Below, piece by piece: positions 1 to 58,553 of a DNA stretch of 58,553 nt (within the stretch, counting starts at the first letter, position 1; every line of letters starts with the position of its first letter). The stretch is from Clostridiaceae bacterium. GTDB lineage: Bacteria > Bacillota > Clostridia > DSM-8532. The notes below the pieces were generated by a model. That model did no database searches. It was not told where the DNA came from and worked only from the letters and a program-made list of their open reading frames with translations. The position numbers and the translations under genes are program-made. Location: contig DULR01000054.1 in the NCBI GenBank assembly GCA_012840245.1, positions 1 through 58,553 of the forward strand, given 5' to 3'.

Positions 1-182
1 AGAAGAACAGAAGGTATCTTGCGGATATTACCAAGATACGTGGCTTACTTAAAACAGAGAAACTTGTGAGCCTTACTGCGTAGCGCATGCTGATGGTGAA
101 GAATGTCGGAAAGCCGTATGAGGGAGAACCTCACGTACGGTTTGATGAGGGGAAGGTGGGGCAACCCACCGACCCACTCTAT
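1..182 (+). mobile_element. 3' end of a group II intron (domains V and VI), 5' part outside window
   Basis: Positions 111-143 fold as a group II domain V. A 5' strand with the AGC catalytic triad at 112-114 pairs with ACGGTTT at its 3' side, including the typical G-U wobble, and carries a GAGA-type tip. It is followed by a domain VI-like hairpin (about 148-180, stem GGTGGG/CCCACC) and a probable 3' splice site near CTCTAT at 182. The intron is on the plus strand, opposite to topA. The 5' domains and most of the intron protein lie outside the window, so completeness and mobility cannot be judged. Confidence 0.8.
3..83 (+). CDS. C-terminal tail of a protein, possibly the intron-encoded reverse transcriptase (partial)
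   Basis: An open frame enters from the left edge and ends at TAG, about 28 bases before domain V. It encodes 26 residues rich in Arg and Lys, ending in LVSLTA. Its position, inside the intron just before domain V, is where a group II intron protein normally stops. Too little sequence remains to recognise a reverse transcriptase or maturase domain, so the identity rests on position alone. Confidence 0.35.
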   Translation, partial: KNRRYLADITKIRGLLKTEKLVSLTA

Positions 183-218
183 AAGGAGCGTTCCCGACCG
201 AAGATTCTGAAAAGACTA

Positions 219-364
219 GCTGTCTCAAAACTAGGTCTGAGGCATGCTTATCAGAGCTGATATGCCTCCGCAGGAGCAATTGAAACTTGAGCATTTACAG
301 CTTCCTGCGACGAGGACAGCAAGAAGATCTGATAAGCATGTCAATAATATTATTTTGAGACAGC
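219..364. repeat. MITE-like inverted-repeat element, copy 1
   Basis: Two nested inverted repeats are visible. The outer arms GCTGTCTCAAAA (219-230) and TTTTGAGACAGC (353-364) match perfectly. The inner arms CATGCTTATCAGA (243-255) and TCTGATAAGCATG (328-340) also match perfectly. Between them are two short hairpins (CTCC-GCA-GGAG and TCCT-GCGACG-AGGA). A longer relative lies at 42471-42700. No credible protein is encoded. It sits 26 bases after the topA stop and, in topA orientation, begins GGGGCTGTCTC, the kind of sequence found at many insertion-sequence ends. Confidence 0.75.
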
Positions 365-390
365 CCCTTGCTTAGCAGTGATTTTTCAGT

Positions 391-2532
391 TCATGATGAA
401 GTCTTGGTTTTCTTTTTTGATGCGGACCTGCTTTCCTTCTGTGCTTCCTCTGTATAGTCACAATCTGGATTAGCGCATTTATAAGTTATAATATTGCCTT
501 TGCTTTTCTGTGTAACAAAGCTTGAGCATTTGGGGCAACTCCTGTCAGAAGGCATATCCCAGGTCATAAAGTCGCATTTGGGGTAATTTTCACAGCCCAG
601 ATACTTCCTGTTTCTCTTTGTTTTGCGGTATATGACCTTTCCTGAGCATTTCGGACACTTGACGCCTGCTTCTTCCAGGAATGGCTTGGTATTCTTGCAC
701 TCCGGAAATCCTGGGCATGCCAGGAACCTGCCAAATCTTCCGTTTTTTATAACCATATTCCTTCCGCAAATTTCACAGACAACATCGGAAACTTCAACCG
801 GCATTTCGATCTTGCTTATTGTTTCAGCCTGTTTTACTGTTTCGCTGAAGGAATCATAAAATTCTTTCAATAAGGTTTTCCAGTCTACACTTCCCTCTTC
901 CACCTTATCAAGATTCTCTTCCATTTTCGCAGTAAAATCTACGTTCACAATGTCAGAGAAATTTGAAATCATAAACTGATTTACGATCTTGCCCAGTTCG
1001 GTCGGTACAAGCTGCTTTTTGTTGCGCTCTACGTATCCCCTGTTAATGATGGTACTGATGATGGGAGCATAGGTGCTTGGTCTTCCTATTCCCTTATCTT
1101 CAAGCGCTTTGACCAATGTTGCCTCGGTATACCTCGGCGGCGGCTCAGTAAAATGCTGATTGGATTCATAGCCGACTAATGCCAGTTTCTCGTTTTTATT
1201 GATTGCAGGCAGCATTTGGGAGGATTCCTTCTCTACGTTATCCCTTCCCTCTTCATAAAGCGCTATAAAGCCTTTAAATATCAGCTTTGAACCGTTTGCC
1301 CTCAAATTGATGACCGTATTAGCAAAGGTTTTGGGTGTTCCTTCGATTTCGACAGTCATGGTATCATAAACCGCGGATTCCATCTGACAAGCCAGGAACC
1401 TGTCCCATATCAGCTTGTATAATTTGTACTGATCCGCAGCAAGAAAAGGCCTCAGGCTTTCAGGGTCTTTTTCTATATATGTGGGGCGTATTGCCTCATG
1501 GGCGTCCTGGGCAGCAGATTTTGTTTTGAAATGCCTGGGTTTGGCAGGCAGATAATCATTTCCGAAATGCTCAAGGATATAATTTCTTGCATCCGAAAGG
1601 GCATTCTCAGAAATACGCACCGAGTCTGTTCTCATATATGTAATCAGACCTACTGAGCCCTCGTCACCGATGTCGACGCCTTCATAGAGCTGCTGGGCTA
1701 TCATCATTGTTTTTTGAGCACTGAACCCGAGTTTTCGGGAAGCATCCTGCTGCAGTGTGCTTGTTATGAACGGGGGAGCAGGCGTTCTTTTCTTTTCGCT
1801 TTTCTTCACTTCAGACACAATAAAATCTGAATCTTTGAGCATAGCCACAATTTCATCGGCCTGCTCTTTATTCTTGATACCTGTTTTCTTGCCGTTCTTT
1901 CCATGATATTTGGCGGTGAAGATATGCCCTTCTTCTGTTTTGAATCTGGCATCTATGGACCAGTATTCTTCTGGTATGAAATTTTCGATTTCCTTTTCAC
2001 GATCGCAAATAATACGGGTAGCAACAGACTGGACTCTTCCGGCGCTCAATCCTTTCCGTACTTTTTTCCAAAGGACAGGACTGATCTCATAGCCAACTAT
2101 CCTATCCAAGATCCTGCGTGCCTGCTGAGCATCGACAAGATTCATATCGATTTGTCTGGGACTTTTTACTGCATTTTCAACAGCATTCTTTGTTATCTCA
2201 TTAAAGGTAATACGGCAATCGGTTTGAGGATCGATTTTCAATATATGGGAAAGATGCCACGATATAGCCTCTCCTTCGCGATCCGGGTCAGTTGCAAGAA
2301 ATATTTTATCCACATTTGAAGCATCTTCCTTCAGGTTTTTTATAAGCCCGCTTTTTCCTGCAATGATGATGTACATGGGATTAAAATCGCTTTTTATGTC
2401 AACACCCAGGTGGCTCTGTGGAAGGTCCCTTATATGTCCCATAGAAGCTACAACTTTATAGTTTGACCCCAAATATTTCCTGATCGTCTTTGCCTTTGCC
2501 GGTGATTCCACAATAACGAGATACTTTGACAT
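391..2532 (-). CDS. topA: DNA topoisomerase I
   Basis: Type IA topoisomerase that relaxes negative supercoils by single-strand passage; cytoplasmic, on the nucleoid. The N-terminus has the Toprim signature LVIVESPAKAKTI and acidic DPDREGE. The catalytic tyrosine is in GLITYMRTDS near residue 300. The C-terminus has three four-cysteine zinc ribbons (CEICG, CPKCS and CPKCS types), the usual Firmicute arrangement, and 713 residues is a normal length. An in-frame ATG lies four codons upstream, but GGAGGAAAG falls inside those codons, so the second ATG (2532) is the real start. The upstream neighbours are T4P genes on the same strand, and the gene is probably transcribed separately from them. Confidence 0.97.
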   Translation of the reverse strand: MSKYLVIVESPAKAKTIRKYLGSNYKVVASMGHIRDLPQSHLGVDIKSDFNPMYIIIAGKSGLIKNLKEDASNVDKIFLATDPDREGEAISWHLSHILKIDPQTDCRITFNEITKNAVENAVKSPRQIDMNLVDAQQARRILDRIVGYEISPVLWKKVRKGLSAGRVQSVATRIICDREKEIENFIPEEYWSIDARFKTEEGHIFTAKYHGKNGKKTGIKNKEQADEIVAMLKDSDFIVSEVKKSEKKRTPAPPFITSTLQQDASRKLGFSAQKTMMIAQQLYEGVDIGDEGSVGLITYMRTDSVRISENALSDARNYILEHFGNDYLPAKPRHFKTKSAAQDAHEAIRPTYIEKDPESLRPFLAADQYKLYKLIWDRFLACQMESAVYDTMTVEIEGTPKTFANTVINLRANGSKLIFKGFIALYEEGRDNVEKESSQMLPAINKNEKLALVGYESNQHFTEPPPRYTEATLVKALEDKGIGRPSTYAPIISTIINRGYVERNKKQLVPTELGKIVNQFMISNFSDIVNVDFTAKMEENLDKVEEGSVDWKTLLKEFYDSFSETVKQAETISKIEMPVEVSDVVCEICGRNMVIKNGRFGRFLACPGFPECKNTKPFLEEAGVKCPKCSGKVIYRKTKRNRKYLGCENYPKCDFMTWDMPSDRSCPKCSSFVTQKSKGNIITYKCANPDCDYTEEAQKESRSASKKKTKTSS

Positions 2533-2554
2533 TCTTTCCTCCAATGTGAATCTA

Positions 2555-2600
2555 GATTCTTCGCTTCATTCAGAATGACGTTTATTCACTCAGAATGATA
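2555..2600. repeat. short dispersed-type repeat (AGAATGA motif, two imperfect units)
   Basis: ATTCAGAATGACG (2568-2580) and ACTCAGAATGATA (2588-2600) are imperfect tandem units, preceded by GATTCTTCGCTTC. This resembles the TCATTCTGA...GAAGAATC sequences scattered between genes in many bacterial genomes. It lies in the topA leader, between a candidate promoter and the ribosome site. Only one cluster occurs in the window, so dispersal elsewhere is an inference. Confidence 0.4.
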
Positions 2601-2625
2601 AGTTAATAATAGCCTTTTAACATGA

Positions 2626-2645
2626 GTTATACTATCATTGATAGT
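2626..2645 (-). promoter_or_regulatory. candidate topA promoter region with a palindrome
   Basis: Reading minus, TATAAC (2626-2631) could be the -10 box. It abuts a perfect 15-base palindrome ACTATCA-T-TGATAGT (2631-2645) that would fall in the spacer, a usual repressor site. No strong -35 hexamer is seen at 17 bases, so this is a weak call. Confidence 0.3.
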
Positions 2646-2703
2646 TTATTTTGTAAACCGTGTTTTTATTCTTGAGCGTTTTCCATTGTCACCATTCGCT
2701 CTT

Positions 2704-3027
2704 CTAATGCTTATTGTTTTCCCTGGGGCATTCAACTGTACCGTCTGATTTTATCGCGGTATAAATCAGTCCCGAGCAATTCGGCATTGACTTAAGATAG
2801 CCTCCGTCAACAAGAACTTGTACGGTTTCAGGATATGAACCGTTATCGTTCTTATATTCCTCGGCGGCTAAACGAATCACTTTCTGATTATGAAGGCAGG
2901 CGCTTTCAGCCGCCTTTTCCTGAGTATTAATATATATAGGGATTGCTATACCGGCAAGAATAGCAATTATAACTATAACTATCATTAACTCTACAAATGT
3001 GAAGCCTTTATCATCGTATTTCTTCAT
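2704..3027 (-). CDS. type IV pilin-like protein, short
   Basis: 107-residue prepilin. The leader MKKYDDKG is followed by the class III cleavage site and the conserved FTFVELMIVIVIIAILAGIA helix with Glu5. The rest is a compact globular head with two cysteines (ACLHN, PNCSG) that could form the D-region disulfide of a pseudopilin. PilD (16364-17191) would cleave and methylate it at the cytoplasmic face before assembly. A ribosome site AAAGAGG lies 8 bases before the ATG. It is the last gene of the T4P locus and is separated from the next pilin by a strong hairpin. Whether it is a major pilin or a minor GspG-type subunit cannot be decided from sequence. Confidence 0.85.
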   Translation of the reverse strand: MKKYDDKGFTFVELMIVIVIIAILAGIAIPIYINTQEKAAESACLHNQKVIRLAAEEYKNDNGSYPETVQVLVDGGYLKSMPNCSGLIYTAIKSDGTVECPRENNKH

Positions 3028-3054
3028 ATCGAGCCTCTTTATAATTCTAAAATG

Positions 3055-3078
3055 ATAGGCAGGGTTTGCCCTGCCTAT
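3055..3078 (-). terminator. intercistronic hairpin between the two pilin genes
   Basis: Perfect 10-base-pair stem ATAGGCAGGG/CCCTGCCTAT with a 4-base loop, just downstream (minus) of the 3119-3520 pilin. The following T-tract is interrupted (TCATTTTAG), so it may act as a partial terminator or as a stabiliser of the upstream pilin mRNA, allowing different levels of the two pilins. Confidence 0.55.
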
Positions 3079-3118
3079 ATATGGTGTTAATAATCATTTA
3101 TAGTTTTAAAAAAACATA

Positions 3119-3520
3119 CTAATTTTCCCAAGTGACTGGCAACGATTTAACATCTCCGGTAAACCAAGTACCAGTATTTGAACCCCTTTTAGCTACAGCT
3201 CTATATGGTGATGATGCAGTTCCATCTCCTGTAATTTCATATGTTACACCATCAGGACCAACTGGCCACGATTGTAAATAGGTACCGACCAAATTGCCTG
3301 ATGAACCATGTGTAGGTTCCTTTGTTGAATTGGTAGAAAATTGCATAATTGCACCGTCAATTATTCTTAAGTTTGCTTCTACAGCTCTACGGTTTGCATT
3401 TGTTGTCACGGAATTATAAACCGGCACAGCAATAGCGGTAAGAATTCCAATGATAACTACCACTACCATGAGTTCAACCAGGGTAAAACCCTTTCGACTT
3501 TTCATAAAAGACTTCAACAT
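3119..3520 (-). CDS. type IV pilin, probable major pilin
   Basis: 133-residue prepilin with leader MLKSFMKSRKG then FTLVELMVVVVIIGILTAIA, Glu5 present. The following amphipathic helix (VYNSVTTNANRRAVEANLRI) and a small Ser/Thr/Gly-rich head are typical of Gram-positive PilA subunits. A TTG five codons upstream is in frame, but GGGAGGG sits between the two starts, correctly spaced for the ATG at 3520. The gene has its own extended -10 promoter, consistent with high expression relative to the assembly genes. The head lacks cysteines, unlike its neighbour at 2704. Confidence 0.88.
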   Translation of the reverse strand: MLKSFMKSRKGFTLVELMVVVVIIGILTAIAVPVYNSVTTNANRRAVEANLRIIDGAIMQFSTNSTKEPTHGSSGNLVGTYLQSWPVGPDGVTYEITGDGTASSPYRAVAKRGSNTGTWFTGDVKSLPVTWEN

Positions 3521-3578
3521 AAAATACCCTCCCAAAAATTTAATTACTGGTCTTATTTCGACACGTAATCATATAATG

Positions 3579-3607
3579 ATTATACCACACAATTTAGTTT
3601 TTAAAAT
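3579..3607 (-). promoter_or_regulatory. candidate promoter of the major pilin gene (extended -10)
   Basis: Minus strand TGGTATAAT gives a TGn-extended -10 (hexamer at 3579-3584). The region where a -35 would lie is AT-rich without a consensus match, which extended -10 promoters tolerate. Predicted transcription start is near 3572, leaving about 50 bases of leader before the ATG at 3520. Confidence 0.55.
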
Positions 3608-3656
3608 ACAATTTACAAAAAATCGGAAATCATATTGCCCATTCATTCATCGATGC

Positions 3657-6551
3657 TTACCTGGTTCTTACGCTTATCTCGTTGCTTGGTCCGGATAAGT
3701 TCCCTTCTGCATCAACAGCTCTTACATAAAACCTGTAATTTGTATTGCCACTTAAAGATGAAACTCTGCATGAGGTATCAGTTACAGTCATTCTGTAATC
3801 ACCGTTGACATATACCTCATATCCTGCAACAGAGAAATTGTCACTGGAAGCATTCCAGCTCAAATCTACATAATTCGTGCCTCTTCCTGTATTCCTCAGA
3901 TTGGTGGGAGCCGTGGGCGGCTGGCCATCCTTTAAAGGATTACCGGCAACATCGGTCAGATTATTTAATACAAGGGTATTATTACTTAAATCAATAGTTT
4001 CACTGAAAACCAGGGTTACAGTCTTATTGTTATTCCTTGTTGTAACACTGGTCGGAGTCAATGTTCTGCCCGACTCTATGATTATGATACTGTAATTCGA
4101 CAGAGTTCTGATTTGGGTGTCTTCCATCTCCTCACTGAAGGTTAAAGTGAGATTTCTGTCGTTGCTGCCAACAGTTTTAGATATGAGGTCCGGTGGAGTG
4201 GTATCCTTTTTGATATCATAATCGATACCATTGGGGATCGCCACATCTCCGGCATATATTTGTCTTACTGCACCTTTTGATATGGATAGCTTTTTCTCTG
4301 CCCCGTTCTTAACCTGGTAATCAGTTGCATATGGCGATCTGAGACTGATAAGCAGGTATTCACCCTTTGATTTGTCTATAGAAGCATTATTTATTGCCTT
4401 TCCGTCGAAGGATATCCTGGCTGCCGACGTAAAATTCTGGAGATAAAACGGCATATCCATAGTATTCAAAGGCTTGCTGAATTTAACCTTTATGGTTTCG
4501 GTGGATATAAATTCAGCAGATTCGATGTCCATGCCAAATCCGGGACCGAGTATTATTTCCTGGAAGAGTGTATCAAATGAGCCTTCTGACTTGTTCCATG
4601 TCCTGAGTCCTAACATTGATCCTCCTGACCAGTAGCTGTCTGTACCCATTTTTTTGCCGGTAAAGGTCTTTGTGCCTGTTTTTCTACCGGATGCATCATA
4701 TACATCCATCGTATAAGAGCCAAAATCACCGAACCACATTTCATTGGAGCGGTTACCATTTTCATCGATGATTGTTGCTTTAAAGATCAGGCTGCCGTCA
4801 TTCTGGATCTGTACAACAATTTCAGTAAAATACCGCCTGTTCCATTCGGGATTTCCCTGATAATCTCCGCCTGTCCATCTGAATCTATCATTTCTGATAT
4901 CAGAAGGCCTGTAAATACCATTGTTGGTCAATCCATGGCTGGTACTGGGATTATGGTCGCCGTTCTCGATCTTTCTTACCAGAAAACCTCCGGCACCGGG
5001 GTCAAACTGGAACATATAGCCCGAATCCCTGTTATTGTTGTTCCTGTTTATAGTTCCGTTGATAAGAACCCCATAGCCGCTTCCGCCTCTTACCTGCGCG
5101 TCAACGGTGATGCTGTAGCTTTTTGTATCAGCAACATATTCAGATACGTCTTTGGATATATGGGTGCCGCCATTGGCAACAGCCGGATTGTATGCGTCTG
5201 CTCCGTTCGTAATGGTCAGGTTGAGATCTTCAGTATCGGGAGACAAAACGGATTCGACGATATAATCAAGACGCCTGAATACTGATGACACAAAACCTGC
5301 CGGCTTGTCAGGATCATTCTCTGCGTAAATGTCATCAATAAACTTCTTCCAGAAAGGATTGCCGATTATAGGAGGATGAATATGCTTAGGTGTGCTGAAA
5401 TAATAATTCTCGGAAGAAATGCCGCTAATTGAAACAGGTTTGACACCGAATCTGACCCATAAGCCCGATTTGCCGGTCGGGACGATATCCCTTAATGTGG
5501 AAAAAGCCATTGGTGATGAAAAATCTTCGGATTCCGACCATTGCCAGATATATTCGGAAGCTCCTTCACTGCCGCAGCCATTGGATATATAATCGTATTC
5601 CCCATGCAGGTTAGAATCTTCGTATGGGGTGATGCTTCCGTCACTGTTTTCGACAATTATCCTGACACTCGCTGCAGAAGGAGGCATGGTGGCTTTTGTA
5701 ACAGTTATAATATAATCGGCCGTAGACCCGTCCTCGGCAGTTACTGTATACGTTTTGGGTGTAGTGAAATTGACCGGCCGATCATTAGGATACTGTGGTA
5801 TGCCATCCAGCGAGATGGATTTTCCTATATAGCTGAAATGAGGTATAAGGCTGGACAGATCTGCTTCGCCAATTATATATATGTTGACGTTATACTCATA
5901 TTCTTCAACATAAACAATATAGGAAGCGCTCAGGGAAGGATTGTATTCTTGTTTGAAACCGAACTCCAGCAACCTTTTTTCACTGTCTGCATGTGAATAG
6001 CAGATAACAGGTCCGGATTCAAGCCCATCCTCAGTCAGGCCCGAGTCGTCGATGGTCCGTCCTTCGGGAAAATTCAGAATCTGAACCTCCGAGCCTGATG
6101 AAAAGGACATCGTTCCCGATCTCGCAGTGATGTTAAAGCTTAAGACCGAATCCGAGCCAATGCTCTTGCTGAACTCAAGGGTCGTGAACTCAGCATCAGA
6201 ATTGATCCCTCCAAGCGCATCCACCAGGTTTCCTTTTCCTTTATAATGCTTAAGGATTCCGTCAGATATATAAATATACTTTCTGTCTTCATTAAAGCTT
6301 GAAGGCAGGTACGGAAGGATAGTGACCTCATTTGCGTAACGCAGTTCCCTGCTGATGAATTCTGACGCAAACTGTACGTTCTCCTGGGCAATGTAACGCA
6401 TTTCTCCGCGTTCAAAGGTATTTCCTCCAAAGGATAACAATTCAAAGCCAAGGGATACAACAATAATGAGTATGGTCAGAGCGACAAGCAGCTCGATCAC
6501 ACTGAAACCGCTTTTATTTATTCTGTTTTTAATGTTATCTTTGCATTCCAT
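3657..6551 (-). CDS. giant PilW-like minor pilin with Ig-like and fibronectin III domains (putative pilus-tip adhesin)
   Basis: 964 residues, several times longer than ordinary minor pilins. The N-terminus is a class III prepilin signal (leader of about 15 residues, then FSVIELLVALTILIIVVSLG), so PilD should process it and it can enter the pilus. After a PilW-like segment (to about 200) comes a beta-domain ending TYTVTAEDGSTADYIITVTK (about 235-290). A central region (about 400-690) is rich in Trp, Gly and Asn, like laminin-G/concanavalin-type sandwich folds. Two Ig-like domains with KVKFSKPL and TLTFSEEM motifs follow (about 690-880), and a C-terminal fibronectin III domain starts at PPTAPTNLRN (about 880-964). 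It lies directly behind pilV/pilX-like genes. Inference: surface binding at the pilus tip. Confidence 0.85.
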   Translation of the reverse strand: MECKDNIKNRINKSGFSVIELLVALTILIIVVSLGFELLSFGGNTFERGEMRYIAQENVQFASEFISRELRYANEVTILPYLPSSFNEDRKYIYISDGILKHYKGKGNLVDALGGINSDAEFTTLEFSKSIGSDSVLSFNITARSGTMSFSSGSEVQILNFPEGRTIDDSGLTEDGLESGPVICYSHADSEKRLLEFGFKQEYNPSLSASYIVYVEEYEYNVNIYIIGEADLSSLIPHFSYIGKSISLDGIPQYPNDRPVNFTTPKTYTVTAEDGSTADYIITVTKATMPPSAASVRIIVENSDGSITPYEDSNLHGEYDYISNGCGSEGASEYIWQWSESEDFSSPMAFSTLRDIVPTGKSGLWVRFGVKPVSISGISSENYYFSTPKHIHPPIIGNPFWKKFIDDIYAENDPDKPAGFVSSVFRRLDYIVESVLSPDTEDLNLTITNGADAYNPAVANGGTHISKDVSEYVADTKSYSITVDAQVRGGSGYGVLINGTINRNNNNRDSGYMFQFDPGAGGFLVRKIENGDHNPSTSHGLTNNGIYRPSDIRNDRFRWTGGDYQGNPEWNRRYFTEIVVQIQNDGSLIFKATIIDENGNRSNEMWFGDFGSYTMDVYDASGRKTGTKTFTGKKMGTDSYWSGGSMLGLRTWNKSEGSFDTLFQEIILGPGFGMDIESAEFISTETIKVKFSKPLNTMDMPFYLQNFTSAARISFDGKAINNASIDKSKGEYLLISLRSPYATDYQVKNGAEKKLSISKGAVRQIYAGDVAIPNGIDYDIKKDTTPPDLISKTVGSNDRNLTLTFSEEMEDTQIRTLSNYSIIIIESGRTLTPTSVTTRNNNKTVTLVFSETIDLSNNTLVLNNLTDVAGNPLKDGQPPTAPTNLRNTGRGTNYVDLSWNASSDNFSVAGYEVYVNGDYRMTVTDTSCRVSSLSGNTNYRFYVRAVDAEGNLSGPSNEISVRTR

Positions 6552-6577
6552 CGGTATTCTCCATCACCTGATCCATG

Positions 6578-6928
6578 TCATCGCTTTGGAACGAATGCAC
6601 TGTAAGTAACCCTGTTGTTCCCTGTTCCCTTTTCGACACTGATCTTCCTGCCAGGTACTTCGATCGTTGTCACATCATCATTTTCATCGACAAAGTAAAT
6701 AGTCAATACTTCTTCGTCTTCTGTCACTCCTGATGAAAAAAGCTTTTCGATCTCTCCCTGGGCAATATTGGATGATTTGTTCTTCTCACCTGCTGAAAAA
6801 ATGCTCGTATAAGAATTGGTCAAAAGCGGAATGAACCCTGCTGCAAGTATGAACAGCAAGGCAGCCGCCACTAAAAGCTCAGTTAATGAAAATCCACCAT
6901 CATATGCTTTTTTTCCCGGTTTAGGCAT
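6578..6928 (-). CDS. PilV-like minor pilin
   Basis: About 116 residues with a prepilin cleavage motif (DGG then FSLTELLVAAALLFILAAG, Glu5 present) and a small head containing SSNIAQGEIEKLFSSG, a pattern seen in PilV/GspI-type subunits. An ATG eight codons further upstream overlaps the PilX-like gene. The start chosen is one base after that gene's stop, which suggests translational coupling. It belongs to a three-gene minor-pilin set (PilX, PilV, PilW order) that primes fibre assembly in other T4P systems. The function here is inferred from family and order. Confidence 0.75.
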   Translation of the reverse strand: MPKPGKKAYDGGFSLTELLVAAALLFILAAGFIPLLTNSYTSIFSAGEKNKSSNIAQGEIEKLFSSGVTEDEEVLTIYFVDENDDVTTIEVPGRKISVEKGTGNNRVTYSAFVPKR

Positions 6929-6929
6929 G

Positions 6930-8039
6930 TCACTTCCACTTTCCTTTTTCATACCTTATTGTAACAGTTTCTTCGGTAATACCTTCAAAGTATGATTCGG
7001 TGATAAACCCAGCATCGTTTATATATGTTACATCAGTATTGCCGCTGTTTGTTACTTCTCCTGCTATCATTGCGCCTGTAAAAGAATCGTTCCCATGCAG
7101 TCTGACTTTGGCACCGGGAGCATACAGAAGGCCCCTGAAGCGATTTACATCAAATATGCCGGCATTAGCTCCCGCCGGAGGCATAAGAACAAGGAAGGAT
7201 TCAATAGGCAAGGATTCATTGGAAATGTTAATTTCTCCGTGATTGCTCGAGGTTTTTAAATTTTTCGCATATAAAACCAGTCTGCCGGTGCCCTGTATTT
7301 TTATCTCACCGGAAACGATTATGTTGTTGGCAACTACGGTGAGGTCCCGGCCGGATAAATTAAACTGCAGTATGCCATCCTTATCGACATTTATTTCATC
7401 ATAAAAACCGTCGGTATCTATATATCTGATCGTATTTTTTTCAACTGCCAGCTTAGTGGAGCTGTTGTTTTGCGGAAAAATAACGCCTGGGTAAGTCCTT
7501 GGGGAATTTTCGATAAATTCGGGTCTGGATGATCCGTTAATGGTGATTTTGCCACTGGATTCCAATGAGCCTATTATATCCACATTGCCGTTCAATGTTA
7601 TGGAACCGGTTGCGAATATTGCGTTTTTAAATATATTCGGCGGCATTCCCGTATCAATTGTTTCTTTGATTTCAAGAGCTGCAGAAGCTGTTTCACCTTT
7701 GAAATAACCAACCGATTCTATTGTGATAACCGAACCTTTCCTGCGCAATGTAACTGTAAAAGAACCGTCTTCGATATTAACAGGAACAGAGGCAATATCC
7801 AGTATTTTGTCTATTTTGTTCTTCAGGGCGGCTGTATCGGTCTCATTGATCATATGTGAATAAATGGCTTCAGCGCCTGAGCGCGCTAAATAATAGGCCT
7901 GCTTCTGCCTGGAGGACTTGTCGGCCTGTTTGACGCTATTGATGCCATATTGCCATATTACTGCTCCCAGTACGGTAAAAACGAATATCACTATCAATGT
8001 GATAATCATCGCCATACCTTTTTTGGATCTTCTTATCAT
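6930..8039 (-). CDS. PilX-like membrane protein with a beta-helical, polymer-forming-type head
   Basis: 369 residues. The N-terminus MIRRSKKGMAMIITLIVIFVFTVLGAVIW followed by YYLARSGAEAIYSHM is characteristic of PilX/GspK-type minor pilins, which have a KG-MA site instead of the GF-E motif. From about residue 140 on there are repeated short strands (ITLNGNVDIIGSLESSGKITING, and INISNESL), like the right-handed beta-helix of bactofilin/polymer-forming surface domains. It precedes the PilV-like gene with a one-base gap. Likely a component of the pilus-tip priming complex; the beta-helical head is an unusual addition and may contact the cell wall or a surface. Confidence 0.7.
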   Translation of the reverse strand: MIRRSKKGMAMIITLIVIFVFTVLGAVIWQYGINSVKQADKSSRQKQAYYLARSGAEAIYSHMINETDTAALKNKIDKILDIASVPVNIEDGSFTVTLRRKGSVITIESVGYFKGETASAALEIKETIDTGMPPNIFKNAIFATGSITLNGNVDIIGSLESSGKITINGSSRPEFIENSPRTYPGVIFPQNNSSTKLAVEKNTIRYIDTDGFYDEINVDKDGILQFNLSGRDLTVVANNIIVSGEIKIQGTGRLVLYAKNLKTSSNHGEINISNESLPIESFLVLMPPAGANAGIFDVNRFRGLLYAPGAKVRLHGNDSFTGAMIAGEVTNSGNTDVTYINDAGFITESYFEGITEETVTIRYEKGKWK

Positions 8040-8059
8040 TTTCCCACCTGCTTTTACAT

Positions 8060-9757
8060 CTACACTACGACTCTCAGCAATTCTTCCATCGATGTCAAAC
8101 CTTGTTTTACCTTATTGAGACCGTCCAGTCTTAAAGTGGACATGCCTTCCTGAATTGCCAGTTCCCTGATTTCATTCGTTGATGAGCAGCTGAGGATAAG
8201 TTTCTGCATTTTTTCTGAGACTCTCAGGAATTCAAAGACTCCCTTTCTTCCCCTATACCCGGTGTTATTGCAGGATAAACAGCCAGTGGCCTTATATAAT
8301 GTCACCGAATCCTCGTGCGGCTCAAGAGGAAAATCAGGAGCAATGCCCAGGATCTCTTCACGGCTCAATGTGTAAGGCTTCCGGCATGATGGGCAAAGTA
8401 GGCGTATGAGTCTCTGGGCAATGACGCCCACCAGGGATGAAGCTGTCAGGAATGGCTCAACTCCCATCTCTCCAAGCCTTGTTACAGCTCCGGGAGCATC
8501 GTTCGTATGCAGGGTCGAAAATACAAGATGACCGGTAAGCGCTGATTCTACTGCTATCTTGGCTGTTTCGCGGTCACGTATCTCGCCCACCATAATGATA
8601 TCAGGATCGCTTCTTAAAATGGACCGCAGGCCTGAAGCAAAGGTCATCCCGGCTTTGGAGTTCATCTGTATCTGGTTGATCCCTGCCATTTTCCTTTCAA
8701 TGGGATCTTCAAGAGTGATGATATTTTTATCGGGTGTGTTGATCTCAGCCAGAGTAGCATAAAGGGTCGTGCTTTTACCGCTTCCGGTAGGCCCTGTTAT
8801 AAGGATGAATCCATATGGAAGATGCATGGCCTCCTTGTATCTCTTAAGCTGGTTCTCAGGGAACCCAAGCTCCTCGAGGGTTATCATCCTGCTGCTGCGG
8901 TTTAAAAGCCTCAGTGTCAGTTTTTCACCATAGGCTGACGGAAGAGATGCAACACGGATGTCGATGGTCTTATCCTCTACCTTGAGGGTGATACGGCCAT
9001 CCTGCGGTATGCGCCTTTCGGCTATATCCATTCCTCCCATGACCTTTATTCGGGAAGAAACCAGAGGATGAAATTTCAAAGGCTGCTGCATTATCTCATG
9101 CAATACGCCATCGATCCTGTAACGGACTCGTGTGAACTTCTCCTGGGGCTCAATATGTACATCGCTTGCTCCGACCTTCACAGCCTGGTTTATGATCTGA
9201 TTGACCAATAAAACAGCAGGTTTTTCATTTATTGAATAATCCTCATCGGAGGTTGCCGCAGCTTCTTCGAAATCTTCCTCCGGCTGGTCGTCGAAATTCT
9301 TGCTTACATTGGTGAACTGATCCAATACGGCAGCCAGTTCACGATCGGGAACAACGACCGGCTGGACCTCAAACCCGGTCAGCAGTTGGATATCATCGAT
9401 CGCGATAATATCATTGGGATTCTGCATCGCAACCAGGAGCTTGTTGTCTTTCATCCCGATGGGGAGAAGTTTGTATTTATTCGCGATCTCAGGGGTGATC
9501 AGATTGGCGCAGGCCATATCGATGCCTGTTTCGTTTATGGACATGAATTGAAAACCCGACTTTGCAGCCATTGCACGAGCAATACACTCTTCACTGCAGC
9601 AGCCAAGATCGATAAGACACTGGCCAAGCTTCGCCTTCTGGCCTTTCTTCCTTCTCTGGGCCTGAAGTTCCAGCGCTTTTTTGATCTGCTCTTCGGTAAC
9701 TATCCCCATTTTTACCAGTTGTTCACCCAGGTAGCCTGCCTCAGAAATGAGTCCCAT
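8060..9757 (-). CDS. pilB: type IV pilus assembly ATPase PilB
   Basis: 565 residues. Cytoplasmic hexameric GspE-family ATPase that powers pilus extension through PilC. An N-terminal MshEN/T2SSE-N domain (about 1-150) may bind cyclic di-GMP in relatives, which would fit the HD-GYP protein at 52935. Walker A is GPTGSGKSTTLYATL, the Asp box and Walker B include DIIMVGEIRDRET, and the His box is HLVFSTLHTNDAPG. A four-cysteine zinc motif (CPSC...CLSC) is typical of PilB and absent from PilT. A start three codons upstream is rejected because AAAGG would abut it; the ATG at 9757 has correct spacing. First gene after pilMNO in the assembly set. Confidence 0.96.
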   Translation of the reverse strand: MGLISEAGYLGEQLVKMGIVTEEQIKKALELQAQRRKKGQKAKLGQCLIDLGCCSEECIARAMAAKSGFQFMSINETGIDMACANLITPEIANKYKLLPIGMKDNKLLVAMQNPNDIIAIDDIQLLTGFEVQPVVVPDRELAAVLDQFTNVSKNFDDQPEEDFEEAAATSDEDYSINEKPAVLLVNQIINQAVKVGASDVHIEPQEKFTRVRYRIDGVLHEIMQQPLKFHPLVSSRIKVMGGMDIAERRIPQDGRITLKVEDKTIDIRVASLPSAYGEKLTLRLLNRSSRMITLEELGFPENQLKRYKEAMHLPYGFILITGPTGSGKSTTLYATLAEINTPDKNIITLEDPIERKMAGINQIQMNSKAGMTFASGLRSILRSDPDIIMVGEIRDRETAKIAVESALTGHLVFSTLHTNDAPGAVTRLGEMGVEPFLTASSLVGVIAQRLIRLLCPSCRKPYTLSREEILGIAPDFPLEPHEDSVTLYKATGCLSCNNTGYRGRKGVFEFLRVSEKMQKLILSCSSTNEIRELAIQEGMSTLRLDGLNKVKQGLTSMEELLRVVV

Positions 9758-9796
9758 AATAACCATCCTTTTATCTTTATCGTTAATACGTATCGA

Positions 9797-10321
9797 TTAT
9801 TTGAAGAAAGCTTTTGCAGTAACGGAGGCATTTACGGTACCGTCAGATCCTTCTCCGTCTATCTGAATTCCGTCGATCCTTATAAGCCTGTCACCATTTG
9901 AGACTCTTTTAATAAAATCCACCAATGATGCATATTTCCCTTTGAACATAAGCTGTATCGGCATTTCGTTCATATTTCCGTTTGTGGTCCTTTTTTCGAA
10001 CCGGATATGCACGAAATCAGTGCCTTTTTCTCTTGCCAGTTGATCAATGTATTCGATCAACCTGTCTTCTTCAGGCGACTTAGGAATTTGCTCCGATAAA
10101 ATCACATGGGCTTTTTCAAGCTCAGGCCTGATATGCGTCAGTTTCTTAAGTTCATCAAGATATGCTTTCCTTTCACTGAGCATGGCTTCTTCCGATCTTA
10201 TCCGCTCTGTTGTTTCATTGATGCTCTTAATTTTGACAAAGTTGAAAACCATCAGAAGAATGGCCACAATGCCTGAAAGAAGCAGCAATGTATTTCCTGT
10301 TGTATTTTTCCTGTCTTTCAT
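9797..10321 (-). CDS. pilO: PilO-like pilus assembly protein
   Basis: 174 residues: a short cytoplasmic N-terminus, one membrane helix (TLLLLSGIVAILLMVFNFVKI), a coiled coil (about 35-75), then a small ferredoxin-like extracytoplasmic domain with the PilO-type pattern MPIQLMFKGKYASLVDFIKRVS. It would pair with PilN to link cytoplasmic PilM to the extracytoplasmic parts. The start is two bases after the pilN stop, with TTGGAGG provided by the end of pilN, so the two are translationally coupled. Confidence 0.88.
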   Translation of the reverse strand: MKDRKNTTGNTLLLLSGIVAILLMVFNFVKIKSINETTERIRSEEAMLSERKAYLDELKKLTHIRPELEKAHVILSEQIPKSPEEDRLIEYIDQLAREKGTDFVHIRFEKRTTNGNMNEMPIQLMFKGKYASLVDFIKRVSNGDRLIRIDGIQIDGEGSDGTVNASVTAKAFFK

Positions 10322-10323
10322 AG

Positions 10324-10899
10324 CTATCTGACCTCCAACGGGATTTTATATCCTGGACCCTGAAGTATAAGAAAGCTTAATTCAAACTCTACTGAATCAT
10401 AATTACCGGACAGGGAGGAAAACTTGCAGTTTATCTCTCCGATCCCTTCTGTATCACCCAGCTTTTTGAGCCAGCCGCTCACCGCACCATGATCTTTACC
10501 GGTCCCAAGAATGACGCATTCTCCGGAGCTTCCCTGATAATTAAATTTCATACTCCTCAGAATCACCGATTCAGGGACAGAATTTCCTATGGATGATATA
10601 AGCAGGCTCCAGTCAGGATTCGATCCTGCTGCTGCAGTTACCTCCTTGCTCAATACTCCAACCTCATCATAGAAAATCTTGATATCACCCATTTTTTCGA
10701 TCTGGGCTTCAACTGCAGCATATTCAGCCCTTATTCCGTTCAGTTCGGCTGTCTTCCCCGAAGCATATACAGAAAGTATGGTATATGCCAGAAAAAGCAC
10801 ACCCATTATCCCTGTGGCAAGCAAGAGACCGATGTTCTTTTTCTTTGCTTTCAGGTTATGGATCTTGTATTCATATGGCAACAGGCTGATACTGTACAT
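10324..10899 (-). CDS. pilN: PilN-like pilus assembly protein
   Basis: 191 residues. A short cytoplasmic N-terminus SISLLPYEYK carries the INLLP-like motif that binds PilM. Then follow one membrane helix (IGLLLATGIMGVLFLAYTILS), a coiled coil, and an extracytoplasmic fimbrial-assembly domain (VPESVILRSMKFNYQG). The upstream ATG in the same frame contains the GGAGG used for the ATG at 10899, so the shorter start is chosen. It lies between pilM and pilO in the conserved order. Confidence 0.88.
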   Translation of the reverse strand: MYSISLLPYEYKIHNLKAKKKNIGLLLATGIMGVLFLAYTILSVYASGKTAELNGIRAEYAAVEAQIEKMGDIKIFYDEVGVLSKEVTAAAGSNPDWSLLISSIGNSVPESVILRSMKFNYQGSSGECVILGTGKDHGAVSGWLKKLGDTEGIGEINCKFSSLSGNYDSVEFELSFLILQGPGYKIPLEVR

Positions 10900-10938
10900 A
10901 TTGACCTCCATCCGGCCTTTGACCGGTAAATAATTTTT

Positions 10939-11907
10939 TCAGGACAGACCTCTGAGAGCCAGGCTTATGCATGCTGTATAGTCTGAGGATCTGAAACTTC
11001 CTGATTTGCTTTTGCCTGTGTGGTTTTCAAGGTTTGTATATGGAGCGGGAATGCTGACAGCAAGCCCTGTCAACTCTCTCAGTCTTGCGGCGACCTGATT
11101 TTGCTGTGCTCCGCAGCCAAGCAGATAAAGGGTTTCTATTGCTTCACCGCTCTGCATCATGTAATAGCTGACCGATGATTTTATCTCACTGAACAATATA
11201 TCTGCTATAACATTGTTTACATGATCCTGAGCTTCACCGGTTTTATATTCTGACCATGAAGGCCACTGGCTGAAATTCACCGATCGGGCAATGACCAGCT
11301 CTCCTTCTCTGAAAATAAGGATATTCCCGATGTCATGGTTGAAACAGGCAATAACGAATGTTCCGTTAGGATTTCCTATTAAAGCTGCGCGGCCTATGGC
11401 CAGCATTGTCGAGTCTATTTCTTTTATCGATGTATTCGCATTGGTCAAAGCTTCTATGAAATCATTGAGCATCTTTTTTCTGGCAGCCACCAGAACGACA
11501 TTAATAAACTCGCCTTCCTCGGTTTTTTTGTCACTGACCACCACATAGTCAAGTTCAAGTTCTTCAAGGGAGACCGGTATATAATCCTGAGCCTGGAAAC
11601 GTATCATGCTCCTTATTTTGTCTTCCGGAACCTTTGGGAAGGACGCGAATCGCACAATGACATCCTGATTGTTGACTCCCAGAATTATATCCTTGCTTTT
11701 AAAGCCGTTTTCCTTGATCAGTCTCTCAAGACTTGCTCCAAAAAGCTTCGTATTTGCTATCCGGCTTTCTTTTACTATACCGTCGGGCAGTTTTACTCTT
11801 CCCCAGGCCGAAACAACAGGTTTTTTGACAGTCCCCCGCAATTCGACCGCCCTGAGCTCCTGTGAATCCAATTCGATCCCTATAATGCTTTTACTGAAAA
11901 AACCCAT
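10939..11907 (-). CDS. pilM: PilM, actin-like pilus assembly ATPase
   Basis: About 322 residues of the actin/FtsA superfamily; cytoplasmic, bound to the PilN N-terminus. The N-terminus MGFFSKSIIGIELDSQELRAVEL is the phosphate-1 region. The middle contains KSKDIILGVNNQDVIVRFASFPKVPEDK and the C-terminal phosphate-2-like segment is ETLYLLGCGAQ. An upstream in-frame ATG adds 15 residues that relatives lack. The ATG at 11907, preceded by ACGGGG, fits the family N-terminus better, although its ribosome site is modest. The gene begins within 50 bases of the pilC stop. Confidence 0.9.
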   Translation of the reverse strand: MGFFSKSIIGIELDSQELRAVELRGTVKKPVVSAWGRVKLPDGIVKESRIANTKLFGASLERLIKENGFKSKDIILGVNNQDVIVRFASFPKVPEDKIRSMIRFQAQDYIPVSLEELELDYVVVSDKKTEEGEFINVVLVAARKKMLNDFIEALTNANTSIKEIDSTMLAIGRAALIGNPNGTFVIACFNHDIGNILIFREGELVIARSVNFSQWPSWSEYKTGEAQDHVNNVIADILFSEIKSSVSYYMMQSGEAIETLYLLGCGAQQNQVAARLRELTGLAVSIPAPYTNLENHTGKSKSGSFRSSDYTACISLALRGLS

Positions 11908-11952
11908 ACCATAAACCCCGTCTTTCTGGTTATTGATAGCAAATAATATCAT

Positions 11953-13161
11953 TTATATGCCCGATGATGTAACAGCAGAGAATATCGGTGAATAAAGCGC
12001 GATCAGCATCCCGCCGATAAGTATTCCTATCACAATCAATGCTATAGGCTGGATCAAAGCCTGAAGGCCTCTCGTAGTGGCTGCAACTTCCTGTTCATAG
12101 AATTCAGCTACCTTGTCCAGCATTGAAGGCAAAGTGCCCGATTCCTCACCAACTGAAATCATGTGGGTCACCATGGGAGGGAATACATCGTTCTCCTCAA
12201 GTGTAGATGCAATGCTTTTCCCTTCCTCGATCCTTTTTGCAGCAAGCTGGACAGCTTCGTTAAGCAGGTCGCTTCCAGAAGTGGGACCGGCGCTCTCCAG
12301 AGCCTGTACGACAGAGATCCCGCCTTCCAGAAGGGTAGCAAGAGTCCTCGTAAAACGGGCTATGACCGATTTTAAAATGACCGGCCCGAAAACAGGCATC
12401 TTTAATTTGACCCGTTCCCAGAGATCATGACCGGTACTGCTTCTGAAGAATAATACAAAGACCGCAGCAACGCCTGTGGCAGCAAGTATCCATACAGGAT
12501 AATCCTTCCTGATGGATGCCGACATATTGAATATGATCTGTGTAACAGCATTTATTTCAACGTTCTCAGGCAATGAGCCCTGAAATACAGGAACAAGGAA
12601 AACCAGCATTACAATAAAGATCAGTAACGCAAATATACCTATGGTCCTTGGATACGATATGGCGGATTTGACCTCATCCTTTAAGATCTTTTCCTTCTGA
12701 AGCTGCTCTGAAAGCCTCAGCAACGACTTTTCAAGATTTCCTCCCACCTCTCCGGCTCTGATCATCGATATGTACAAATCTGAAAAGATGTGGGGATACG
12801 CGCTGAAGGCATCAGTCAGATTCATACCACCCTCAAGATTCCTGGCTATATTTCCAAGCGCTGAACGAAGAGAAGGATTCTCCGATTGCCTGCTGAGCGT
12901 ATTGATGGCTCTTGTAACAGGAATGCCGGAGCCGATCATTGCTGAAAGCTGTCTGCTGAATAAAGCAAGATCTCCCAGTGTAACTTTCTTTTCCATGGAG
13001 AGAAAACTGCTTTTTTTCCTTGGCTTCATCTCTTTAAGCTCGACAATGGAAAGGCCCATGCTGCGAAGTTTTTCAACAGCCTGAGGAATATTGTCCGAAC
13101 TTAATTGTCCCTTGATCGTCTGCCCTTGCTTATTTAAGCATTCGTAACTGAAGGATCCCAT
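11953..13161 (-). CDS. pilC: PilC, inner-membrane platform protein of the type IV pilus
   Basis: 402 residues of the GspF/PilC family. The N-terminal YECLNKQGQTIKGQLSSDN is the conserved opening domain. Two repeated four-helix cytoplasmic domains follow (LALFSRQLSAMIGSGIPVTRAI near 65; IARFTRTLATLLEGGISVVQAL near 265), with membrane helices at about 170-190, 215-235 and 370-395. It couples PilB/PilT ATP hydrolysis to pilin insertion or removal. GGGGAGG lies upstream of the ATG. It sits directly after pilT, a common order in Clostridia. Confidence 0.95.
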   Translation of the reverse strand: MGSFSYECLNKQGQTIKGQLSSDNIPQAVEKLRSMGLSIVELKEMKPRKKSSFLSMEKKVTLGDLALFSRQLSAMIGSGIPVTRAINTLSRQSENPSLRSALGNIARNLEGGMNLTDAFSAYPHIFSDLYISMIRAGEVGGNLEKSLLRLSEQLQKEKILKDEVKSAISYPRTIGIFALLIFIVMLVFLVPVFQGSLPENVEINAVTQIIFNMSASIRKDYPVWILAATGVAAVFVLFFRSSTGHDLWERVKLKMPVFGPVILKSVIARFTRTLATLLEGGISVVQALESAGPTSGSDLLNEAVQLAAKRIEEGKSIASTLEENDVFPPMVTHMISVGEESGTLPSMLDKVAEFYEQEVAATTRGLQALIQPIALIVIGILIGGMLIALYSPIFSAVTSSGI

Positions 13162-13176
13162 CAGTAACCTCCCCTG

Positions 13177-14274
13177 TTAAAAGAAACTGTTCTGCATGAG
13201 TCTTTCGACCTCTATCCTGTCGATACAGTGTTCCAGAACCGAATCCCGGCTTATTTTCCCCTGCTTGTAAAGCTTGACGAGAGCCTGATCCATGGTTTGC
13301 ATCCCCTGGGCATGACCGGTTTGTATCGATGAATACAGCTGATGCTCTTTACCTTCCCTTATCTGACTTCTTATCGCCGGTGTATCGACCATATATTCTA
13401 TAGCGGCTACTCTTCCCTTTCCGTCGATGGTCGGGACCAACTGCTGTGATATGACGGCCCTTAATGAGTTTGCCAATTGCTGCCTTATCTGCAGTCGTTT
13501 ATCATCACTGAACGAATCGATGATCCTCGTAATAGTCAAAGGAGCAGTTTGCGTGTGCAGGGTAGAAAGAACCAAATGGCCTGTTTCAGCAGCAGTCAGA
13601 GCAATGGAGATACTGTCCTGGTCCCTCATCTCGCCTATCATGATAATATCCGGGTCGTGTCTCAAAACGTGGCGAAGAGCTGATGAAAAGCTGTGTGTAT
13701 CAGTTCCCAGCTCTCTTTGCCGTACAGTCGACTTTTTATGTCTGTGAAGAAACTCGATCGGATCTTCGACTGTAACTATATTGCAGGCTCTGGTGCTGTT
13801 TATGAGGTCGATCATCGCGGCGAGGGTGGTCGATTTTCCGCTGCCTGTCGGACCGGTAACGAGTATAAGTCCTCTTGGAAGATCACAAAGTCTTTTTATG
13901 TCCTGCGGCAGTCCCAGTTTATCAAATTCGGGAATTACAAAGGGAACAGCCCTGAACACCGCAGCCAGAGTACCTCTCTGGAACATAACATTGCCCCTGA
14001 ATCTGGCGCATCCGGCTATCGCATACGAAAAATCCAGTTCCCAGTCCTGCTCAAGCCGTTCTTTCTGATAATCCTTCAAAAGAGACAGGATCATAAATTC
14101 CAGGTCATCCTGCTTCAGCGGCGGAGCCTGGATGGGCACCAGTTCGCCGTTGATCCTGATGCATGGAGACATCCCGACTACCAGATGCAGGTCTGAACCT
14201 TGTCTTTCGACGCATAGTTCGAGAAGCTGATCGATCGTAAAATCATAATCTGAATTTGTTACAGCAAAACGCAT
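13177..14274 (-). CDS. pilT: PilT, pilus retraction ATPase
   Basis: 365 residues, the usual PilT length. Walker A is GPTGSGKSTTLAAMID, Walker B region DIIMIGEMRDQDS, His box HLVLSTLHTQTAP. The C-terminus contains AIEYMVDTPAIRSQIREGK, matching the PilT C-domain. There is no zinc motif, which separates it from PilB. Its presence predicts retractable pili (twitching or DNA uptake). It lies 15 bases before pilC. The competence-type genes dprA and yifB are about 22 kb away and could use such pili for DNA uptake. Confidence 0.95.
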   Translation of the reverse strand: MRFAVTNSDYDFTIDQLLELCVERQGSDLHLVVGMSPCIRINGELVPIQAPPLKQDDLEFMILSLLKDYQKERLEQDWELDFSYAIAGCARFRGNVMFQRGTLAAVFRAVPFVIPEFDKLGLPQDIKRLCDLPRGLILVTGPTGSGKSTTLAAMIDLINSTRACNIVTVEDPIEFLHRHKKSTVRQRELGTDTHSFSSALRHVLRHDPDIIMIGEMRDQDSISIALTAAETGHLVLSTLHTQTAPLTITRIIDSFSDDKRLQIRQQLANSLRAVISQQLVPTIDGKGRVAAIEYMVDTPAIRSQIREGKEHQLYSSIQTGHAQGMQTMDQALVKLYKQGKISRDSVLEHCIDRIEVERLMQNSFF

Positions 14275-14304
14275 ACAAAAAACCTCGGATCTTAAGGTTG
14301 ATTC

Positions 14305-15708
14305 TTAGTTTGAAATACCGTCCAGCAAGGGATCATCGATGTATTTCACATAATCCTTGACTTTCTTGATGTTTTCGGAAGTTTCTTCAAGATACATTAT
14401 GTACAGGTAGTCATTGTCTCTTGATACATTGTTGGTTATTGTAAAGCTGGTCTCAGGAATGCCTGTAAGTTCGGAAAGCAGTCTGCGCCTTTCGGCCAGC
14501 CTGTACATTCCTCCGGCAATGTCCGAATAATCTACGGGAACCTTGATTTTTTCAGACATCACATCAAGCTTGTTAATATGATTCAATACATAGAGCTTGA
14601 AATCTGAAGGACAATGCACTATAACGCTCCTGGAGAATTCAGGGTAATTCAGATAGTTGATTTCAACGTTGTAAAGACCAAGCTTGTCGAAACGGCTCTT
14701 CAGCTCCTGAGCCGTAATGTTGACCGTTTTGTATACAAAGAAGATGTTATCGTTGATGTGGTCCTTGATATCAAACTTACTTATTATACTTTTCGCCAGC
14801 TTTATAGAATCATCGCTTCCGTTAAGCCATATGGTCTGAAGACTTCTTTCAAAGGTGACTTTCTGGATATCGGGAACCAGTTCATCCAATATTGGGATGA
14901 TTTCATCAACAGTAAGGTAATTCAGTTTGACAGCTGTAAAAGTTATATTTTCACCAAAGGCATTTTCAGGAATATCAACCTTCTGCTGGATGCCTTTGAC
15001 TTCGTTCAGCACCTTATTGCCTGCATATATCCATAAAGTCATCGGGTTCGATTCTATGACTATTCCCGGATCCATTCCCATCTGCTGCAGGATGTCATTC
15101 AATTGCCCAGCAGTGATATATGACAGTCTGACAGGCGCAAGAAGGTCTGAGCCGGCGCTTATATCCTCAGATACGTTTTCAGCTCTGTCAAGCATCGATA
15201 CAAGCTCGTTGACCTTGCTCAGATCCTGTGGCAAGCCCTGTATAAAAATAACTCTTTTGTTGCTGCTGAGGGTTACCTTCCTTACCGGGATACCCAGAGC
15301 GTCTATTTGCGAGGATATAACATCGGAATCTATGTACTTAAGAGAAAATTTAGTCAGAGAAAGCTTGTTGTAAAATTCCTTGTTCAGAGTATCTCTGGAA
15401 CCTACGATCAGAGTTCCCCCATCTTCGATATAATCCAGACCTGTGGAATTCAGCAGATATTCGAGCGCAGTCTCTGGTTTGACATCCTGTATGCTGAAAT
15501 TCACGCTCATCGGCTCGCTTGTGTAGATGATGTTTTTACCCATATTAACGGCAATAGCCGATAAAACATCTCTTATATCAGCTTCCCGCATATCAACGCT
15601 TATATTTTCTTCATTTGGCTCTGCGGCAGCATATGTGATCATGAAACATGACATTAACAACGAGCAGACCAAAAAAGCAGCAATTATTGCATAGACCTTT
15701 CTTATCAT
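14305..15708 (-). CDS. PilQ-like protein: STN plus ring-type domains, no secretin pore
   Basis: 467 residues from the ATG at 15708 (AGGAG upstream); an earlier in-frame ATG would overlap the PilP-like gene and hide the signal peptide. The signal is MIRKVYAIIAAFLVCSLLMSCFMITYAAA. A short secretin/TonB N-domain follows (DMREADIRDVLSAIAVNMGK; SVNFSIQDVKPETALEYLL). After it come several NolW-like repeats with the LKYIDSDVISSQI, LSYITAGQLNDIL, LNYLTVDEIIPIL pattern. The protein ends without the conserved secretin beta-barrel domain or its VPxLGDIPxLG signature. In a cell without an outer membrane it may form a wall-spanning collar. It is placed between pilT and a PilP-like gene, exactly where pilQ would be expected. 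Confidence 0.8.
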   Translation of the reverse strand: MIRKVYAIIAAFLVCSLLMSCFMITYAAAEPNEENISVDMREADIRDVLSAIAVNMGKNIIYTSEPMSVNFSIQDVKPETALEYLLNSTGLDYIEDGGTLIVGSRDTLNKEFYNKLSLTKFSLKYIDSDVISSQIDALGIPVRKVTLSSNKRVIFIQGLPQDLSKVNELVSMLDRAENVSEDISAGSDLLAPVRLSYITAGQLNDILQQMGMDPGIVIESNPMTLWIYAGNKVLNEVKGIQQKVDIPENAFGENITFTAVKLNYLTVDEIIPILDELVPDIQKVTFERSLQTIWLNGSDDSIKLAKSIISKFDIKDHINDNIFFVYKTVNITAQELKSRFDKLGLYNVEINYLNYPEFSRSVIVHCPSDFKLYVLNHINKLDVMSEKIKVPVDYSDIAGGMYRLAERRRLLSELTGIPETSFTITNNVSRDNDYLYIMYLEETSENIKKVKDYVKYIDDPLLDGISN

Positions 15709-15757
15709 ATTAATTTTCTCCTCTCCCAAAAGAAAATCAAATCCAGTCCTTAAGCAG

Positions 15758-16219
15758 TCAGCCATCCAAAGACAGAACCATTCTGTCTGTATCTGATTCA
15801 AGTGTTATCTGGTTTTTATCTATTTCGACGACCTTCCAGTCACTGTCGCCCAAAAAGTCTTCTTTTTCAACTATATATGAGTAGCTTCCCCATTTAACGA
15901 CAGCAGTTGGTCTAGACTTCGAATAGACCACTCCAACAAGTCTCATGGGCTCTGTAAAGGGATCTTTTTTTATATCTATATCATTGCTGTCGGAACGGAT
16001 GATTTGAGGCAATACTTCAACCTGCTGCTGGTTTGTATCGATCTGACCCGCAGTATTGGAGGGTACTTGTGAAACCGTGCCTTTCTCCTTTACTCCCCGC
16101 AGGTTGACAATGATCATAACGACGATCAATACGGCAAGTAAAGGCAGCAAAAATTTCAGAGATCTATTTTCATCGAAGAACTTTTTCAAAGCAGAATCAC
16201 TGTCTGATTTTCTGACCAT
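15758..16219 (-). CDS. PilP-like pilus assembly protein
   Basis: 153 residues: a charged cytoplasmic N-terminus, one membrane helix (FLLPLLAVLIVVMIIVNL), a flexible Gln/Asn/Ser linker, then a small beta domain. The domain contains DPFTEPMRLVGVVYSKSRPTAVVKWGSYSYIV and ends NQITLESDTDRMVLSLDG. This is the pattern of PilP/GspC homology-region domains, which dock onto secretin N-domains. It is directly upstream of the PilQ-like gene (49-base gap), so the two are a likely partner pair. AGGAAGGG precedes the ATG. PilP proper is a lipoprotein; this one is anchored by a helix as in GspC. Confidence 0.7.
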   Translation of the reverse strand: MVRKSDSDSALKKFFDENRSLKFLLPLLAVLIVVMIIVNLRGVKEKGTVSQVPSNTAGQIDTNQQQVEVLPQIIRSDSNDIDIKKDPFTEPMRLVGVVYSKSRPTAVVKWGSYSYIVEKEDFLGDSDWKVVEIDKNQITLESDTDRMVLSLDG

Positions 16220-16363
16220 AATTATCCCTTCCTGTTATAATAATCGACATGTCTTGTGTTGTAAAAATATGCAATATTATGACTATTATGAAAACAGTAA
16301 GTAACTTAATTTTATAACATTCTGCATCATCTGGCAAGAAAACCCTTAAAGCATACAGAATCA
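16220..16363 (-). promoter_or_regulatory. AT-rich gap with a possible promoter for the pilP-pilB block
   Basis: 144 bases between pilD and the PilP-like gene, the largest gap within the assembly block. On the minus strand TTACTT and CATAAT are 17 bases apart, a weak sigma-A-like pair. No hairpin with a T-tract was found, so read-through from pilD remains possible. Confidence 0.3.
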
Positions 16364-17191
16364 TCAATAGCAGATGCTCAAATACCATCTTAAAAACTGG
16401 TTGCCATATAATGCTGAGAACAAAGCTGCAGTAATTATGAACGGACCAAAAGGGATGGCGCTTTTTCTGTCCTTGATTTTAAAAAGTAAGAGTATAATAC
16501 TTGTAATACCACCCAACAACACCGAAATAACAAGGGTGAGCAAAGACAGCTTCCAGCCCAGGAACAAACCTATGGGCATAAAGATCTTCACATCGCCCAT
16601 TCCCATTGCCCCGTCGTTCTTGTATATGGCAAGACCAATGAGCGCAACAGCAAAAAGTATCAGCGATGATGAAAACATTCCTATCAATGGTGTGTACCAT
16701 AAAGCCGATTCATAAAGTCCGAAAGGTTTTATAAACACATGATATAAAAATACCGCCGCACCACCTATCAATCCGGACAAAACAAGGCCGTTCGGGATGA
16801 TCATATGCTGCAGATCGATGAAAAAAACAGGAATGAGTATCGTAAACAGCAGTATCAAACCTGCCGCTTCAATCGTAAAACCATATCTTAAGTATATGAT
16901 CAGCCATATGACTGAGGTGATCATCTCTACAACAGGATATTGGATCGAAACAGGTTCATTGCAATATCTGCATTTACCTTTTAGAAATATGTAGCTGAAA
17001 ACAGGAATCAGATCTTTGGCTTTTAAACGGTTTTTACATTTAGGGCAGCTTGACGGAGGATGAAGAACCGACTGCCCTAAAGGGATCCTGTATATGCATA
17101 CGTTCAAAAAGGAACCGAAGCAAAGTCCTGCAAGAAATACAAACACAGGAGCAAATATCCGGAACTCAGATGATGAAACATCTATCATCAA
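16364..17191 (-). CDS. pilD: PilD, prepilin leader peptidase / N-methyltransferase
   Basis: 275 residues, integral membrane aspartic protease that cleaves prepilin leaders and methylates the new N-terminus. The N-terminal domain begins LCFGSFLNVCIYRIP and has two zinc-binding CPKC/CRYC pairs in the cytoplasmic loop. Catalytic aspartates are in FFIDLQHMIIP and the GMGDVKI motif. About eight membrane helices. The ATG overlaps the stop of the AIR-synthase-like gene by four bases (ATGA), showing tight translational coupling with two genes of unknown role in piliation. Confidence 0.95.
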   Translation of the reverse strand: MMIDVSSSEFRIFAPVFVFLAGLCFGSFLNVCIYRIPLGQSVLHPPSSCPKCKNRLKAKDLIPVFSYIFLKGKCRYCNEPVSIQYPVVEMITSVIWLIIYLRYGFTIEAAGLILLFTILIPVFFIDLQHMIIPNGLVLSGLIGGAAVFLYHVFIKPFGLYESALWYTPLIGMFSSSLILFAVALIGLAIYKNDGAMGMGDVKIFMPIGLFLGWKLSLLTLVISVLLGGITSIILLLFKIKDRKSAIPFGPFIITAALFSALYGNQFLRWYLSICY

Positions 17192-18192
17192 ATCTTTCCC
17201 TTCATCTTTCGTGCTTTGTATAATTCATCGGATTCAGGCATGGTTATCTTAACAGAAATATCATCGTCTTTCAGTATGAAATCTTTTCCGAATGTAATGC
17301 ATCCGATTTCCGAAGCCTTGATATCATGCTGGTTGAGTATCTTTAACAGTTCTTCGCCATTTGGGGTTGTGATCAGCATCGAACCGCTCGATATCAGCTT
17401 TAACGGATCGATCGAAAGAAATTCACAAATGCGTCTTGTTTCTTCAAGTATGGGAATACGGTTTTTATATATCTCAATGCCATATCCGCTTGCCGAGCCG
17501 ATCTCCCAGGCAGCTCCAAGAACACCGCCTTCGGTGACGTCGTGCATGCAGCTCACTCCGAATTTGGCTGCCAATATTCCTTCTTTTACGACACTGATGT
17601 TGTTTAAAAGATTCTTAGCTGAATCAACGAATTCCCCGCCGAATTCCCTCGTCAGTTCTTCCTCAAAAAGCCATGCAAGTATGGTGGTGCCTTCCAGTGC
17701 GGCATACTTGGTTAGTATTATCGAATCGCCCGGTTTGGCTCCCTTTGTTGTTATAAGATTATCCCTCCTGACCTTGCCTATGGCGGTGATGCTCAATACC
17801 AGGCGGTTTACCGCATCGGTAACCTCAGTATGTCCTCCGATAATATCTACCTTCATTGCAGCAGATACTTCCTTTAATTGTTTGATCAGATTCTCTACTG
17901 TTGTAAGTTCGGTATTGACAGGCGCAAGGATGGTAACCAGAAGGCCGACAGGTTCTGCGCCTGCAGAAGCCAGATCATTCAGAGATATATGGATCCCCAA
18001 TGTTCCGATCTCATCATCTGCCCCTGTAATGGGATCTGTTGTAACGACACAAAGATCCCCTGACAGATCGAGAGCGGCGCAGTCTTCTCCGATCCCTGGC
18101 CTGGTAATGACTTCGGAGCGTATGGGATCTGAAAATTCAGACAACAGCTTTTCCAATATATCATTAGGTATTTTACCTATTTCAAGTTTCAA
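17188..18192 (-). CDS. AIR-synthase-related (PurM/HypE/ThiL-fold) protein
   Basis: 334 residues with PurM-superfamily motifs. The N-terminal GIGEDCAALDLSGDLCVVTTDPI and HISLNDLASAGAEPVGLLVTI build the ATP-binding dimer interface, and GGHTEVTDAVNRLVLSITAIG and MHDVTEGGVLGAAWEI follow in the C-terminal half. HypE proteins end with a catalytic cysteine; this one ends in MKGKI without it, so a hydrogenase maturation role is unlikely. It is coupled by 4-base overlaps to the DUF2225 gene upstream and pilD downstream. The substrate is unknown. A phosphoryl-transfer enzyme that supports an unknown step is the most that can be said. Confidence 0.75.
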   Translation of the reverse strand: MKLEIGKIPNDILEKLLSEFSDPIRSEVITRPGIGEDCAALDLSGDLCVVTTDPITGADDEIGTLGIHISLNDLASAGAEPVGLLVTILAPVNTELTTVENLIKQLKEVSAAMKVDIIGGHTEVTDAVNRLVLSITAIGKVRRDNLITTKGAKPGDSIILTKYAALEGTTILAWLFEEELTREFGGEFVDSAKNLLNNISVVKEGILAAKFGVSCMHDVTEGGVLGAAWEIGSASGYGIEIYKNRIPILEETRRICEFLSIDPLKLISSGSMLITTPNGEELLKILNQHDIKASEIGCITFGKDFILKDDDISVKITMPESDELYKARKMKGKI

Positions 18193-18905
18193 TTGGTCTC
18201 CTCCTTTGCAGCTGCCATATGATCCTTGATTTCCTGAATGAGATCACGGGCTGTTTCCATGAGCCTTTGAGGTATCTTGTCCTTATGCTGCGGATCAGCA
18301 TTCAGCATGATAAGGCGGCTGAACCACTTTATGCTGTCATCGTAACGATTCAGCCTTTTACAAAGCTCACCTATTATAAAAAGACAGGTGTACTCGTCGA
18401 TCTTTCCTTCTGTACTCAGATCCTCCTGTCCATAAGCATCCATATAATTTTTCAATGCATGCTCCAAAAACTTTCTTTCGTTTTCTGAATCATTTCTGTA
18501 TCGGTAAAGCCATGCGATCCGCAGGCATATTTTTGCTATTTCGGATTTAGGCGCTTCCATATCGGTCAGATTCAGCAAAACGAGCTTGAATGCTTCAAGA
18601 GCTTTTTCTATGGTCCTGTGTCCTGTAAAGCTGCGCTTTTTCCATCTTTTCGTTATCATTTCCCGGATACGCGCCTTCTCATATTTGTTTATGCTCTGAA
18701 AGCTGGTTACATGAGCGCCATATCCGCATTCCGGACAAATAACCGCTTCATAGAACAATGGATTTTCACCTTCATAGTATGGGCAGAAATCAGTGTCTTG
18801 TTTCAGTAATTTTATTGATTTGTACCTTATTTTTGTATATTCAATTTTTGAATCGCAAACAGGGCAGTCGATACGGGTATTGTACCAGGGTGTTATTTCG
18901 GCCAT
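18189..18905 (-). CDS. DUF2225 family protein
   Basis: 238 residues. Two zinc-ribbon-type cysteine pairs (CPVCDSKIEYTKIRYKSIKL and CPECGYGAHVTSFQSI) bracket an FCPYYEGENP segment, the recognised DUF2225 N-terminal pattern. The C-terminal two thirds is all-helical with TPR-like repeats (IAKICLRIAWLYRYRNDSENER; LFIIGELCKRLNRYDDSIKW). The in-frame codon before the ATG is TTG; GAAGGG is placed for the ATG at 18905. First gene of a coupled three-gene string ending in pilD. Its function is unknown in the literature I can recall; TPRs suggest a protein-binding adaptor. Confidence 0.8.
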   Translation of the reverse strand: MAEITPWYNTRIDCPVCDSKIEYTKIRYKSIKLLKQDTDFCPYYEGENPLFYEAVICPECGYGAHVTSFQSINKYEKARIREMITKRWKKRSFTGHRTIEKALEAFKLVLLNLTDMEAPKSEIAKICLRIAWLYRYRNDSENERKFLEHALKNYMDAYGQEDLSTEGKIDEYTCLFIIGELCKRLNRYDDSIKWFSRLIMLNADPQHKDKIPQRLMETARDLIQEIKDHMAAAKEETN

Positions 18906-19015
18906 CAATGTCTCATCCCTTCAGTAATCTTATCCTATTACCTTATACCACTTAATGACCATGAATAACAACCATGACCGTTTGCGAAGCCAAAGTTTGC
19001 ATTATGAAAGGGTTT

Positions 19016-20185
19016 TCACAGATTCAACGTTTCTGTGTTCGATAAAGCCTCGTTTATAAGTCTCTCCTCATCCAAAACCTTCTCATATTCCAAAGTTTTT
19101 GAAAGCGAAGGCTTCGTGACGGGATGTTTCGCTACGAATACAGTGCAGCAGTCCTCATACGGAAGGATGGAAGTGTCGAAAGTATCTATTTTCCTCGCTA
19201 TTTCTATCACTTCATTTTTATCCATGCCTATCAGCGGTCTGTATACCGGAAGAGATACGGCATGATTGGTCACAAGCATGCTCTCCATGGTCTGACTGGC
19301 CACCTGTCCAATGGCCTCACCGGTCACAAGAGCCAGCGAACCGTTTTTTTCAGCGATCCTCTGAGCTATCTTCATCATATATCTGCGCATAATTATCGTA
19401 AGATATTCATGTGGACATTTTTGATTGATCTCCAGCTGTATCTCTGTAAAGGGTACGATATGAAGCCTGATACCCATTGACCATTCGGAAATTTTCTCAG
19501 CAAGCTTTATTACCTTATCCCTGGCTCTGTCGCTGGTATATGGATAGCTGTGGAAATAGACCGCTTCCATATCAACACCGCGTTTTGCGATCATCCAGCC
19601 TGCAACGGGACTGTCTATTCCTCCGGAAAGAAGAAGTGTCGCCCTTCCTCCCGTTCCGGTAGGCAAGCCCCTGGCACCGGGTATGATCTGTGAATACAGA
19701 TATGTTTCCTCCCGGACCTCTATATAGAGAATAAAGTCAGGATAATGGACATTTACTTTCAACCGGGGAAAATTACGCAGCACATGCGCTCCGATCTCAG
19801 CACAGATCTGGGGCGAATTAAGAGGAAAGTTTTTGTCTCCTCGCCTGGCTTCGACCTTGAAAGTTTCATATGAGTTTTTCTCCAGAAGATCACCAACGAC
19901 CTTTATAGCCGTATCCTTTATTACTTCATAATCGGATGGCACCTTCACTACAGGGCTGACCGATGCTATACCAAAAATCTTTCTCAATCTTATGATAGCT
20001 TCTTCGACATCAAAGTCACTGTTGCCCGATTCCACATAGATTCTGCTTTGGGATTTTCTGACTCTGATATTTCCCATATTTGAAAGCTTCCGCTTTATAT
20101 TGTCCACCAGCCTGTTTTCAAATATATTTTTATTCAGGCCTTTCAAAAATATTTCTTCGTATCTGATCAGGATAATGTTCTCCAT
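19016..20185 (-). CDS. thiI: tRNA 4-thiouridine synthase ThiI
   Basis: 389 residues. It adenylates U8 of tRNA and transfers sulfur from a cysteine desulfurase; it can also serve thiamine synthesis. An N-terminal ferredoxin-like and THUMP domain (to about 165) is followed by the PP-loop ATPase motif LLSGGIDSPVAGWM near residue 185 and the C-terminal EDCCTVFVAKHP segment. No rhodanese domain is attached, as usual in Firmicutes. It follows its likely sulfur donor, the cysteine desulfurase gene, with a 19-base gap. Confidence 0.96.
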   Translation of the reverse strand: MENIILIRYEEIFLKGLNKNIFENRLVDNIKRKLSNMGNIRVRKSQSRIYVESGNSDFDVEEAIIRLRKIFGIASVSPVVKVPSDYEVIKDTAIKVVGDLLEKNSYETFKVEARRGDKNFPLNSPQICAEIGAHVLRNFPRLKVNVHYPDFILYIEVREETYLYSQIIPGARGLPTGTGGRATLLLSGGIDSPVAGWMIAKRGVDMEAVYFHSYPYTSDRARDKVIKLAEKISEWSMGIRLHIVPFTEIQLEINQKCPHEYLTIIMRRYMMKIAQRIAEKNGSLALVTGEAIGQVASQTMESMLVTNHAVSLPVYRPLIGMDKNEVIEIARKIDTFDTSILPYEDCCTVFVAKHPVTKPSLSKTLEYEKVLDEERLINEALSNTETLNL

Positions 20186-20204
20186 ACATTTGACCTCTCA
20201 GGTT

Positions 20205-21341
20205 TTATTTTATTTTTTCCATGATATCCAAAATAGCTTTGACTGTGGTTTCGGCTTCATCAACAGTGTTGAATGAACCGAAACTGAACCGTATCGTTCC
20301 CTCTGCCCATGACCTTGAAAGACCAACTGCTTTCAGGACATGGCTTATGCTGTCCTTCTTTGAATTGCATGCCGATCCGCTTGAGACATATATATCATGC
20401 ATCTCAAGATAATGAAGCAGAGTCTCGGATTTTATGCCTTTAAACGATATGCTCAGGATATTTTCTACCCCATCGGACGGTGAATTTACCCTGATACTGG
20501 ATCCCAGAGCTTCCGAAAGACCGTCTGTGATCCTTTCTTTTATTTTTTTGCAGTTAGCCTGGTCTTTCTTCATATTTGCCGTTTTTGTGCATGCAGCCAG
20601 ACTGAATCCGGCTATGCAGGGAACATTTACAGTGCCCGAGCGGATCTTGCGTTCATGTCCTCCGCCCATCATCATGGGATGGACTCTTGTTCCCTTTCTT
20701 ATATAGATCATGCCGACGCCCTTGGGCCCATGTATTTTATGAGCACTGAATGATATCAGATCAGCTTCCAGTTCCCTTGTGCTTATCGGTATCTTTCCAT
20801 AGCCCTGGACAGCATCGACATGGAATATTGTTTTGCTGTTGCCGGACTTTATTATGCGGGAAGCTTCAATTATCGGTTCTATGGTGCCAAGTTCATTATT
20901 GACAGCCATAATATTCACGAGTATGGTATCCTTCCGAAGCTTTCTTTTCAGGTCATCAAGACCGATTTTGCCGTATTCGTCTACTTCGAGATATTCTACC
21001 TCGTAGCCGATCCTTTCAAGCTCTTTCAGCGATTCAAGGCTCGCAGCGTGTTCTACGGGTGAAGAAAGTATATGTGAGCCCGAGCGCTTGAGGATCTCAG
21101 CCGAGCCTTTGATTGCAAGGTTGACCGATTCGGTGCCTCCGGAAGTAAAGACTATCTCCTCCGGCTTTGCCTTTATGGTTTCTGCAATATCCGCTCTTGC
21201 TTCTTCCAGTATGCGCTCGGCACGCAACCCGAAATTATGGAGCGAAGACGAATTTCCATAGTCCTCCAGCATTATCCTGGATATCAGATTAACAACTTCA
21301 TTGTATGGCTTTGTTGTTGCACTGTTGTCAAAATATATCAT
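20205..21341 (-). CDS. cysteine desulfurase (NifS/IscS type)
   Basis: 378 residues, PLP-dependent class V aminotransferase fold. The N-terminus MIYFDNSATTKPYNEV is diagnostic. The PLP lysine is in FSAHKIHGPKGVGMIYIR near residue 203, and the catalytic persulfide cysteine in YVSSGSACNSKK near 325. It supplies sulfur, most simply to ThiI encoded next in the operon. The ATG is followed directly by the FDNSATT motif, as in relatives, so the start is secure. Confidence 0.95.
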   Translation of the reverse strand: MIYFDNSATTKPYNEVVNLISRIMLEDYGNSSSLHNFGLRAERILEEARADIAETIKAKPEEIVFTSGGTESVNLAIKGSAEILKRSGSHILSSPVEHAASLESLKELERIGYEVEYLEVDEYGKIGLDDLKRKLRKDTILVNIMAVNNELGTIEPIIEASRIIKSGNSKTIFHVDAVQGYGKIPISTRELEADLISFSAHKIHGPKGVGMIYIRKGTRVHPMMMGGGHERKIRSGTVNVPCIAGFSLAACTKTANMKKDQANCKKIKERITDGLSEALGSSIRVNSPSDGVENILSISFKGIKSETLLHYLEMHDIYVSSGSACNSKKDSISHVLKAVGLSRSWAEGTIRFSFGSFNTVDEAETTVKAILDIMEKIK

Positions 21342-21369
21342 TCCGCATGCCTTCCTCTATTGTTTTGTA

Positions 21370-21849
21370 TTATGCATCCAGTCCCCGCGCCTCGATCCCT
21401 TTTGAGGAAACCTCCAGAAGAGCATAGGTCTTTGCGCCGGAACCGCGTGAATAATATAAACTGCCCGGATTCACAAAAAGGGTATTTGATCTGTACCCTA
21501 TGTAAGGAGTATGAGTGTGTCCGAAAAGAACTGCATCCACATTTTCTCTTTTTGCTTTGTTCTCCAGCCTCTCCAGACCGTTCTTGACGTCATATCGGTG
21601 ACCGTGTGTCAGCAGAAGTTTTTTCCCTTCGATATCGAGCAGTATATCAGCCGGCTTATCAAAAACAAAATCGCAATTCCCGGGTACGACATGGAATTCG
21701 AGGTCAGGAAACTGATCAATCAGTCTCCCGGCATCCTTGTAATAATCTCCAAGATGGATTATTCCATTGATCTGCGGGTATGCATTTATAACTTTCAATG
21801 CGGTAAAAACATCACCGTGTGTATCGCTAATAACAAGAAAAATCTTCAT
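21370..21849 (-). CDS. YfcE/MJ0936-type metallophosphoesterase
   Basis: 159 residues with the calcineurin-like metal motifs in order: SDTHGD, LGDYYKD, PGNCD, THGH and GHTH. This is the small YfcE family that acts on phosphodiesters or phosphatases substrates with Mn2+; the natural substrate is not established. The ATG overlaps the stop of rdgB by four bases, so the pair is translationally coupled, an arrangement common in Clostridia. Confidence 0.9.
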   Translation of the reverse strand: MKIFLVISDTHGDVFTALKVINAYPQINGIIHLGDYYKDAGRLIDQFPDLEFHVVPGNCDFVFDKPADILLDIEGKKLLLTHGHRYDVKNGLERLENKAKRENVDAVLFGHTHTPYIGYRSNTLFVNPGSLYYSRGSGAKTYALLEVSSKGIEARGLDA

Positions 21850-22439
21850 GGCCGACTCCAGTTCTTAAGTTTTGCTGCCAAAAGCTCAAAAGCTTTTCCT
21901 CTGTGGCTGATCTGGTTTTTTGTTTCGGTATCAAGCTGAGCCATGGTTTTTCTGAATTCGGGGATGAAGAAAACGGGATCATAACCGAAACCATTGTCTC
22001 CCTTTGGCTTTAAAGCTATTTTCCCCTCCAGGGTCCCCGTAAATATCATCTCATCTGTATCGGTAACAAGAGATGCGGCACATCTGAAACGCGCATTTCG
22101 GTATTCATCAGGGATCCCATCCAGAAGGGCCAGGATACCTTCGTATTGCTTTTTTTCACTGCTCGTTCCCAGAAATCTGGAAGAATAGATTCCGGGAGCA
22201 CCGTTCAAAAAATCCACTTCGAGACCGCTGTCATCGGCTACGACCATGCCGCCTGTCAGTTTCTGAATGGTCCTAGCCTTTAAAAGGGAATTCTCCTCGA
22301 AGCTACTTCCTGTTTCTTCAACATCTATGTTTATATCGAGATCTTTAAGTGAAAGGACTTCATAATCATATCCAGCCAGCAATCTCTTTATCTCTTTTAC
22401 CTTGCCTTCGTTATTTGTTGCTATGACAAGCCTTCTCAT
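21846..22439 (-). CDS. rdgB: XTP/dITP pyrophosphatase (RdgB/HAM1)
   Basis: 197 residues. Hydrolyses non-canonical purine nucleoside triphosphates (XTP, dITP) to monophosphates, preventing their incorporation. Motifs: ATNNEGKVKEI at the N-terminus, VADDSGLEVDFLNGAPGIYSSRF in the middle, GDNGFGYDPVF and SHRGKAF at the C-terminus. It is part of the common rph-rdgB-yfcE order, 78 bases after rph. Confidence 0.96.
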   Translation of the reverse strand: MRRLVIATNNEGKVKEIKRLLAGYDYEVLSLKDLDINIDVEETGSSFEENSLLKARTIQKLTGGMVVADDSGLEVDFLNGAPGIYSSRFLGTSSEKKQYEGILALLDGIPDEYRNARFRCAASLVTDTDEMIFTGTLEGKIALKPKGDNGFGYDPVFFIPEFRKTMAQLDTETKNQISHRGKAFELLAAKLKNWSRP

Positions 22440-22517
22440 TTCTCCTCCCCAATATTTCCGAAGGGATTTTTACTGTGTAAAAACTGCAGATTGACGTTTT
22501 ATCGGATATATCCCATT

Positions 22518-23246
22518 TTACTTATTCAGCAGAACGCTTTTTTGGATATCTATGATCTTTTCTATACCCTGCTTTGCCAGATCGATCAGATTGTCCAGGA
22601 CCTGACGGTTAAAGGGACTTTGCTCTCCGGTAGCCTGAACTTCGATAAACTGGCCCGAAGCTGTCATGACGACATTCATATCGATGCTGGCTGCAGAATC
22701 TTCCTCGTAACACAAATCGAGCAATTGCTCTCCGTTGACATACCCTACACTTACAGCAGCTACAAAATCCTTTATCGGTATCTCGCTGATCTGCCTGCTG
22801 TCTACAAGTTTAGCGCATGCATCCATCAGCGCGACGAACCCGCCGGTTATTGCTGCGGTCCTTGTTCCTCCGTCAGCCTGGATAACATCGCAATCAATAG
22901 TTATGGTCCTTTCCCCAAGCATCCTGAAATCCATCACTGACCTCAGGGATCTTCCTATAAGTCTTTGGATCTCATTAGCTCTTCCGTTTATCCGCAAGTT
23001 GTTCCGGTCCCTGTTGTTTCTTACCGAAGTAGCCCTCGGAAGCATGTCATACTCTGCTGTGACCCAGCCTTCGCCGGTTCCTTTTTTGAATAAAGGGACC
23101 TTGTCCTCGACACTGGCGGTGCAGATGAGCTTTGTATCGCCAAACTCGACCAGGACTGAGCCTTCAGCGTATTTGTTTATATCCCTGGTCAGCCTGATTT
23201 TTCTCAGTTCATTGTATTTCCTTCCGTCAACTCTGCTTGTTTCCAT
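22518..23246 (-). CDS. rph: ribonuclease PH
   Basis: 242 residues. Phosphorolytic 3'-to-5' exoribonuclease that trims tRNA 3' ends. The N-terminal [18 protein letters not shown] and the phosphate site [16 protein letters not shown] are conserved, as are [17 protein letters not shown] and the C-terminal [14 protein letters not shown]. Unlike many Firmicute versions it is not fused to RdgB. GAGG precedes the ATG. Confidence 0.97.
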
Positions 23247-23550
23247 AATTTAAAAACCTCTTTTTTTTAACTATGTTACCACATGTATAGCATGTTATCC
23301 AGATAATTAAAATATACTTTACCAGAATTTGAATAAGGTTTCATAATCAGAATAGAAGCTCTCTCCGAGGCACAGCTCCATGGAACCGTGTATTAAAACA
23401 GCCCATAGATATGCCTTTGCCGAAAAATCTCCTTTTGAATTTCCTTATGAGCTTTGCCGCAGGAAGTAAAGGAACAGTATATATCGGTTTAATGCCGAAA
23501 CGGGCCAATAAAGCCCGTTTCTTCTTTGAACATATTTCCGACGTAATCCG
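23247..23550. other. 304-base gap between rph and the amidase gene; no confident gene
   Basis: The gap holds a hairpin (23498-23520) that probably ends the amidase transcript, and an AT-rich stretch before rph. On the minus strand one frame stays open from the stop near 23552 to TAA at 23319-23321 and reads like plausible protein (for example GIKPIYTVPLLPAAKL and GESFYSDYETLFKFW). It has no ATG with a ribosome site except a late one at 23381, which would give 20 residues. It may be chance or a remnant. The overlapping plus-strand frame looks spurious. Confidence 0.4.
23498..23520 (-). terminator. hairpin downstream of the AMIN amidase gene
   Basis: Perfect 8-base-pair stem AAACGGGC/GCCCGTTT with a 7-base loop, 30 bases after the amidase stop on the minus strand. 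The trailing T-run is short (TTTC), so termination may be partial. Confidence 0.5.
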
Positions 23551-25512
23551 TCATTTGCTCAGGATCTGTATTATACTGTTTGCCAGAGATTCTGCGGCTT
23601 TCTGAATAAATGCATCGGTATTGAGCAGGGCCAAATCATCAGGGTGTGACATGCAAGCTACTTCAGCCAGGATCGCGGGCATTTTGGTGTACTTCAGAAC
23701 TTTTGTTTCCGTCCTGGCAGATAGGCCAAGGTTCCCGGTTTTAAGGTCTTTTACCAGATTATCCAGCATGAGGGTCGCATAAGCCTTTCCTTTATAGCTT
23801 GTATAATGGTAAAGGACCATCGAACCTTTCATTCCGTTTGGCATGCTGTTATTGTGTATGCTCACAAACAATGTGGCATTCAGATCATTAGCAAATTTAT
23901 ATCTGTCTTCAAGGCTGACGTAAACATCAGTCCTGCGGGTCATATGGACATTGACGCCTTTTGATTTCAATATAGCTTCACATCTCAAGGATATATCAAG
24001 GTTATAATCTTTCTCCTTACAGCCGTTGAACACAGCACCTGGATCTTTCCCACCATGGCCTGGATCAAGAACCACAACTTTTGAACCGCTTACAGGAGCC
24101 ATTACTGAAGCAACAGAAACATAAAGTTCGTCAGGTCCGGAACCGGCAGCGATCTCGAATTTCATATCCGGATTTGTCTTTTCGATTGAAAGGAATGAGT
24201 TTTTGGCTGAAGTATAAACAGTTACATTTTTGACGAGATCATCGCTGATGGTAAAAGTACCCGAACCCAGGCTGACAACGTTCACAGGGATAACGAATGT
24301 GACCAGACTGCCGGTATCTTCGACTATGATCTTGTCTTTATAAGTGTTGAATTTATTCACTATTCCAGAGCCAGTCAGTTTCAGTACGGTTTTTCCGTCA
24401 CCCGGGCCGGCCTTTATGTTGGTCGGACCGTTTGAAGGTTCAGAGCCCGCTGAAGGAGAAGGACTGGATGATGGAGTCGTACTGTTCGACGGTGCGGGAG
24501 TTGCAGAAGGCGTTGCCGATGGCTTCGGGGTAGCTACCGGTGTTGAAGAAGGCGCAGGTGAATTGGCCGGAACAGATGTGCTTCCCTTGTTGATCAGAAA
24601 AACAGAATTCCCTCCCGTAACAGTGTGTGAATATGTGATCGAATCTGTATATGGTATGCGTATGATCGTGCTGTTCTGCTTCTGATTATAACTGATTAGG
24701 GCACCATATATTACCGAATTTCCGGTAAGGAAGCCGTCGGTGAATCCTTTGTCGTTGCCCGGGATCGTGATCTGTATAAACTTCTCTTTTTCTCTTACTT
24801 CAAACCTCGGGGCATTTCCGACTGAAGCCTGGATAAGGCCTATACCTTTAAGTTCGATCCTGCAGGTATTGCCTGTTATAGTCCATGACATCGGACCGTT
24901 CTGCGATATTACAGGTATTTTATCCGAAGAGCCTTCTGATGGAACCGGAGATGTCGCGGGAACCGTTTCCTGGGGCTTCGGAGTTGCAGAAGCAGAAGGA
25001 GACGGGGCTGGCGAAGCCGATGATGATGGATTGGGTGTGGGTGCCGGAGACGGCGATTGCGTATTCGATGATGAGGAGCTTCCGTTCAGAGTAAGCACTA
25101 TCGACTTGCCGTCCGAGGATGTCGTAAGCTTATATGAAGGCTTTGCAGTCGTCTCCACTACAACATTCGTACGCTTTGGATCCGACATGTTGGCCATACG
25201 TATCTGAACCACTGTGCCTTTATTTACATCAAACTTTATGGTTTTTGATACTGAAGCGTTCAATATTTCAAAAACGAGACGGTAATTTTTTATCGATCCT
25301 TCCGGAGGCATTACATATTGCCTCACTATGTCCGTGGAAGGTGAATATATGCGGATTTCTTCAGAAGTGCCGTTCTGGGCGTATGTAACTTTTTGAATCG
25401 TTCCTCCGGGGGAAATCTCCAGAGTGTTTGATGCTTCGGCCTGTACCGGCATACTTATCAAAACAGACAGTATCAGGCAGAAAACGATCAAAATTGACAT
25501 GATTTTTTTCAT
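23551..25512 (-). CDS. N-acetylmuramoyl-L-alanine amidase with AMIN-type domains
   Basis: 653 residues, secreted (signal MKKIMSILIVFCLILSVLIS...MPVQAEA). Three AMIN-like beta domains (about 28-140, 205-310 and 365-465) are joined by two long linkers of Pro, Ser, Ala and Thr. The C-terminal Amidase_3 domain starts VVVLDPGHGGKDPGA (near 480) with metal ligands His in DPGHGG, Glu in KEKDYN, His in FVSIHNN and the catalytic Glu in ILAEVACM. It cleaves the bond between MurNAc and the stem peptide. AMIN domains localise amidases and also occur in PilQ proteins, so wall opening for pilus passage is a possible but unproven role. Confidence 0.9.
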   Translation of the reverse strand: MKKIMSILIVFCLILSVLISMPVQAEASNTLEISPGGTIQKVTYAQNGTSEEIRIYSPSTDIVRQYVMPPEGSIKNYRLVFEILNASVSKTIKFDVNKGTVVQIRMANMSDPKRTNVVVETTAKPSYKLTTSSDGKSIVLTLNGSSSSSNTQSPSPAPTPNPSSSASPAPSPSASATPKPQETVPATSPVPSEGSSDKIPVISQNGPMSWTITGNTCRIELKGIGLIQASVGNAPRFEVREKEKFIQITIPGNDKGFTDGFLTGNSVIYGALISYNQKQNSTIIRIPYTDSITYSHTVTGGNSVFLINKGSTSVPANSPAPSSTPVATPKPSATPSATPAPSNSTTPSSSPSPSAGSEPSNGPTNIKAGPGDGKTVLKLTGSGIVNKFNTYKDKIIVEDTGSLVTFVIPVNVVSLGSGTFTISDDLVKNVTVYTSAKNSFLSIEKTNPDMKFEIAAGSGPDELYVSVASVMAPVSGSKVVVLDPGHGGKDPGAVFNGCKEKDYNLDISLRCEAILKSKGVNVHMTRRTDVYVSLEDRYKFANDLNATLFVSIHNNSMPNGMKGSMVLYHYTSYKGKAYATLMLDNLVKDLKTGNLGLSARTETKVLKYTKMPAILAEVACMSHPDDLALLNTDAFIQKAAESLANSIIQILSK

Positions 25513-25622
25513 TATTACACCTCTCGAAGCTTTTCTTTGGTATCTTCTTCCCTTATGTCGATTTTACCACATTTTACGGGGCTTCAATTAACAAAATCGA
25601 ACAATAAGATTACAGGTTTTTT

Positions 25623-26186
25623 TCAAATTTCCTGTTCAAAATAATATATCGGCTTTTTAGGGTGATCGGATTCACTGTATGAATAAAAACAACCGCAATA
25701 TTTTTGCATATAGTAATTTCTGGCCCTTGAAATCTCCCTTCCTCTCCTGTAAAGAGGTCTGAAATCTTCGTAGTGGAAAATAAGGCCATACTTTTCTGCG
25801 GCAGAGAAACCCAGTTCCTTTATGAGATCATGGTCCTGATAGGGACTTATAAGAAGGCTTGTTGTAAAAGCTTCAAAATCATTCTCTTTTGCGAATCTGG
25901 CGATGTTCTCAATCCTCAGTGCATAGCATGTCCTGCAGCGACGGGCTTTATCGGTATTCAGGCTTTCTTTCCAGTATTCCAGCCTGTATTCATCAAAATA
26001 AGCAACAGGCAGATCATAATGTCCTGCCATGGTTATTACCGATTCCTTACGCTTCTTGAACTCTTCGAAAGGGTGGATATTCGGGTTATGGAAAAAGCCA
26101 TGCAGAACCATGTCATGCCTGCCTTTAAGTGTATCGACTATGGCTACGGCACATGGAGCGCAGCATATGTGCAATAAGAGCTTCAT
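25623..26186 (-). CDS. queH: epoxyqueuosine reductase QueH
   Basis: 187 residues. The QueH (former DUF208) family performs the last step of queuosine synthesis in tRNA by reducing epoxyqueuosine, without cobalamin. Seen: LLLHICCAPCAV at the N-terminus, HPFEEFKKRKES, RCRTCYALR, and the C-terminal KYCGCFYS. These cysteines bind the iron-sulfur/metal site. AAAGGAT precedes the ATG. Together with queT at 52370 it points to queuosine made from salvaged precursor. It lies 22 bases upstream of fmt's neighbourhood but in a separate functional class. Confidence 0.93.
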   Translation of the reverse strand: MKLLLHICCAPCAVAIVDTLKGRHDMVLHGFFHNPNIHPFEEFKKRKESVITMAGHYDLPVAYFDEYRLEYWKESLNTDKARRCRTCYALRIENIARFAKENDFEAFTTSLLISPYQDHDLIKELGFSAAEKYGLIFHYEDFRPLYRRGREISRARNYYMQKYCGCFYSYSESDHPKKPIYYFEQEI

Positions 26187-26208
26187 ATTTATCCTTTCTG
26201 TAAGATCG

Positions 26209-27189
26209 CTAATCCTTTTTGCATCCAGTAAGCTTCATCCCGACCCTGAGTTCATGACCGCACGCGTACTGCAAAGGCGTCATGCTTTTGCAGCATTCGG
26301 GCTGTATCATGTTTATGAAAATCGCGCCGTCTGTTGTTTTGACCCACATTCCGTCAGCGCTTATATATAAGATGGTGCCCGGGCATATTTGCGTATCGTT
26401 GACTACATTCGCCAGACTGTCAGGATATCCTTTTATTTTGGAGCAGCATATTTTTGTCCTTTTGCCGCACATATCGGTATATGCTCCAGGCCATGGAGTG
26501 GTTCCGCGTATCCTGTTGTGGATCTGGAGTGTGGTTTGAGACCAGTCTATGATCCCGGTACTCTTTTCGATCTTGGGAGCATATGTCGCCTGGCTTTCAT
26601 CCTGCCTTTCAGGCTTTAGAGTTCCGTTTTCCAGTTCTTTCAGAGTTTTTATAAGAGTTTCTGCACCAAGTAATGACAACCTGTCGTGAAGTTCACCTGC
26701 CGTCATGTCGATAGGTATGTCTATTTCGGCTTTCAGCAGCATATCTCCTGTATCGAGGCCTACTTCTGTGAACATTGTGGTTATGCCGGTCTTTGTTTCA
26801 CCGTTTATTATTGCCCAATGTATGGGAGCTGCTCCTCTGTATTTGGGCAGCAGCGATCCGTGGACATTTATGGTACCATATTTGGGTATATCCAGCAGGC
26901 TTTTGGGCAATATCTGACCGTAAGCACATGTAACGATCAGATCCGGAGCCATCTGAGCTATTTTGCTTATAAGCTCTGTATCCTTTGAGAGCTTTTCGGG
27001 CTGGAAAACAGGAATGTTGTGTGCCACAGCATACTCTTTGACCGGAGGCGGCACTTCTTTAAGTCCTCTGCTTCCGCGTCTTGTGCTGTCTGTCTTTGTC
27101 ACGACGCCTATAATCTCATAGTTGTTTTCAAAAAGAGCTTTTAAAGAGGGAACGGCGAAATCCGGCGTTCCCATGAATATTATCCTCAT
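26209..27189 (-). CDS. fmt: methionyl-tRNA formyltransferase
   Basis: 326 residues from the ATG at 27189. Formylates Met-tRNAfMet with 10-formyl-THF for initiation. The N-terminus MRIIFMGTPDFAVPSLKAL is the family start, so 13 additional upstream residues are rejected. The catalytic region has GTINVHGSLLPKYRGAAPIHWAIING, and the C-terminal tRNA-binding OB domain starts near ICCSKIKGYPD. It follows def, the usual def-fmt pair. Confidence 0.97.
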   Translation of the reverse strand: MRIIFMGTPDFAVPSLKALFENNYEIIGVVTKTDSTRRGSRGLKEVPPPVKEYAVAHNIPVFQPEKLSKDTELISKIAQMAPDLIVTCAYGQILPKSLLDIPKYGTINVHGSLLPKYRGAAPIHWAIINGETKTGITTMFTEVGLDTGDMLLKAEIDIPIDMTAGELHDRLSLLGAETLIKTLKELENGTLKPERQDESQATYAPKIEKSTGIIDWSQTTLQIHNRIRGTTPWPGAYTDMCGKRTKICCSKIKGYPDSLANVVNDTQICPGTILYISADGMWVKTTDGAIFINMIQPECCKSMTPLQYACGHELRVGMKLTGCKKD

Positions 27190-27270
27190 TGTAATATCGA
27201 TTCCTCTTTCTGCTGCCATTATTATCATTGTGTGTGCGCACAGCGACTGAAAAATCTGACATGTACCAAA

Positions 27271-27741
27271 CTACTTTTCTTCATTTTCAAATTCCACGAA
27301 CTCTATTACTTTTTCATCAAACAGGATACCATCCAGGTGATCCAGTTCGTGGCATATGCATATGGCAAGAAGTCCGAACCCTTCTGTTCTCACTTTCTTT
27401 CCATGGCGGTTGAGATATTCTACCACGACCCTTGCCGGACGTCTGACTTTGCCATATACTCCGGGTAAACTAAGGCATCCTTCTATCTCAACCTGTTCAC
27501 CTTCGGTTTCTATGATCACAGGATTTATCATTTCTATCAGTCCGTCCCCGACATCGATGACCACCAGACGCTTCAGAATACCTACCTGCGGTGCGGCAAG
27601 CCCCACTCCGTTTCCGGCCTGATACATGGTTTCTTTCATATCGTCAAGCAGTTCAAGTATCCTGTCATTTATCTCTTTTACTTCCTTGCATCTTTTGTTT
27701 AAAATATCGTCACCTTTTTGAACTATTTTTCTTATGGCCAT
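27271..27741 (-). CDS. def: peptide deformylase
   Basis: 156 residues from ATG 27741 (AAGGAG upstream; the longer frame adds 32 unrelated residues). Removes the N-formyl group from nascent peptides. All three motifs are present: GVGLAAPQVG, EGCLSLPGV and CHELDHLDG, giving the metal ligands Cys, His and His and the catalytic Glu. Operon partner of fmt, 81 bases upstream of it. Confidence 0.97.
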   Translation of the reverse strand: MAIRKIVQKGDDILNKRCKEVKEINDRILELLDDMKETMYQAGNGVGLAAPQVGILKRLVVIDVGDGLIEMINPVIIETEGEQVEIEGCLSLPGVYGKVRRPARVVVEYLNRHGKKVRTEGFGLLAICICHELDHLDGILFDEKVIEFVEFENEEK

Positions 27742-27931
27742 ATCAAAACTCCTTAATTCGATACTTGGTCTGCCGTTAAAATCAATTATCCTTAATCGGC
27801 AGTTTTGCAGCTGACAACTGACCAGCCGGGAAATCATCCTACAGATAGTATACTATGATTCGATATAAATAAAAAGATGCAGAAAAACAGTTTAAGCTTG
27901 CATGAACCATAAAATCCGTAAAACCGAGGAT

Positions 27932-29164
27932 CTATCTTTTTATCAGCAGAACTGACAGGTCGTTTACATTAGTTCCTGTCGGGCCTGTAATGATAAGGCC
28001 GCCGCTTGCCTGAAGCGCATGATAGGCATCATTGTTTTCAAGGGTTTTGAATATGTCGATGCCTTTTTCGGCCAGGATCATTTTGGTATCGGTATCCACA
28101 TATCCCCCTGCGGCATCTGTCGGTCCGTCGGTACCGTCTGAGCCAACAGAGAAAACGGCCACATTCTCAAGCTCTGAAATGCCTTCTGCCGCAGCCAATG
28201 CAAGCTCCTGATTCCTGCCTCCCTTGCCTTTGCCTTTAAGCTGGACGACTGTTTCTCCACCTGCGATAAATGCAAGGGATCTGTCCGTTGATTGATGGTA
28301 TTGGGCTATCGAAGCAAGAAAACTTCCTGCTTCCCTTGCCTGGCATCTGAGGCTTGCAGTAAGTATCACCGGTTCATAACCCAGTTCCCTGCAGGTACGT
28401 TCTGCGGCGATGCAAAGCTGTTTGACGCTTCCGGTAATTTTCGTCCTCACATTGCTTAATTCTGCCGGACTTTCTTTTTTCAACAGTTCCATTATTTCTT
28501 CAGATACTGCTAATCCATATTTGCGTATTATCCCTACTGCCTGCTCCGATGTCGATGAATCGGGGTACGCAGGCCCTGAAGCTATCATGTCCAAAGGGTC
28601 TCCTATAATATCTGATAATACGACTGAGAAAACCTCAGCCGGCTCACAAAGCTTCGCAAATTTTCCTCCTTTTACGGCCGACAGGCGCTTTCTGATGGTG
28701 TTTATCTCAGTGATATCGGCTCCGGAAGCCAGAAGCTGCCCTGTCAGATCTGAGAGTTCTTTTTCATTTATAAGAGGCTTCTCAAACAGGGCCGAACCGC
28801 CGCCCGAAATCAGAAACAGCACCTTGTCTTTGGAAGTAAGCCCTGATACCATCTTTATCGCTTCTTCGGTAGCAGCGAACGAATTGGCATCTGGTATCGG
28901 GTGACCTGCCTCCATGATCCTGACATTTGGTATGTTTCCCTTTGAGTGGTCATACTTTGTTATAACTATTCCTTCATCGATCCGGCTGCCTAACAGGTCG
29001 TATGCCGCTTTTGCCATAGACCATGCTGCTTTTCCTATGGATACCAGTACCAGCCTCCCACCGGAAAAGTCCTCGTCCTGTAAAGCTTTTTTTACAGCAG
29101 TATCGGGAAGCGCTGCGTTGATCGCGGATTCTATTATCTTATTGGCATCGGTTCTCAAGCTCAT
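27932..29164 (-). CDS. glycerate 2-kinase (MOFRL/TtuD family)
   Basis: 410 residues of the DUF4147/MOFRL type-2 glycerate kinases that make 2-phosphoglycerate. N-terminal: VLVSIGKAAWSMAKAAYDLL and ISGGGSALFEKP. C-terminal MOFRL domain: FIAGGETVVQLKGKGKGGRNQELALAAA and SVGSDGTDGPTDAAGGYVD. It is preceded in the same direction by a GntP-type permease, which suggests uptake and phosphorylation of glycerate or a related sugar acid. An intercistronic hairpin lies between the two genes. Confidence 0.93.
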   Translation of the reverse strand: MSLRTDANKIIESAINAALPDTAVKKALQDEDFSGGRLVLVSIGKAAWSMAKAAYDLLGSRIDEGIVITKYDHSKGNIPNVRIMEAGHPIPDANSFAATEEAIKMVSGLTSKDKVLFLISGGGSALFEKPLINEKELSDLTGQLLASGADITEINTIRKRLSAVKGGKFAKLCEPAEVFSVVLSDIIGDPLDMIASGPAYPDSSTSEQAVGIIRKYGLAVSEEIMELLKKESPAELSNVRTKITGSVKQLCIAAERTCRELGYEPVILTASLRCQAREAGSFLASIAQYHQSTDRSLAFIAGGETVVQLKGKGKGGRNQELALAAAEGISELENVAVFSVGSDGTDGPTDAAGGYVDTDTKMILAEKGIDIFKTLENNDAYHALQASGGLIITGPTGTNVNDLSVLLIKR

Positions 29165-29213
29165 ATGGAATTCCTCCTGACAGACATATAAATATTATAA
29201 TACAATACAGGAG

Positions 29214-29237
29214 GCGCCGAAGCAAACACTCCGGCGC
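29214..29237 (-). other. intercistronic hairpin between gntP-type permease and glycerate kinase
   Basis: GCGCCG (29214-29219) pairs with CGGCGC (29232-29237) around a 12-base loop. There is no T-tract after it on the minus strand, so it is more likely an mRNA-stability or processing element than a terminator. Confidence 0.4.
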
Positions 29238-29279
29238 ACTTCACTCTGAGAATATGAAATGTTTATTAAATAAAATTTA

Positions 29280-30650
29280 TTATAAAAAGAGATATATAAG
29301 GTATACGTTTATAATCGAAGCTATCCCGACAACAAGAGTTCCAAGTGTTTGTGTCTTGTAGCCGTCCTCAACCCTCATGTTTCCGAAGTTGGTAACCACC
29401 CAGAAATAGCTGTCGTTTGCATGGGAAACAGTCATTGCGCCTGCGCCTATGGCTATTACCGTCAGTGCGGCAAGAATAGGTGTGTTAAAACCTAATGCAG
29501 TCAGCATAGGAGCTACTATGCCGGCGGTCGTTGTCAACGCAACTGTGGAAGAACCCTGAGCAGTCTTCAATATTGCAGAAAGCAGGAACGGGAATAACAA
29601 TCCAAGCGAGGAAAGCACCGCGGAATTTTCTTTGATGAAATTGACCATTTGTGATGACGCGATAACATTTCCAAGAACTCCACCCGCAGCAGTGATGAAA
29701 AGAATGGGACCTGTAACTTTGAGTGTATCGTTCGTAAACTCATAGAAGTCCTTCATCATATTTTGCTGTGCAAGAGGTATTATGGCCAGCAATACACCTA
29801 CGGCAATGGCTATTATAGGTGTACCAAGGAAAGTTATCACCGGGATCGGAGTACCTGCCATCTGAAGAGCTGATGAAAGGCCCATCAGCAAAATGGGGAC
29901 TATTATCGGAGCAAACGAAACCAGTCCGCTTGGAAGTTTGCCGTAGCTGGCAACAAGCTCTTCATACGAACGCACTACTTCCTCACCGCTGTCTTCTCCA
30001 GCTTCTTCACGATCTTTGACCCTTCTGCCGATGTATTTTGCAAATACATAGCTTGCTATGAGAGGCAGGATTGAACAGACGAGACCCAGGATTATCACAA
30101 ACAATAAGTTTGTATCCTGATTGAGACCTTGTTCAAACAGAGTATTGGCAGCTGCTATAGGACCTGGTGTCGGAGGAATGAAACAGTGAGAAATATACAG
30201 TCCAAGAGAAAGTGCAATGGTGCAGGCTACCGAAGATTTGCCTGTACGTCTGACCAGCGCTTTTCTGATCGGATTGAGGATTACGAACCCGCTGTCACAG
30301 AAAACAGGAATGGAAACGATCCAGCCCATTATCAGCATGGCGAGCTCCGGATTTCTTTTGCCTACAAGTTTGACGACTGAATCAGCCATTTTCAGAGCAG
30401 CTCCTGATTTTTCAAGCAATGTACCGATCAGTGCGCCAAAAATAATCACGATACCTATGCTTTTGAAGGTGTTGCTGAATCCTGTACCGATCACTCCGGG
30501 AATATCCGTTAACGGAATTCCTGCAACAATTGCAAAAAGCAAGGACACGGCCATGATCGAAAGGAATGGATGAAGCCTGAACTTGGAAATTGCGACAATC
30601 ATTATCACGATTGCGATCACAAATGCAATAACCAATGCAAAGCCAGTCAT
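29280..30650 (-). CDS. GntP family permease (gluconate/glycerate-type)
   Basis: 456 residues, 12-14 membrane helices. GntP hallmarks include FCDSGFVILNPIRKAL, HCFIPPTPGPIAAANTL, AAGGVLGNVIASSQM, ILKTAQGSSTVALTTTAGIVAPML and ANDSYFWVVTNFG. The family imports gluconate, glycerate or related hydroxy acids with protons. The downstream glycerate kinase favours glycerate or a sugar acid that yields it. AAGGAGGG precedes the ATG. The promoter region carries two perfect palindromes. Confidence 0.92.
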   Translation of the reverse strand: MTGFALVIAFVIAIVIMIVAISKFRLHPFLSIMAVSLLFAIVAGIPLTDIPGVIGTGFSNTFKSIGIVIIFGALIGTLLEKSGAALKMADSVVKLVGKRNPELAMLIMGWIVSIPVFCDSGFVILNPIRKALVRRTGKSSVACTIALSLGLYISHCFIPPTPGPIAAANTLFEQGLNQDTNLLFVIILGLVCSILPLIASYVFAKYIGRRVKDREEAGEDSGEEVVRSYEELVASYGKLPSGLVSFAPIIVPILLMGLSSALQMAGTPIPVITFLGTPIIAIAVGVLLAIIPLAQQNMMKDFYEFTNDTLKVTGPILFITAAGGVLGNVIASSQMVNFIKENSAVLSSLGLLFPFLLSAILKTAQGSSTVALTTTAGIVAPMLTALGFNTPILAALTVIAIGAGAMTVSHANDSYFWVVTNFGNMRVEDGYKTQTLGTLVVGIASIINVYLIYLFL

Positions 30651-30679
30651 AATAAGCCCTCCTTGTTAAATTGAATAAT

Positions 30680-30724
30680 GACATAAATTATGTCTTGTAA
30701 TTAAGTATATCACAAATATTTGTG
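30680..30724 (-). promoter_or_regulatory. promoter with two palindromic operators for the permease/glycerate kinase operon
   Basis: CACAAATATTTGTG (30711-30724) is a perfect 14-base palindrome placed just upstream of a -10 box TATACT (30704-30709 read minus). GACATAA-A-TTATGTC (30680-30694) is a second perfect palindrome just past the predicted transcription start. One site in the core promoter and one downstream is the usual layout for repression by a dimeric regulator. No regulator gene is adjacent. Confidence 0.55.
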
Positions 30725-30852
30725 CAACACTAATAAAATATTGTAAAATGGCATTTATTATTTTGGTACATATTACAAAATAAGTGCCACTATATAATCG
30801 AAGTTTTCCCGTTTTGTTGAATCATCATTCCAGAATTCCAAGTCAATACCAT

Positions 30853-30900
30853 AAAAAAAGAGCTGTCTCAAAGACCAAGCGACAGTCTTTTTGAGACAAC
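30853..30900 (-). terminator. terminator of priA, stem related to the GCTGTCTCAAA repeats
   Basis: On the minus strand GTTGTCTCAAAAAGAC pairs with GTCTTTGAGACAGC (one bulge), followed by TCTTTTTTT. Strong intrinsic terminator 32 bases after priA. The stem sequence matches the outer arms of the inverted-repeat element at 219-364. Confidence 0.8.
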
Positions 30901-30931
30901 CCCATTCGTGCTTATTTATTCAATCAAAAAA

Positions 30932-33382
30932 TCATAAGCCTCCTGGATCTATATCAACACTTATATCGGTATCTCCTGTTCTAAGTTTCGGAAAGCCGTC
31001 AAGAGTGTCGTTCATGAGCTTTATGAGTTTATTTATCGATACCATTTTTATTATTATCCTCCACCTGGCCCGGTTTTTGACCACGAACACCGGCATCGGC
31101 AGCACTTCTGAACACTGAAAATCGGTCGTATTGCCGCAGCTTTCAATAATGTTTCTTCTGATGGTCTCAAGGCTCTCCCTTGCATGATCAGGATTTTCTC
31201 CTGAGACCATAATAACGCCTATATGGCAAAAAGGTGGCGTATACATCAGCTTTCTCACCGTTATCTCTTTCCGGTAGAAAGCTTCATAATCATGTTCCAT
31301 TGCCGATTGAATAGCATAGTCATCTATATTGTATGCCTGGACTACAACTCTTCCCGGTTTCGAACCACGGCCTGCACGGCCCGATGCCTGGGTTATGAGC
31401 TGAAATGTACGCTCACTCGCCCTGTAATCGCTGCTGAAAAGATAAGCATCGGCAGCCAGTATCCCAACCAGGGTCACATCAGGGAAATCATGACCTTTGG
31501 CTACCATCTGTGTTCCAAGAAGGATATCGGCATCCTTGCTGCGGAATGCGTTCAGTATTTTTTGATGCCCATGCTTGCCGCTTGTTGTATCCATGTCCAT
31601 CCTCAATGTTCTGAATCCTTCCGGATGGTTTTGAAGTTCTTCTTCGACCCTTTGAGTCCCGGTGCCGAAAGCTTTGATTTTATTTCCTGAGCAGCCCGGA
31701 CAATTTCCCGGAATAGGTTCGGAATATCCGCAATAATGGCATATCAGCAGTTTGTCATGCGTATGCACTGTAAGTGTGACACTGCATCTTGGGCATTTCA
31801 GTGCCAATCCGCATTCGCGGCATAGCAAAAAAGTCGCATAACCTCTTTTATTAAGGAACAAAATGCTCTGCTCTTCGTTTTTTTTGTTCACGATCAGCTC
31901 ATCTTCAAGTCTTTTGCTCAGGATGCCGCGATTCCCTGCCCGCAATTCTTCTCTCAGGTCAACCAATACCATCTCAGGCATCGGCATGGAGTTGGGACGG
32001 CTTTTCATCGTAGAAAGGCCTATTTTTCCGTTCATGGCACGATAATAAGTTTCAACCGAAGGTGTTGCAGAACCTAATACAAGAAGGCAGCCGTTTATAT
32101 TGCAGCGCGCTCTGGCGATCTGTCTTGCGTCATATTTCGGTGTGTTTTCTGATTTATATGTTGGTTCATGTTCTTCATCGATAATGATTATGCCGGGATT
32201 TTCTGTCGGCGCAAAAACAGCCGATCTGGCCCCTATCACGACATCGACGTCTCCCGCCCTGATTTTTCTCCATTGATCGTAACGCTCGCCCTGTGAAAGC
32301 CTGCTGTGCTGTATGGCCACCCTGTTTCCGAATCTTGCCTTAAAACAGCTTATCATCTGGGGTGTCAATGATATTTCAGGCACCAGAACTATTGCTGATT
32401 TACCTTTTTTAACGACCTCTTCAATAAGTCTTATATATACTTCTGTCTTTCCGCTGCCGGTAACACCATGCAGCAGTACTTCATTGAGCCTGTTTTCGCT
32501 TAAAAGAGGCCGGATCTCTTCAAGAACATCTTTTTGCTCGTCAGTAAGACCAATTTCATTTTGATTTTCACATTCACAGTCGATATCGAAAGGATTCCTT
32601 TCGACTTCTACCTCGCAGTATGAAACCCAGCCCTTTTTCATCATGGATCTGACAGCGGCATGAGATGCTCCGGTTATCTGAAGAAGGTCCCGAAGCGCGC
32701 AAACTTCCTCGGTAAACAGTACATCCATTACTCTTACCTGGTGGATGCTCCTTACTTTCCCTTCTTCGACCAATGTGTCGAACTCGTCCTTGCTGATGGC
32801 TGGAGCAACTGCTTTAACGATTTTTTCACTTACATCCTGTGCAAATGCTTCGTATTTCTCTATAAGCCCGCTATCGATCAGGGACAGGATCTCTTTTCTG
32901 GTTTCTTCATCCTTTATCAGTTCCTGTTCCGGAATACCTTCCTTGCTTTTTGCAAGAGATTCCATTACTGATTGCTGAACTGCAGTAAGTGCCATATTTT
33001 TTATACTATCAGGCGAATGTACGCCGGCAATGCGGATCCAGCTTTGCTTTTTCAGATTGATACCAGCCGGGACCATCAAACGTATTGCATCGCCCCACGT
33101 GCAGAAATATCTTGTTTTCATCCACTGGGCAAGCTTGATCATTTCTCCGGACAACAATGGGGTTTTGTCAATGACCTCGGCTATTTTCTTAAGTTTCTGT
33201 GAGGGTTCGTCAATTCGGGTCCTGATTATCCATGCCGATCTTAACTTGTTGTTCGCTCCGAACGGAACAAGAACGCGGACACCAGGCACGATGCCATCAG
33301 AATCATCTTCTGATGCAATATAGTCATAAAGCTTGTCATAGCTTCTTGTCGCATCGGCGATCGCAACCTCGGCAATCAGCAT
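30932..33382 (-). CDS. priA: primosomal protein N' (replication restart helicase PriA)
   Basis: 816 residues. 3'-to-5' helicase that reloads the replisome at stalled forks. The N-terminal 3'BD/winged-helix region (1-250) is followed by Walker A GVTGSGKTEVYIRL, DEEH box IIIDEEHEPTYKSENTPKY, and two zinc clusters (CRECGLALKCPRC; CHYCGYSEPIPGNCPGC). The helicase C domain has LLGTQMVAKGHDFPDVTLVG and ASGRAGRGSKPG. Length and all motifs are normal. Confidence 0.97.
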   Translation of the reverse strand: MLIAEVAIADATRSYDKLYDYIASEDDSDGIVPGVRVLVPFGANNKLRSAWIIRTRIDEPSQKLKKIAEVIDKTPLLSGEMIKLAQWMKTRYFCTWGDAIRLMVPAGINLKKQSWIRIAGVHSPDSIKNMALTAVQQSVMESLAKSKEGIPEQELIKDEETRKEILSLIDSGLIEKYEAFAQDVSEKIVKAVAPAISKDEFDTLVEEGKVRSIHQVRVMDVLFTEEVCALRDLLQITGASHAAVRSMMKKGWVSYCEVEVERNPFDIDCECENQNEIGLTDEQKDVLEEIRPLLSENRLNEVLLHGVTGSGKTEVYIRLIEEVVKKGKSAIVLVPEISLTPQMISCFKARFGNRVAIQHSRLSQGERYDQWRKIRAGDVDVVIGARSAVFAPTENPGIIIIDEEHEPTYKSENTPKYDARQIARARCNINGCLLVLGSATPSVETYYRAMNGKIGLSTMKSRPNSMPMPEMVLVDLREELRAGNRGILSKRLEDELIVNKKNEEQSILFLNKRGYATFLLCRECGLALKCPRCSVTLTVHTHDKLLICHYCGYSEPIPGNCPGCSGNKIKAFGTGTQRVEEELQNHPEGFRTLRMDMDTTSGKHGHQKILNAFRSKDADILLGTQMVAKGHDFPDVTLVGILAADAYLFSSDYRASERTFQLITQASGRAGRGSKPGRVVVQAYNIDDYAIQSAMEHDYEAFYRKEITVRKLMYTPPFCHIGVIMVSGENPDHARESLETIRRNIIESCGNTTDFQCSEVLPMPVFVVKNRARWRIIIKMVSINKLIKLMNDTLDGFPKLRTGDTDISVDIDPGGL

Positions 33383-33428
33383 TTAATTCCCCCCGTGTTT
33401 GAATTTATGACAGTAAAAACTTGCAATT

Positions 33429-33462
33429 TATAAAGGCGAAGGAATGATCCCCCGCCTTTATA
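33429..33462. other. hairpin upstream of priA
   Basis: Perfect 10-base stem TATAAAGGCG/CGCCTTTATA with a 14-base loop, between the P-loop gene and priA. A T-rich stretch follows on the plus side only, so it is not a convincing terminator for the minus-strand gene it follows. Confidence 0.4.
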
Positions 33463-33512
33463 TAGTACATTTTTATTTTTCTCAAGTCAAAAGTGTTTGA
33501 TCGATTATAAAC

Positions 33513-33923
33513 TCAACAGGAGTATTCCTTGTGAACATATTCAGGAATACTGCTGATATCGCCGCTTATTGAAAATATAAACTGGGTATCGAATTTTTCA
33601 GAAAGAGCTTTTACCTGATCGAAGAAATAATTGTATTGATCCTGGTTGATTTCATAATTAGACAGCGCATCTACATAAATGGCCTTGATATCATAATTCT
33701 GGGCAATCAGCCCGCACATGAAGGAAAGTAATTGTTCCATGGTTCTGATCGGGAATTCGGAAATGTCAACATATCTTATCTGGTGCCTTAAATTCGTTAT
33801 ATGTGATATTCCCCGGTTAATGAATACAACGTCTCCGCTGCAGTTCTCATAAAAATCATTGGCGCTTGCTATCAGGTACTTTGTCTTGCCAATCCCCTTG
33901 TTTCCGTAAACTACCTTTATCAT
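33513..33923 (-). CDS. small P-loop protein of unknown function
   Basis: 136 residues. Starts MIKVVYGNKGIGKTKYLIASAND, a clear Walker A (GNKGIGKT). A Walker B-like strand DIKAIYVDALSNYEI and a later QFIFSISGDISS strand with a possible sensor Ser complete a minimal RecA/ASCE-like fold. No helicase, kinase or Sir2 motif was recognised. It follows the SSB-like gene by 17 bases, so a DNA-metabolism role or regulation of that gene is possible but unproven. Relatives appear to be Clostridia-restricted; this is from memory and needs a search. Confidence 0.65.
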   Translation of the reverse strand: MIKVVYGNKGIGKTKYLIASANDFYENCSGDVVFINRGISHITNLRHQIRYVDISEFPIRTMEQLLSFMCGLIAQNYDIKAIYVDALSNYEINQDQYNYFFDQVKALSEKFDTQFIFSISGDISSIPEYVHKEYSC

Positions 33924-33940
33924 GGGTATCGTCCCCTTTC

Positions 33941-34594
33941 CTAATCTTTTTTATTATTGTTTTCCTTTATGACCTCCATTTTTGAAACTGAGATCTCATA
34001 GGCAACTCTTTCCTCGGTTTCAGTTTCTGAAATCTTCTTCTGGTAGGTCCTGCTTTGAATACGTCCCCATATGCGTATGTTGTCGCCAATTTCAAGGGTG
34101 CTCGCAAATCTTGCATTCCTGCCCCATGCTATGCACGGAATATAGTCCGACTTGTTGTAGGCTCTGTTTACAGCCAGCAATATATCAGCTATTTCTCTTC
34201 CGAAAGGAGTTGTCCTGTACATGGGTTTCCTGCAAATATAGCCATTAAGAGTGATCTGGTTCGGATTCCTGTTCGTCACCTCCTCGTCAGAAACTTCGAT
34301 TTCTCTTGCAAAAACTGTAAGCATCAGTTTATGCCCGCTTGTGTTGTTGTAATTGTTATATGAACGAAATTGTCCTTCAACAATAAGATACTTTGACATT
34401 AAAATGTTATCAGGGCTTATCAAACGCTCAGAAAACATTACGGGTAAATTATCATATGTTTCACTAAGGCGGGGCACCTGTATATAAACTATGTAAAACC
34501 CTTCTCCATATACCTCATGGCTAAATTCAGGATCTGTTATAACCTTTCCGACTACACTGACACTGTTGTTTTCCAAAGTCAAGTTTCCTGACAT
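33941..34594 (-). CDS. single-stranded DNA-binding protein with two OB folds
   Basis: 217 residues from ATG 34594; a TTG four codons upstream abuts the GAGGAG, so the ATG is preferred, at a longish 12-base spacing. Two SSB-like OB domains are visible: NNSVSVVGKVITDPEFSH...YLIVEGQFRSYN (about 5-95) and NQITLNGYICRKPMYRTTPFGREIADILLAVNR...CIAWGRNARFA (about 105-205). Ordinary SSB has one OB fold plus an acidic C-terminal tip. Here there is no DDDIPF-like tip and the C-terminus ends in Asn/Lys. A non-replicative or PriB-like role is possible. Confidence 0.78.
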   Translation of the reverse strand: MSGNLTLENNSVSVVGKVITDPEFSHEVYGEGFYIVYIQVPRLSETYDNLPVMFSERLISPDNILMSKYLIVEGQFRSYNNYNNTSGHKLMLTVFAREIEVSDEEVTNRNPNQITLNGYICRKPMYRTTPFGREIADILLAVNRAYNKSDYIPCIAWGRNARFASTLEIGDNIRIWGRIQSRTYQKKISETETEERVAYEISVSKMEVIKENNNKKD

Positions 34595-34820
34595 TCGAAA
34601 CCCCAACTCCTCTCAAGTCTTTCGTATCTATCGAACATGCTTCCCTGATAATTATTATTCAGCTTCAGGTTCGTTTAGAATCAATCTTTATTCAATATAT
34701 TCCGCCTTAGTATACCGTCCTGATTAATATTTTAAATAAACTCCAAAAATATTCTTATTCATAATTGAATCATATAATATATTTCACCATAAAGAAAGAG
34801 GGTTAAACATGTTTTTTTGG
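34595..34820. other. 226-base AT-rich intergenic region
   Basis: Between the SSB-like gene and the polysaccharide deacetylase. Strongly AT-rich toward 34740-34800, with TATAAT-like runs on both strands but no convincing -35/-10 pair. No open frame or stable hairpin seen. Confidence 0.4.
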
Positions 34821-35597
34821 TCAATCTTTTATTTGTCTGCCGTCAAAACGTATTTTATAATCGCCTTTCAATAAAATATCCGAAACCGTAACGCATTCAA
34901 AGCCATTAGCCGTAAGGTTTTCAAGGATGGACGGCAAAACCTTCTCAGTATATTTTGTGTCATTGTGGAACAGGATGATCGAACCATTCTCTGTCCTTTT
35001 GACCACACGGTTGTATATATCCTGTTCCGACAAGCTGTCCTTCCAGTCGAGAGAATCAACGTCCCATTGGATGACCTGATATCCTATCCTTCTCGCGGTT
35101 TTTACCGTTGCTGAACTGTATTCGCCGTATGGAGGCCTGAACAGGGTCACTTTCCTGCCGGTTATCCCTTCCAGCACATCACTGCAAAGATTTATTTCTT
35201 CCTTTATTTTGCTTTCGGGAATACCTCCCATATGTATGTGGGAATAACCATGATTGGCTACTTCATGACCTCTTTCATCCATGAGTTTAACCATTTCCGG
35301 ATATTTTTTCGCCCATAATCCAACTATAAAAAAGGTGGCTCTGGCATTATATTTATCGAGAATGTCAAGAATATTCGGGATATCGTCGGCTCCCCAGGCG
35401 CAGTCAAAAGTTATGGCACATTTTTTGCCTTCGCATTCCACCGAATATATTGGTATGTCATCGCGATAATGATTTGAGACCGGAGCCAGATATTCTCCGG
35501 CAAGCAACGAATTTATGATTACAAGGATGATTACAGCGGCCAGGAACAACAGGGGGACTATATCCTTCCTGCGTAAGCGTATAAGCAGAATTCCCAT
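34821..35597 (-). CDS. polysaccharide deacetylase (PdaB/NodB-type), membrane-anchored
   Basis: 258 residues from the ATG at 35597 (the upstream ATG lacks a ribosome site; GAGGCGG precedes this one weakly). One N-terminal membrane helix (IVPLLFLAAVIILVIINSLLA) is followed by a NodB domain: metal motif TFDCAWGADD, HxxxH in ANHGYSHIHMG, RPPYGEYS, and a C-terminal ILFHNDTKYT. The first motif has C-A-W in place of the usual DDGP, as in spore PdaB-type enzymes. It probably deacetylates peptidoglycan or another N-acetylated polymer outside the membrane; sporulation is an inference. Confidence 0.88.
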   Translation of the reverse strand: MGILLIRLRRKDIVPLLFLAAVIILVIINSLLAGEYLAPVSNHYRDDIPIYSVECEGKKCAITFDCAWGADDIPNILDILDKYNARATFFIVGLWAKKYPEMVKLMDERGHEVANHGYSHIHMGGIPESKIKEEINLCSDVLEGITGRKVTLFRPPYGEYSSATVKTARRIGYQVIQWDVDSLDWKDSLSEQDIYNRVVKRTENGSIILFHNDTKYTEKVLPSILENLTANGFECVTVSDILLKGDYKIRFDGRQIKD

Positions 35598-35683
35598 TGA
35601 GATTTCCGCCTCTGAAACTTTACTTCTCATTTGAATTTTATGCTTCTATGTGCACGTTATGCCTGCTGCCCCTAAACTCAAAA

Positions 35684-35712
35684 TGTGCAAAAAGGTCCGT
35701 CCCCGATGCACA
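35684..35712. repeat. REP-like palindromic unit
   Basis: 29 bases bounded by TGTGCA (35684-35689) and TGCACA (35707-35712), with core AAAAAGGTCCGTCCCCGA. Sequences of the GGGGACGG...TGCAC type recur between genes in many bacteria and often go with REP-associated transposases. Another GTGCAC occurs 34 bases to the left. Single copy here. Confidence 0.45.
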
Positions 35713-35722
35713 CGACTCCCGG

Positions 35723-36814
35723 TCATAAAAGCATATACTTCCCGTTTATACTTTTTTTCACGAAGCCCTCAATCTCCAGTTCCAGCAATATCTCATACAG
35801 TTCATCGGGTGGTATGTTTGTTTTTTCTGACAGCTCCTCATCGAACAGATCTTCGATCTTCAAAGCACTTATTATCTTTCTCTCTGTCTGGCCAAGCTTT
35901 GCGTCCCTTTCTTCCTTCTTCTTCCTTGCTTTCTTTACAACTGGCGATGATCCGAAACTAAGTTCATCCAGGATGTCGTCAACACTGAGGACTAACTTTG
36001 CTCCATCTTTTATCAGTTTGTTTGTTCCCATACTGTTATAGTTATTGATGTTGCCTGGTATTGCGAACACATCCCTGCCCTGTTCCAGGGCGTAATTGGC
36101 AGTTATCAGAGAACCGCTTTTCATGCCTGCTTCAACAACCAGGGTACCTATTGACATTCCACTTATGATGCGGTTTCTGTCTGGAAAATTATAGGTCGAG
36201 GGCGGAGTGCCTGGCGGATACTCGGATATGACAGCGCCTGAACCTGCGATCCTTTCCATAATGCTTGCGTTTTCGGGAGGATATGGCACATCTGCACCGC
36301 ATCCTAAAACTGCTACTGTCTCACCGCCGGCTTCAAGAGCTCCTGCATGAGCAGCCGTATCTATGCCTCTTGCCATACCGCTTACTATGCAAATATCGGA
36401 CAGAGCGAGATTATATGCCATTTTATTGGCTGTTTCGATCCCATATCCCGAAGCTTTTCTGGAGCCGACTATAGCTATGGAATTGGATTTTGGGATTGAT
36501 CCCCTGACATAAAGAACGATGGGAGGGTCAGTTATATATTTCAGCATCTCCGGATATTCATCGTCGGACAAGGTGATTATTTTTATTCTTTTCTTATGGC
36601 ACTCTTCAATGATCCTGTCAGCTTCAGCCCTTGTTTCGTCACTGTGAAATAAGTCATACTGCTGTTTTGAGAATCCCACTTTCATAAGTATGTCAAAATC
36701 CGCCTCATATACCTTTGAGGCGCTTCCCAGTGACATAATTGCATCCAGCTTCTTTTGGGGGCGTAAATTCTCTATCCTGCTCAGCATCAACCAAAATTCC
36801 AATTCTCTGCTCAA
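35723..36814 (-). CDS. dprA: DNA processing protein DprA
   Basis: 363 residues. Loads RecA on incoming single-stranded DNA in natural transformation. N-terminal SAM/HhH-like helices (1-70) lead to the Rossmann domain: IAIVGSRKASGYG, SGMARGIDTAAHAGAL, AVLGCGADVPYPPEN and NFPDRNRIISGM, then a C-terminal winged helix (KIISALKIEDLFDEELSEKTN). The start is TTG with GAGGTG seven bases upstream. It follows yifB by 15 bases. A functional T4P and DprA together would allow transformation, although no comEC is in the window. Confidence 0.95.
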   Translation of the reverse strand: MSRELEFWLMLSRIENLRPQKKLDAIMSLGSASKVYEADFDILMKVGFSKQQYDLFHSDETRAEADRIIEECHKKRIKIITLSDDEYPEMLKYITDPPIVLYVRGSIPKSNSIAIVGSRKASGYGIETANKMAYNLALSDICIVSGMARGIDTAAHAGALEAGGETVAVLGCGADVPYPPENASIMERIAGSGAVISEYPPGTPPSTYNFPDRNRIISGMSIGTLVVEAGMKSGSLITANYALEQGRDVFAIPGNINNYNSMGTNKLIKDGAKLVLSVDDILDELSFGSSPVVKKARKKKEERDAKLGQTERKIISALKIEDLFDEELSEKTNIPPDELYEILLELEIEGFVKKSINGKYMLL

Positions 36815-36829
36815 TTTTTCACCTCAAAA

Positions 36830-38359
36830 CTAAACCCTAACCGTCCGGTCAAGAGCTCTGTATTGAATTGCCTCTGCAACATGCTTTGCCTGAATAATGT
36901 CCGAGCCTTCCATATCGGCGATGGTACGGGATACCTTTAATATGCGGTCATGAGCTCTTGCGCTTAAGTTCAGCTTATCAAAAGCAGCCCTCAGAACTTT
37001 TTTGCCTTCCCCGCTTATCTTGCAGAACTCTCTTACCATTGCGCCGTTTAAGTGAGCATTGCAATAGATCCCATACTTTCTGTATCTCTCAAGCTGTATT
37101 TTTCTGGCCTGATTGACACGCTTCCTTATCTCTTCCGATGTCTCTTCGGGTTTGCCGCTCTCTATTTCGGTATATTTCAGAGTCGGCACCTGTATATGTA
37201 TGTCTATCCTGTCCATCAAAGGACCTGACAGCCTTGAAAGGTAATTTTCGGCATCTTTGAATGAACAGGTGCATTTTTTGGTCGGATCGCCGTAATACCC
37301 GCATTTGCACGGATTAGCCGCTGCCACCAGCATGAACCTGCACGGATATGTCACTGTAGCATTTATCCTTGATATATTAGCCATTCCGTCCTCAATGGGT
37401 TGCCTTAATACATCCAGCGTTCTTCTGGGAAACTCCGGTATTTCATCGAGGAAAAGGACTCCATGGTGGGCAAGGCTTACTTCTCCCGGTTTAGGCTGGC
37501 TCCCTCCTCCCACCAGGCTTACCGAGCTGACAGTATGATGTGGCGAACGGAATGGCCTTTCCCTGATCAGCGGGGAATCCTGTGTCAAAAGCCCTGCTAC
37601 GCTGTATATTTTTGTTATCTCCAGAGATTCCTCAAAAGCAAGGTCAGGCAAAATGGTGGGCAATCTTCTGGCTAACATTGTTTTGCCCGAACCGGGACTG
37701 CCTATCATGATCAGGTTGTGTCCCCCGCTTGCTGCAACCTCTAGAGCCCGTTTTGCATTTTTCTGTCCTTTTACATCTGAAAAATCATCATTGTATATGC
37801 TCTGATTTGAAATGAATAACTCAGAATATTGCTTTGCTTCGAGCGGATCTGTTCCTTTAAAGTGCTCCACCGCTTCCCTCAAAGTTTTTACAGAATATAT
37901 CTCAAGTCCCCGGATAACTGAAACCTCTTTATAATTGCTCTCGGGAACCATGATTTTCTTAAAACCGATCTCCTTTGCGGCTATAGCCTTGCACAGCATC
38001 CCTGAAATATGGCGGATGCTTCCGTCAAGAGCAAGCTCTCCGGCAAGCATATATCCTTCTACTGCATTTTGAGGGATTATTCCGGCAGAGACAAGAATAC
38101 TAAGAGCTATGGGCAAATCGAATCCTGAGCCCTCTTTTCTGGTATCGGCAGGAGCCAGATTGACGGTTATCCTTCTTATAGGAAACTCATAGCCTGAGTT
38201 GTTTATTGCTGCTTTTACCCTTTCTCTGGCTTCTTTGACAGAGGTGTCTGCCAGACCTACTATGTCAAATCCCGGAATCCCATTGGATATGTCAGATTCG
38301 ACCTGAATATGATAGCCTTCCAGTCCGATAAGTCCGCAGGTGGAAACTCTGCTGAACAT
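36830..38359 (-). CDS. YifB/ComM-family AAA+ ATPase (magnesium-chelatase-like)
   Basis: 509 residues. An N-terminal Lon-S16-like domain (GYHIQVESDISNGIPGFDIVGLAD; NLAPADTRKEGSGFDLPIAL) is followed by AAA+ motifs: Walker A GSPGSGKTMLARRLPTILP near 217, HHTVSSVSLVGGGSQPKPGEVSLAHHGVLFLDE. A zinc motif CKCGYYGDPTKKCTC and a C-terminal helical lid end the protein. Relatives (ComM) drive branch migration during transformation. Paired with dprA. Confidence 0.93.
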   Translation of the reverse strand: MFSRVSTCGLIGLEGYHIQVESDISNGIPGFDIVGLADTSVKEARERVKAAINNSGYEFPIRRITVNLAPADTRKEGSGFDLPIALSILVSAGIIPQNAVEGYMLAGELALDGSIRHISGMLCKAIAAKEIGFKKIMVPESNYKEVSVIRGLEIYSVKTLREAVEHFKGTDPLEAKQYSELFISNQSIYNDDFSDVKGQKNAKRALEVAASGGHNLIMIGSPGSGKTMLARRLPTILPDLAFEESLEITKIYSVAGLLTQDSPLIRERPFRSPHHTVSSVSLVGGGSQPKPGEVSLAHHGVLFLDEIPEFPRRTLDVLRQPIEDGMANISRINATVTYPCRFMLVAAANPCKCGYYGDPTKKCTCSFKDAENYLSRLSGPLMDRIDIHIQVPTLKYTEIESGKPEETSEEIRKRVNQARKIQLERYRKYGIYCNAHLNGAMVREFCKISGEGKKVLRAAFDKLNLSARAHDRILKVSRTIADMEGSDIIQAKHVAEAIQYRALDRTVRV

Positions 38360-38440
38360 AAAAAACCTCCATACAGGAATATCTGTTTGGAGTACATACT
38401 AACATAAATTACTTATATTTACAAGTAAATTTATTTATAA

Positions 38441-39247
38441 TTAATAAATTTTGTATTTATGGTCCAGAAGCATGCCATAGTCCCCGGCATAAACGAACCC
38501 AAGCTTCTCATAGACACGGCCTGCTTCTTCGTTCGTGAAGAAGAGATTTGGGATCTTGTTCGAGTTATAGAGGTCCTGACATATACATGAAACCACCAGG
38601 GATGCGAGCCCCTGATTACGGTATTCGCGGCGTGTGACTACACCACCGATGGTGGCATATTTTGATGATTCTATGGTAGTATAAGCCTGAGAGACTATTT
38701 TCCCATCCCTCTTGAGGACGAAATACCTGCATATTCCCAATTCTATACGTCTTCTGATGCCACGTTCGATTTCTTTTTCGGAACTGTAAAACCTTGCGAA
38801 TTCCGGGATGCTGTATATCAGCTCAGCAAGTTCCCTGCAATCGTCCAGATCTGCCCGGACTACATCCCTGCATTCCACGAGCTTGCTTTTATCCTTATGT
38901 ATCATGTGGCATGAAGGCTCCAGAACCATACCACTCAGATCCAGTGATATCTCGCTAAGGAGATCAAGCTTTCCTGAGATTATATCTGAGCCTATAAAAG
39001 AAGCAAAGCTTGCAAGTTCTTCCAGGTCATAAAGAAAACCCCTGCTGTATATATATAGGCTGTTAAAATGCCGCATGAGCACAGCAAGGGTATCCCCTCC
39101 TCCACTGAAGTAGAGCCAGACATCCTGAAAGTCCTTATCAAAGCCATATTTCTCAATATGGGCAATTAGAGTTGTATTTATACTTCCCTCGTAGTCAAGA
39201 TATTCGACAACTCTTTCGTAATCTTTCTTTTCGGCTCTTTTTATCAT
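38441..39247 (-). CDS. GNAT family N-acetyltransferase
   Basis: 268 residues. The C-terminal half (about 140-268) has the acetyl-CoA site signature GGVVTRREYRNQGLASLVVSCICQ and ends with LFFTNEEAGRVYEKLGFVYAGDY. The N-terminal half looks like a degenerate second GNAT domain (DVWLYFSGGGDTLAVLMRH), as in two-domain GNATs. Substrate unknown. Overlaps in operon order with the acyl-CoA synthetase upstream (gap 9 bases). Confidence 0.85.
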   Translation of the reverse strand: MIKRAEKKDYERVVEYLDYEGSINTTLIAHIEKYGFDKDFQDVWLYFSGGGDTLAVLMRHFNSLYIYSRGFLYDLEELASFASFIGSDIISGKLDLLSEISLDLSGMVLEPSCHMIHKDKSKLVECRDVVRADLDDCRELAELIYSIPEFARFYSSEKEIERGIRRRIELGICRYFVLKRDGKIVSQAYTTIESSKYATIGGVVTRREYRNQGLASLVVSCICQDLYNSNKIPNLFFTNEEAGRVYEKLGFVYAGDYGMLLDHKYKIY

Positions 39248-39256
39248 TTTACCTCA

Positions 39257-41068
39257 TCAGTCGATGAAACTCTTGTTCAATTTCCTCATATCGACCCCTA
39301 CCTTATCAAGATACATCTTAATCTTCTCAGTTTCAAGCGGTCTCTTGATACTCAGTTTTGTCGTTTTTATAAGCTCCTCATGGCTGAGAACGAAATAACG
39401 AAGTATCTTATACTGAGGAATTCCTTTATTTATATTTTTTATCGCTGCCTCCAGCTCATCGGCGATCTGTTCCTTCGTATATCCCTTCTGCTCGAAATAA
39501 TCCCTGTCGATGACGAGTTTTGCGCAAACCTGGATATCGCCGTCAGGAGCCCTGTTTCCCCATGCAAATGATTCCTTTACGCCCGGTATGGTGTTCAAAA
39601 GGATCTCATACTCTTCAGGGAAGGCTTTCTTTCCGTTTGTGAAGACTATCATGGATTTTGCTCTTCCGGTTATCCTGAGGTAACCCTTGTCGTCTATCAG
39701 ACCCAGGTCGCCTGTTCTGAACCAGCCATCCTCCTCCATGACTTTGCTCGTTTCTTCCGGATTTTCGAAGTAACCCAGCATCACGTTGTCGCCTCTGGCC
39801 ATGATCTCGCCGATGCCGCTTTCATCCGGGTTGTCGATGGTAACTTCAACATCTTTTATGGGGATTCCAACTGTACCATGTACATTATGGAAATAAGTCG
39901 TAGCACTTATCACAGGAGAAGTCTCAGTCAAGCCATATCCCTGCAGGAACGTGATCCCGAAGCACTGAAAACCGGTGAGGATCTCGGCACTGATGGGCGC
40001 AGCACCCGATACCATCAGTCTCAGTTTGGGTCCTAATTTTTCCAGAACGGGACGGAACAGTTTTCTGCGAACGTCGATACCAAGCTTCAGCAAAAAGCCT
40101 GAAATCTTTTTCATGGTATTGATCAGCCCCAGTTTTCCCTGTTTTTTGATACCATCCATTACTCTGCCGTATATGGCTTCAAAAATCGCAGGAACACCGA
40201 CAAGGATCGATACATTGAACTCCTGTATATTCTGAGCCAGATGCTTTATGCCCTCTGAGTATGAAATGGTAACACCCATCAGCAGCATGAACATCAGCCC
40301 GATCGTATTTTCAAATGTATGATGCAGAGGAAGCAGTGAAAGATGCACATCGGTAGGGTAAACCTCCATCAATGCAGAAACTGCCGATACATTGCTGGCT
40401 ATATTTTTATGTGACAGCATCACCCCTTTAGAAGCCATGGTGGTCCCGGAGGTAAAAAGCAGGATCGACATTTCTTCGCGATTTATCTTTGCGTCGATGA
40501 AGCTCCTGTCCCCCTGCTTCAAAAGCTCAGTTCCAGTCCTTATCAGTGAACTCATCGAAAGGAATCCCGGATCATCGGGCAAATCGATATCATCCATGCA
40601 GATGTAATACTTCAGAGATGTCTCTTTTTTTGAGAACTCAACCATCATGTCGTGGTAAGTACGGCTGTAGAATATGGCTTCTACCCGGCCTCTTGAGACA
40701 AGGTTCTCGACTTCGTTTACCGGAAGGTATTTATCGAGTGGCACACCTACGCCTGTGCCATTGATTATGGAAAAATATGCTACACCCCACTCATAACGAT
40801 TTTCAGAGATTATCGAAATGTAGCTTCCATTAAGGCCGAGGTTGTATAATGCTGTCCCCAGTGCATCAACGTCTCTGTCAAGATCAATGTATGTTTTTTC
40901 GATCAATTTTCCGTCTCTTTTGAATTTGAAGGCTGTTTTCTGTCCGTACTTCTCTGCGCTTCTCTTTACCAGTTCCCTTAAGTCTGAAACATATGATGCT
41001 TCATAATGCCCATGTCCCTTTACGATCCTTCTGCCTTTTTCAAAATAGATTTCATATCCCTTGCTCAT
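39257..41068 (-). CDS. long-chain acyl-CoA synthetase (AMP-binding)
   Basis: 603 residues from ATG 41068; the codon before is TTG. Adenylates a fatty acid and transfers it to CoA. Motifs: ILLFTSGTTMASKGVMLSHKN, GYGLTETSPVISATT, GWFRTGDLGLIDDKGYLRITGR and a C-terminal KTTKLSIKRP with the catalytic lysine. The acyl substrate cannot be told from sequence. No obvious membrane segment. It shares a 9-base gap with the GNAT gene downstream. Confidence 0.92.
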   Translation of the reverse strand: MSKGYEIYFEKGRRIVKGHGHYEASYVSDLRELVKRSAEKYGQKTAFKFKRDGKLIEKTYIDLDRDVDALGTALYNLGLNGSYISIISENRYEWGVAYFSIINGTGVGVPLDKYLPVNEVENLVSRGRVEAIFYSRTYHDMMVEFSKKETSLKYYICMDDIDLPDDPGFLSMSSLIRTGTELLKQGDRSFIDAKINREEMSILLFTSGTTMASKGVMLSHKNIASNVSAVSALMEVYPTDVHLSLLPLHHTFENTIGLMFMLLMGVTISYSEGIKHLAQNIQEFNVSILVGVPAIFEAIYGRVMDGIKKQGKLGLINTMKKISGFLLKLGIDVRRKLFRPVLEKLGPKLRLMVSGAAPISAEILTGFQCFGITFLQGYGLTETSPVISATTYFHNVHGTVGIPIKDVEVTIDNPDESGIGEIMARGDNVMLGYFENPEETSKVMEEDGWFRTGDLGLIDDKGYLRITGRAKSMIVFTNGKKAFPEEYEILLNTIPGVKESFAWGNRAPDGDIQVCAKLVIDRDYFEQKGYTKEQIADELEAAIKNINKGIPQYKILRYFVLSHEELIKTTKLSIKRPLETEKIKMYLDKVGVDMRKLNKSFID

Positions 41069-41230
41069 CAAAATCCCGCCCCCGTTTATTAGCAGTTTTT
41101 AATATTTAATATTATTACCTAGTGATAATTATACATGAAAAAAATAAAAGTTTCAAGATATATAGCATATCCCAAAACTTTTTTTAATATAAAGGCATCG
41201 AATCAATTATATCAATTTAATAAACAATCC

Positions 41231-41602
41231 CTATTTTTTCTCCGGTACGACTTCCAGCCAGTATCCGTCCGGATCCTCAATAAAATAGATCCCCATCGCT
41301 TTATTCTCATAGCATATGCAGCCCATTTTCTTATGATGCTCATATGCTTCTTCGTAATTATCCACTTTGAAGGCTATATGAGTTTCATTATCCCCAAGAT
41401 CGTAACCGCCTTCCTTGTCTCTCAGCCATGTCAGCTCAATGCTTATCGGAGACTTACTGTTGCCGATATATACAAGTATAAAGCTGCCGTCGGACGCTTC
41501 ATGCCGACGGATCTCATTCAAACCCAATGCTTCTTTGTAAAATGCAAGTGATTTCTCCAGATCCGCGACATTGATATTGATGTGGTCGATTCTGAATTCC
41601 AT
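41231..41602 (-). CDS. VOC family protein (glyoxalase-type)
   Basis: 123 residues from ATG 41602 (GGGAGG upstream). Two beta-alpha-beta-beta-beta units: FRIDHININVADLEKSLAFYKEALG and THIAFKVDNYEEAYEHHKKMGC, ending GIYFIEDPDGYWLEVV. The metal ligand pattern (His, Glu, His, Glu) fits lactoylglutathione-lyase-like enzymes, but VOC members vary too widely to give the reaction. Divergent from tdk. Confidence 0.85.
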   Translation of the reverse strand: MEFRIDHININVADLEKSLAFYKEALGLNEIRRHEASDGSFILVYIGNSKSPISIELTWLRDKEGGYDLGDNETHIAFKVDNYEEAYEHHKKMGCICYENKAMGIYFIEDPDGYWLEVVPEKK

Positions 41603-41815
41603 TTCAATTCCTCCCTGCATTAAAAATATCACTTAGTGTATCACTGATTATGATTATAGCAAAGATAGAGTTTTATAACACTATCCACTTCCTGATTTAC
41701 AATCAACTATGTTTATACCGGCCTGAAGTTATGTACTTATAAAAGATCATTTTCTCTAAGCGTAATGTTATGTTAAGATAAATTCAGACAAAAATCTACA
41801 TATGCAGGTGATACC

Positions 41816-42466
41816 ATGGCTAAGCTCTATTTCAGATACGCAGTTATGAATGCTGGTAAATCCACTCAGCTTCTTCAGATCGCCTATGACTATGAGAAGA
41901 ACAATGACAGGAAAATTCTTTGCCTCAAGCCAAAGACTGATACCAAGGAAGGCGATTACATAATTAGCCGTCTGGAAAATGGTGAAATAAAAAGAAAATG
42001 TGACTTTTTAATTCCCGGAGATAAAGACTGGCTTTATGACAGGCTGGTATCTGAAATAAATAATTCGTCTGCAGATAATCCATTATCAATCGTTTTGATC
42101 GATGAAGCGCAGTTCCTTTCTAAGGAAAATGTATGGGATCTGGCCAGAATAGTTACCGAGTTCAATATACCTGTGATCTGTTTTGGGATAAAAGTAGATG
42201 CATTCGGAAATCCGTTTGAGGGAAGCACTTATCTGTTTGCGCTTGCCCAGGATATCGAGGAAGTAACCACCAGGGCAATATGCCGCATAAGTAAAAAACC
42301 TAAAAAGGCAACAATGAACTTAAGGCTTGTAAACGGCAAACCTGTATTTGAAGGCGACCAGGTCGCAATAGAGAACGATCAGGACATAAAATACCTGCCT
42401 GTTTGTCTCGATGTTTACATGAAGCTAAAGCACGGACAGATGACCTTGCCTGGCCAGAATTATTAA
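41816..42466 (+). CDS. tdk: thymidine kinase
   Basis: 216 residues, type II (TK1-like) thymidine kinase for dTMP salvage; one of few plus-strand genes. The P-loop is atypical: YAVMNAGKSTQLLQIAYDYE; the DEAQ box is VLIDEAQFLS and the lasso region contains GSTYLFALAQDIEEVTTRAICRIS. The usual zinc-binding cysteine pairs are incomplete: one Cys in AICRIS and one in PVCLDVY, with Lys replacing the second CxxC partner. The enzyme may lack structural zinc. Five bases after the stop begins copy 2 of the inverted-repeat element. Confidence 0.92.
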   Translation: MAKLYFRYAVMNAGKSTQLLQIAYDYEKNNDRKILCLKPKTDTKEGDYIISRLENGEIKRKCDFLIPGDKDWLYDRLVSEINNSSADNPLSIVLIDEAQFLSKENVWDLARIVTEFNIPVICFGIKVDAFGNPFEGSTYLFALAQDIEEVTTRAICRISKKPKKATMNLRLVNGKPVFEGDQVAIENDQDIKYLPVCLDVYMKLKHGQMTLPGQNY

Positions 42467-42470
42467 AATT

Positions 42471-42700
42471 GGCTGTCTCTATCAAATTATATTGCCATGC
42501 TGTTCAGATCTTCCTGCTGTCCTCGTCGCAGGAAGTTGTTAATGCTCAAGTTTACTCTCACGAGGTCGCTGGCAATCTCGCCTTCCGGGCTCGTGCCGGC
42601 TAAAATCTGCGTCCGGCAGATTTTACCTCGTTCGAGCAGCACTGTTCGCATTACAACATTCAACTGCTCCTGCGGAGGCAGTTCAGCTCTGAACAGCATG
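42471..42700. repeat. MITE-like inverted-repeat element, copy 2 (long form)
   Basis: Starts GGCTGTCTC five bases after tdk. Terminal arms CATGCTGTTCAGA (42496-42508) and TCTGAACAGCATG (42688-42700) are perfect inverted repeats. Shared with copy 1 (219-364, opposite strand) are the block from CAGATCTTC to CTCAAGTTT and the block TGCTCCTGCGGAGGCA. About 107 extra bases with their own hairpin (AAAATCTGC/GCAGATTTT) are inserted between. A 70-residue minus frame covers the element but has no ribosome site. Confidence 0.75.
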
Positions 42701-42727
42701 CCAAATAATAAAACCCCTTAAGTATTT

Positions 42728-43720
42728 TCAGATCATCTGTTCACCCGGATATCGAAGCTCCCATTGAGCTCTCAGACTGTCCATGGTTTCCATTATTGCT
42801 ATGGATTCATCAAGAGGCATTATTTCGCTTTCAATCCTGCCCTGTTTTATGCAGTTCATTGCCTCGATGGCCTCAAACTGGTATCCTGTTGATTTATACG
42901 GGCTGTCGAAGACTTCTTCCTTTTCGTTTGAAAGTGAAAGTATCGCCCTGCTGGCCTTATAGAACTCCGGAACATGGATCCTTCCTTTGGTTCCAAAGAT
43001 CCAGACGTCATTTATTAGATCTGCCTTGAATGATGCGCTCAAGCTTGCCATTTTCCCGTCATCATACCCGAAAAGCATTGCACATTTTTCATCAACGCCG
43101 GTGGGACCTATATCGGCAAGGCTTTTTATGGTTTTTGGCTGAGTTCCGAAAACCATTGAAGCGAATGAAACAGGATAGATCCCCAAATCAAGCAAAGCTC
43201 CCCCTCCAAGCTCGGGATTGAGTACCCTGCCCTTTGGATCGTGGACTCCTCCAAATCCGAAGTCTGCCTTCAACATTTGCACTTCACCGATTACTCCTTC
43301 CCGGAGCCATTTTCGGACCTTTTCTACTGCAGGGAAAAACCTGGTCCACATGGCTTCCATGAGAAACAGCTTCTTTTGTCTTGCCAGTTTGGCCAGCTCT
43401 CGTGTATCCCTTGCATTCAACGTGAACGGCTTTTCGCACAACACCGATTTTCCTGCATCGAGACAGAGCTTTGCACACTCTTTGTGAAAAGGATGAGGCG
43501 TAGCTACGTATATAATGTCTATATCGGGGTCGGAGGCAAGTTCGGCATAACTCCCATAGCTCTTTTCTATCCCGTATCTCTTTGAAAAATCCTCGGCACG
43601 TTTCTTGCCCCTTGAGCCGACAGCGATCAGCCTTGCGTCTTCAGCCGCAAGCAAGCCTTCGGCAAATTTGTGCGCTATGGCACCAGGGCCTAATATGCCC
43701 CATTTGATGATATTATTCAT
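42728..43720 (-). CDS. Gfo/Idh/MocA family oxidoreductase
   Basis: 330 residues. N-terminal Rossmann fold WGILGPGAIAHKFAEGL (NAD(P) site), DIIYVATPHPFHKECAKLCLDAGKSVLCEKPFTL with the catalytic-region lysine in EKP, then the C-terminal alpha/beta domain with GVHDPKGRVLNPELGGGALLDLGIYPVSFA. This family acts on sugars, inositols or trans-dihydrodiols. The GGGALLDLGIY pattern is like the dihydrodiol dehydrogenase subgroup, but the substrate is unknown. No obvious partner genes. Confidence 0.9.
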   Translation of the reverse strand: MNNIIKWGILGPGAIAHKFAEGLLAAEDARLIAVGSRGKKRAEDFSKRYGIEKSYGSYAELASDPDIDIIYVATPHPFHKECAKLCLDAGKSVLCEKPFTLNARDTRELAKLARQKKLFLMEAMWTRFFPAVEKVRKWLREGVIGEVQMLKADFGFGGVHDPKGRVLNPELGGGALLDLGIYPVSFASMVFGTQPKTIKSLADIGPTGVDEKCAMLFGYDDGKMASLSASFKADLINDVWIFGTKGRIHVPEFYKASRAILSLSNEKEEVFDSPYKSTGYQFEAIEAMNCIKQGRIESEIMPLDESIAIMETMDSLRAQWELRYPGEQMI

Positions 43721-43752
43721 ACAATACTCTCCTTTACATTATTGTTAGCATA

Positions 43753-44478
43753 TCAATCCAGCTGTTCCAGTACGGATTTCATATCGTTGACCGGGATAGC
43801 ATAGTTGCCGCCTTTGTTGCCCTCAACGACCATGCCCACAACTTCACTGTTATAATTGAATATCGGTCCGCCGCTTGAGCCAGGCGACATAGTGCCTTTG
43901 GAAAGAGTCAGATATGTGTCTGCACCGAAATGAGCCCTTCCCGAATATATGCACTCACCGATGACATTTTTTATGCCTTCGGGGCTTGTTATGCTTACCA
44001 GCTTTTCACCGTCGATGAGTTTGCTCGAATCACCCAGGTTCAATGACGGGAGAGTCACAGGGGCCTTAAATACCGCCATATCAAGGTCGGGGTCTGTATA
44101 ATGGATCGTGGCATATCTTGAATTGTCGGTATCGTCTGTAAACACAAATATTTCATCGTATCCCTCAATAACGTGCTTTGCTGTCACAACATAACCGTTA
44201 TATATCCAACCGCTTCCCTGATTTCTTGTTTTGCCTTTATATGCATATATAGTGACGCATGAATTCTTGCAGTTGGCGACGACTTCCTCAAGGTCGGTTT
44301 TGCGTATTACTTCCTTTATAACTTCTACCTCTCTGATGACCTCTACCTCTTTTGGAACCTCGATTTCCTTAACTATGACCTTTTCAATCACTTCAGGCTC
44401 TTTGAACATATCTATGACCAATATCACAGGCAATGTCAAAATAAAGCCCAGTATGAATCCTAAAAATAATTTTCTCAT
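43753..44478 (-). CDS. membrane-anchored trypsin-like serine protease with a repeat stalk
   Basis: 241 residues. N-terminal signal anchor (LFLGFILGFILTLPVILVIDM), then a 40-residue stalk of alternating Val/Glu/Lys/Ile repeats (VIEKVIVKEIEVPKEVEV...). The S1 protease domain (about 70-240) has His in VTAKHVI, Asp in DLDMAVF and Ser in MSPGSSGGPIF. No PDZ domain follows, unlike HtrA/DegP. It probably cleaves extracytoplasmic proteins near the membrane; target unknown. Confidence 0.88.
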   Translation of the reverse strand: MRKLFLGFILGFILTLPVILVIDMFKEPEVIEKVIVKEIEVPKEVEVIREVEVIKEVIRKTDLEEVVANCKNSCVTIYAYKGKTRNQGSGWIYNGYVVTAKHVIEGYDEIFVFTDDTDNSRYATIHYTDPDLDMAVFKAPVTLPSLNLGDSSKLIDGEKLVSITSPEGIKNVIGECIYSGRAHFGADTYLTLSKGTMSPGSSGGPIFNYNSEVVGMVVEGNKGGNYAIPVNDMKSVLEQLD

Positions 44479-44503
44479 AACCTCACCATGTTTATTTTAT
44501 CAT

Positions 44504-44530
44504 AAAAAAAAACAGCCCTTGAAAGAGCTG
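44504..44530 (-). terminator. terminator of the ABC exporter operon
   Basis: Minus strand CAGCTCTT-tca-AGGGCTG stem (one mismatch) followed by eight T residues, 20 bases after the permease stop and before the protease gene. Confidence 0.75.
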
Positions 44531-44550
44531 CTCATATTATCATGTAACCA

Positions 44551-45183
44551 TTACAGTTCCCTGTTTTCGTATATCCTGACTGAAATAACGTATGAAACAG
44601 CCAGAAGCGCGAAAGAAATCATTGGAACTACCAGGAAAGGCAGGTTTTGAATAAAGCCTCCGATCTGCTCCATATCGGTTGTAAAAATGGTAATTATTCC
44701 TCCTAAAGCAGCAACTACTATAACAGTGATCAGGGTGAACCACAGTCTTCCCTTATCCACGCCGAATCTGAACGCAATGGGCAGATTTATTGTCGAATAA
44801 AACAGTCCCAGAGACATCAGCATAAATGCCTGTTTCATCAAGCTCATAAAATCTCCCGCATTCCCGTCTATGCTCCATTTGATGACTGTCGATGCGATAA
44901 AAAGGACTGATGCGGCCAAAGCTCCCAAAACAGTTATGATATATTTGCTCATGACAATATCTTTACGTGAATATGGCAGAGCGATAGCATAATGATCCCA
45001 TTTGCATCTTTCGTCAAGCCCCATTACCGTCAGAGGCAGCATGGCAAGGAATACCGATGAAAATCCCGCAAAGAAATAACCGCTGCCTGTAACTGCAAGG
45101 ATGCTGTATATCAGAGACAGAATGATCATTATTCTTCCTTGTTTCCAGATAACGAACCAATCTTTTATCAATAAACCCTTCAT
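44551..45183 (-). CDS. ABC-2 type exporter membrane subunit
   Basis: 210 residues with six predicted membrane helices and no catalytic motif (for example IMIILSLIYSILAVTGSGYF and LWFTLITVIVVAALGGIITIF). The start overlaps the ATPase stop by four bases (ATGA). With the ATPase and GntR upstream it forms a YtrA-type regulator/ABC module, often tied to cell-wall stress or peptide-antibiotic defence in Firmicutes. The transported substrate is unknown. Confidence 0.82.
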   Translation of the reverse strand: MKGLLIKDWFVIWKQGRIMIILSLIYSILAVTGSGYFFAGFSSVFLAMLPLTVMGLDERCKWDHYAIALPYSRKDIVMSKYIITVLGALAASVLFIASTVIKWSIDGNAGDFMSLMKQAFMLMSLGLFYSTINLPIAFRFGVDKGRLWFTLITVIVVAALGGIITIFTTDMEQIGGFIQNLPFLVVPMISFALLAVSYVISVRIYENREL

Positions 45184-46028
45184 CTTCCTGTTCCCTCCCT
45201 GGCTATAAATACTATGATATCCTCAATGCTTGCTCTTTCCACTGAAAATACCGACGGGATCCTTCTCCTCTCGACAAGCGCTTCGATGCAATAGTTGTTC
45301 TCTTTTACGCCTTTCACCGCATCAGGTGGAACAGCTTCGAAATCCGCCCTGCTGCATTTCAGTATCCCATATTTCTCCAGCAATTCGTCCTTTTCCTCGC
45401 AGAACACAAGCCGGCCCTTATGCAGAAAAGCGATATAATCACAGATCTTTTCAAGATCGCTGACTATATGTGAGGAGATCAATACCGAGTTGCTCTCGTC
45501 TCTTGTAAAATCATTTATTATGTTCAGTATCTCATCCCTGGCTATCGGATCAAGCCCGCTCGTTGCCTCGTCAAGCAGCAACAGCTTGGCATCATGTGAT
45601 AAAGCGACGGCGATAGACAGCTTCATCTTCATGCCCCGGGAAAATTCCTTGAATGCCTTTTCGTGCGGCAGGGACAGTTTGTCTATATATCTGTAAAATA
45701 GTTCCTCATTCCATCTTTTATAGGTGCTTTTCATCACGACATTGACCTGCTTTACGGTGAAATTATCAGGAAAGTATGCTTCGTCAAGAACTACTCCCAT
45801 GTCTTCTTTTTTCTCTTTGAAATTTATCCTGTTGTCTTCTCCAAATATTTCGATACTTCCGCTGTCCCTTTTGCGTGAATTGAGGATAAGCCTGATTGTC
45901 GTAGTTTTTCCTGCCCCGTTTTCGCCTATCAGCCCCATGATGCAGCCTCTGGGCAGAGTAAGGCTGATGTTGTCAAGCTTGAAGCCTTTATAAGCTTTTG
46001 ACAGGTCTTTGATTACCAATGCATTCAT
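45180..46028 (-). CDS. ABC transporter ATP-binding protein
   Basis: 282 residues. Walker A GLIGENGAGKTTTIRLIL, Q-loop region VVLDEAYFP, signature FSRGMKMKLSIAVAL (in place of LSGGQ), Walker B LLLLDEATSGLDP and H-loop SSHIVSDLEK. A C-terminal tail of about 70 residues resembles BcrA/YtrB-type ATPases. It begins three bases after the GntR gene and overlaps the permease gene, so the three are one operon. Confidence 0.93.
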   Translation of the reverse strand: MNALVIKDLSKAYKGFKLDNISLTLPRGCIMGLIGENGAGKTTTIRLILNSRKRDSGSIEIFGEDNRINFKEKKEDMGVVLDEAYFPDNFTVKQVNVVMKSTYKRWNEELFYRYIDKLSLPHEKAFKEFSRGMKMKLSIAVALSHDAKLLLLDEATSGLDPIARDEILNIINDFTRDESNSVLISSHIVSDLEKICDYIAFLHKGRLVFCEEKDELLEKYGILKCSRADFEAVPPDAVKGVKENNYCIEALVERRRIPSVFSVERASIEDIIVFIAREGTGR

Positions 46029-46031
46029 GAT

Positions 46032-46418
46032 CTACTCTTCCTCCTTGATCAAAATCTGAAACATACCGACCAGTTCGTCATTGCTGATATTGCACATTGC
46101 CGCAAGTTCAGCGATTTTCTGCATATATTCCTCGATCTTCTTCAGATTTTCCTCCTTTATCAGTTCGACATTCTTTTCAGCTACAAAGCAGCCTTTGCCT
46201 GCAACGGTATATATGAAGCCGTCCCTCTCAAGCTCGTCATAAGCTCTCTTCGTTGTTATCACACTAATACGAAGATCCTTGGCAAGATTCCTGATGGAGG
46301 GCAATGCTTCTCCTTCCTTGAGTTTGCCTGAAATAATAAGGTTTTTTATCTGAGAATATATCTGGTCATAAATCGGCTGATTGCTGGAGTTGCTTATTAT
46401 GATATCCAGAATTCCCAC
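46032..46418 (-). CDS. GntR family regulator, YtrA subfamily
   Basis: About 128 residues. Winged-helix DNA-binding part QPIYDQIYSQIKNLIISGKL...LPSIRNLAKDLRISVITTKRAYDELERDGFIYTVAGKGCFVAE, then a short helical C-terminal dimerisation part typical of YtrA. The frame extends upstream to 46460, but the promoter and predicted transcription start lie inside that extension, so the real start must be GTG 46418, ATT 46412 or CTG 46409 (AAGGGAG spacing best suits CTG). Likely represses its own operon via the palindrome at 46427-46444. Confidence 0.85.
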   Translation of the reverse strand: MGILDIIISNSSNQPIYDQIYSQIKNLIISGKLKEGEALPSIRNLAKDLRISVITTKRAYDELERDGFIYTVAGKGCFVAEKNVELIKEENLKKIEEYMQKIAELAAMCNISNDELVGMFQILIKEEE

Positions 46419-46426
46419 TCCCTTTC

Positions 46427-46469
46427 TACTGTATATATACAGTATATACAGTAATAACATTTATGTCAA
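46427..46469 (-). promoter_or_regulatory. promoter and palindromic operator of the GntR/ABC operon
   Basis: Minus strand -35 TTGACA (46464-46469), 17-base spacer, -10 TATACT (46441-46446). The perfect 18-base palindrome TACTGTATATATACAGTA (46427-46444) overlaps the -10 and the start site, and an extra TACTGTATA half-site lies in the spacer. This is an ideal autorepression site for the GntR product. Confidence 0.85.
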
Positions 46470-46514
46470 TAATTTTTTTGAACAGCCGAAGACCTGACAT
46501 GATAAGTCTGTGAA

Positions 46515-46544
46515 TAAAAAAACAGCCTTTGCAAAAAAGGCTGT
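46515..46544 (-). terminator. terminator of the 32-residue micro-gene
   Basis: Minus strand ACAGCC(TT)...GGCTGT stem-loop (46522-46544) followed by a T-run (46515-46522), 47 bases after the small ORF stop. Confidence 0.75.
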
Positions 46545-46590
46545 GTTATATATTAAAAGCAGTACTGCTATCTGTCAGACTAATTTTTTA

Positions 46591-46689
46591 TCATTTTGAT
46601 TCCACTTCTTCAAGTTCATAATCCCATATGGCTTTAATCAGAAAATATAATCCCGCAATTACAGCTGCCAGTACTATAGCTTCGAACAT
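46591..46689 (-). CDS. 32-residue membrane micro-protein
   Basis: ATG at 46689 is preceded by AGGAGG at an 8-base spacing. The product MFEAIVLAAVIAGLYFLIKA continues IWDYELEEVESK. It is one membrane helix (about residues 3-20) with a conserved-looking acidic C-terminal tail. It has its own terminator and an AT-rich promoter region, so it is a stand-alone transcription unit, not a leader of another gene. Not recognised; single-helix micro-proteins of this kind often associate with transporters or enzymes. The nearest neighbour is the GntR/ABC operon downstream. Confidence 0.7.
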   Translation of the reverse strand: MFEAIVLAAVIAGLYFLIKAIWDYELEEVESK

Positions 46690-46739
46690 AACATGCACCT
46701 CCTGATCACGGTAAAAAATATAGTTAATTTTTTATCATT

Positions 46740-46782
46740 CTATGTTAATATTTTAACACTATATGATAATTTTTTAACATAG
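46740..46782. promoter_or_regulatory. inverted repeat in the micro-gene promoter region
   Basis: CTATGTTAA (46740-46748) and TTAACATAG (46774-46782) form a 9-base inverted repeat in a very AT-rich stretch 50-90 bases upstream of the micro-gene. TATAAT-like hexamers lie nearby on the minus strand. It could be an operator or a promoter-melting region. Confidence 0.35.
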
Positions 46783-46789
46783 TTATATT

Positions 46790-46932
46790 ATACAAAAATT
46801 ATAGTTTTTATTTGGATATTTTAATACGATATAATAGAAATCGCTGACCCTAATGGTTCAACAGGTTTAATCAGGATTTTCACAACTTTCACCAGGGTTA
46901 TTACAAGACGAGCATTTGGTCTTGAAAATGGT
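46790..46932. other. 143-base stretch with no recognised feature
   Basis: AT-rich at its left half, with GGTTCAACAGG and ACCAGGGTTATTACA at the right. No open frame with a ribosome site, no stable hairpin and no clear promoter pair were seen between the micro-gene promoter region and the holin terminator. Confidence 0.4.
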
Positions 46933-46959
46933 AAAAAATCCCCCGGGATCAACCGGGGG
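46933..46959 (-). terminator. terminator overlapping the 3' end of the holin gene
   Basis: Minus strand CCCCCGG-TTGATC-CCGGGGG stem-loop (46940-46959) followed by six T residues. The holin stop codon TGA lies in the loop, so translation and termination signals overlap. Confidence 0.85.
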
Positions 46960-47359
46960 TATCCTTTTGCTTATTTTCAACTTTACGGAATGTGGCTTCA
47001 TATGTACCCATAGCCGCCATTGCAACTACTACAGCATTAAGCAGGATCAGTCCTGTCCTGTCAAAAGTCAATGTTCCCGTAAGTACATATTCGACCGACA
47101 AAAGAATCAACAATGAAATAACATATACCACATATCTTGTCGGGATCTTCCAAAGTTTGTCGAGTGGAGCTTTAATGAACTGGATGATAAGTAAGACAGC
47201 TGCTGTTGCTCCGTACATCGTACCTAGGAATTCCCAGGTCAAATAATTTCTGGCGGGTTCAGCAGTCGATGCATCATCTGCAATGGCGACTGTTGTCATA
47301 AATAAAACAAATAATATAATAGTGCAAATAAAGAAAAAAAGATTTTTCGGATTTCTCAT
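46949..47359 (-). CDS. holin-like membrane protein
   Basis: 136 residues from ATG 47359 (GGGAGG upstream). Signal-like first helix (NLFFFICTIILFVLFMTTVAIA), then EFLGTMYGATAAVLLIIQFIKAPLDKLWKIPTRYVVYVISLLILL and a last helix RTGLILLNAVVVAMAAMGTY. The order of helices with the KAPLD(K)-IPTR loop is seen in phage and phage-derived clostridial holins. The charged C-terminus is typical. It follows a cell-wall hydrolase gene, an order that suggests a lysis cassette. Confidence 0.72.
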   Translation of the reverse strand: MRNPKNLFFFICTIILFVLFMTTVAIADDASTAEPARNYLTWEFLGTMYGATAAVLLIIQFIKAPLDKLWKIPTRYVVYVISLLILLSVEYVLTGTLTFDRTGLILLNAVVVAMAAMGTYEATFRKVENKQKDTPG

Positions 47360-47408
47360 ACTTACCTCCCTTCTCCCCAATAACCTGAAGTCAGCATTTT
47401 TTGAGCGA

Positions 47409-48185
47409 TTATGAAACCAATATTCTTATTTGGCTTATTATAGCATTGAGCCTGCTGATTTCTTTTCTTAAGGCTTCGATTTCCTGTGTGAGTTGTTTTA
47501 CCTTTTCACTGTCCGTATCTACTTTTATGGTTTTGACTTTGTCGTATATGGCAAGTATCGACTGCCCATATGTCTTTCCCGGATATGCCCATTTGCCGTT
47601 CAGATCAGTCCATGTCGGTGCAGTACCGATGTATCCGGCTTGCTTCAACACATCAAATCTTGGGTCAACGAGCGGGTTTGAAAAGGTCGGATTTTTGACG
47701 GCATAAGCTTTCAGGTGTTGGATATGTGCCCTGATACCGATGCGCCAGTCAGGAAATTTACACCCCACAGGTACGCCATTTACGATCTGTCCCGTAACGC
47801 CAAGTCCGGCCGGATTATGCCATTCTATTCTTGCAACACCGGTAAAACGGAAGTAGTTTGTCTCGTGTATAGCCTGGCAAAAAGCTATGTCTCCTCTGAC
47901 CCCTTCAGTTTTTCCTTCTTCAAGATAGATTTCTTCTATCCCCTGCGGAGCATTGGGATTAACGCTGCGCAGGAATTTACGCATTTGCTCAGCAGTCAGT
48001 TCGGGTTCACCCATTATATATACAGTTTCATTCACGGCATGTATCATCCTTTCCTGATGAAAATTTCTTTTCGGGCAGGCGGTATTCTTCATGTGTTTAT
48101 GCCCGTCTATTAGCTTTATATTCAGGAACTGGTATTTGGGATACCATAACAGTTCAACACCGGCATTTAACTGAACTTCAGGCAT
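47409..48185 (-). CDS. glucosaminidase-domain wall hydrolase with amidase remnant at N-terminus
   Basis: 258 residues as an open frame. The core (about 62-220) has a glucosaminidase/FlgJ-like pattern: GIEEIYLEEGKTEGVRGDIAFCQAIHETNYF (catalytic Glu region) and GKTYGQSILAIYDK. Before it, DGHKHMKNTACPKRNF matches the C-terminal zinc-site end of N-acetylmuramoyl-L-alanine amidases, but the front of that domain is missing. Upstream the frame closes at a TAG without an ATG. A coiled-coil tail ends the protein. The first ATG has no ribosome site. Likely a damaged bifunctional endolysin whose glucosaminidase half may still be made. Confidence 0.65.
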   Translation of the reverse strand: MPEVQLNAGVELLWYPKYQFLNIKLIDGHKHMKNTACPKRNFHQERMIHAVNETVYIMGEPELTAEQMRKFLRSVNPNAPQGIEEIYLEEGKTEGVRGDIAFCQAIHETNYFRFTGVARIEWHNPAGLGVTGQIVNGVPVGCKFPDWRIGIRAHIQHLKAYAVKNPTFSNPLVDPRFDVLKQAGYIGTAPTWTDLNGKWAYPGKTYGQSILAIYDKVKTIKVDTDSEKVKQLTQEIEALRKEISRLNAIISQIRILVS

Positions 48186-48349
48186 GGTCTTGTCTTCATC
48201 GTATTCAATTTGGAATAACCGATGGCAATAACAAGGTAAGCAAATTCCTGGCTATCTGGTATAACATTTTAGAGACGACTGCATCGTACAGATTTTGATT
48301 ACCGGAATGATCTCAGAAAATGAAGCAAAAAAAGAAGCGAAACATTTTT

Positions 48350-48394
48350 CTATAAAATAAAAGAAACCGCTGAAACATAAGTTTAGCGGTTTCT
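48350..48394 (-). terminator. terminator of the tRNA-Glu/tRNA-Thr operon
   Basis: Minus strand AGAAACCGCT/AGCGGTTTCT perfect 10-base stem with a 13-base loop, then TTTATTTTATAG. Four bases beyond the tRNA-Thr CCA end. Confidence 0.85.
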
Positions 48395-48397
48395 CTA

Positions 48398-48473
48398 TGG
48401 AGCTGGAGGACGGACTCGAACCCCCGACCTGCTGATTACAAGTCAGCTGCTCTACCTGCTGAGCTACTCCAGC
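48398..48473 (-). tRNA. tRNA-Thr (anticodon UGU)
   Basis: 76 bases including an encoded CCA. Cloverleaf: acceptor GCTGGAG/CTCCAGC, D-arm AGCTCAGCAGGTAGAGCA, anticodon stem GCTGA/TCAGC around CTTGTAA with UGU, T-arm GGGGGTTCGAGTCCGTCC. Co-transcribed after tRNA-Glu. Confidence 0.97.
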
Positions 48474-48484
48474 ATTATTTAAAA

Positions 48485-48559
48485 TGGTGACCCCTAGGGG
48501 ATTCGAACCCCTGTTACCGCCGTGAGAGGGCGATGTCTTAACCACTTGACCAAGGGGCC
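48485..48559 (-). tRNA. tRNA-Glu (anticodon CUC)
   Basis: 75 bases including CCA. Acceptor GGCCCCT/AGGGGTC with discriminator A, D-arm TGGTCAAGTGGTTAAGACA, anticodon loop CTCTCAC giving CUC (less common than UUC), T-arm AGGGGTTCGAATCCCCT. First of the two tRNAs in the operon. Confidence 0.97.
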
Positions 48560-48591
48560 ACATGTCATTGCCCGAAAACCGGACAAAGACT

Positions 48592-48620
48592 ATTTTAACG
48601 GCTCAATACGCTCTTGTCAA
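48592..48620 (-). promoter_or_regulatory. promoter of the tRNA operon
   Basis: Minus strand -35 TTGACA (48615-48620), 17-base spacer, -10 TAAAAT (48592-48597). Predicted start near 48585, 26 bases before tRNA-Glu. Confidence 0.85.
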
Positions 48621-48664
48621 GCTAAAAAAATTATAAGTTTTAAGGAAAGTTTGTCGAAAGCTCA

Positions 48665-49159
48665 TCAGAAGGAATTGAAGCTTACGACTTCCTCCAGGCT
48701 CTTCTTGCCTCTCACAGGCTTTTCATCGGGATATCCCAGAGTCAGCATAGTTACGAGTTCATGGGTATCGGGGCAATTCAACAGCTTCTCTGTTTCTTTG
48801 GAATGGTCTCTCCTGTACGAGCCTATCCAGCATGATCCGATGCCATAATGCCATGCGGCCAGAATAAGATTTTCGGTAGCTGCGCTGGCATCTTCGAACA
48901 GGCATGGAGCGTTTCTCTCGCAGAACACCGCTATTACACAATAGGCATCCTTTATAAATCTGCCGTATCTGGTGATGCTGGTCAGCTTTTCCTTAAGCTC
49001 CTGGTCGGTAACGACCACGAACTTCCATGGCTGAGCATTATGACCTGATGGTGCCAGTCTTCCGCAATCAAGAATGTCCATCAGGATATCATTCGGGATC
49101 TTTTTTTTCTGATATCTTCTGATGCTTCTTCTGGTTTTCATGACCTCGATGGTATTCAT
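48665..49159 (-). CDS. nitroreductase family protein
   Basis: 164 residues. FMN-binding nitroreductase fold: N-terminal [36 protein letters not shown] and C-terminal [21 protein letters not shown]. The substrate is uncertain; members reduce nitro-compounds, quinones or flavins. The region [40 protein letters not shown] matches. It precedes the tRNA operon with a 100-base gap. Confidence 0.92.
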
Positions 49160-49183
49160 ATTGACCTCCCATATACTTATAAA

Positions 49184-51451
49184 TTATCGCTTCTTTGATT
49201 TTTTACCGCCATTGCTTTTCTTCGCGCCGATATGCTTCAGGATCCTGTCAATATCCTTATCTTTATTCTTTTTCTTTTTGGTTGTTTCTGGTTCAACATT
49301 AATTATATCATTATCCTCTTTTTCATCAATCAGGATAAAATCGATCTGTCTGGTCTCAGTGCTGACTTTGACAAGCTGGACCTTTACTTTGTCGCCGATG
49401 CGGTATATTTTTCTGGTTCTTTCCCCAATAAGGCAGAGTGCGTTTTCGTGATAGCTGTAATAGTCATCGTCTATAGAGCTTAAACGAACCAGCCCCTCTA
49501 CGGTATTCTCAAGTTCCACGAACATACCGAAAGCCGTTATGTTCGATATAGTCCCGTAAAATTCTTCGCCGACCCTGTCCTTCATGAATTCGGCTTTCTT
49601 TAGGTCTATGCAATCCCTTTCGGCATCCTGCGCTGCCCTCTCACGTTCTGAGCTTATCTGGGCTATACTGTGGAGGATGCTCCTGTAATGATCGATCCTT
49701 TTCTCATCAAGCTTACCGTTGATCTGCTCCTTCATAATTCGATGGATTATCAGATCAGGATAACGCCTGATAGGTGACGTAAAATGTGAATAGTACTCGG
49801 CTGCAAGCCCAAAATGCCAGTCGTGGGTATCGCTGTACCTGGCCTTCTGGAGCGAACGCAGAATTAGCATGTTGATGGCTTTCTCCTCAGGCTTGCCTTT
49901 GATCTGGTTTATAACTTCCTGAATTGCTTTGGGATGTACATCCCTGTAACCTTTCAGTCTATATCCGAAGTTCCCGAGGATCATGTTGAGATTTTCCATC
50001 TTTTCCGGATCTGGGTCTTCGTGGATCCTGTAAACGAAAGGTATACCGATCCAGTAGAAGTGTTCGGAAACCACTTCGTTGCACAATAGCATGAATTCTT
50101 CGATTATGTTGTTGGCAATAGTCATTTTATATCTTTTTATATCTGTGGTTTTGCCGTTTTCGTCAACTATTACCTTGGTTTCATCGAAATCAAAATCTAC
50201 AGAGCCTCTGCGCCTTCTTTTTTCTTTCAGGATCAGCGCGAGAGTTTTCATGTTTTCAAAATCCTCAAGAAATCCCTTGTATCTTTCCTTAAGTTCTGCG
50301 TCGTCCTCCTCGAGGATCTTGTAAACATTGGTATATGTCATGCGTTCATTGACGTGGATGACACTTTCGAATATATCATGATCCACCACATTACCGGTAT
50401 GATCGATATCCATTATCACACTGAAGGCAAGACGGTCGGTTTTTGCATTCAAGCTGCATATGTTGTTTGACAGCTCTTTTGGAAGCATGGGGATCACCCT
50501 GTCAGGGAAATATACGCTCGTTCCCCTTTTTAGCGCTTCCTTATCGAGAGCAGAACCTTCCTTCACATAATGGGTCACATCGGCGATATGGACACCGAGT
50601 CTGAACTTGCCGTCAGGCAAAATTTCTATTGATACGGCGTCATCGAGATCACGGGCATCCTCGCCGTCAATGGTGACCATCCTGAGAGACCTGAGATCTC
50701 TTCTGTCCTTGCACTCTTCTTCCAGAACTCTGTCAGGGACCGATCTGGCTTCCTGCAATACTTCTTCGGGGAATTCATAAGGTATGCCGTAAGCACGTAT
50801 TATCGACATTACGTCAACACCTTTTTCCCCTTCGTCTCCCAGGATCTCGATGATGCGCCCCTCAGCATTCCTGTTCTTCTCAGGCCATTTTATGATCTCC
50901 ACTACGACCTTCTGGCCTTTTTGAGCTCCGTTGACAAATTCTTTCGGTATCAATATATCGCCTGACAGCCTTGAATGATCAGGTGTAACGAAGCCCAGAT
51001 GCTCGCTTCTGTCAAACTTGCCTATTATGGTTTTGTTCACACGCTCGATTATGCTTATTATCTCGCCTTCCTGATGCCTTCCGCCCGATGATTTGCCGAT
51101 CAGTCTTGCAATGACCCTGTCTCCATGCATCGCGCCGTTTATGTTGTTTGCCGATATGAAAACATCTTCTATCCCCGAATCAGGCAATACAAAGCCGAAT
51201 CCTTTAGGATTCCCCTGGAACCTTCCTGCTACCAGGCCCATTCTTTCAGGTATCCCGTATCTTTCTTTCCGGGTTTTTATTATCAAACCGTCAGCTTCCA
51301 TCTCATCCAGAAGCTTTTTCAGCTCAGGCCTGTCATCAGGAGGAACATCGAGCACCACTGCCAGCTCTTCGAACTTCAGAGGCTGGTATGCGCGCTCCCT
51401 CATGAAAGCAACTATACGTTTTTTTCTTTCTTCCATCAACTCATTTATCAT
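49184..51451 (-). CDS. rnr: ribonuclease R
   Basis: 755 residues. 3'-to-5' processive exoribonuclease that degrades structured RNA. N-terminal winged helix (RIVAFMRERAYQPLKFEELA), two cold-shock OB domains, the RNB catalytic core with DGEDARDLDDAVSIEI (metal Asp residues), and a C-terminal S1 domain (VGEEFYGTISNITAFGMFVELENTVEGLV). A Lys-rich tail (KKKKNKDKD) completes it. In many Firmicutes rnr is followed by smpB and ssrA; neither is in this window downstream. Confidence 0.97.
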   Translation of the reverse strand: MINELMEERKKRIVAFMRERAYQPLKFEELAVVLDVPPDDRPELKKLLDEMEADGLIIKTRKERYGIPERMGLVAGRFQGNPKGFGFVLPDSGIEDVFISANNINGAMHGDRVIARLIGKSSGGRHQEGEIISIIERVNKTIIGKFDRSEHLGFVTPDHSRLSGDILIPKEFVNGAQKGQKVVVEIIKWPEKNRNAEGRIIEILGDEGEKGVDVMSIIRAYGIPYEFPEEVLQEARSVPDRVLEEECKDRRDLRSLRMVTIDGEDARDLDDAVSIEILPDGKFRLGVHIADVTHYVKEGSALDKEALKRGTSVYFPDRVIPMLPKELSNNICSLNAKTDRLAFSVIMDIDHTGNVVDHDIFESVIHVNERMTYTNVYKILEEDDAELKERYKGFLEDFENMKTLALILKEKRRRRGSVDFDFDETKVIVDENGKTTDIKRYKMTIANNIIEEFMLLCNEVVSEHFYWIGIPFVYRIHEDPDPEKMENLNMILGNFGYRLKGYRDVHPKAIQEVINQIKGKPEEKAINMLILRSLQKARYSDTHDWHFGLAAEYYSHFTSPIRRYPDLIIHRIMKEQINGKLDEKRIDHYRSILHSIAQISSERERAAQDAERDCIDLKKAEFMKDRVGEEFYGTISNITAFGMFVELENTVEGLVRLSSIDDDYYSYHENALCLIGERTRKIYRIGDKVKVQLVKVSTETRQIDFILIDEKEDNDIINVEPETTKKKKNKDKDIDRILKHIGAKKSNGGKKSKKR

Positions 51452-51468
51452 CAGATAACCTTCCTTTA

Positions 51469-51495
51469 AAAATGATGACGGCAGCTGCCGTCATC
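51469..51495 (-). terminator. terminator between the HD gene and rnr
   Basis: GATGACGGCAG/CTGCCGTCATC is a perfect 22-base palindrome (51474-51495) followed on the minus strand by ATTTTTA. It lies 77 bases after the HD gene and 18 bases before the rnr start, so it may also attenuate read-through into rnr. Confidence 0.6.
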
Positions 51496-51571
51496 GTTTT
51501 CTGTAATCTGTTTCAGATTTATTATTTATCATAGTTTGGCTCAGTATTCTTAAAAACATTTAAATCTGCAA

Positions 51572-52123
51572 TTACAATCCCAACTGATCGCTTATCTCCT
51601 TGAGAGCTTCAAGCGAAATCGCTGTAAATTCTTCGAGAGTCAGGCCCAGTTCCGAACAGGAGGCTATCTGCTCACGATTCGCTCCACGCGCAAAGCCTTT
51701 TTGGTGGAAACGATTGATAACGAATCCTGCATCGACATCCTTCAGCTTTTTATCAGGCAGGATCAGTGCGCAGGCTATGATCAGTCCTGACATGGGATCG
51801 GCACAGTAAAGAGCTTTGTCAATTTTCCTTCTTCGTGGAATGTTGTTCATCGGATTGTGGGCGCGGACTGCATAAACAATGGTACTGTCGGCATTCAAAC
51901 CTTCCAGGATATCTCCCCCCATTTTTCCGTGAAGGGTCATGTCTCCGTTTACTCTTTCATAGTCGATATCATGGACCAGGCCGGTTATCCCCCAAAGGTT
52001 TTCATGCTCGTTGAAATGTCTGGCAAGCTTCCGCATTATTGCTTCAACGGCAAGGCTATGCTTTATCATGTTTTCATTTTCGATCCTGAGCATCAATTCT
52101 TCCAAAGCTCTCTCGCGATCCAA
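51572..52123 (-). CDS. HD-domain hydrolase
   Basis: 183 residues from TTG 52123 with GGGGAGG at a 9-base spacing; the ATG six codons upstream contains that ribosome site and is rejected. HDIG pattern: MIKHSLAVEAIMRKLARHF, LVHDIDYERVNGDMTLHGKMGGDIL and VYAVRAHNP give the metal His and Asp residues. These small HD proteins are usually annotated as phosphohydrolases of unknown substrate. Divergent from queT. Confidence 0.8.
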   Translation of the reverse strand: MDRERALEELMLRIENENMIKHSLAVEAIMRKLARHFNEHENLWGITGLVHDIDYERVNGDMTLHGKMGGDILEGLNADSTIVYAVRAHNPMNNIPRRRKIDKALYCADPMSGLIIACALILPDKKLKDVDAGFVINRFHQKGFARGANREQIASCSELGLTLEEFTAISLEALKEISDQLGL

Positions 52124-52213
52124 TTTGCAATTCCTCCCCATTTTTGACGTCAGTTTAATTATAGCAGAATTAGCCAGAGCTGCAAACAATGAAAGGCAAC
52201 TCAATAATAAAGC

Positions 52214-52242
52214 TTGTCAAAGGGCACATTATCAGTTAGAAT
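52214..52242 (+). promoter_or_regulatory. promoter of queT
   Basis: -35 TTGTCA (52214-52219), 17-base spacer, -10 TAGAAT (52237-52242). Predicted start near 52249, giving a leader of about 121 bases. Confidence 0.75.
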
Positions 52243-52248
52243 AGTCAA

Positions 52249-52369
52249 CGTGGCTCGTCCATGCCAGTTCGCAAAATCCTGGCTAGGTTTGAAACCTTAA
52301 ACAAAACTACGGAGCTCCGGTTGCTCAGGTAAAAACCGGTGTTTGCACTGCAAACAAAAAGGAGTAAAA
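52249..52369 (+). promoter_or_regulatory. structured leader of queT; candidate preQ1-responsive element
   Basis: Several hairpins follow one another: AGGTTT-G-AAACCT, CGGAGCTCCG, CCGGTT/AACCGG (52317-52339, 11-base loop GCTCAGGTAAA), and GTTTGC-ACT-GCAAAC, ending in AAAAAGGAG that serves as the ribosome site. A hairpin, a second hairpin, then an A-rich stretch running into the ribosome site is the layout of translation-controlling preQ1 riboswitches, which commonly precede queT. I could not align it to a specific preQ1 class. Confidence 0.45.
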
Positions 52370-52858
52370 ATGAAATTATCACCAAAATCCATTATCCAGT
52401 CGGCAATGATCGCCGCCATTTATTCTGTTTTCACCATTATCTTAGGCTCTTTTGGATTCGGTCCCGTTCAATTCCGCATAGCTGAAGCATTAACAGTCCT
52501 TCCTGCTGTTATGCCTTCCTCCATTCCCGGTCTGTTCATAGGCTGCATACTCGCTAACTGGCTAGGCGGCTTTGGTACGGCAGATATTGTTTTCGGAAGT
52601 ATGGCAACTCTTCTGGCAGCCGTCTGCACCAGATTTCTAAGGAACAGCCGTTTTCTGTATCCGCTTCCACCCGTTTTATTCAACGCGGCAATCGTCGGTT
52701 CATATGTATATTATCTTTATGACAGAACCTATACCCTGGTTGCAACCATGGTGTTTATAGGGTTTTCAGAGCTCGTCATCTGTTACGGTATAGGTCTTCC
52801 CCTTATAGAATTCATAAAAAAGAATCCTGCACTTAAACGGATTCTTTCAGACCAATAG
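52370..52858 (+). CDS. queT: queuosine precursor transporter QueT
   Basis: 162 residues from ATG 52370 (AAAAGGAG upstream; three of the hairpins sit just before). Five to six membrane helices with the QueT pattern IIQSAMIAAIYSVFTIILG, GPVQFRIAEALTVLPAVMP and FIGCILANWLGGFGTADIVFGSMATLLAAVCT. QueT is the substrate-binding S component of an ECF-type transporter for queuosine precursors. The ECF module itself is not in the window. Fits with queH at 25623. Confidence 0.93.
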   Translation: MKLSPKSIIQSAMIAAIYSVFTIILGSFGFGPVQFRIAEALTVLPAVMPSSIPGLFIGCILANWLGGFGTADIVFGSMATLLAAVCTRFLRNSRFLYPLPPVLFNAAIVGSYVYYLYDRTYTLVATMVFIGFSELVICYGIGLPLIEFIKKNPALKRILSDQ

Positions 52859-52934
52859 AAAAGTCTCCGTTTTAGCTTTTGTACAGGTGGTATATATAAC
52901 CCGATACTATGATTTTGACTTTAGGGAGTAAATA

Positions 52935-54023
52935 ATGAGATTAGTTGGACTTGATCAAATCAGCGGAGACGAAACATTGGGAAAGGCCATATTCGATATT
53001 GACGGCAGAAAACTTCTCAATGCAGGTGTTTCCCTCAGACCCGCCATTGTGCAGAAGCTTTTTGAAAAAGGAGTATCAAATGTTTATATAGAAGATGATA
53101 TATCTGAAGGAATCGAAGCTGAAAGTCTCCTTTGCGAAGAAACAAGGACTCAGGCAAAGTTGATCGTCCGGGACGAAATGAACAGGCTGTCTCAGAAAAA
53201 GACGATGGATTATTCAAGACTGAACAAACTGGTCAACTCCATTCTTGATGAGATCCTCGCCAGAAAAATCGATATCATCAATGTTAAAGATATCCGCATG
53301 CAGGACGAGCAAACCTTTGCCCACTGCGTCAATGTGTGCATCATGGCTATCGCGCTGGCTACAAAGCTGTCTCTTCCCGTATCGAAGGTAAAAAACATTG
53401 CCATGGGCGCGATGTTGCATGATATAGGCAAGGCTTTCCTACCTCCTGAGCTGCTGAACAAAACAGAACCTCTTACCGAGGCAGAAATGATCGAAATGAG
53501 AAAGCATCCTGTCCTTGGATATAATCTGATCAAGGATAATGATGAGACTCCCGCCACGACCAAGGTGGCCGTACTTATGCACCACGAACATGTCAACGGA
53601 AGCGGATACCCGATGCATCTCACAGGAGACAAAATACATTATTCTGCGCGGATCCTGACCGTCTGCGACGAGTTTGACACAGCCATAAACGACAGGAAGA
53701 ACAACAGGGTGTTGCGAACGACTGACGCCGTAGAATACCTGATCGGCGCGTCAGGGCATGTTTTTGACAAAGCCATAGTGGATGAGTTCATCAAAATGAT
53801 CCCCATATATAACGAAGGCAGTATTGTACTTCTGAGCAACGGAAATCTTGCCATCGTTGTGAAAAACAATCCCGTGAACCTGACTCGTCCTGTTGTCCGT
53901 ATGTTCTATAATCCGAAGACCAGAACAAAGTTCAACAAAACGAACATAATAGATCTCAGGAAAGAGCTCTCCATAAAAATAATCCGCGAAATAAAAGTAA
54001 ATATAAAAGAGATAATCAAATAG
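52935..54023 (+). CDS. HD-GYP domain protein, probable cyclic-di-GMP phosphodiesterase
   Basis: 362 residues. An N-terminal region of about 110 residues (GKAIFDIDGRKLLNAGVSLRP) is common to PelZ-like HD-GYP proteins. The HD-GYP domain (about 130-320) has HCVNVCIMAIALATKL, MLHDIGKAFLPPELL, HHEHVNGSGYP and ARILTVCDEFDTAI. The GYP motif is intact, so phosphodiesterase activity is likely. No sensor or receiver domain is attached. Cyclic di-GMP often controls T4P, so PilB in this window is a possible target. GGGAG precedes the ATG; its stop codon lies inside the terminator loop. Confidence 0.9.
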   Translation: MRLVGLDQISGDETLGKAIFDIDGRKLLNAGVSLRPAIVQKLFEKGVSNVYIEDDISEGIEAESLLCEETRTQAKLIVRDEMNRLSQKKTMDYSRLNKLVNSILDEILARKIDIINVKDIRMQDEQTFAHCVNVCIMAIALATKLSLPVSKVKNIAMGAMLHDIGKAFLPPELLNKTEPLTEAEMIEMRKHPVLGYNLIKDNDETPATTKVAVLMHHEHVNGSGYPMHLTGDKIHYSARILTVCDEFDTAINDRKNNRVLRTTDAVEYLIGASGHVFDKAIVDEFIKMIPIYNEGSIVLLSNGNLAIVVKNNPVNLTRPVVRMFYNPKTRTKFNKTNIIDLRKELSIKIIREIKVNIKEIIK

Positions 54024-54044
54024 CGATTATCTCTTTCTTTTTTG
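54008..54044 (+). terminator. terminator of the HD-GYP gene
   Basis: AGAGATAATC (54008-54017) pairs with GATTATCTCT (54025-54034), followed by TTCTTTTTTG. The HD-GYP stop codon TAG sits in the loop. Confidence 0.85.
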
Positions 54045-54084
54045 CTTTCATATTTTTGATATCAAATATGAATCATATTCGGTA

Positions 54085-54618
54085 TCAATAATCCATACCG
54101 GCTCTCAATACTTCCATTTCTTCGGGTATCATCTGATGCTTGCTTTTGGAAAGTATGCCGTAAAGAGCTTTTTCAAAGTTCTCAGGAGTAACGCAGCCGG
54201 TCACTTTGATCAGTTTTCCCAGAAGATAAATATTAGAGTATGTCTTGTTCCCCATTTCGCTGGCCAGCTCGGTAGCAGGGATCTCAAAAAGATTTATGTC
54301 TTTTCTCTCAGGCTTTTTATGCACCATCGAACTGTCGGCGATAAGTACTCCGCCCGGCTTAAGCCAGCTTTCGAATTTCTCGAGAGACGGATTGTTCATA
54401 ACTATCAAAGCCGAGCAGGAATTGAGAACAGGAGAAGCTATGGCTTCTTCCGAAATAACCACCATGCAGTTTGCCGTACCACCTCTCATTTCAGGCCCGT
54501 ATGAGGGAAGGAACGATACCTGCCTTTCCTCAAGCATGCCTGCATACGCAAGAAGCCTTCCGGCCGAAAGAATTCCCTGTCCGCCGAAACCGGCAATTAT
54601 GATCTCGTGTAGAAACAT
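54085..54618 (-). CDS. 2-oxoacid:ferredoxin oxidoreductase, gamma subunit
   Basis: 177 residues. Part of a four-subunit ferredoxin-dependent oxidoreductase that turns branched-chain 2-oxoacids and CoA into acyl-CoA, CO2 and reduced ferredoxin. Seen: IIIAGFGGQGILSAGRLLAYAG, PSYGPEMRGGTANCMVVIS and NKTYSNIYLLGKLI. It follows the beta subunit with a 3-base gap, in the order delta, alpha, beta, gamma. Confidence 0.95.
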   Translation of the reverse strand: MFLHEIIIAGFGGQGILSAGRLLAYAGMLEERQVSFLPSYGPEMRGGTANCMVVISEEAIASPVLNSCSALIVMNNPSLEKFESWLKPGGVLIADSSMVHKKPERKDINLFEIPATELASEMGNKTYSNIYLLGKLIKVTGCVTPENFEKALYGILSKSKHQMIPEEMEVLRAGMDY

Positions 54619-54621
54619 ATC

Positions 54622-55368
54622 CTAAACCTCCAGATTTGCACCGACAAATACGCCAAGTGGATAATGCGGTATCATTTCTCTTTCAACTCGTTTCATTGCC
54701 TCGACAGGACTTAAGCCCCAGTTGGTCGGGCATGTGGAAAGGACCTCCACCAGAGAAAAGCCTTTTCCTGCCAGTTGAACCCTGAATGCCTTTTTGACTG
54801 CTTCCTTTGCCTTCTTTATATGCCTGACGTCATGGAGGGAAACCCTTTCGATATATGCCGGTCCTTCCAGTGTAGCCAGCATCTCGGATACCCGGATCGG
54901 AAAACCATTTACTTTAGGATCTCTTCCGAACGGAGTAGTGGTAGTCATTTGTCCCAATAAGGTAGTTGGAGCCATCTGACCGGAAGTCATGCCGTAAATT
55001 GTGTTGTTGATAAAAATAACCGTAATGTTTTCACCCCTAGTCGCAGCATGGACTATTTCGGATGTACCGATGGCTGCCAGGTCACCATCGCCCTGATATG
55101 TAAAAACTACATTTTCAGGAAGGCATCTTTTGATTCCTGTAGCTACAGCCGGAGCACGGCCATGGGCCGCCTGCACCATATCACAGTTAAAATACAAATA
55201 ATTATTGTATGCGCAGCCTACGGGTGAAACACCAATGGTCTTTCCCTCTATATCCAGTTCGTCTATGGCTTCTGCTATAAGCCTGTGGGCGATTCCATGG
55301 GTACAGCCCGGGCAATAATGCATGGGGACATCCACCAGTGCATGTGGAGCTTTAAATACAACTGCCAT
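54622..55368 (-). CDS. 2-oxoacid:ferredoxin oxidoreductase, beta (TPP-binding) subunit
   Basis: 248 residues. Thiamine-pyrophosphate-binding subunit with [62 protein letters not shown] (TPP motif GDG...NN) and [11 protein letters not shown]. Cysteines near the N-terminus fit a cluster-binding role. Encoded between the alpha and gamma genes. Confidence 0.96.
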
Positions 55369-55395
55369 TTTTGCTCTCCTTCCTTATCGCAGGAT

Positions 55396-56460
55396 TCAGT
55401 CATGTTTTTCTTTGATTTCCTTGACCTTTGACATGATATCTTTAACAGTCGGGATCATTCCACCCATTCTGCCGACAAAATAAACAGGCTTTCTTCCTTC
55501 AATGGTGAGACGTACGTCTTCGACCATCTGACCCGAACTCATTTCGACAGTCAGGAACGCCTTTGGTATATCTAAAACCTTATCAAAAGCATCGGTCGGG
55601 AACGGGAACAGTGTAATCGGCCTTAAAAGCCCCAGCTTGATCCCCTGTTCGGCTGCTTCCCTGATCACTCCTTTGCATATGCGGGCGACAGAGCCGTATG
55701 CCACCAGAATGATCTCAGCGTCGTCGCAGTTATAGAGCTCATATCGCTGCTCGTTTTGTGAAATCAGTTTATATTTGTTCTGAAGGCCGATGTTCCATTG
55801 TTCGAGAACAGCAGGATCAAGATGGATCGAGGTTATCATGTTATGCTCTCTTTTGTTGTCATGGCCGTTTGCCGCCCATGACTTGTCGAAGGTCTCGATT
55901 TTCTCTTCATCCCGGAAATTTACGACTTCCATCATCTGACCCAGAACCCCGTCACCTAGGATCATTGTCATTATGCGGTACCGGTCAGCTATGTTAAAAG
56001 CTTCCACAGTCAGTTCATATAGTTCCTGAACGCTGGCAGGAGCCAGAACGACCATATGATAATCTCCGTGACCTCCGCCTTTGGTAGCCTGAAAATAATC
56101 GCTCTGCGAAGGCTGAATACCTCCAAGGCCAGGTCCGCCACGCATGATATTTACGATGACTGCAGGCAGTTGAGCTCCGGCTATGTAAGAGATACCTTCC
56201 TGCTTCAGACTGATCCCTGGGCTTGAAGAAGATGTCATGACCCTGTGCCCGGTACTGGCAGCGCCGTATACCATATTAATGGCGGCCACTTCGCTTTCTG
56301 CCTGCAGGAATACTCCTCCCACCGCCGGCATTCTTTTTGCCATGTAATGCATGATCTCAGTCTGTGGTGTTATGGGATAGCCGAAATAATGCCTGCAACC
56401 GGCCCGGATGGCTGCTTCCGCAATGACTTCATTGCCTTTCATCAATAGTTTTTGTCCCAT
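55396..56460 (-). CDS. vorB: 2-oxoisovalerate:ferredoxin oxidoreductase, alpha subunit VorB
   Basis: 354 residues. MGQKLLMKGNEVIAEAAIRAGCRHYFGYPITPQTEI and MTSSSSPGISLKQEGISYIAGAQLPAVIVNIMRGGPGLGGIQPSQSDYFQATKGGGHGDYHM match the VorB (3-methyl-2-oxobutanoate) type, so the substrate is probably the 2-oxoacid of valine or related branched-chain acids. This feeds branched acyl-CoA or energy metabolism in anaerobes. The ferredoxin-like delta subunit gene is 10 bases upstream. Confidence 0.95.
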   Translation of the reverse strand: MGQKLLMKGNEVIAEAAIRAGCRHYFGYPITPQTEIMHYMAKRMPAVGGVFLQAESEVAAINMVYGAASTGHRVMTSSSSPGISLKQEGISYIAGAQLPAVIVNIMRGGPGLGGIQPSQSDYFQATKGGGHGDYHMVVLAPASVQELYELTVEAFNIADRYRIMTMILGDGVLGQMMEVVNFRDEEKIETFDKSWAANGHDNKREHNMITSIHLDPAVLEQWNIGLQNKYKLISQNEQRYELYNCDDAEIILVAYGSVARICKGVIREAAEQGIKLGLLRPITLFPFPTDAFDKVLDIPKAFLTVEMSSGQMVEDVRLTIEGRKPVYFVGRMGGMIPTVKDIMSKVKEIKEKHD

Positions 56461-56470
56461 CTTGCTCCTC

Positions 56471-56677
56471 CTATTTCTCTACAGTAATAACGCAATCCGG
56501 ACATACTGTAGCGCAAAAAGCACAACCGATGCATTTATCCATTTCAACTACTCCTGCGGGGAAATAGCCTTTTGCGTTCAGTCTCTCCTGATTCTCTCTG
56601 ATGATTTTCTTAGGGCATACCTCAATGCATAAGCCGCAGCCTTTGCAACGCTCTTCCCTGAATGTCACCTTGGCCAT
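56471..56677 (-). CDS. ferredoxin-like delta subunit of the oxidoreductase (two 4Fe-4S)
   Basis: 68 residues from ATG 56677 (AAGGAG upstream). Two cluster motifs: CKGCGLCIEVCP near the start and CIGCAFCATVCP near the end. It carries electrons from the Vor enzyme to ferredoxin. First gene of the operon, with a strong promoter upstream. Confidence 0.95.
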   Translation of the reverse strand: MAKVTFREERCKGCGLCIEVCPKKIIRENQERLNAKGYFPAGVVEMDKCIGCAFCATVCPDCVITVEK

Positions 56678-56729
56678 ATTTGCTGCTCCTTCTATCATTT
56701 ATAGATTCATTAAATTCTGCTATTAGTCT

Positions 56730-56758
56730 AGTTTAAATTTATTTTTGCGTATTGTCAA
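56730..56758 (-). promoter_or_regulatory. promoter of the vor operon
   Basis: Minus strand -35 TTGACA (56753-56758), 17-base spacer, -10 TAAACT (56730-56735). Predicted start near 56722, about 45 bases before the ferredoxin-like gene. Confidence 0.8.
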
Positions 56759-56814
56759 CAAAATGGTTCAATACAATGAAGCGATAAATCATTACAGCTA
56801 TGATTGTGAACGGC

Positions 56815-56847
56815 AAAAAAAATGCCAGAGCGAATTGCTCCGACATT
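56815..56847 (-). terminator. terminator of the SLH protein gene
   Basis: Minus strand AATGTCGGAGC-aattc-GCTCTGGCATT stem (two mismatches) followed by TTTTTT. It lies 34 bases after the SLH protein stop. Confidence 0.85.
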
Positions 56848-56880
56848 TTATAAAATAATCAACATTGGGGGGATGATTGA

Positions 56881-58356
56881 TTATTTTGTCAGGTATTGAT
56901 CTTTGTACAAATATGCTCTCAGCAGGAACAATACGGCCTGTTCACGGGTACAGGTATCGTTGGGTCCGAAATTGCCTTTTCCGTCACCAACAGTTATCTT
57001 ATATTTAGCCATGAACTTGGCAGGATTGATACCGTATGCCAAAAAGCCTGCCTGATCTTTGAAGTCAGAAACATCCCTGACTTCGTTGGCTATAAATTCG
57101 GGAGTGATTTCAGGGTAGCATGCGGTAATGGTCCTGGTGATCATGGCAGCCATTTGCTGTCGGAGGAGCTTGCTTTTCGGTTCGAATACCGTTCCGTCTC
57201 CGGCTCCTGCTGTTATTCCCAGATTGAATGCTTTCAGGATATCAGGATTTGTTGTATCTTTGAATGTTTTTGTTGGATGAGGCTCTGCCTTTTTGCCTGT
57301 AACTATTTCATAAAAATTGACGGCTACTTCGGCAAATTCCTCACGGGTTATGGGATCATTCATCTTTCCCCTTATGCTGTCAGTAATGAATCCAAGCTCA
57401 GCGGCCTGATCAAGTTCAGGAACAGCCCAGGAGCTTGCTGATTCATAACCTGGTGTACCTAACGATACAGTATTTGAGAAAGGTGAAACGACACGAGATC
57501 CAACAACCGGTTCATAAACATAGAGAACTCTGAAATAATACACATTCTTTTCGATTATTATATTATCTACATAATCTTTTTCGACAGGATCTAAGTAATC
57601 ACTGGTACCAAAAGGAATTGCACTCCACCAGTCGTGTCCTTCAACTTCTGAAAACCAATTTCCGTTTCCTACTTTGAAATCAACCTTAATTCCAATGGGA
57701 AATGCCTCATTTATCTCACTGACAGAATCGGGATTTGTCCAGCTTAATGCGAAATAAGGCTTTTGATCTTCTTTATATTTTAGCTCAACCTGAAGGTTTT
57801 GAGGCGCTTCAATTGTTTTTGGAGGCTGAACCTGGGTGCCTCCTCCTATGGTTGTCTCATTGGAATATGGAGAAGTTACATAATCCTCATCCTCATAACC
57901 ATAAGCTGCAAAAGCAAACCGCATTCTGAAAGTATATTTGTTGTTTGCCAGGTCAATATCTTCATCATTATCATACCCAAAAGACCAATGAGTAAAAAAT
58001 ACTTGTTGCACATTGTTTTCATCAACTGCAATATTGCCTAAATACCCGAAATAGGAAACATCGATTTCATCATCAAAATCATAGGTTTCACTGTTTACTT
58101 TAGGCACATTATAATGCCATGGACCATCATTAACCTTCCAATCGATGCAATAATAGATTTCACCATCCCATTCCTCATTTTCTATAGCATTTACAATGCT
58201 TTGAGGTATAGTCCATCTTAACTGAAGACCGTCATCATAAAAAACATTTACGTTTTGAGGCGCTTCCAGTGTGGCAGGGTTATCAGCAAAACTGATGATT
58301 GTTGATGATAAAACGAAGACAAAAGCGAGTAACAGTGCAAATAATCTTTTTTTCAT
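56881..58356 (-). CDS. S-layer homology (SLH) domain protein with two beta-sandwich domains
   Basis: 491 residues from ATG 58356 (AGGAGG at 7 bases; an upstream GTG is rejected). A signal peptide (KRLFALLLAFVFVLSSTIISFA) is followed by two related beta domains starting LEAPQNVNVFYDDGLQLRW (about 30-175) and IEAPQNLQVELKYKEDQKPYFALSWTNP (about 185-300). These look like fibronectin-III type. Three SLH motifs end the protein (SWAVPELDQAAELGFITDSIRG; DILKAFNLGITAGAGDGTVFEP; FLAYGINPAKFMAKYKITVGDGKGNFGP). SLH domains bind secondary wall polymers, so the protein sits on the cell surface. Confidence 0.9.
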   Translation of the reverse strand: MKKRLFALLLAFVFVLSSTIISFADNPATLEAPQNVNVFYDDGLQLRWTIPQSIVNAIENEEWDGEIYYCIDWKVNDGPWHYNVPKVNSETYDFDDEIDVSYFGYLGNIAVDENNVQQVFFTHWSFGYDNDEDIDLANNKYTFRMRFAFAAYGYEDEDYVTSPYSNETTIGGGTQVQPPKTIEAPQNLQVELKYKEDQKPYFALSWTNPDSVSEINEAFPIGIKVDFKVGNGNWFSEVEGHDWWSAIPFGTSDYLDPVEKDYVDNIIIEKNVYYFRVLYVYEPVVGSRVVSPFSNTVSLGTPGYESASSWAVPELDQAAELGFITDSIRGKMNDPITREEFAEVAVNFYEIVTGKKAEPHPTKTFKDTTNPDILKAFNLGITAGAGDGTVFEPKSKLLRQQMAAMITRTITACYPEITPEFIANEVRDVSDFKDQAGFLAYGINPAKFMAKYKITVGDGKGNFGPNDTCTREQAVLFLLRAYLYKDQYLTK

Positions 58357-58386
58357 AATCAAACCTCCTAATTTTTTCACGTTGTA

Positions 58387-58427
58387 GCCGTTTGCGAAAC
58401 GGCAAAACGCTCTAAATAAAAGCGTTT
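58387..58427 (-). promoter_or_regulatory. paired hairpins in the SLH gene leader region
   Basis: GCCGTTT-gcg-AAACGGC (58387-58403) and AAACGCT/AGCGTTT (58405-58411/58421-58427) are two adjacent perfect stems 30-70 bases upstream of the ATG. They may protect the 5' end of a highly expressed mRNA or regulate it. No riboswitch family recognised. Confidence 0.45.
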
Positions 58428-58443
58428 ACGCACTCAATTTATA

Positions 58444-58511
58444 TTGAACTCCTCCATATTTAGGGATATAATAGAATTAACATCAAACTAAAATAAACCA
58501 AATATGGAGGT
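58444..58511 (+). promoter_or_regulatory. promoter plus ribosome-site-masking inverted repeat of the last gene
   Basis: -35 TTGAAC (58444-58449), 17-base spacer, -10 TATAAT (58467-58472). The inverted repeat CCTCCATATTT (58451-58461) / AAATATGGAGG (58501-58511) has its left arm in the spacer and its right arm covering the GGAGG of the downstream gene. Transcripts from this promoter lack the left arm and would be translated, while read-through transcripts from outside would hide the ribosome site. Confidence 0.7.
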
Positions 58512-58521
58512 AATTCACTAA

Positions 58522-58553
58522 TGTTAAACCAAATTTCTTTCACTAATACACTA
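58522..58553 (+). CDS. start of an unidentified gene (partial)
   Basis: ATG with GGAGG ten bases upstream; only MLNQISFTNT and a Leu are visible before the window ends. The promoter and the masking inverted repeat are typical of insertion-sequence transposases that guard against read-through, so a transposase is the first guess. Identity cannot be told from 11 residues. Confidence 0.6.

Follow-up and report, generated by a model that had tools for sequence, protein, structure and literature searches.

A pore-less PilQ partnered with PilP in the type IV pilus operons of monoderm Clostridia

The window, meaning the whole 58,553-nucleotide stretch of DNA that was analysed, contains a type IVa pilus (T4aP) operon in which the gene at the pilQ position encodes a PilQ-like protein that ends before the secretin pore. 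This protein, here called PilQn, is almost certainly a functional, PilP-partnered derivative of PilQ from which the pore is missing. Taken together, the evidence makes it probable that PilQn is a barrel-less PilQ orthologue working in the T4aP machine of a spore-forming monoderm bacterium.

The pilQn gene occupies positions 14305-15708 on the minus strand and encodes 467 residues, starting at an ATG at 15706-15708. A longer mechanical open reading frame of 498 residues, beginning with TTG, overlaps pilP and was set aside, with the ATG at 15708 taken as the start. A Pfam search of the protein returned Secretin_N at E 2e-14; STN scored E 6e-6, narrowly missing the curated cutoff, and no secretin pore domain was found. 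An AlphaFold model built from a 42-row alignment (mean pLDDT 86, pTM 0.58) revealed a signal helix followed by an N0 domain and then by five domains of beta-alpha-beta-beta-alpha fold, the last ending at residue 458 of 467, and no barrel. The original prediction, made from the letters alone, of a signal peptide, an STN domain and several N-domain repeats that stop before any secretin barrel is confirmed. The domain count that it proposed to obtain by modelling is one N0 and five N1-type domains.

The signal peptide (residues ~1-29, 15622-15708, with the cleavage site placed by eye) is modelled as a hydrophobic helix at residues 2-22 followed by a low-confidence linker. The N0/STN domain (residues 36-104, 15397-15603) aligns in VIA-align with N0 of Neisseria meningitidis PilQ (4ar0), with a Z score of 9.7 and an rmsd of 1.8 Å over 78 residues at 27% identity. 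The N1-type domains, delimited by the model and by profile comparison, lie at residues 117-173 (15190-15360), 190-244 (14977-15141), 256-312 (14773-14943), 321-381 (14566-14748) and 386-458 (14335-14553), all on the minus strand. In structure comparison the domains other than N0 resemble secretin N-domains, the third matching those of 6ve2 and 5w68. Comparison of domain against domain by profile placed all five in one N1-type repeat family apart from N0; N5 matched N1 at 94%, and N5 and N4 gave no match. The fold class of the last domain comes from profile comparison and the model alone, because VIA-align barely covered residues beyond 383. This domain stands where the secretin barrel begins in PilQ.

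The neighbouring gene, at 15758-16219 on the minus strand, encodes a PilP-like protein of 153 residues, for which the Pfam PilP match is weak (E 5e-4, below cutoff). Its model consists of a membrane helix (residues 19-41), a linker of low confidence and a beta domain that is modelled confidently (residues ~89-152). Among PDB entries the beta domain is closest to the HR domain of GspC in complex with GspD (3oss, TM 0.85), and PilP structures come next, confirming the HR fold and the earlier assignment of a PilP/GspC-like gene beside pilQn. The protein has the membrane-anchored N-terminus and the HR beta domain expected of a PilP, its anchor being a transmembrane helix rather than a lipoprotein. 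HR is the fold that binds N0, and as a PilP the protein would be predicted to bind PilQ N0 and PilN-PilO.

The order of genes on the minus strand is pilD, pilP, pilQn, pilT, pilC, pilM, pilN, pilO and pilB, then five pilin-type genes. Assignments were supported by Pfam matches for the prepilin peptidase pilD (16364-17191; A24_N_bact 5e-35, Peptidase_A24 4e-15), pilM (10939-11952; PilM_2 2.8e-24) and pilO (9797-10321; PilO 3.6e-16). The retraction ATPase pilT (13177-14274) was identified by a domain match and a family profile across loci, the platform protein pilC (11953-13161) by such a profile, pilN (10324-10911) by position and family profile with a weak PilN match (0.0014), and the extension ATPase pilB (8060-9766), which contains an MshEN domain, by a domain match. 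The pilin-type genes span 2704-8039 (2704-3027, 3119-3535, 3657-6551, 6578-6952 and 6930-8039), with N_methyl, GspG-like and weak PilX_N matches. The joint presence of pilB, pilC, pilT, pilM, pilN, pilO, pilD and prepilins is that of a T4aP operon, and the 174-residue PilO is small, as in diderm T4aP. A type II secretion system (T2SS) would have a GspD barrel and no PilT; here pilT is present and the barrel absent. At the end of the operon, 3657-6551 encodes a prepilin-like protein of 964 residues that contains an SWM-type repeat and, at its C-terminus, an fn3 domain, and that resembles a modular tip adhesin. The gene at 6930-8039, which lies between pilB and the pilins, encodes a weakly PilX_N-like protein with a DUF7305 domain.

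Relatives were collected from a scan of 85,000 species genomes. Pore-less orthologues were found in relatives of the window's organism (labelled Clostridiaceae and Thermoclostridium) and in Dethiobacter, Desulforudis, Desulforadius, Desulfoscipio, Desulfotruncus, Sporotomaculum, Heliobacterium, Heliorestis and Heliophilum. All of them stop no more than ~20 residues from where the query match ends; matches in the Halanaerobiales run 460-560 residues further, into the barrel. PilQn occupies the pilQ position in 37 genomes from several monoderm Firmicute lineages, so that the PilP-partnered, pore-less PilQ, first suspected from a single locus, emerges from the synteny search as a general module in Clostridia. 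It is nevertheless rare within the class, since the family was present in 18 of 391 evenly sampled genomes, which belong to four taxonomic families. pilP and pilQn are adjacent in nearly all loci. The usual order in Desulfotomaculum and Heliobacterium relatives is B-T-C-M-N-O-P-Qn, and its M-N-O-P-Qn portion equals the M-N-O-P-Q of pored operons in diderm Halanaerobiales, which places the gene where pilQ belongs in diderm T4P operons, as had been proposed. Within the order, this type of pilM was found in 18 genomes, with pilQn on the same contig in 14, on a different contig in two and missing from two. The absence from the last two is only apparent, as both contigs begin at pilT; this pilM type is accompanied by pilQn except where the contig ends at pilT. 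Pore-less operons were also seen on a contig of 3.9 kb binned with a diderm Fibrobacterota genome (L058) and on a contig labelled Sumerlaeota (L084). The latter clusters with Clostridia in the tree described below, and both are therefore probably mis-binned.

The homologues differ in how they could be anchored. LysM domains occur in 7 of 42 PilQn homologues, N-terminal to N0 in the examples examined, and in four of five Halanaerobiales PilQ proteins, of which the one studied closely has them C-terminal to the barrel. The diderm Halanaerobiales PilQ of L085 (5113-7776) and L102 (6396-8936) have LysM-type repeats that follow the barrel. In three genomes (L011 1480-3321, L014 988-2580 and L018 2-940), PilP and PilQn form one open frame with a membrane helix, the HR domain and N0, lacking any hydrophobic segment where the two proteins join. 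Three further PilQn frames (L077 9677-10810, L079 8887-9990 and L080 2216-3301) lack both HR and N0, and no pilP gene was found at these loci; HR and N0 are thus missing together, as an HR:N0 interaction predicts. At the start of these three proteins stand a hydrophobic segment, which may be a transmembrane anchor or a signal that is cleaved off, and a 'GDPF..P' motif like that of PilP. The observations that suggest a pairing of PilP with PilQ N0 are two patterns in the sequences, namely the natural fusions and this joint absence. The number of middle domains also varies, from a shortest homologue of ~360 residues to a longest of 662. An STN match at E 0.01 was obtained in only 27 of 42 homologues, and the last two domains are kept in all 42 that were aligned.

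The LysM-bearing, PilP-fused and N0/HR-less variants favour a membrane-docked stack of rings in the wall zone around the pilus base. In the mechanism we propose, which we regard as somewhat better than an even prospect, N0 of PilQn would bind the HR domain of PilP, itself anchored in the membrane, in the manner of the solved secretin systems, and the N1-type domains would assemble into stacked rings that encircle the pilus as it grows. The stack would serve as a collar, or as a conduit, across the thick peptidoglycan zone, with LysM giving some versions a grip on peptidoglycan, and the absence of the pore would reflect the lack of an outer membrane. Counting against this reading, the number of N1-type domains differs between homologues, and STN is matched at E 0.01 in only 27 of 42. 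Streptococcus sanguinis makes T4P without PilP or PilQ (PMC6916266), and a ring is therefore not mechanically obligatory in monoderms. PilQn could instead be an adaptor that extends PilP as a monomer or low-order assembly and either stabilises PilN-PilO-PilP or tethers the machine to peptidoglycan, and that does not encircle the pilus. The fusions and LysM variants speak of tethering rather than of ring formation, and diderm PilP does stabilise PilN-PilO (PMC6916266). However, five tandem ring-building N1-type domains are retained where simple tethering needs none, and a variable repeat number fits a stack of adjustable height, so we consider such an adaptor unlikely.

Estimates of dN/dS for pilQn were 0.055-0.154 in three pairs, approximate values given that dS is high or near saturation, and lie in the range of pilM, pilN and pilC. 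These ratios indicate purifying selection on pilQn. PilQn is a genuine protein family rather than a damaged gene. In the closest relative (L040 10001-11404, the same place as L003; 79% identity), pilQn contains one in-frame stop at about residue 161 and is otherwise intact, reflecting either a metagenome-assembly error or local decay. This stop and the missing pore itself are what a decaying secretin relic with little or no function would show. Such a relic is very unlikely in view of the selection just described, of an end point, positions and gene order conserved across several lineages, of the joint absence of N0 and the HR domain in one lineage, and of a conserved N1-type domain in place of the pore rather than ragged ends.

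PilQn was compared with the secretin families. In a profile search of PDB sequences PilQ ranked first (4av2, E 6.7e-11; 4ar0; 6w6m), with GspD behind. Alignment of the PilQn family with diderm Halanaerobiales PilQ by hhalign gave 99.4% over 349 columns, and the match ends where the pore domain opens. The N0 (STN) domain, at least one N1-type (Secretin_N) domain and the pilMNOPQ context of a PilQ are all present, and the secretin barrel (PF00263) is absent from both the protein and the genome. An independent STN protein, TonB/FecR-like or GspD-like, could in principle have been recruited to the operon, since STN domains occur in other families too and the weak NCBIfam scores for GspD and for PilQ are similar. 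With PilQ structures heading the PDB search, a profile match that spans the N-domain region of PilQ and a protein that fills the pilQ slot after pilP, this origin is highly improbable.

The host genome (2.9 Mb, 99.99% complete) was searched with profiles whose positive controls scored. PF00263 was not found anywhere in it, nor were Omp85 and LpxC, and Spo0A was present. The original prediction had noted no outer-membrane gene in view, a statement that now extends to the whole genome for Omp85 and LpxC, and it had named three findings that would overturn it: a secretin pore elsewhere in the genome, a frameshift cutting off a former barrel, and a diderm organism. A split or frameshifted secretin is ruled out by the genome without PF00263 together with the common end point of the orthologues, and a diderm host by the absence of Omp85 and LpxC and the presence of Spo0A. 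Among the 37 Clostridia-type genomes carrying PilQn, none had an over-cutoff PF00263 match and none an Omp85 match; both scored in three other genomes, those of a Halanaerobiales member, one diderm Bacillota and a Fibrobacterota bin. Three sub-cutoff PF00263 matches were recorded in relatives (L123-L125). The candidate at L123 1101-2060 proved to be a false positive, an ABC-type permease in which a VPVLGDIPVIGN motif that arose by chance scores weakly against the Secretin profile; the frames in L124 and L125 are similar in size. Heliobacteria and several Desulfotomaculum relatives stain Gram-negative, which would suit a hidden outer layer (an S-layer or cryptic outer membrane, for example) that PilQn would help to traverse as an ordinary secretin whose partner pore went unrecognised, but with Omp85 and over-cutoff PF00263 in none of the PilQn-carrying genomes searched and LpxC absent from the window's genome, we give this almost no credence.

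A tree was computed from concatenated PilM, PilC, PilN and PilO (67 rows) by a quick method. In this tree, which has some long branches, a branch with 99.7% SH-aLRT support sets all 40 pore-less operons together apart from the pored ones. A single change between pored and pore-less suffices on this unrooted tree. Because the root was not inferred, the tree does not decide between loss and gain of the pore. The suggestion of an evolutionary intermediate left after loss of the outer membrane therefore stands in part: the single split fits it, and the direction is undecided. Tentatively, at slightly less than even chances, an ancestral Firmicute may have lost its outer membrane, with PilQ losing only the barrel and its N-domain stack being kept and remodelled into a wall-spanning pilus collar. 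With similar reservation, the remodelling may have consisted of an extra C-terminal N1-type domain, N-terminal LysM and fusion to PilP.

In 2011 Imam et al. reported that the pil operons of Desulfotomaculum reducens and Pelotomaculum thermopropionicum contain PilQ homologues, and suggested horizontal transfer (PMC3244431). The passages of that work concerned with these genes name them PilQ or secretin homologues and do not describe a missing pore or anchoring variants; the genes, from the same bacterial group, probably belong to the PilQn family. According to Antunes et al. (2016, eLife), the absence of PilQ sets the pil clusters of monoderm relatives apart from diderm ones, and the way in which T4P pass through the thick monoderm wall is unclear (PMC5007114). 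Reviews state that PilP and PilQ are absent from Gram-positives or monoderms and build on this to argue about PilMNO function (PMC4471445, PMC6916266, PMC9765702), a statement with which PilQn and PilP in a monoderm contrast. No description of a pore-less PilQ family or general module was found in the open-access papers searched. The expectation that the module had not been described holds for the loss of the pore, the spread and the anchoring variants, in which the novelty of PilQn consists; Gram-positive PilQ homologues as such had been noted, as the passages cited above indicate. Conserved PilP and pore-less PilQ offer a concrete candidate for wall passage or anchoring in monoderms. PilQ has also served to argue that the last bacterial common ancestor was diderm (a use discussed in PMC8871954), and the N-domain-only PilQ of monoderms must be kept apart from pored PilQ in such reconstructions. 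If only the barrel was lost, the module would be a general, previously undescribed part of monoderm T4P and a molecular trace of outer-membrane loss, and a match to PilQ N-domains would be no proof of an outer membrane.

Among known systems, T4aP PilQ (N. meningitidis 4av2/4ar0; Halanaerobiales L085, L094, L098, L101 and L102) shares with PilQn the signal peptide, N0 and N1-type domains, the position after pilP and the pairing with an HR-domain PilP. PilQn differs in having an extra C-terminal N1-type domain instead of the barrel and a monoderm host, and LysM, where present, is N-terminal in PilQn and C-terminal in PilQ. In the GspC-GspD pair of the T2SS, the HR domain of GspC (3oss) resembles that of the window's PilP and N0 of GspD that of PilQn, but the window has a T4P operon with pilT and no GspD barrel. 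SpoIIIAG forms the ring of a monoderm sporulation complex and, like PilQn, for which a ring is predicted, has ring-building domains without an outer-membrane barrel; it belongs to another gene family and pathway and has neither N0 nor a PilP partner. A complete genome of the same family contains a different T4P locus (L130, G026:C1:1362000-1380000), in which no PilP or PilQ was found. Its PilB has 722 residues with an apparently duplicated N-terminal part, and a large protein at 14866-17094 is possibly similar to the product of 6930-8039 in the window. Conventional monoderm T4P, as in this locus and in S. sanguinis, have pilB, pilT, pilM, pilC, pilN and pilO, like the window, and no secretin; this arrangement without PilP and PilQ is the one usually described for monoderms (PMC6916266). 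PilO has 394 residues in L130 and 174 in the window. With both kinds of locus in one family, two T4P types occur there, and pilQn belongs to the diderm-like type.
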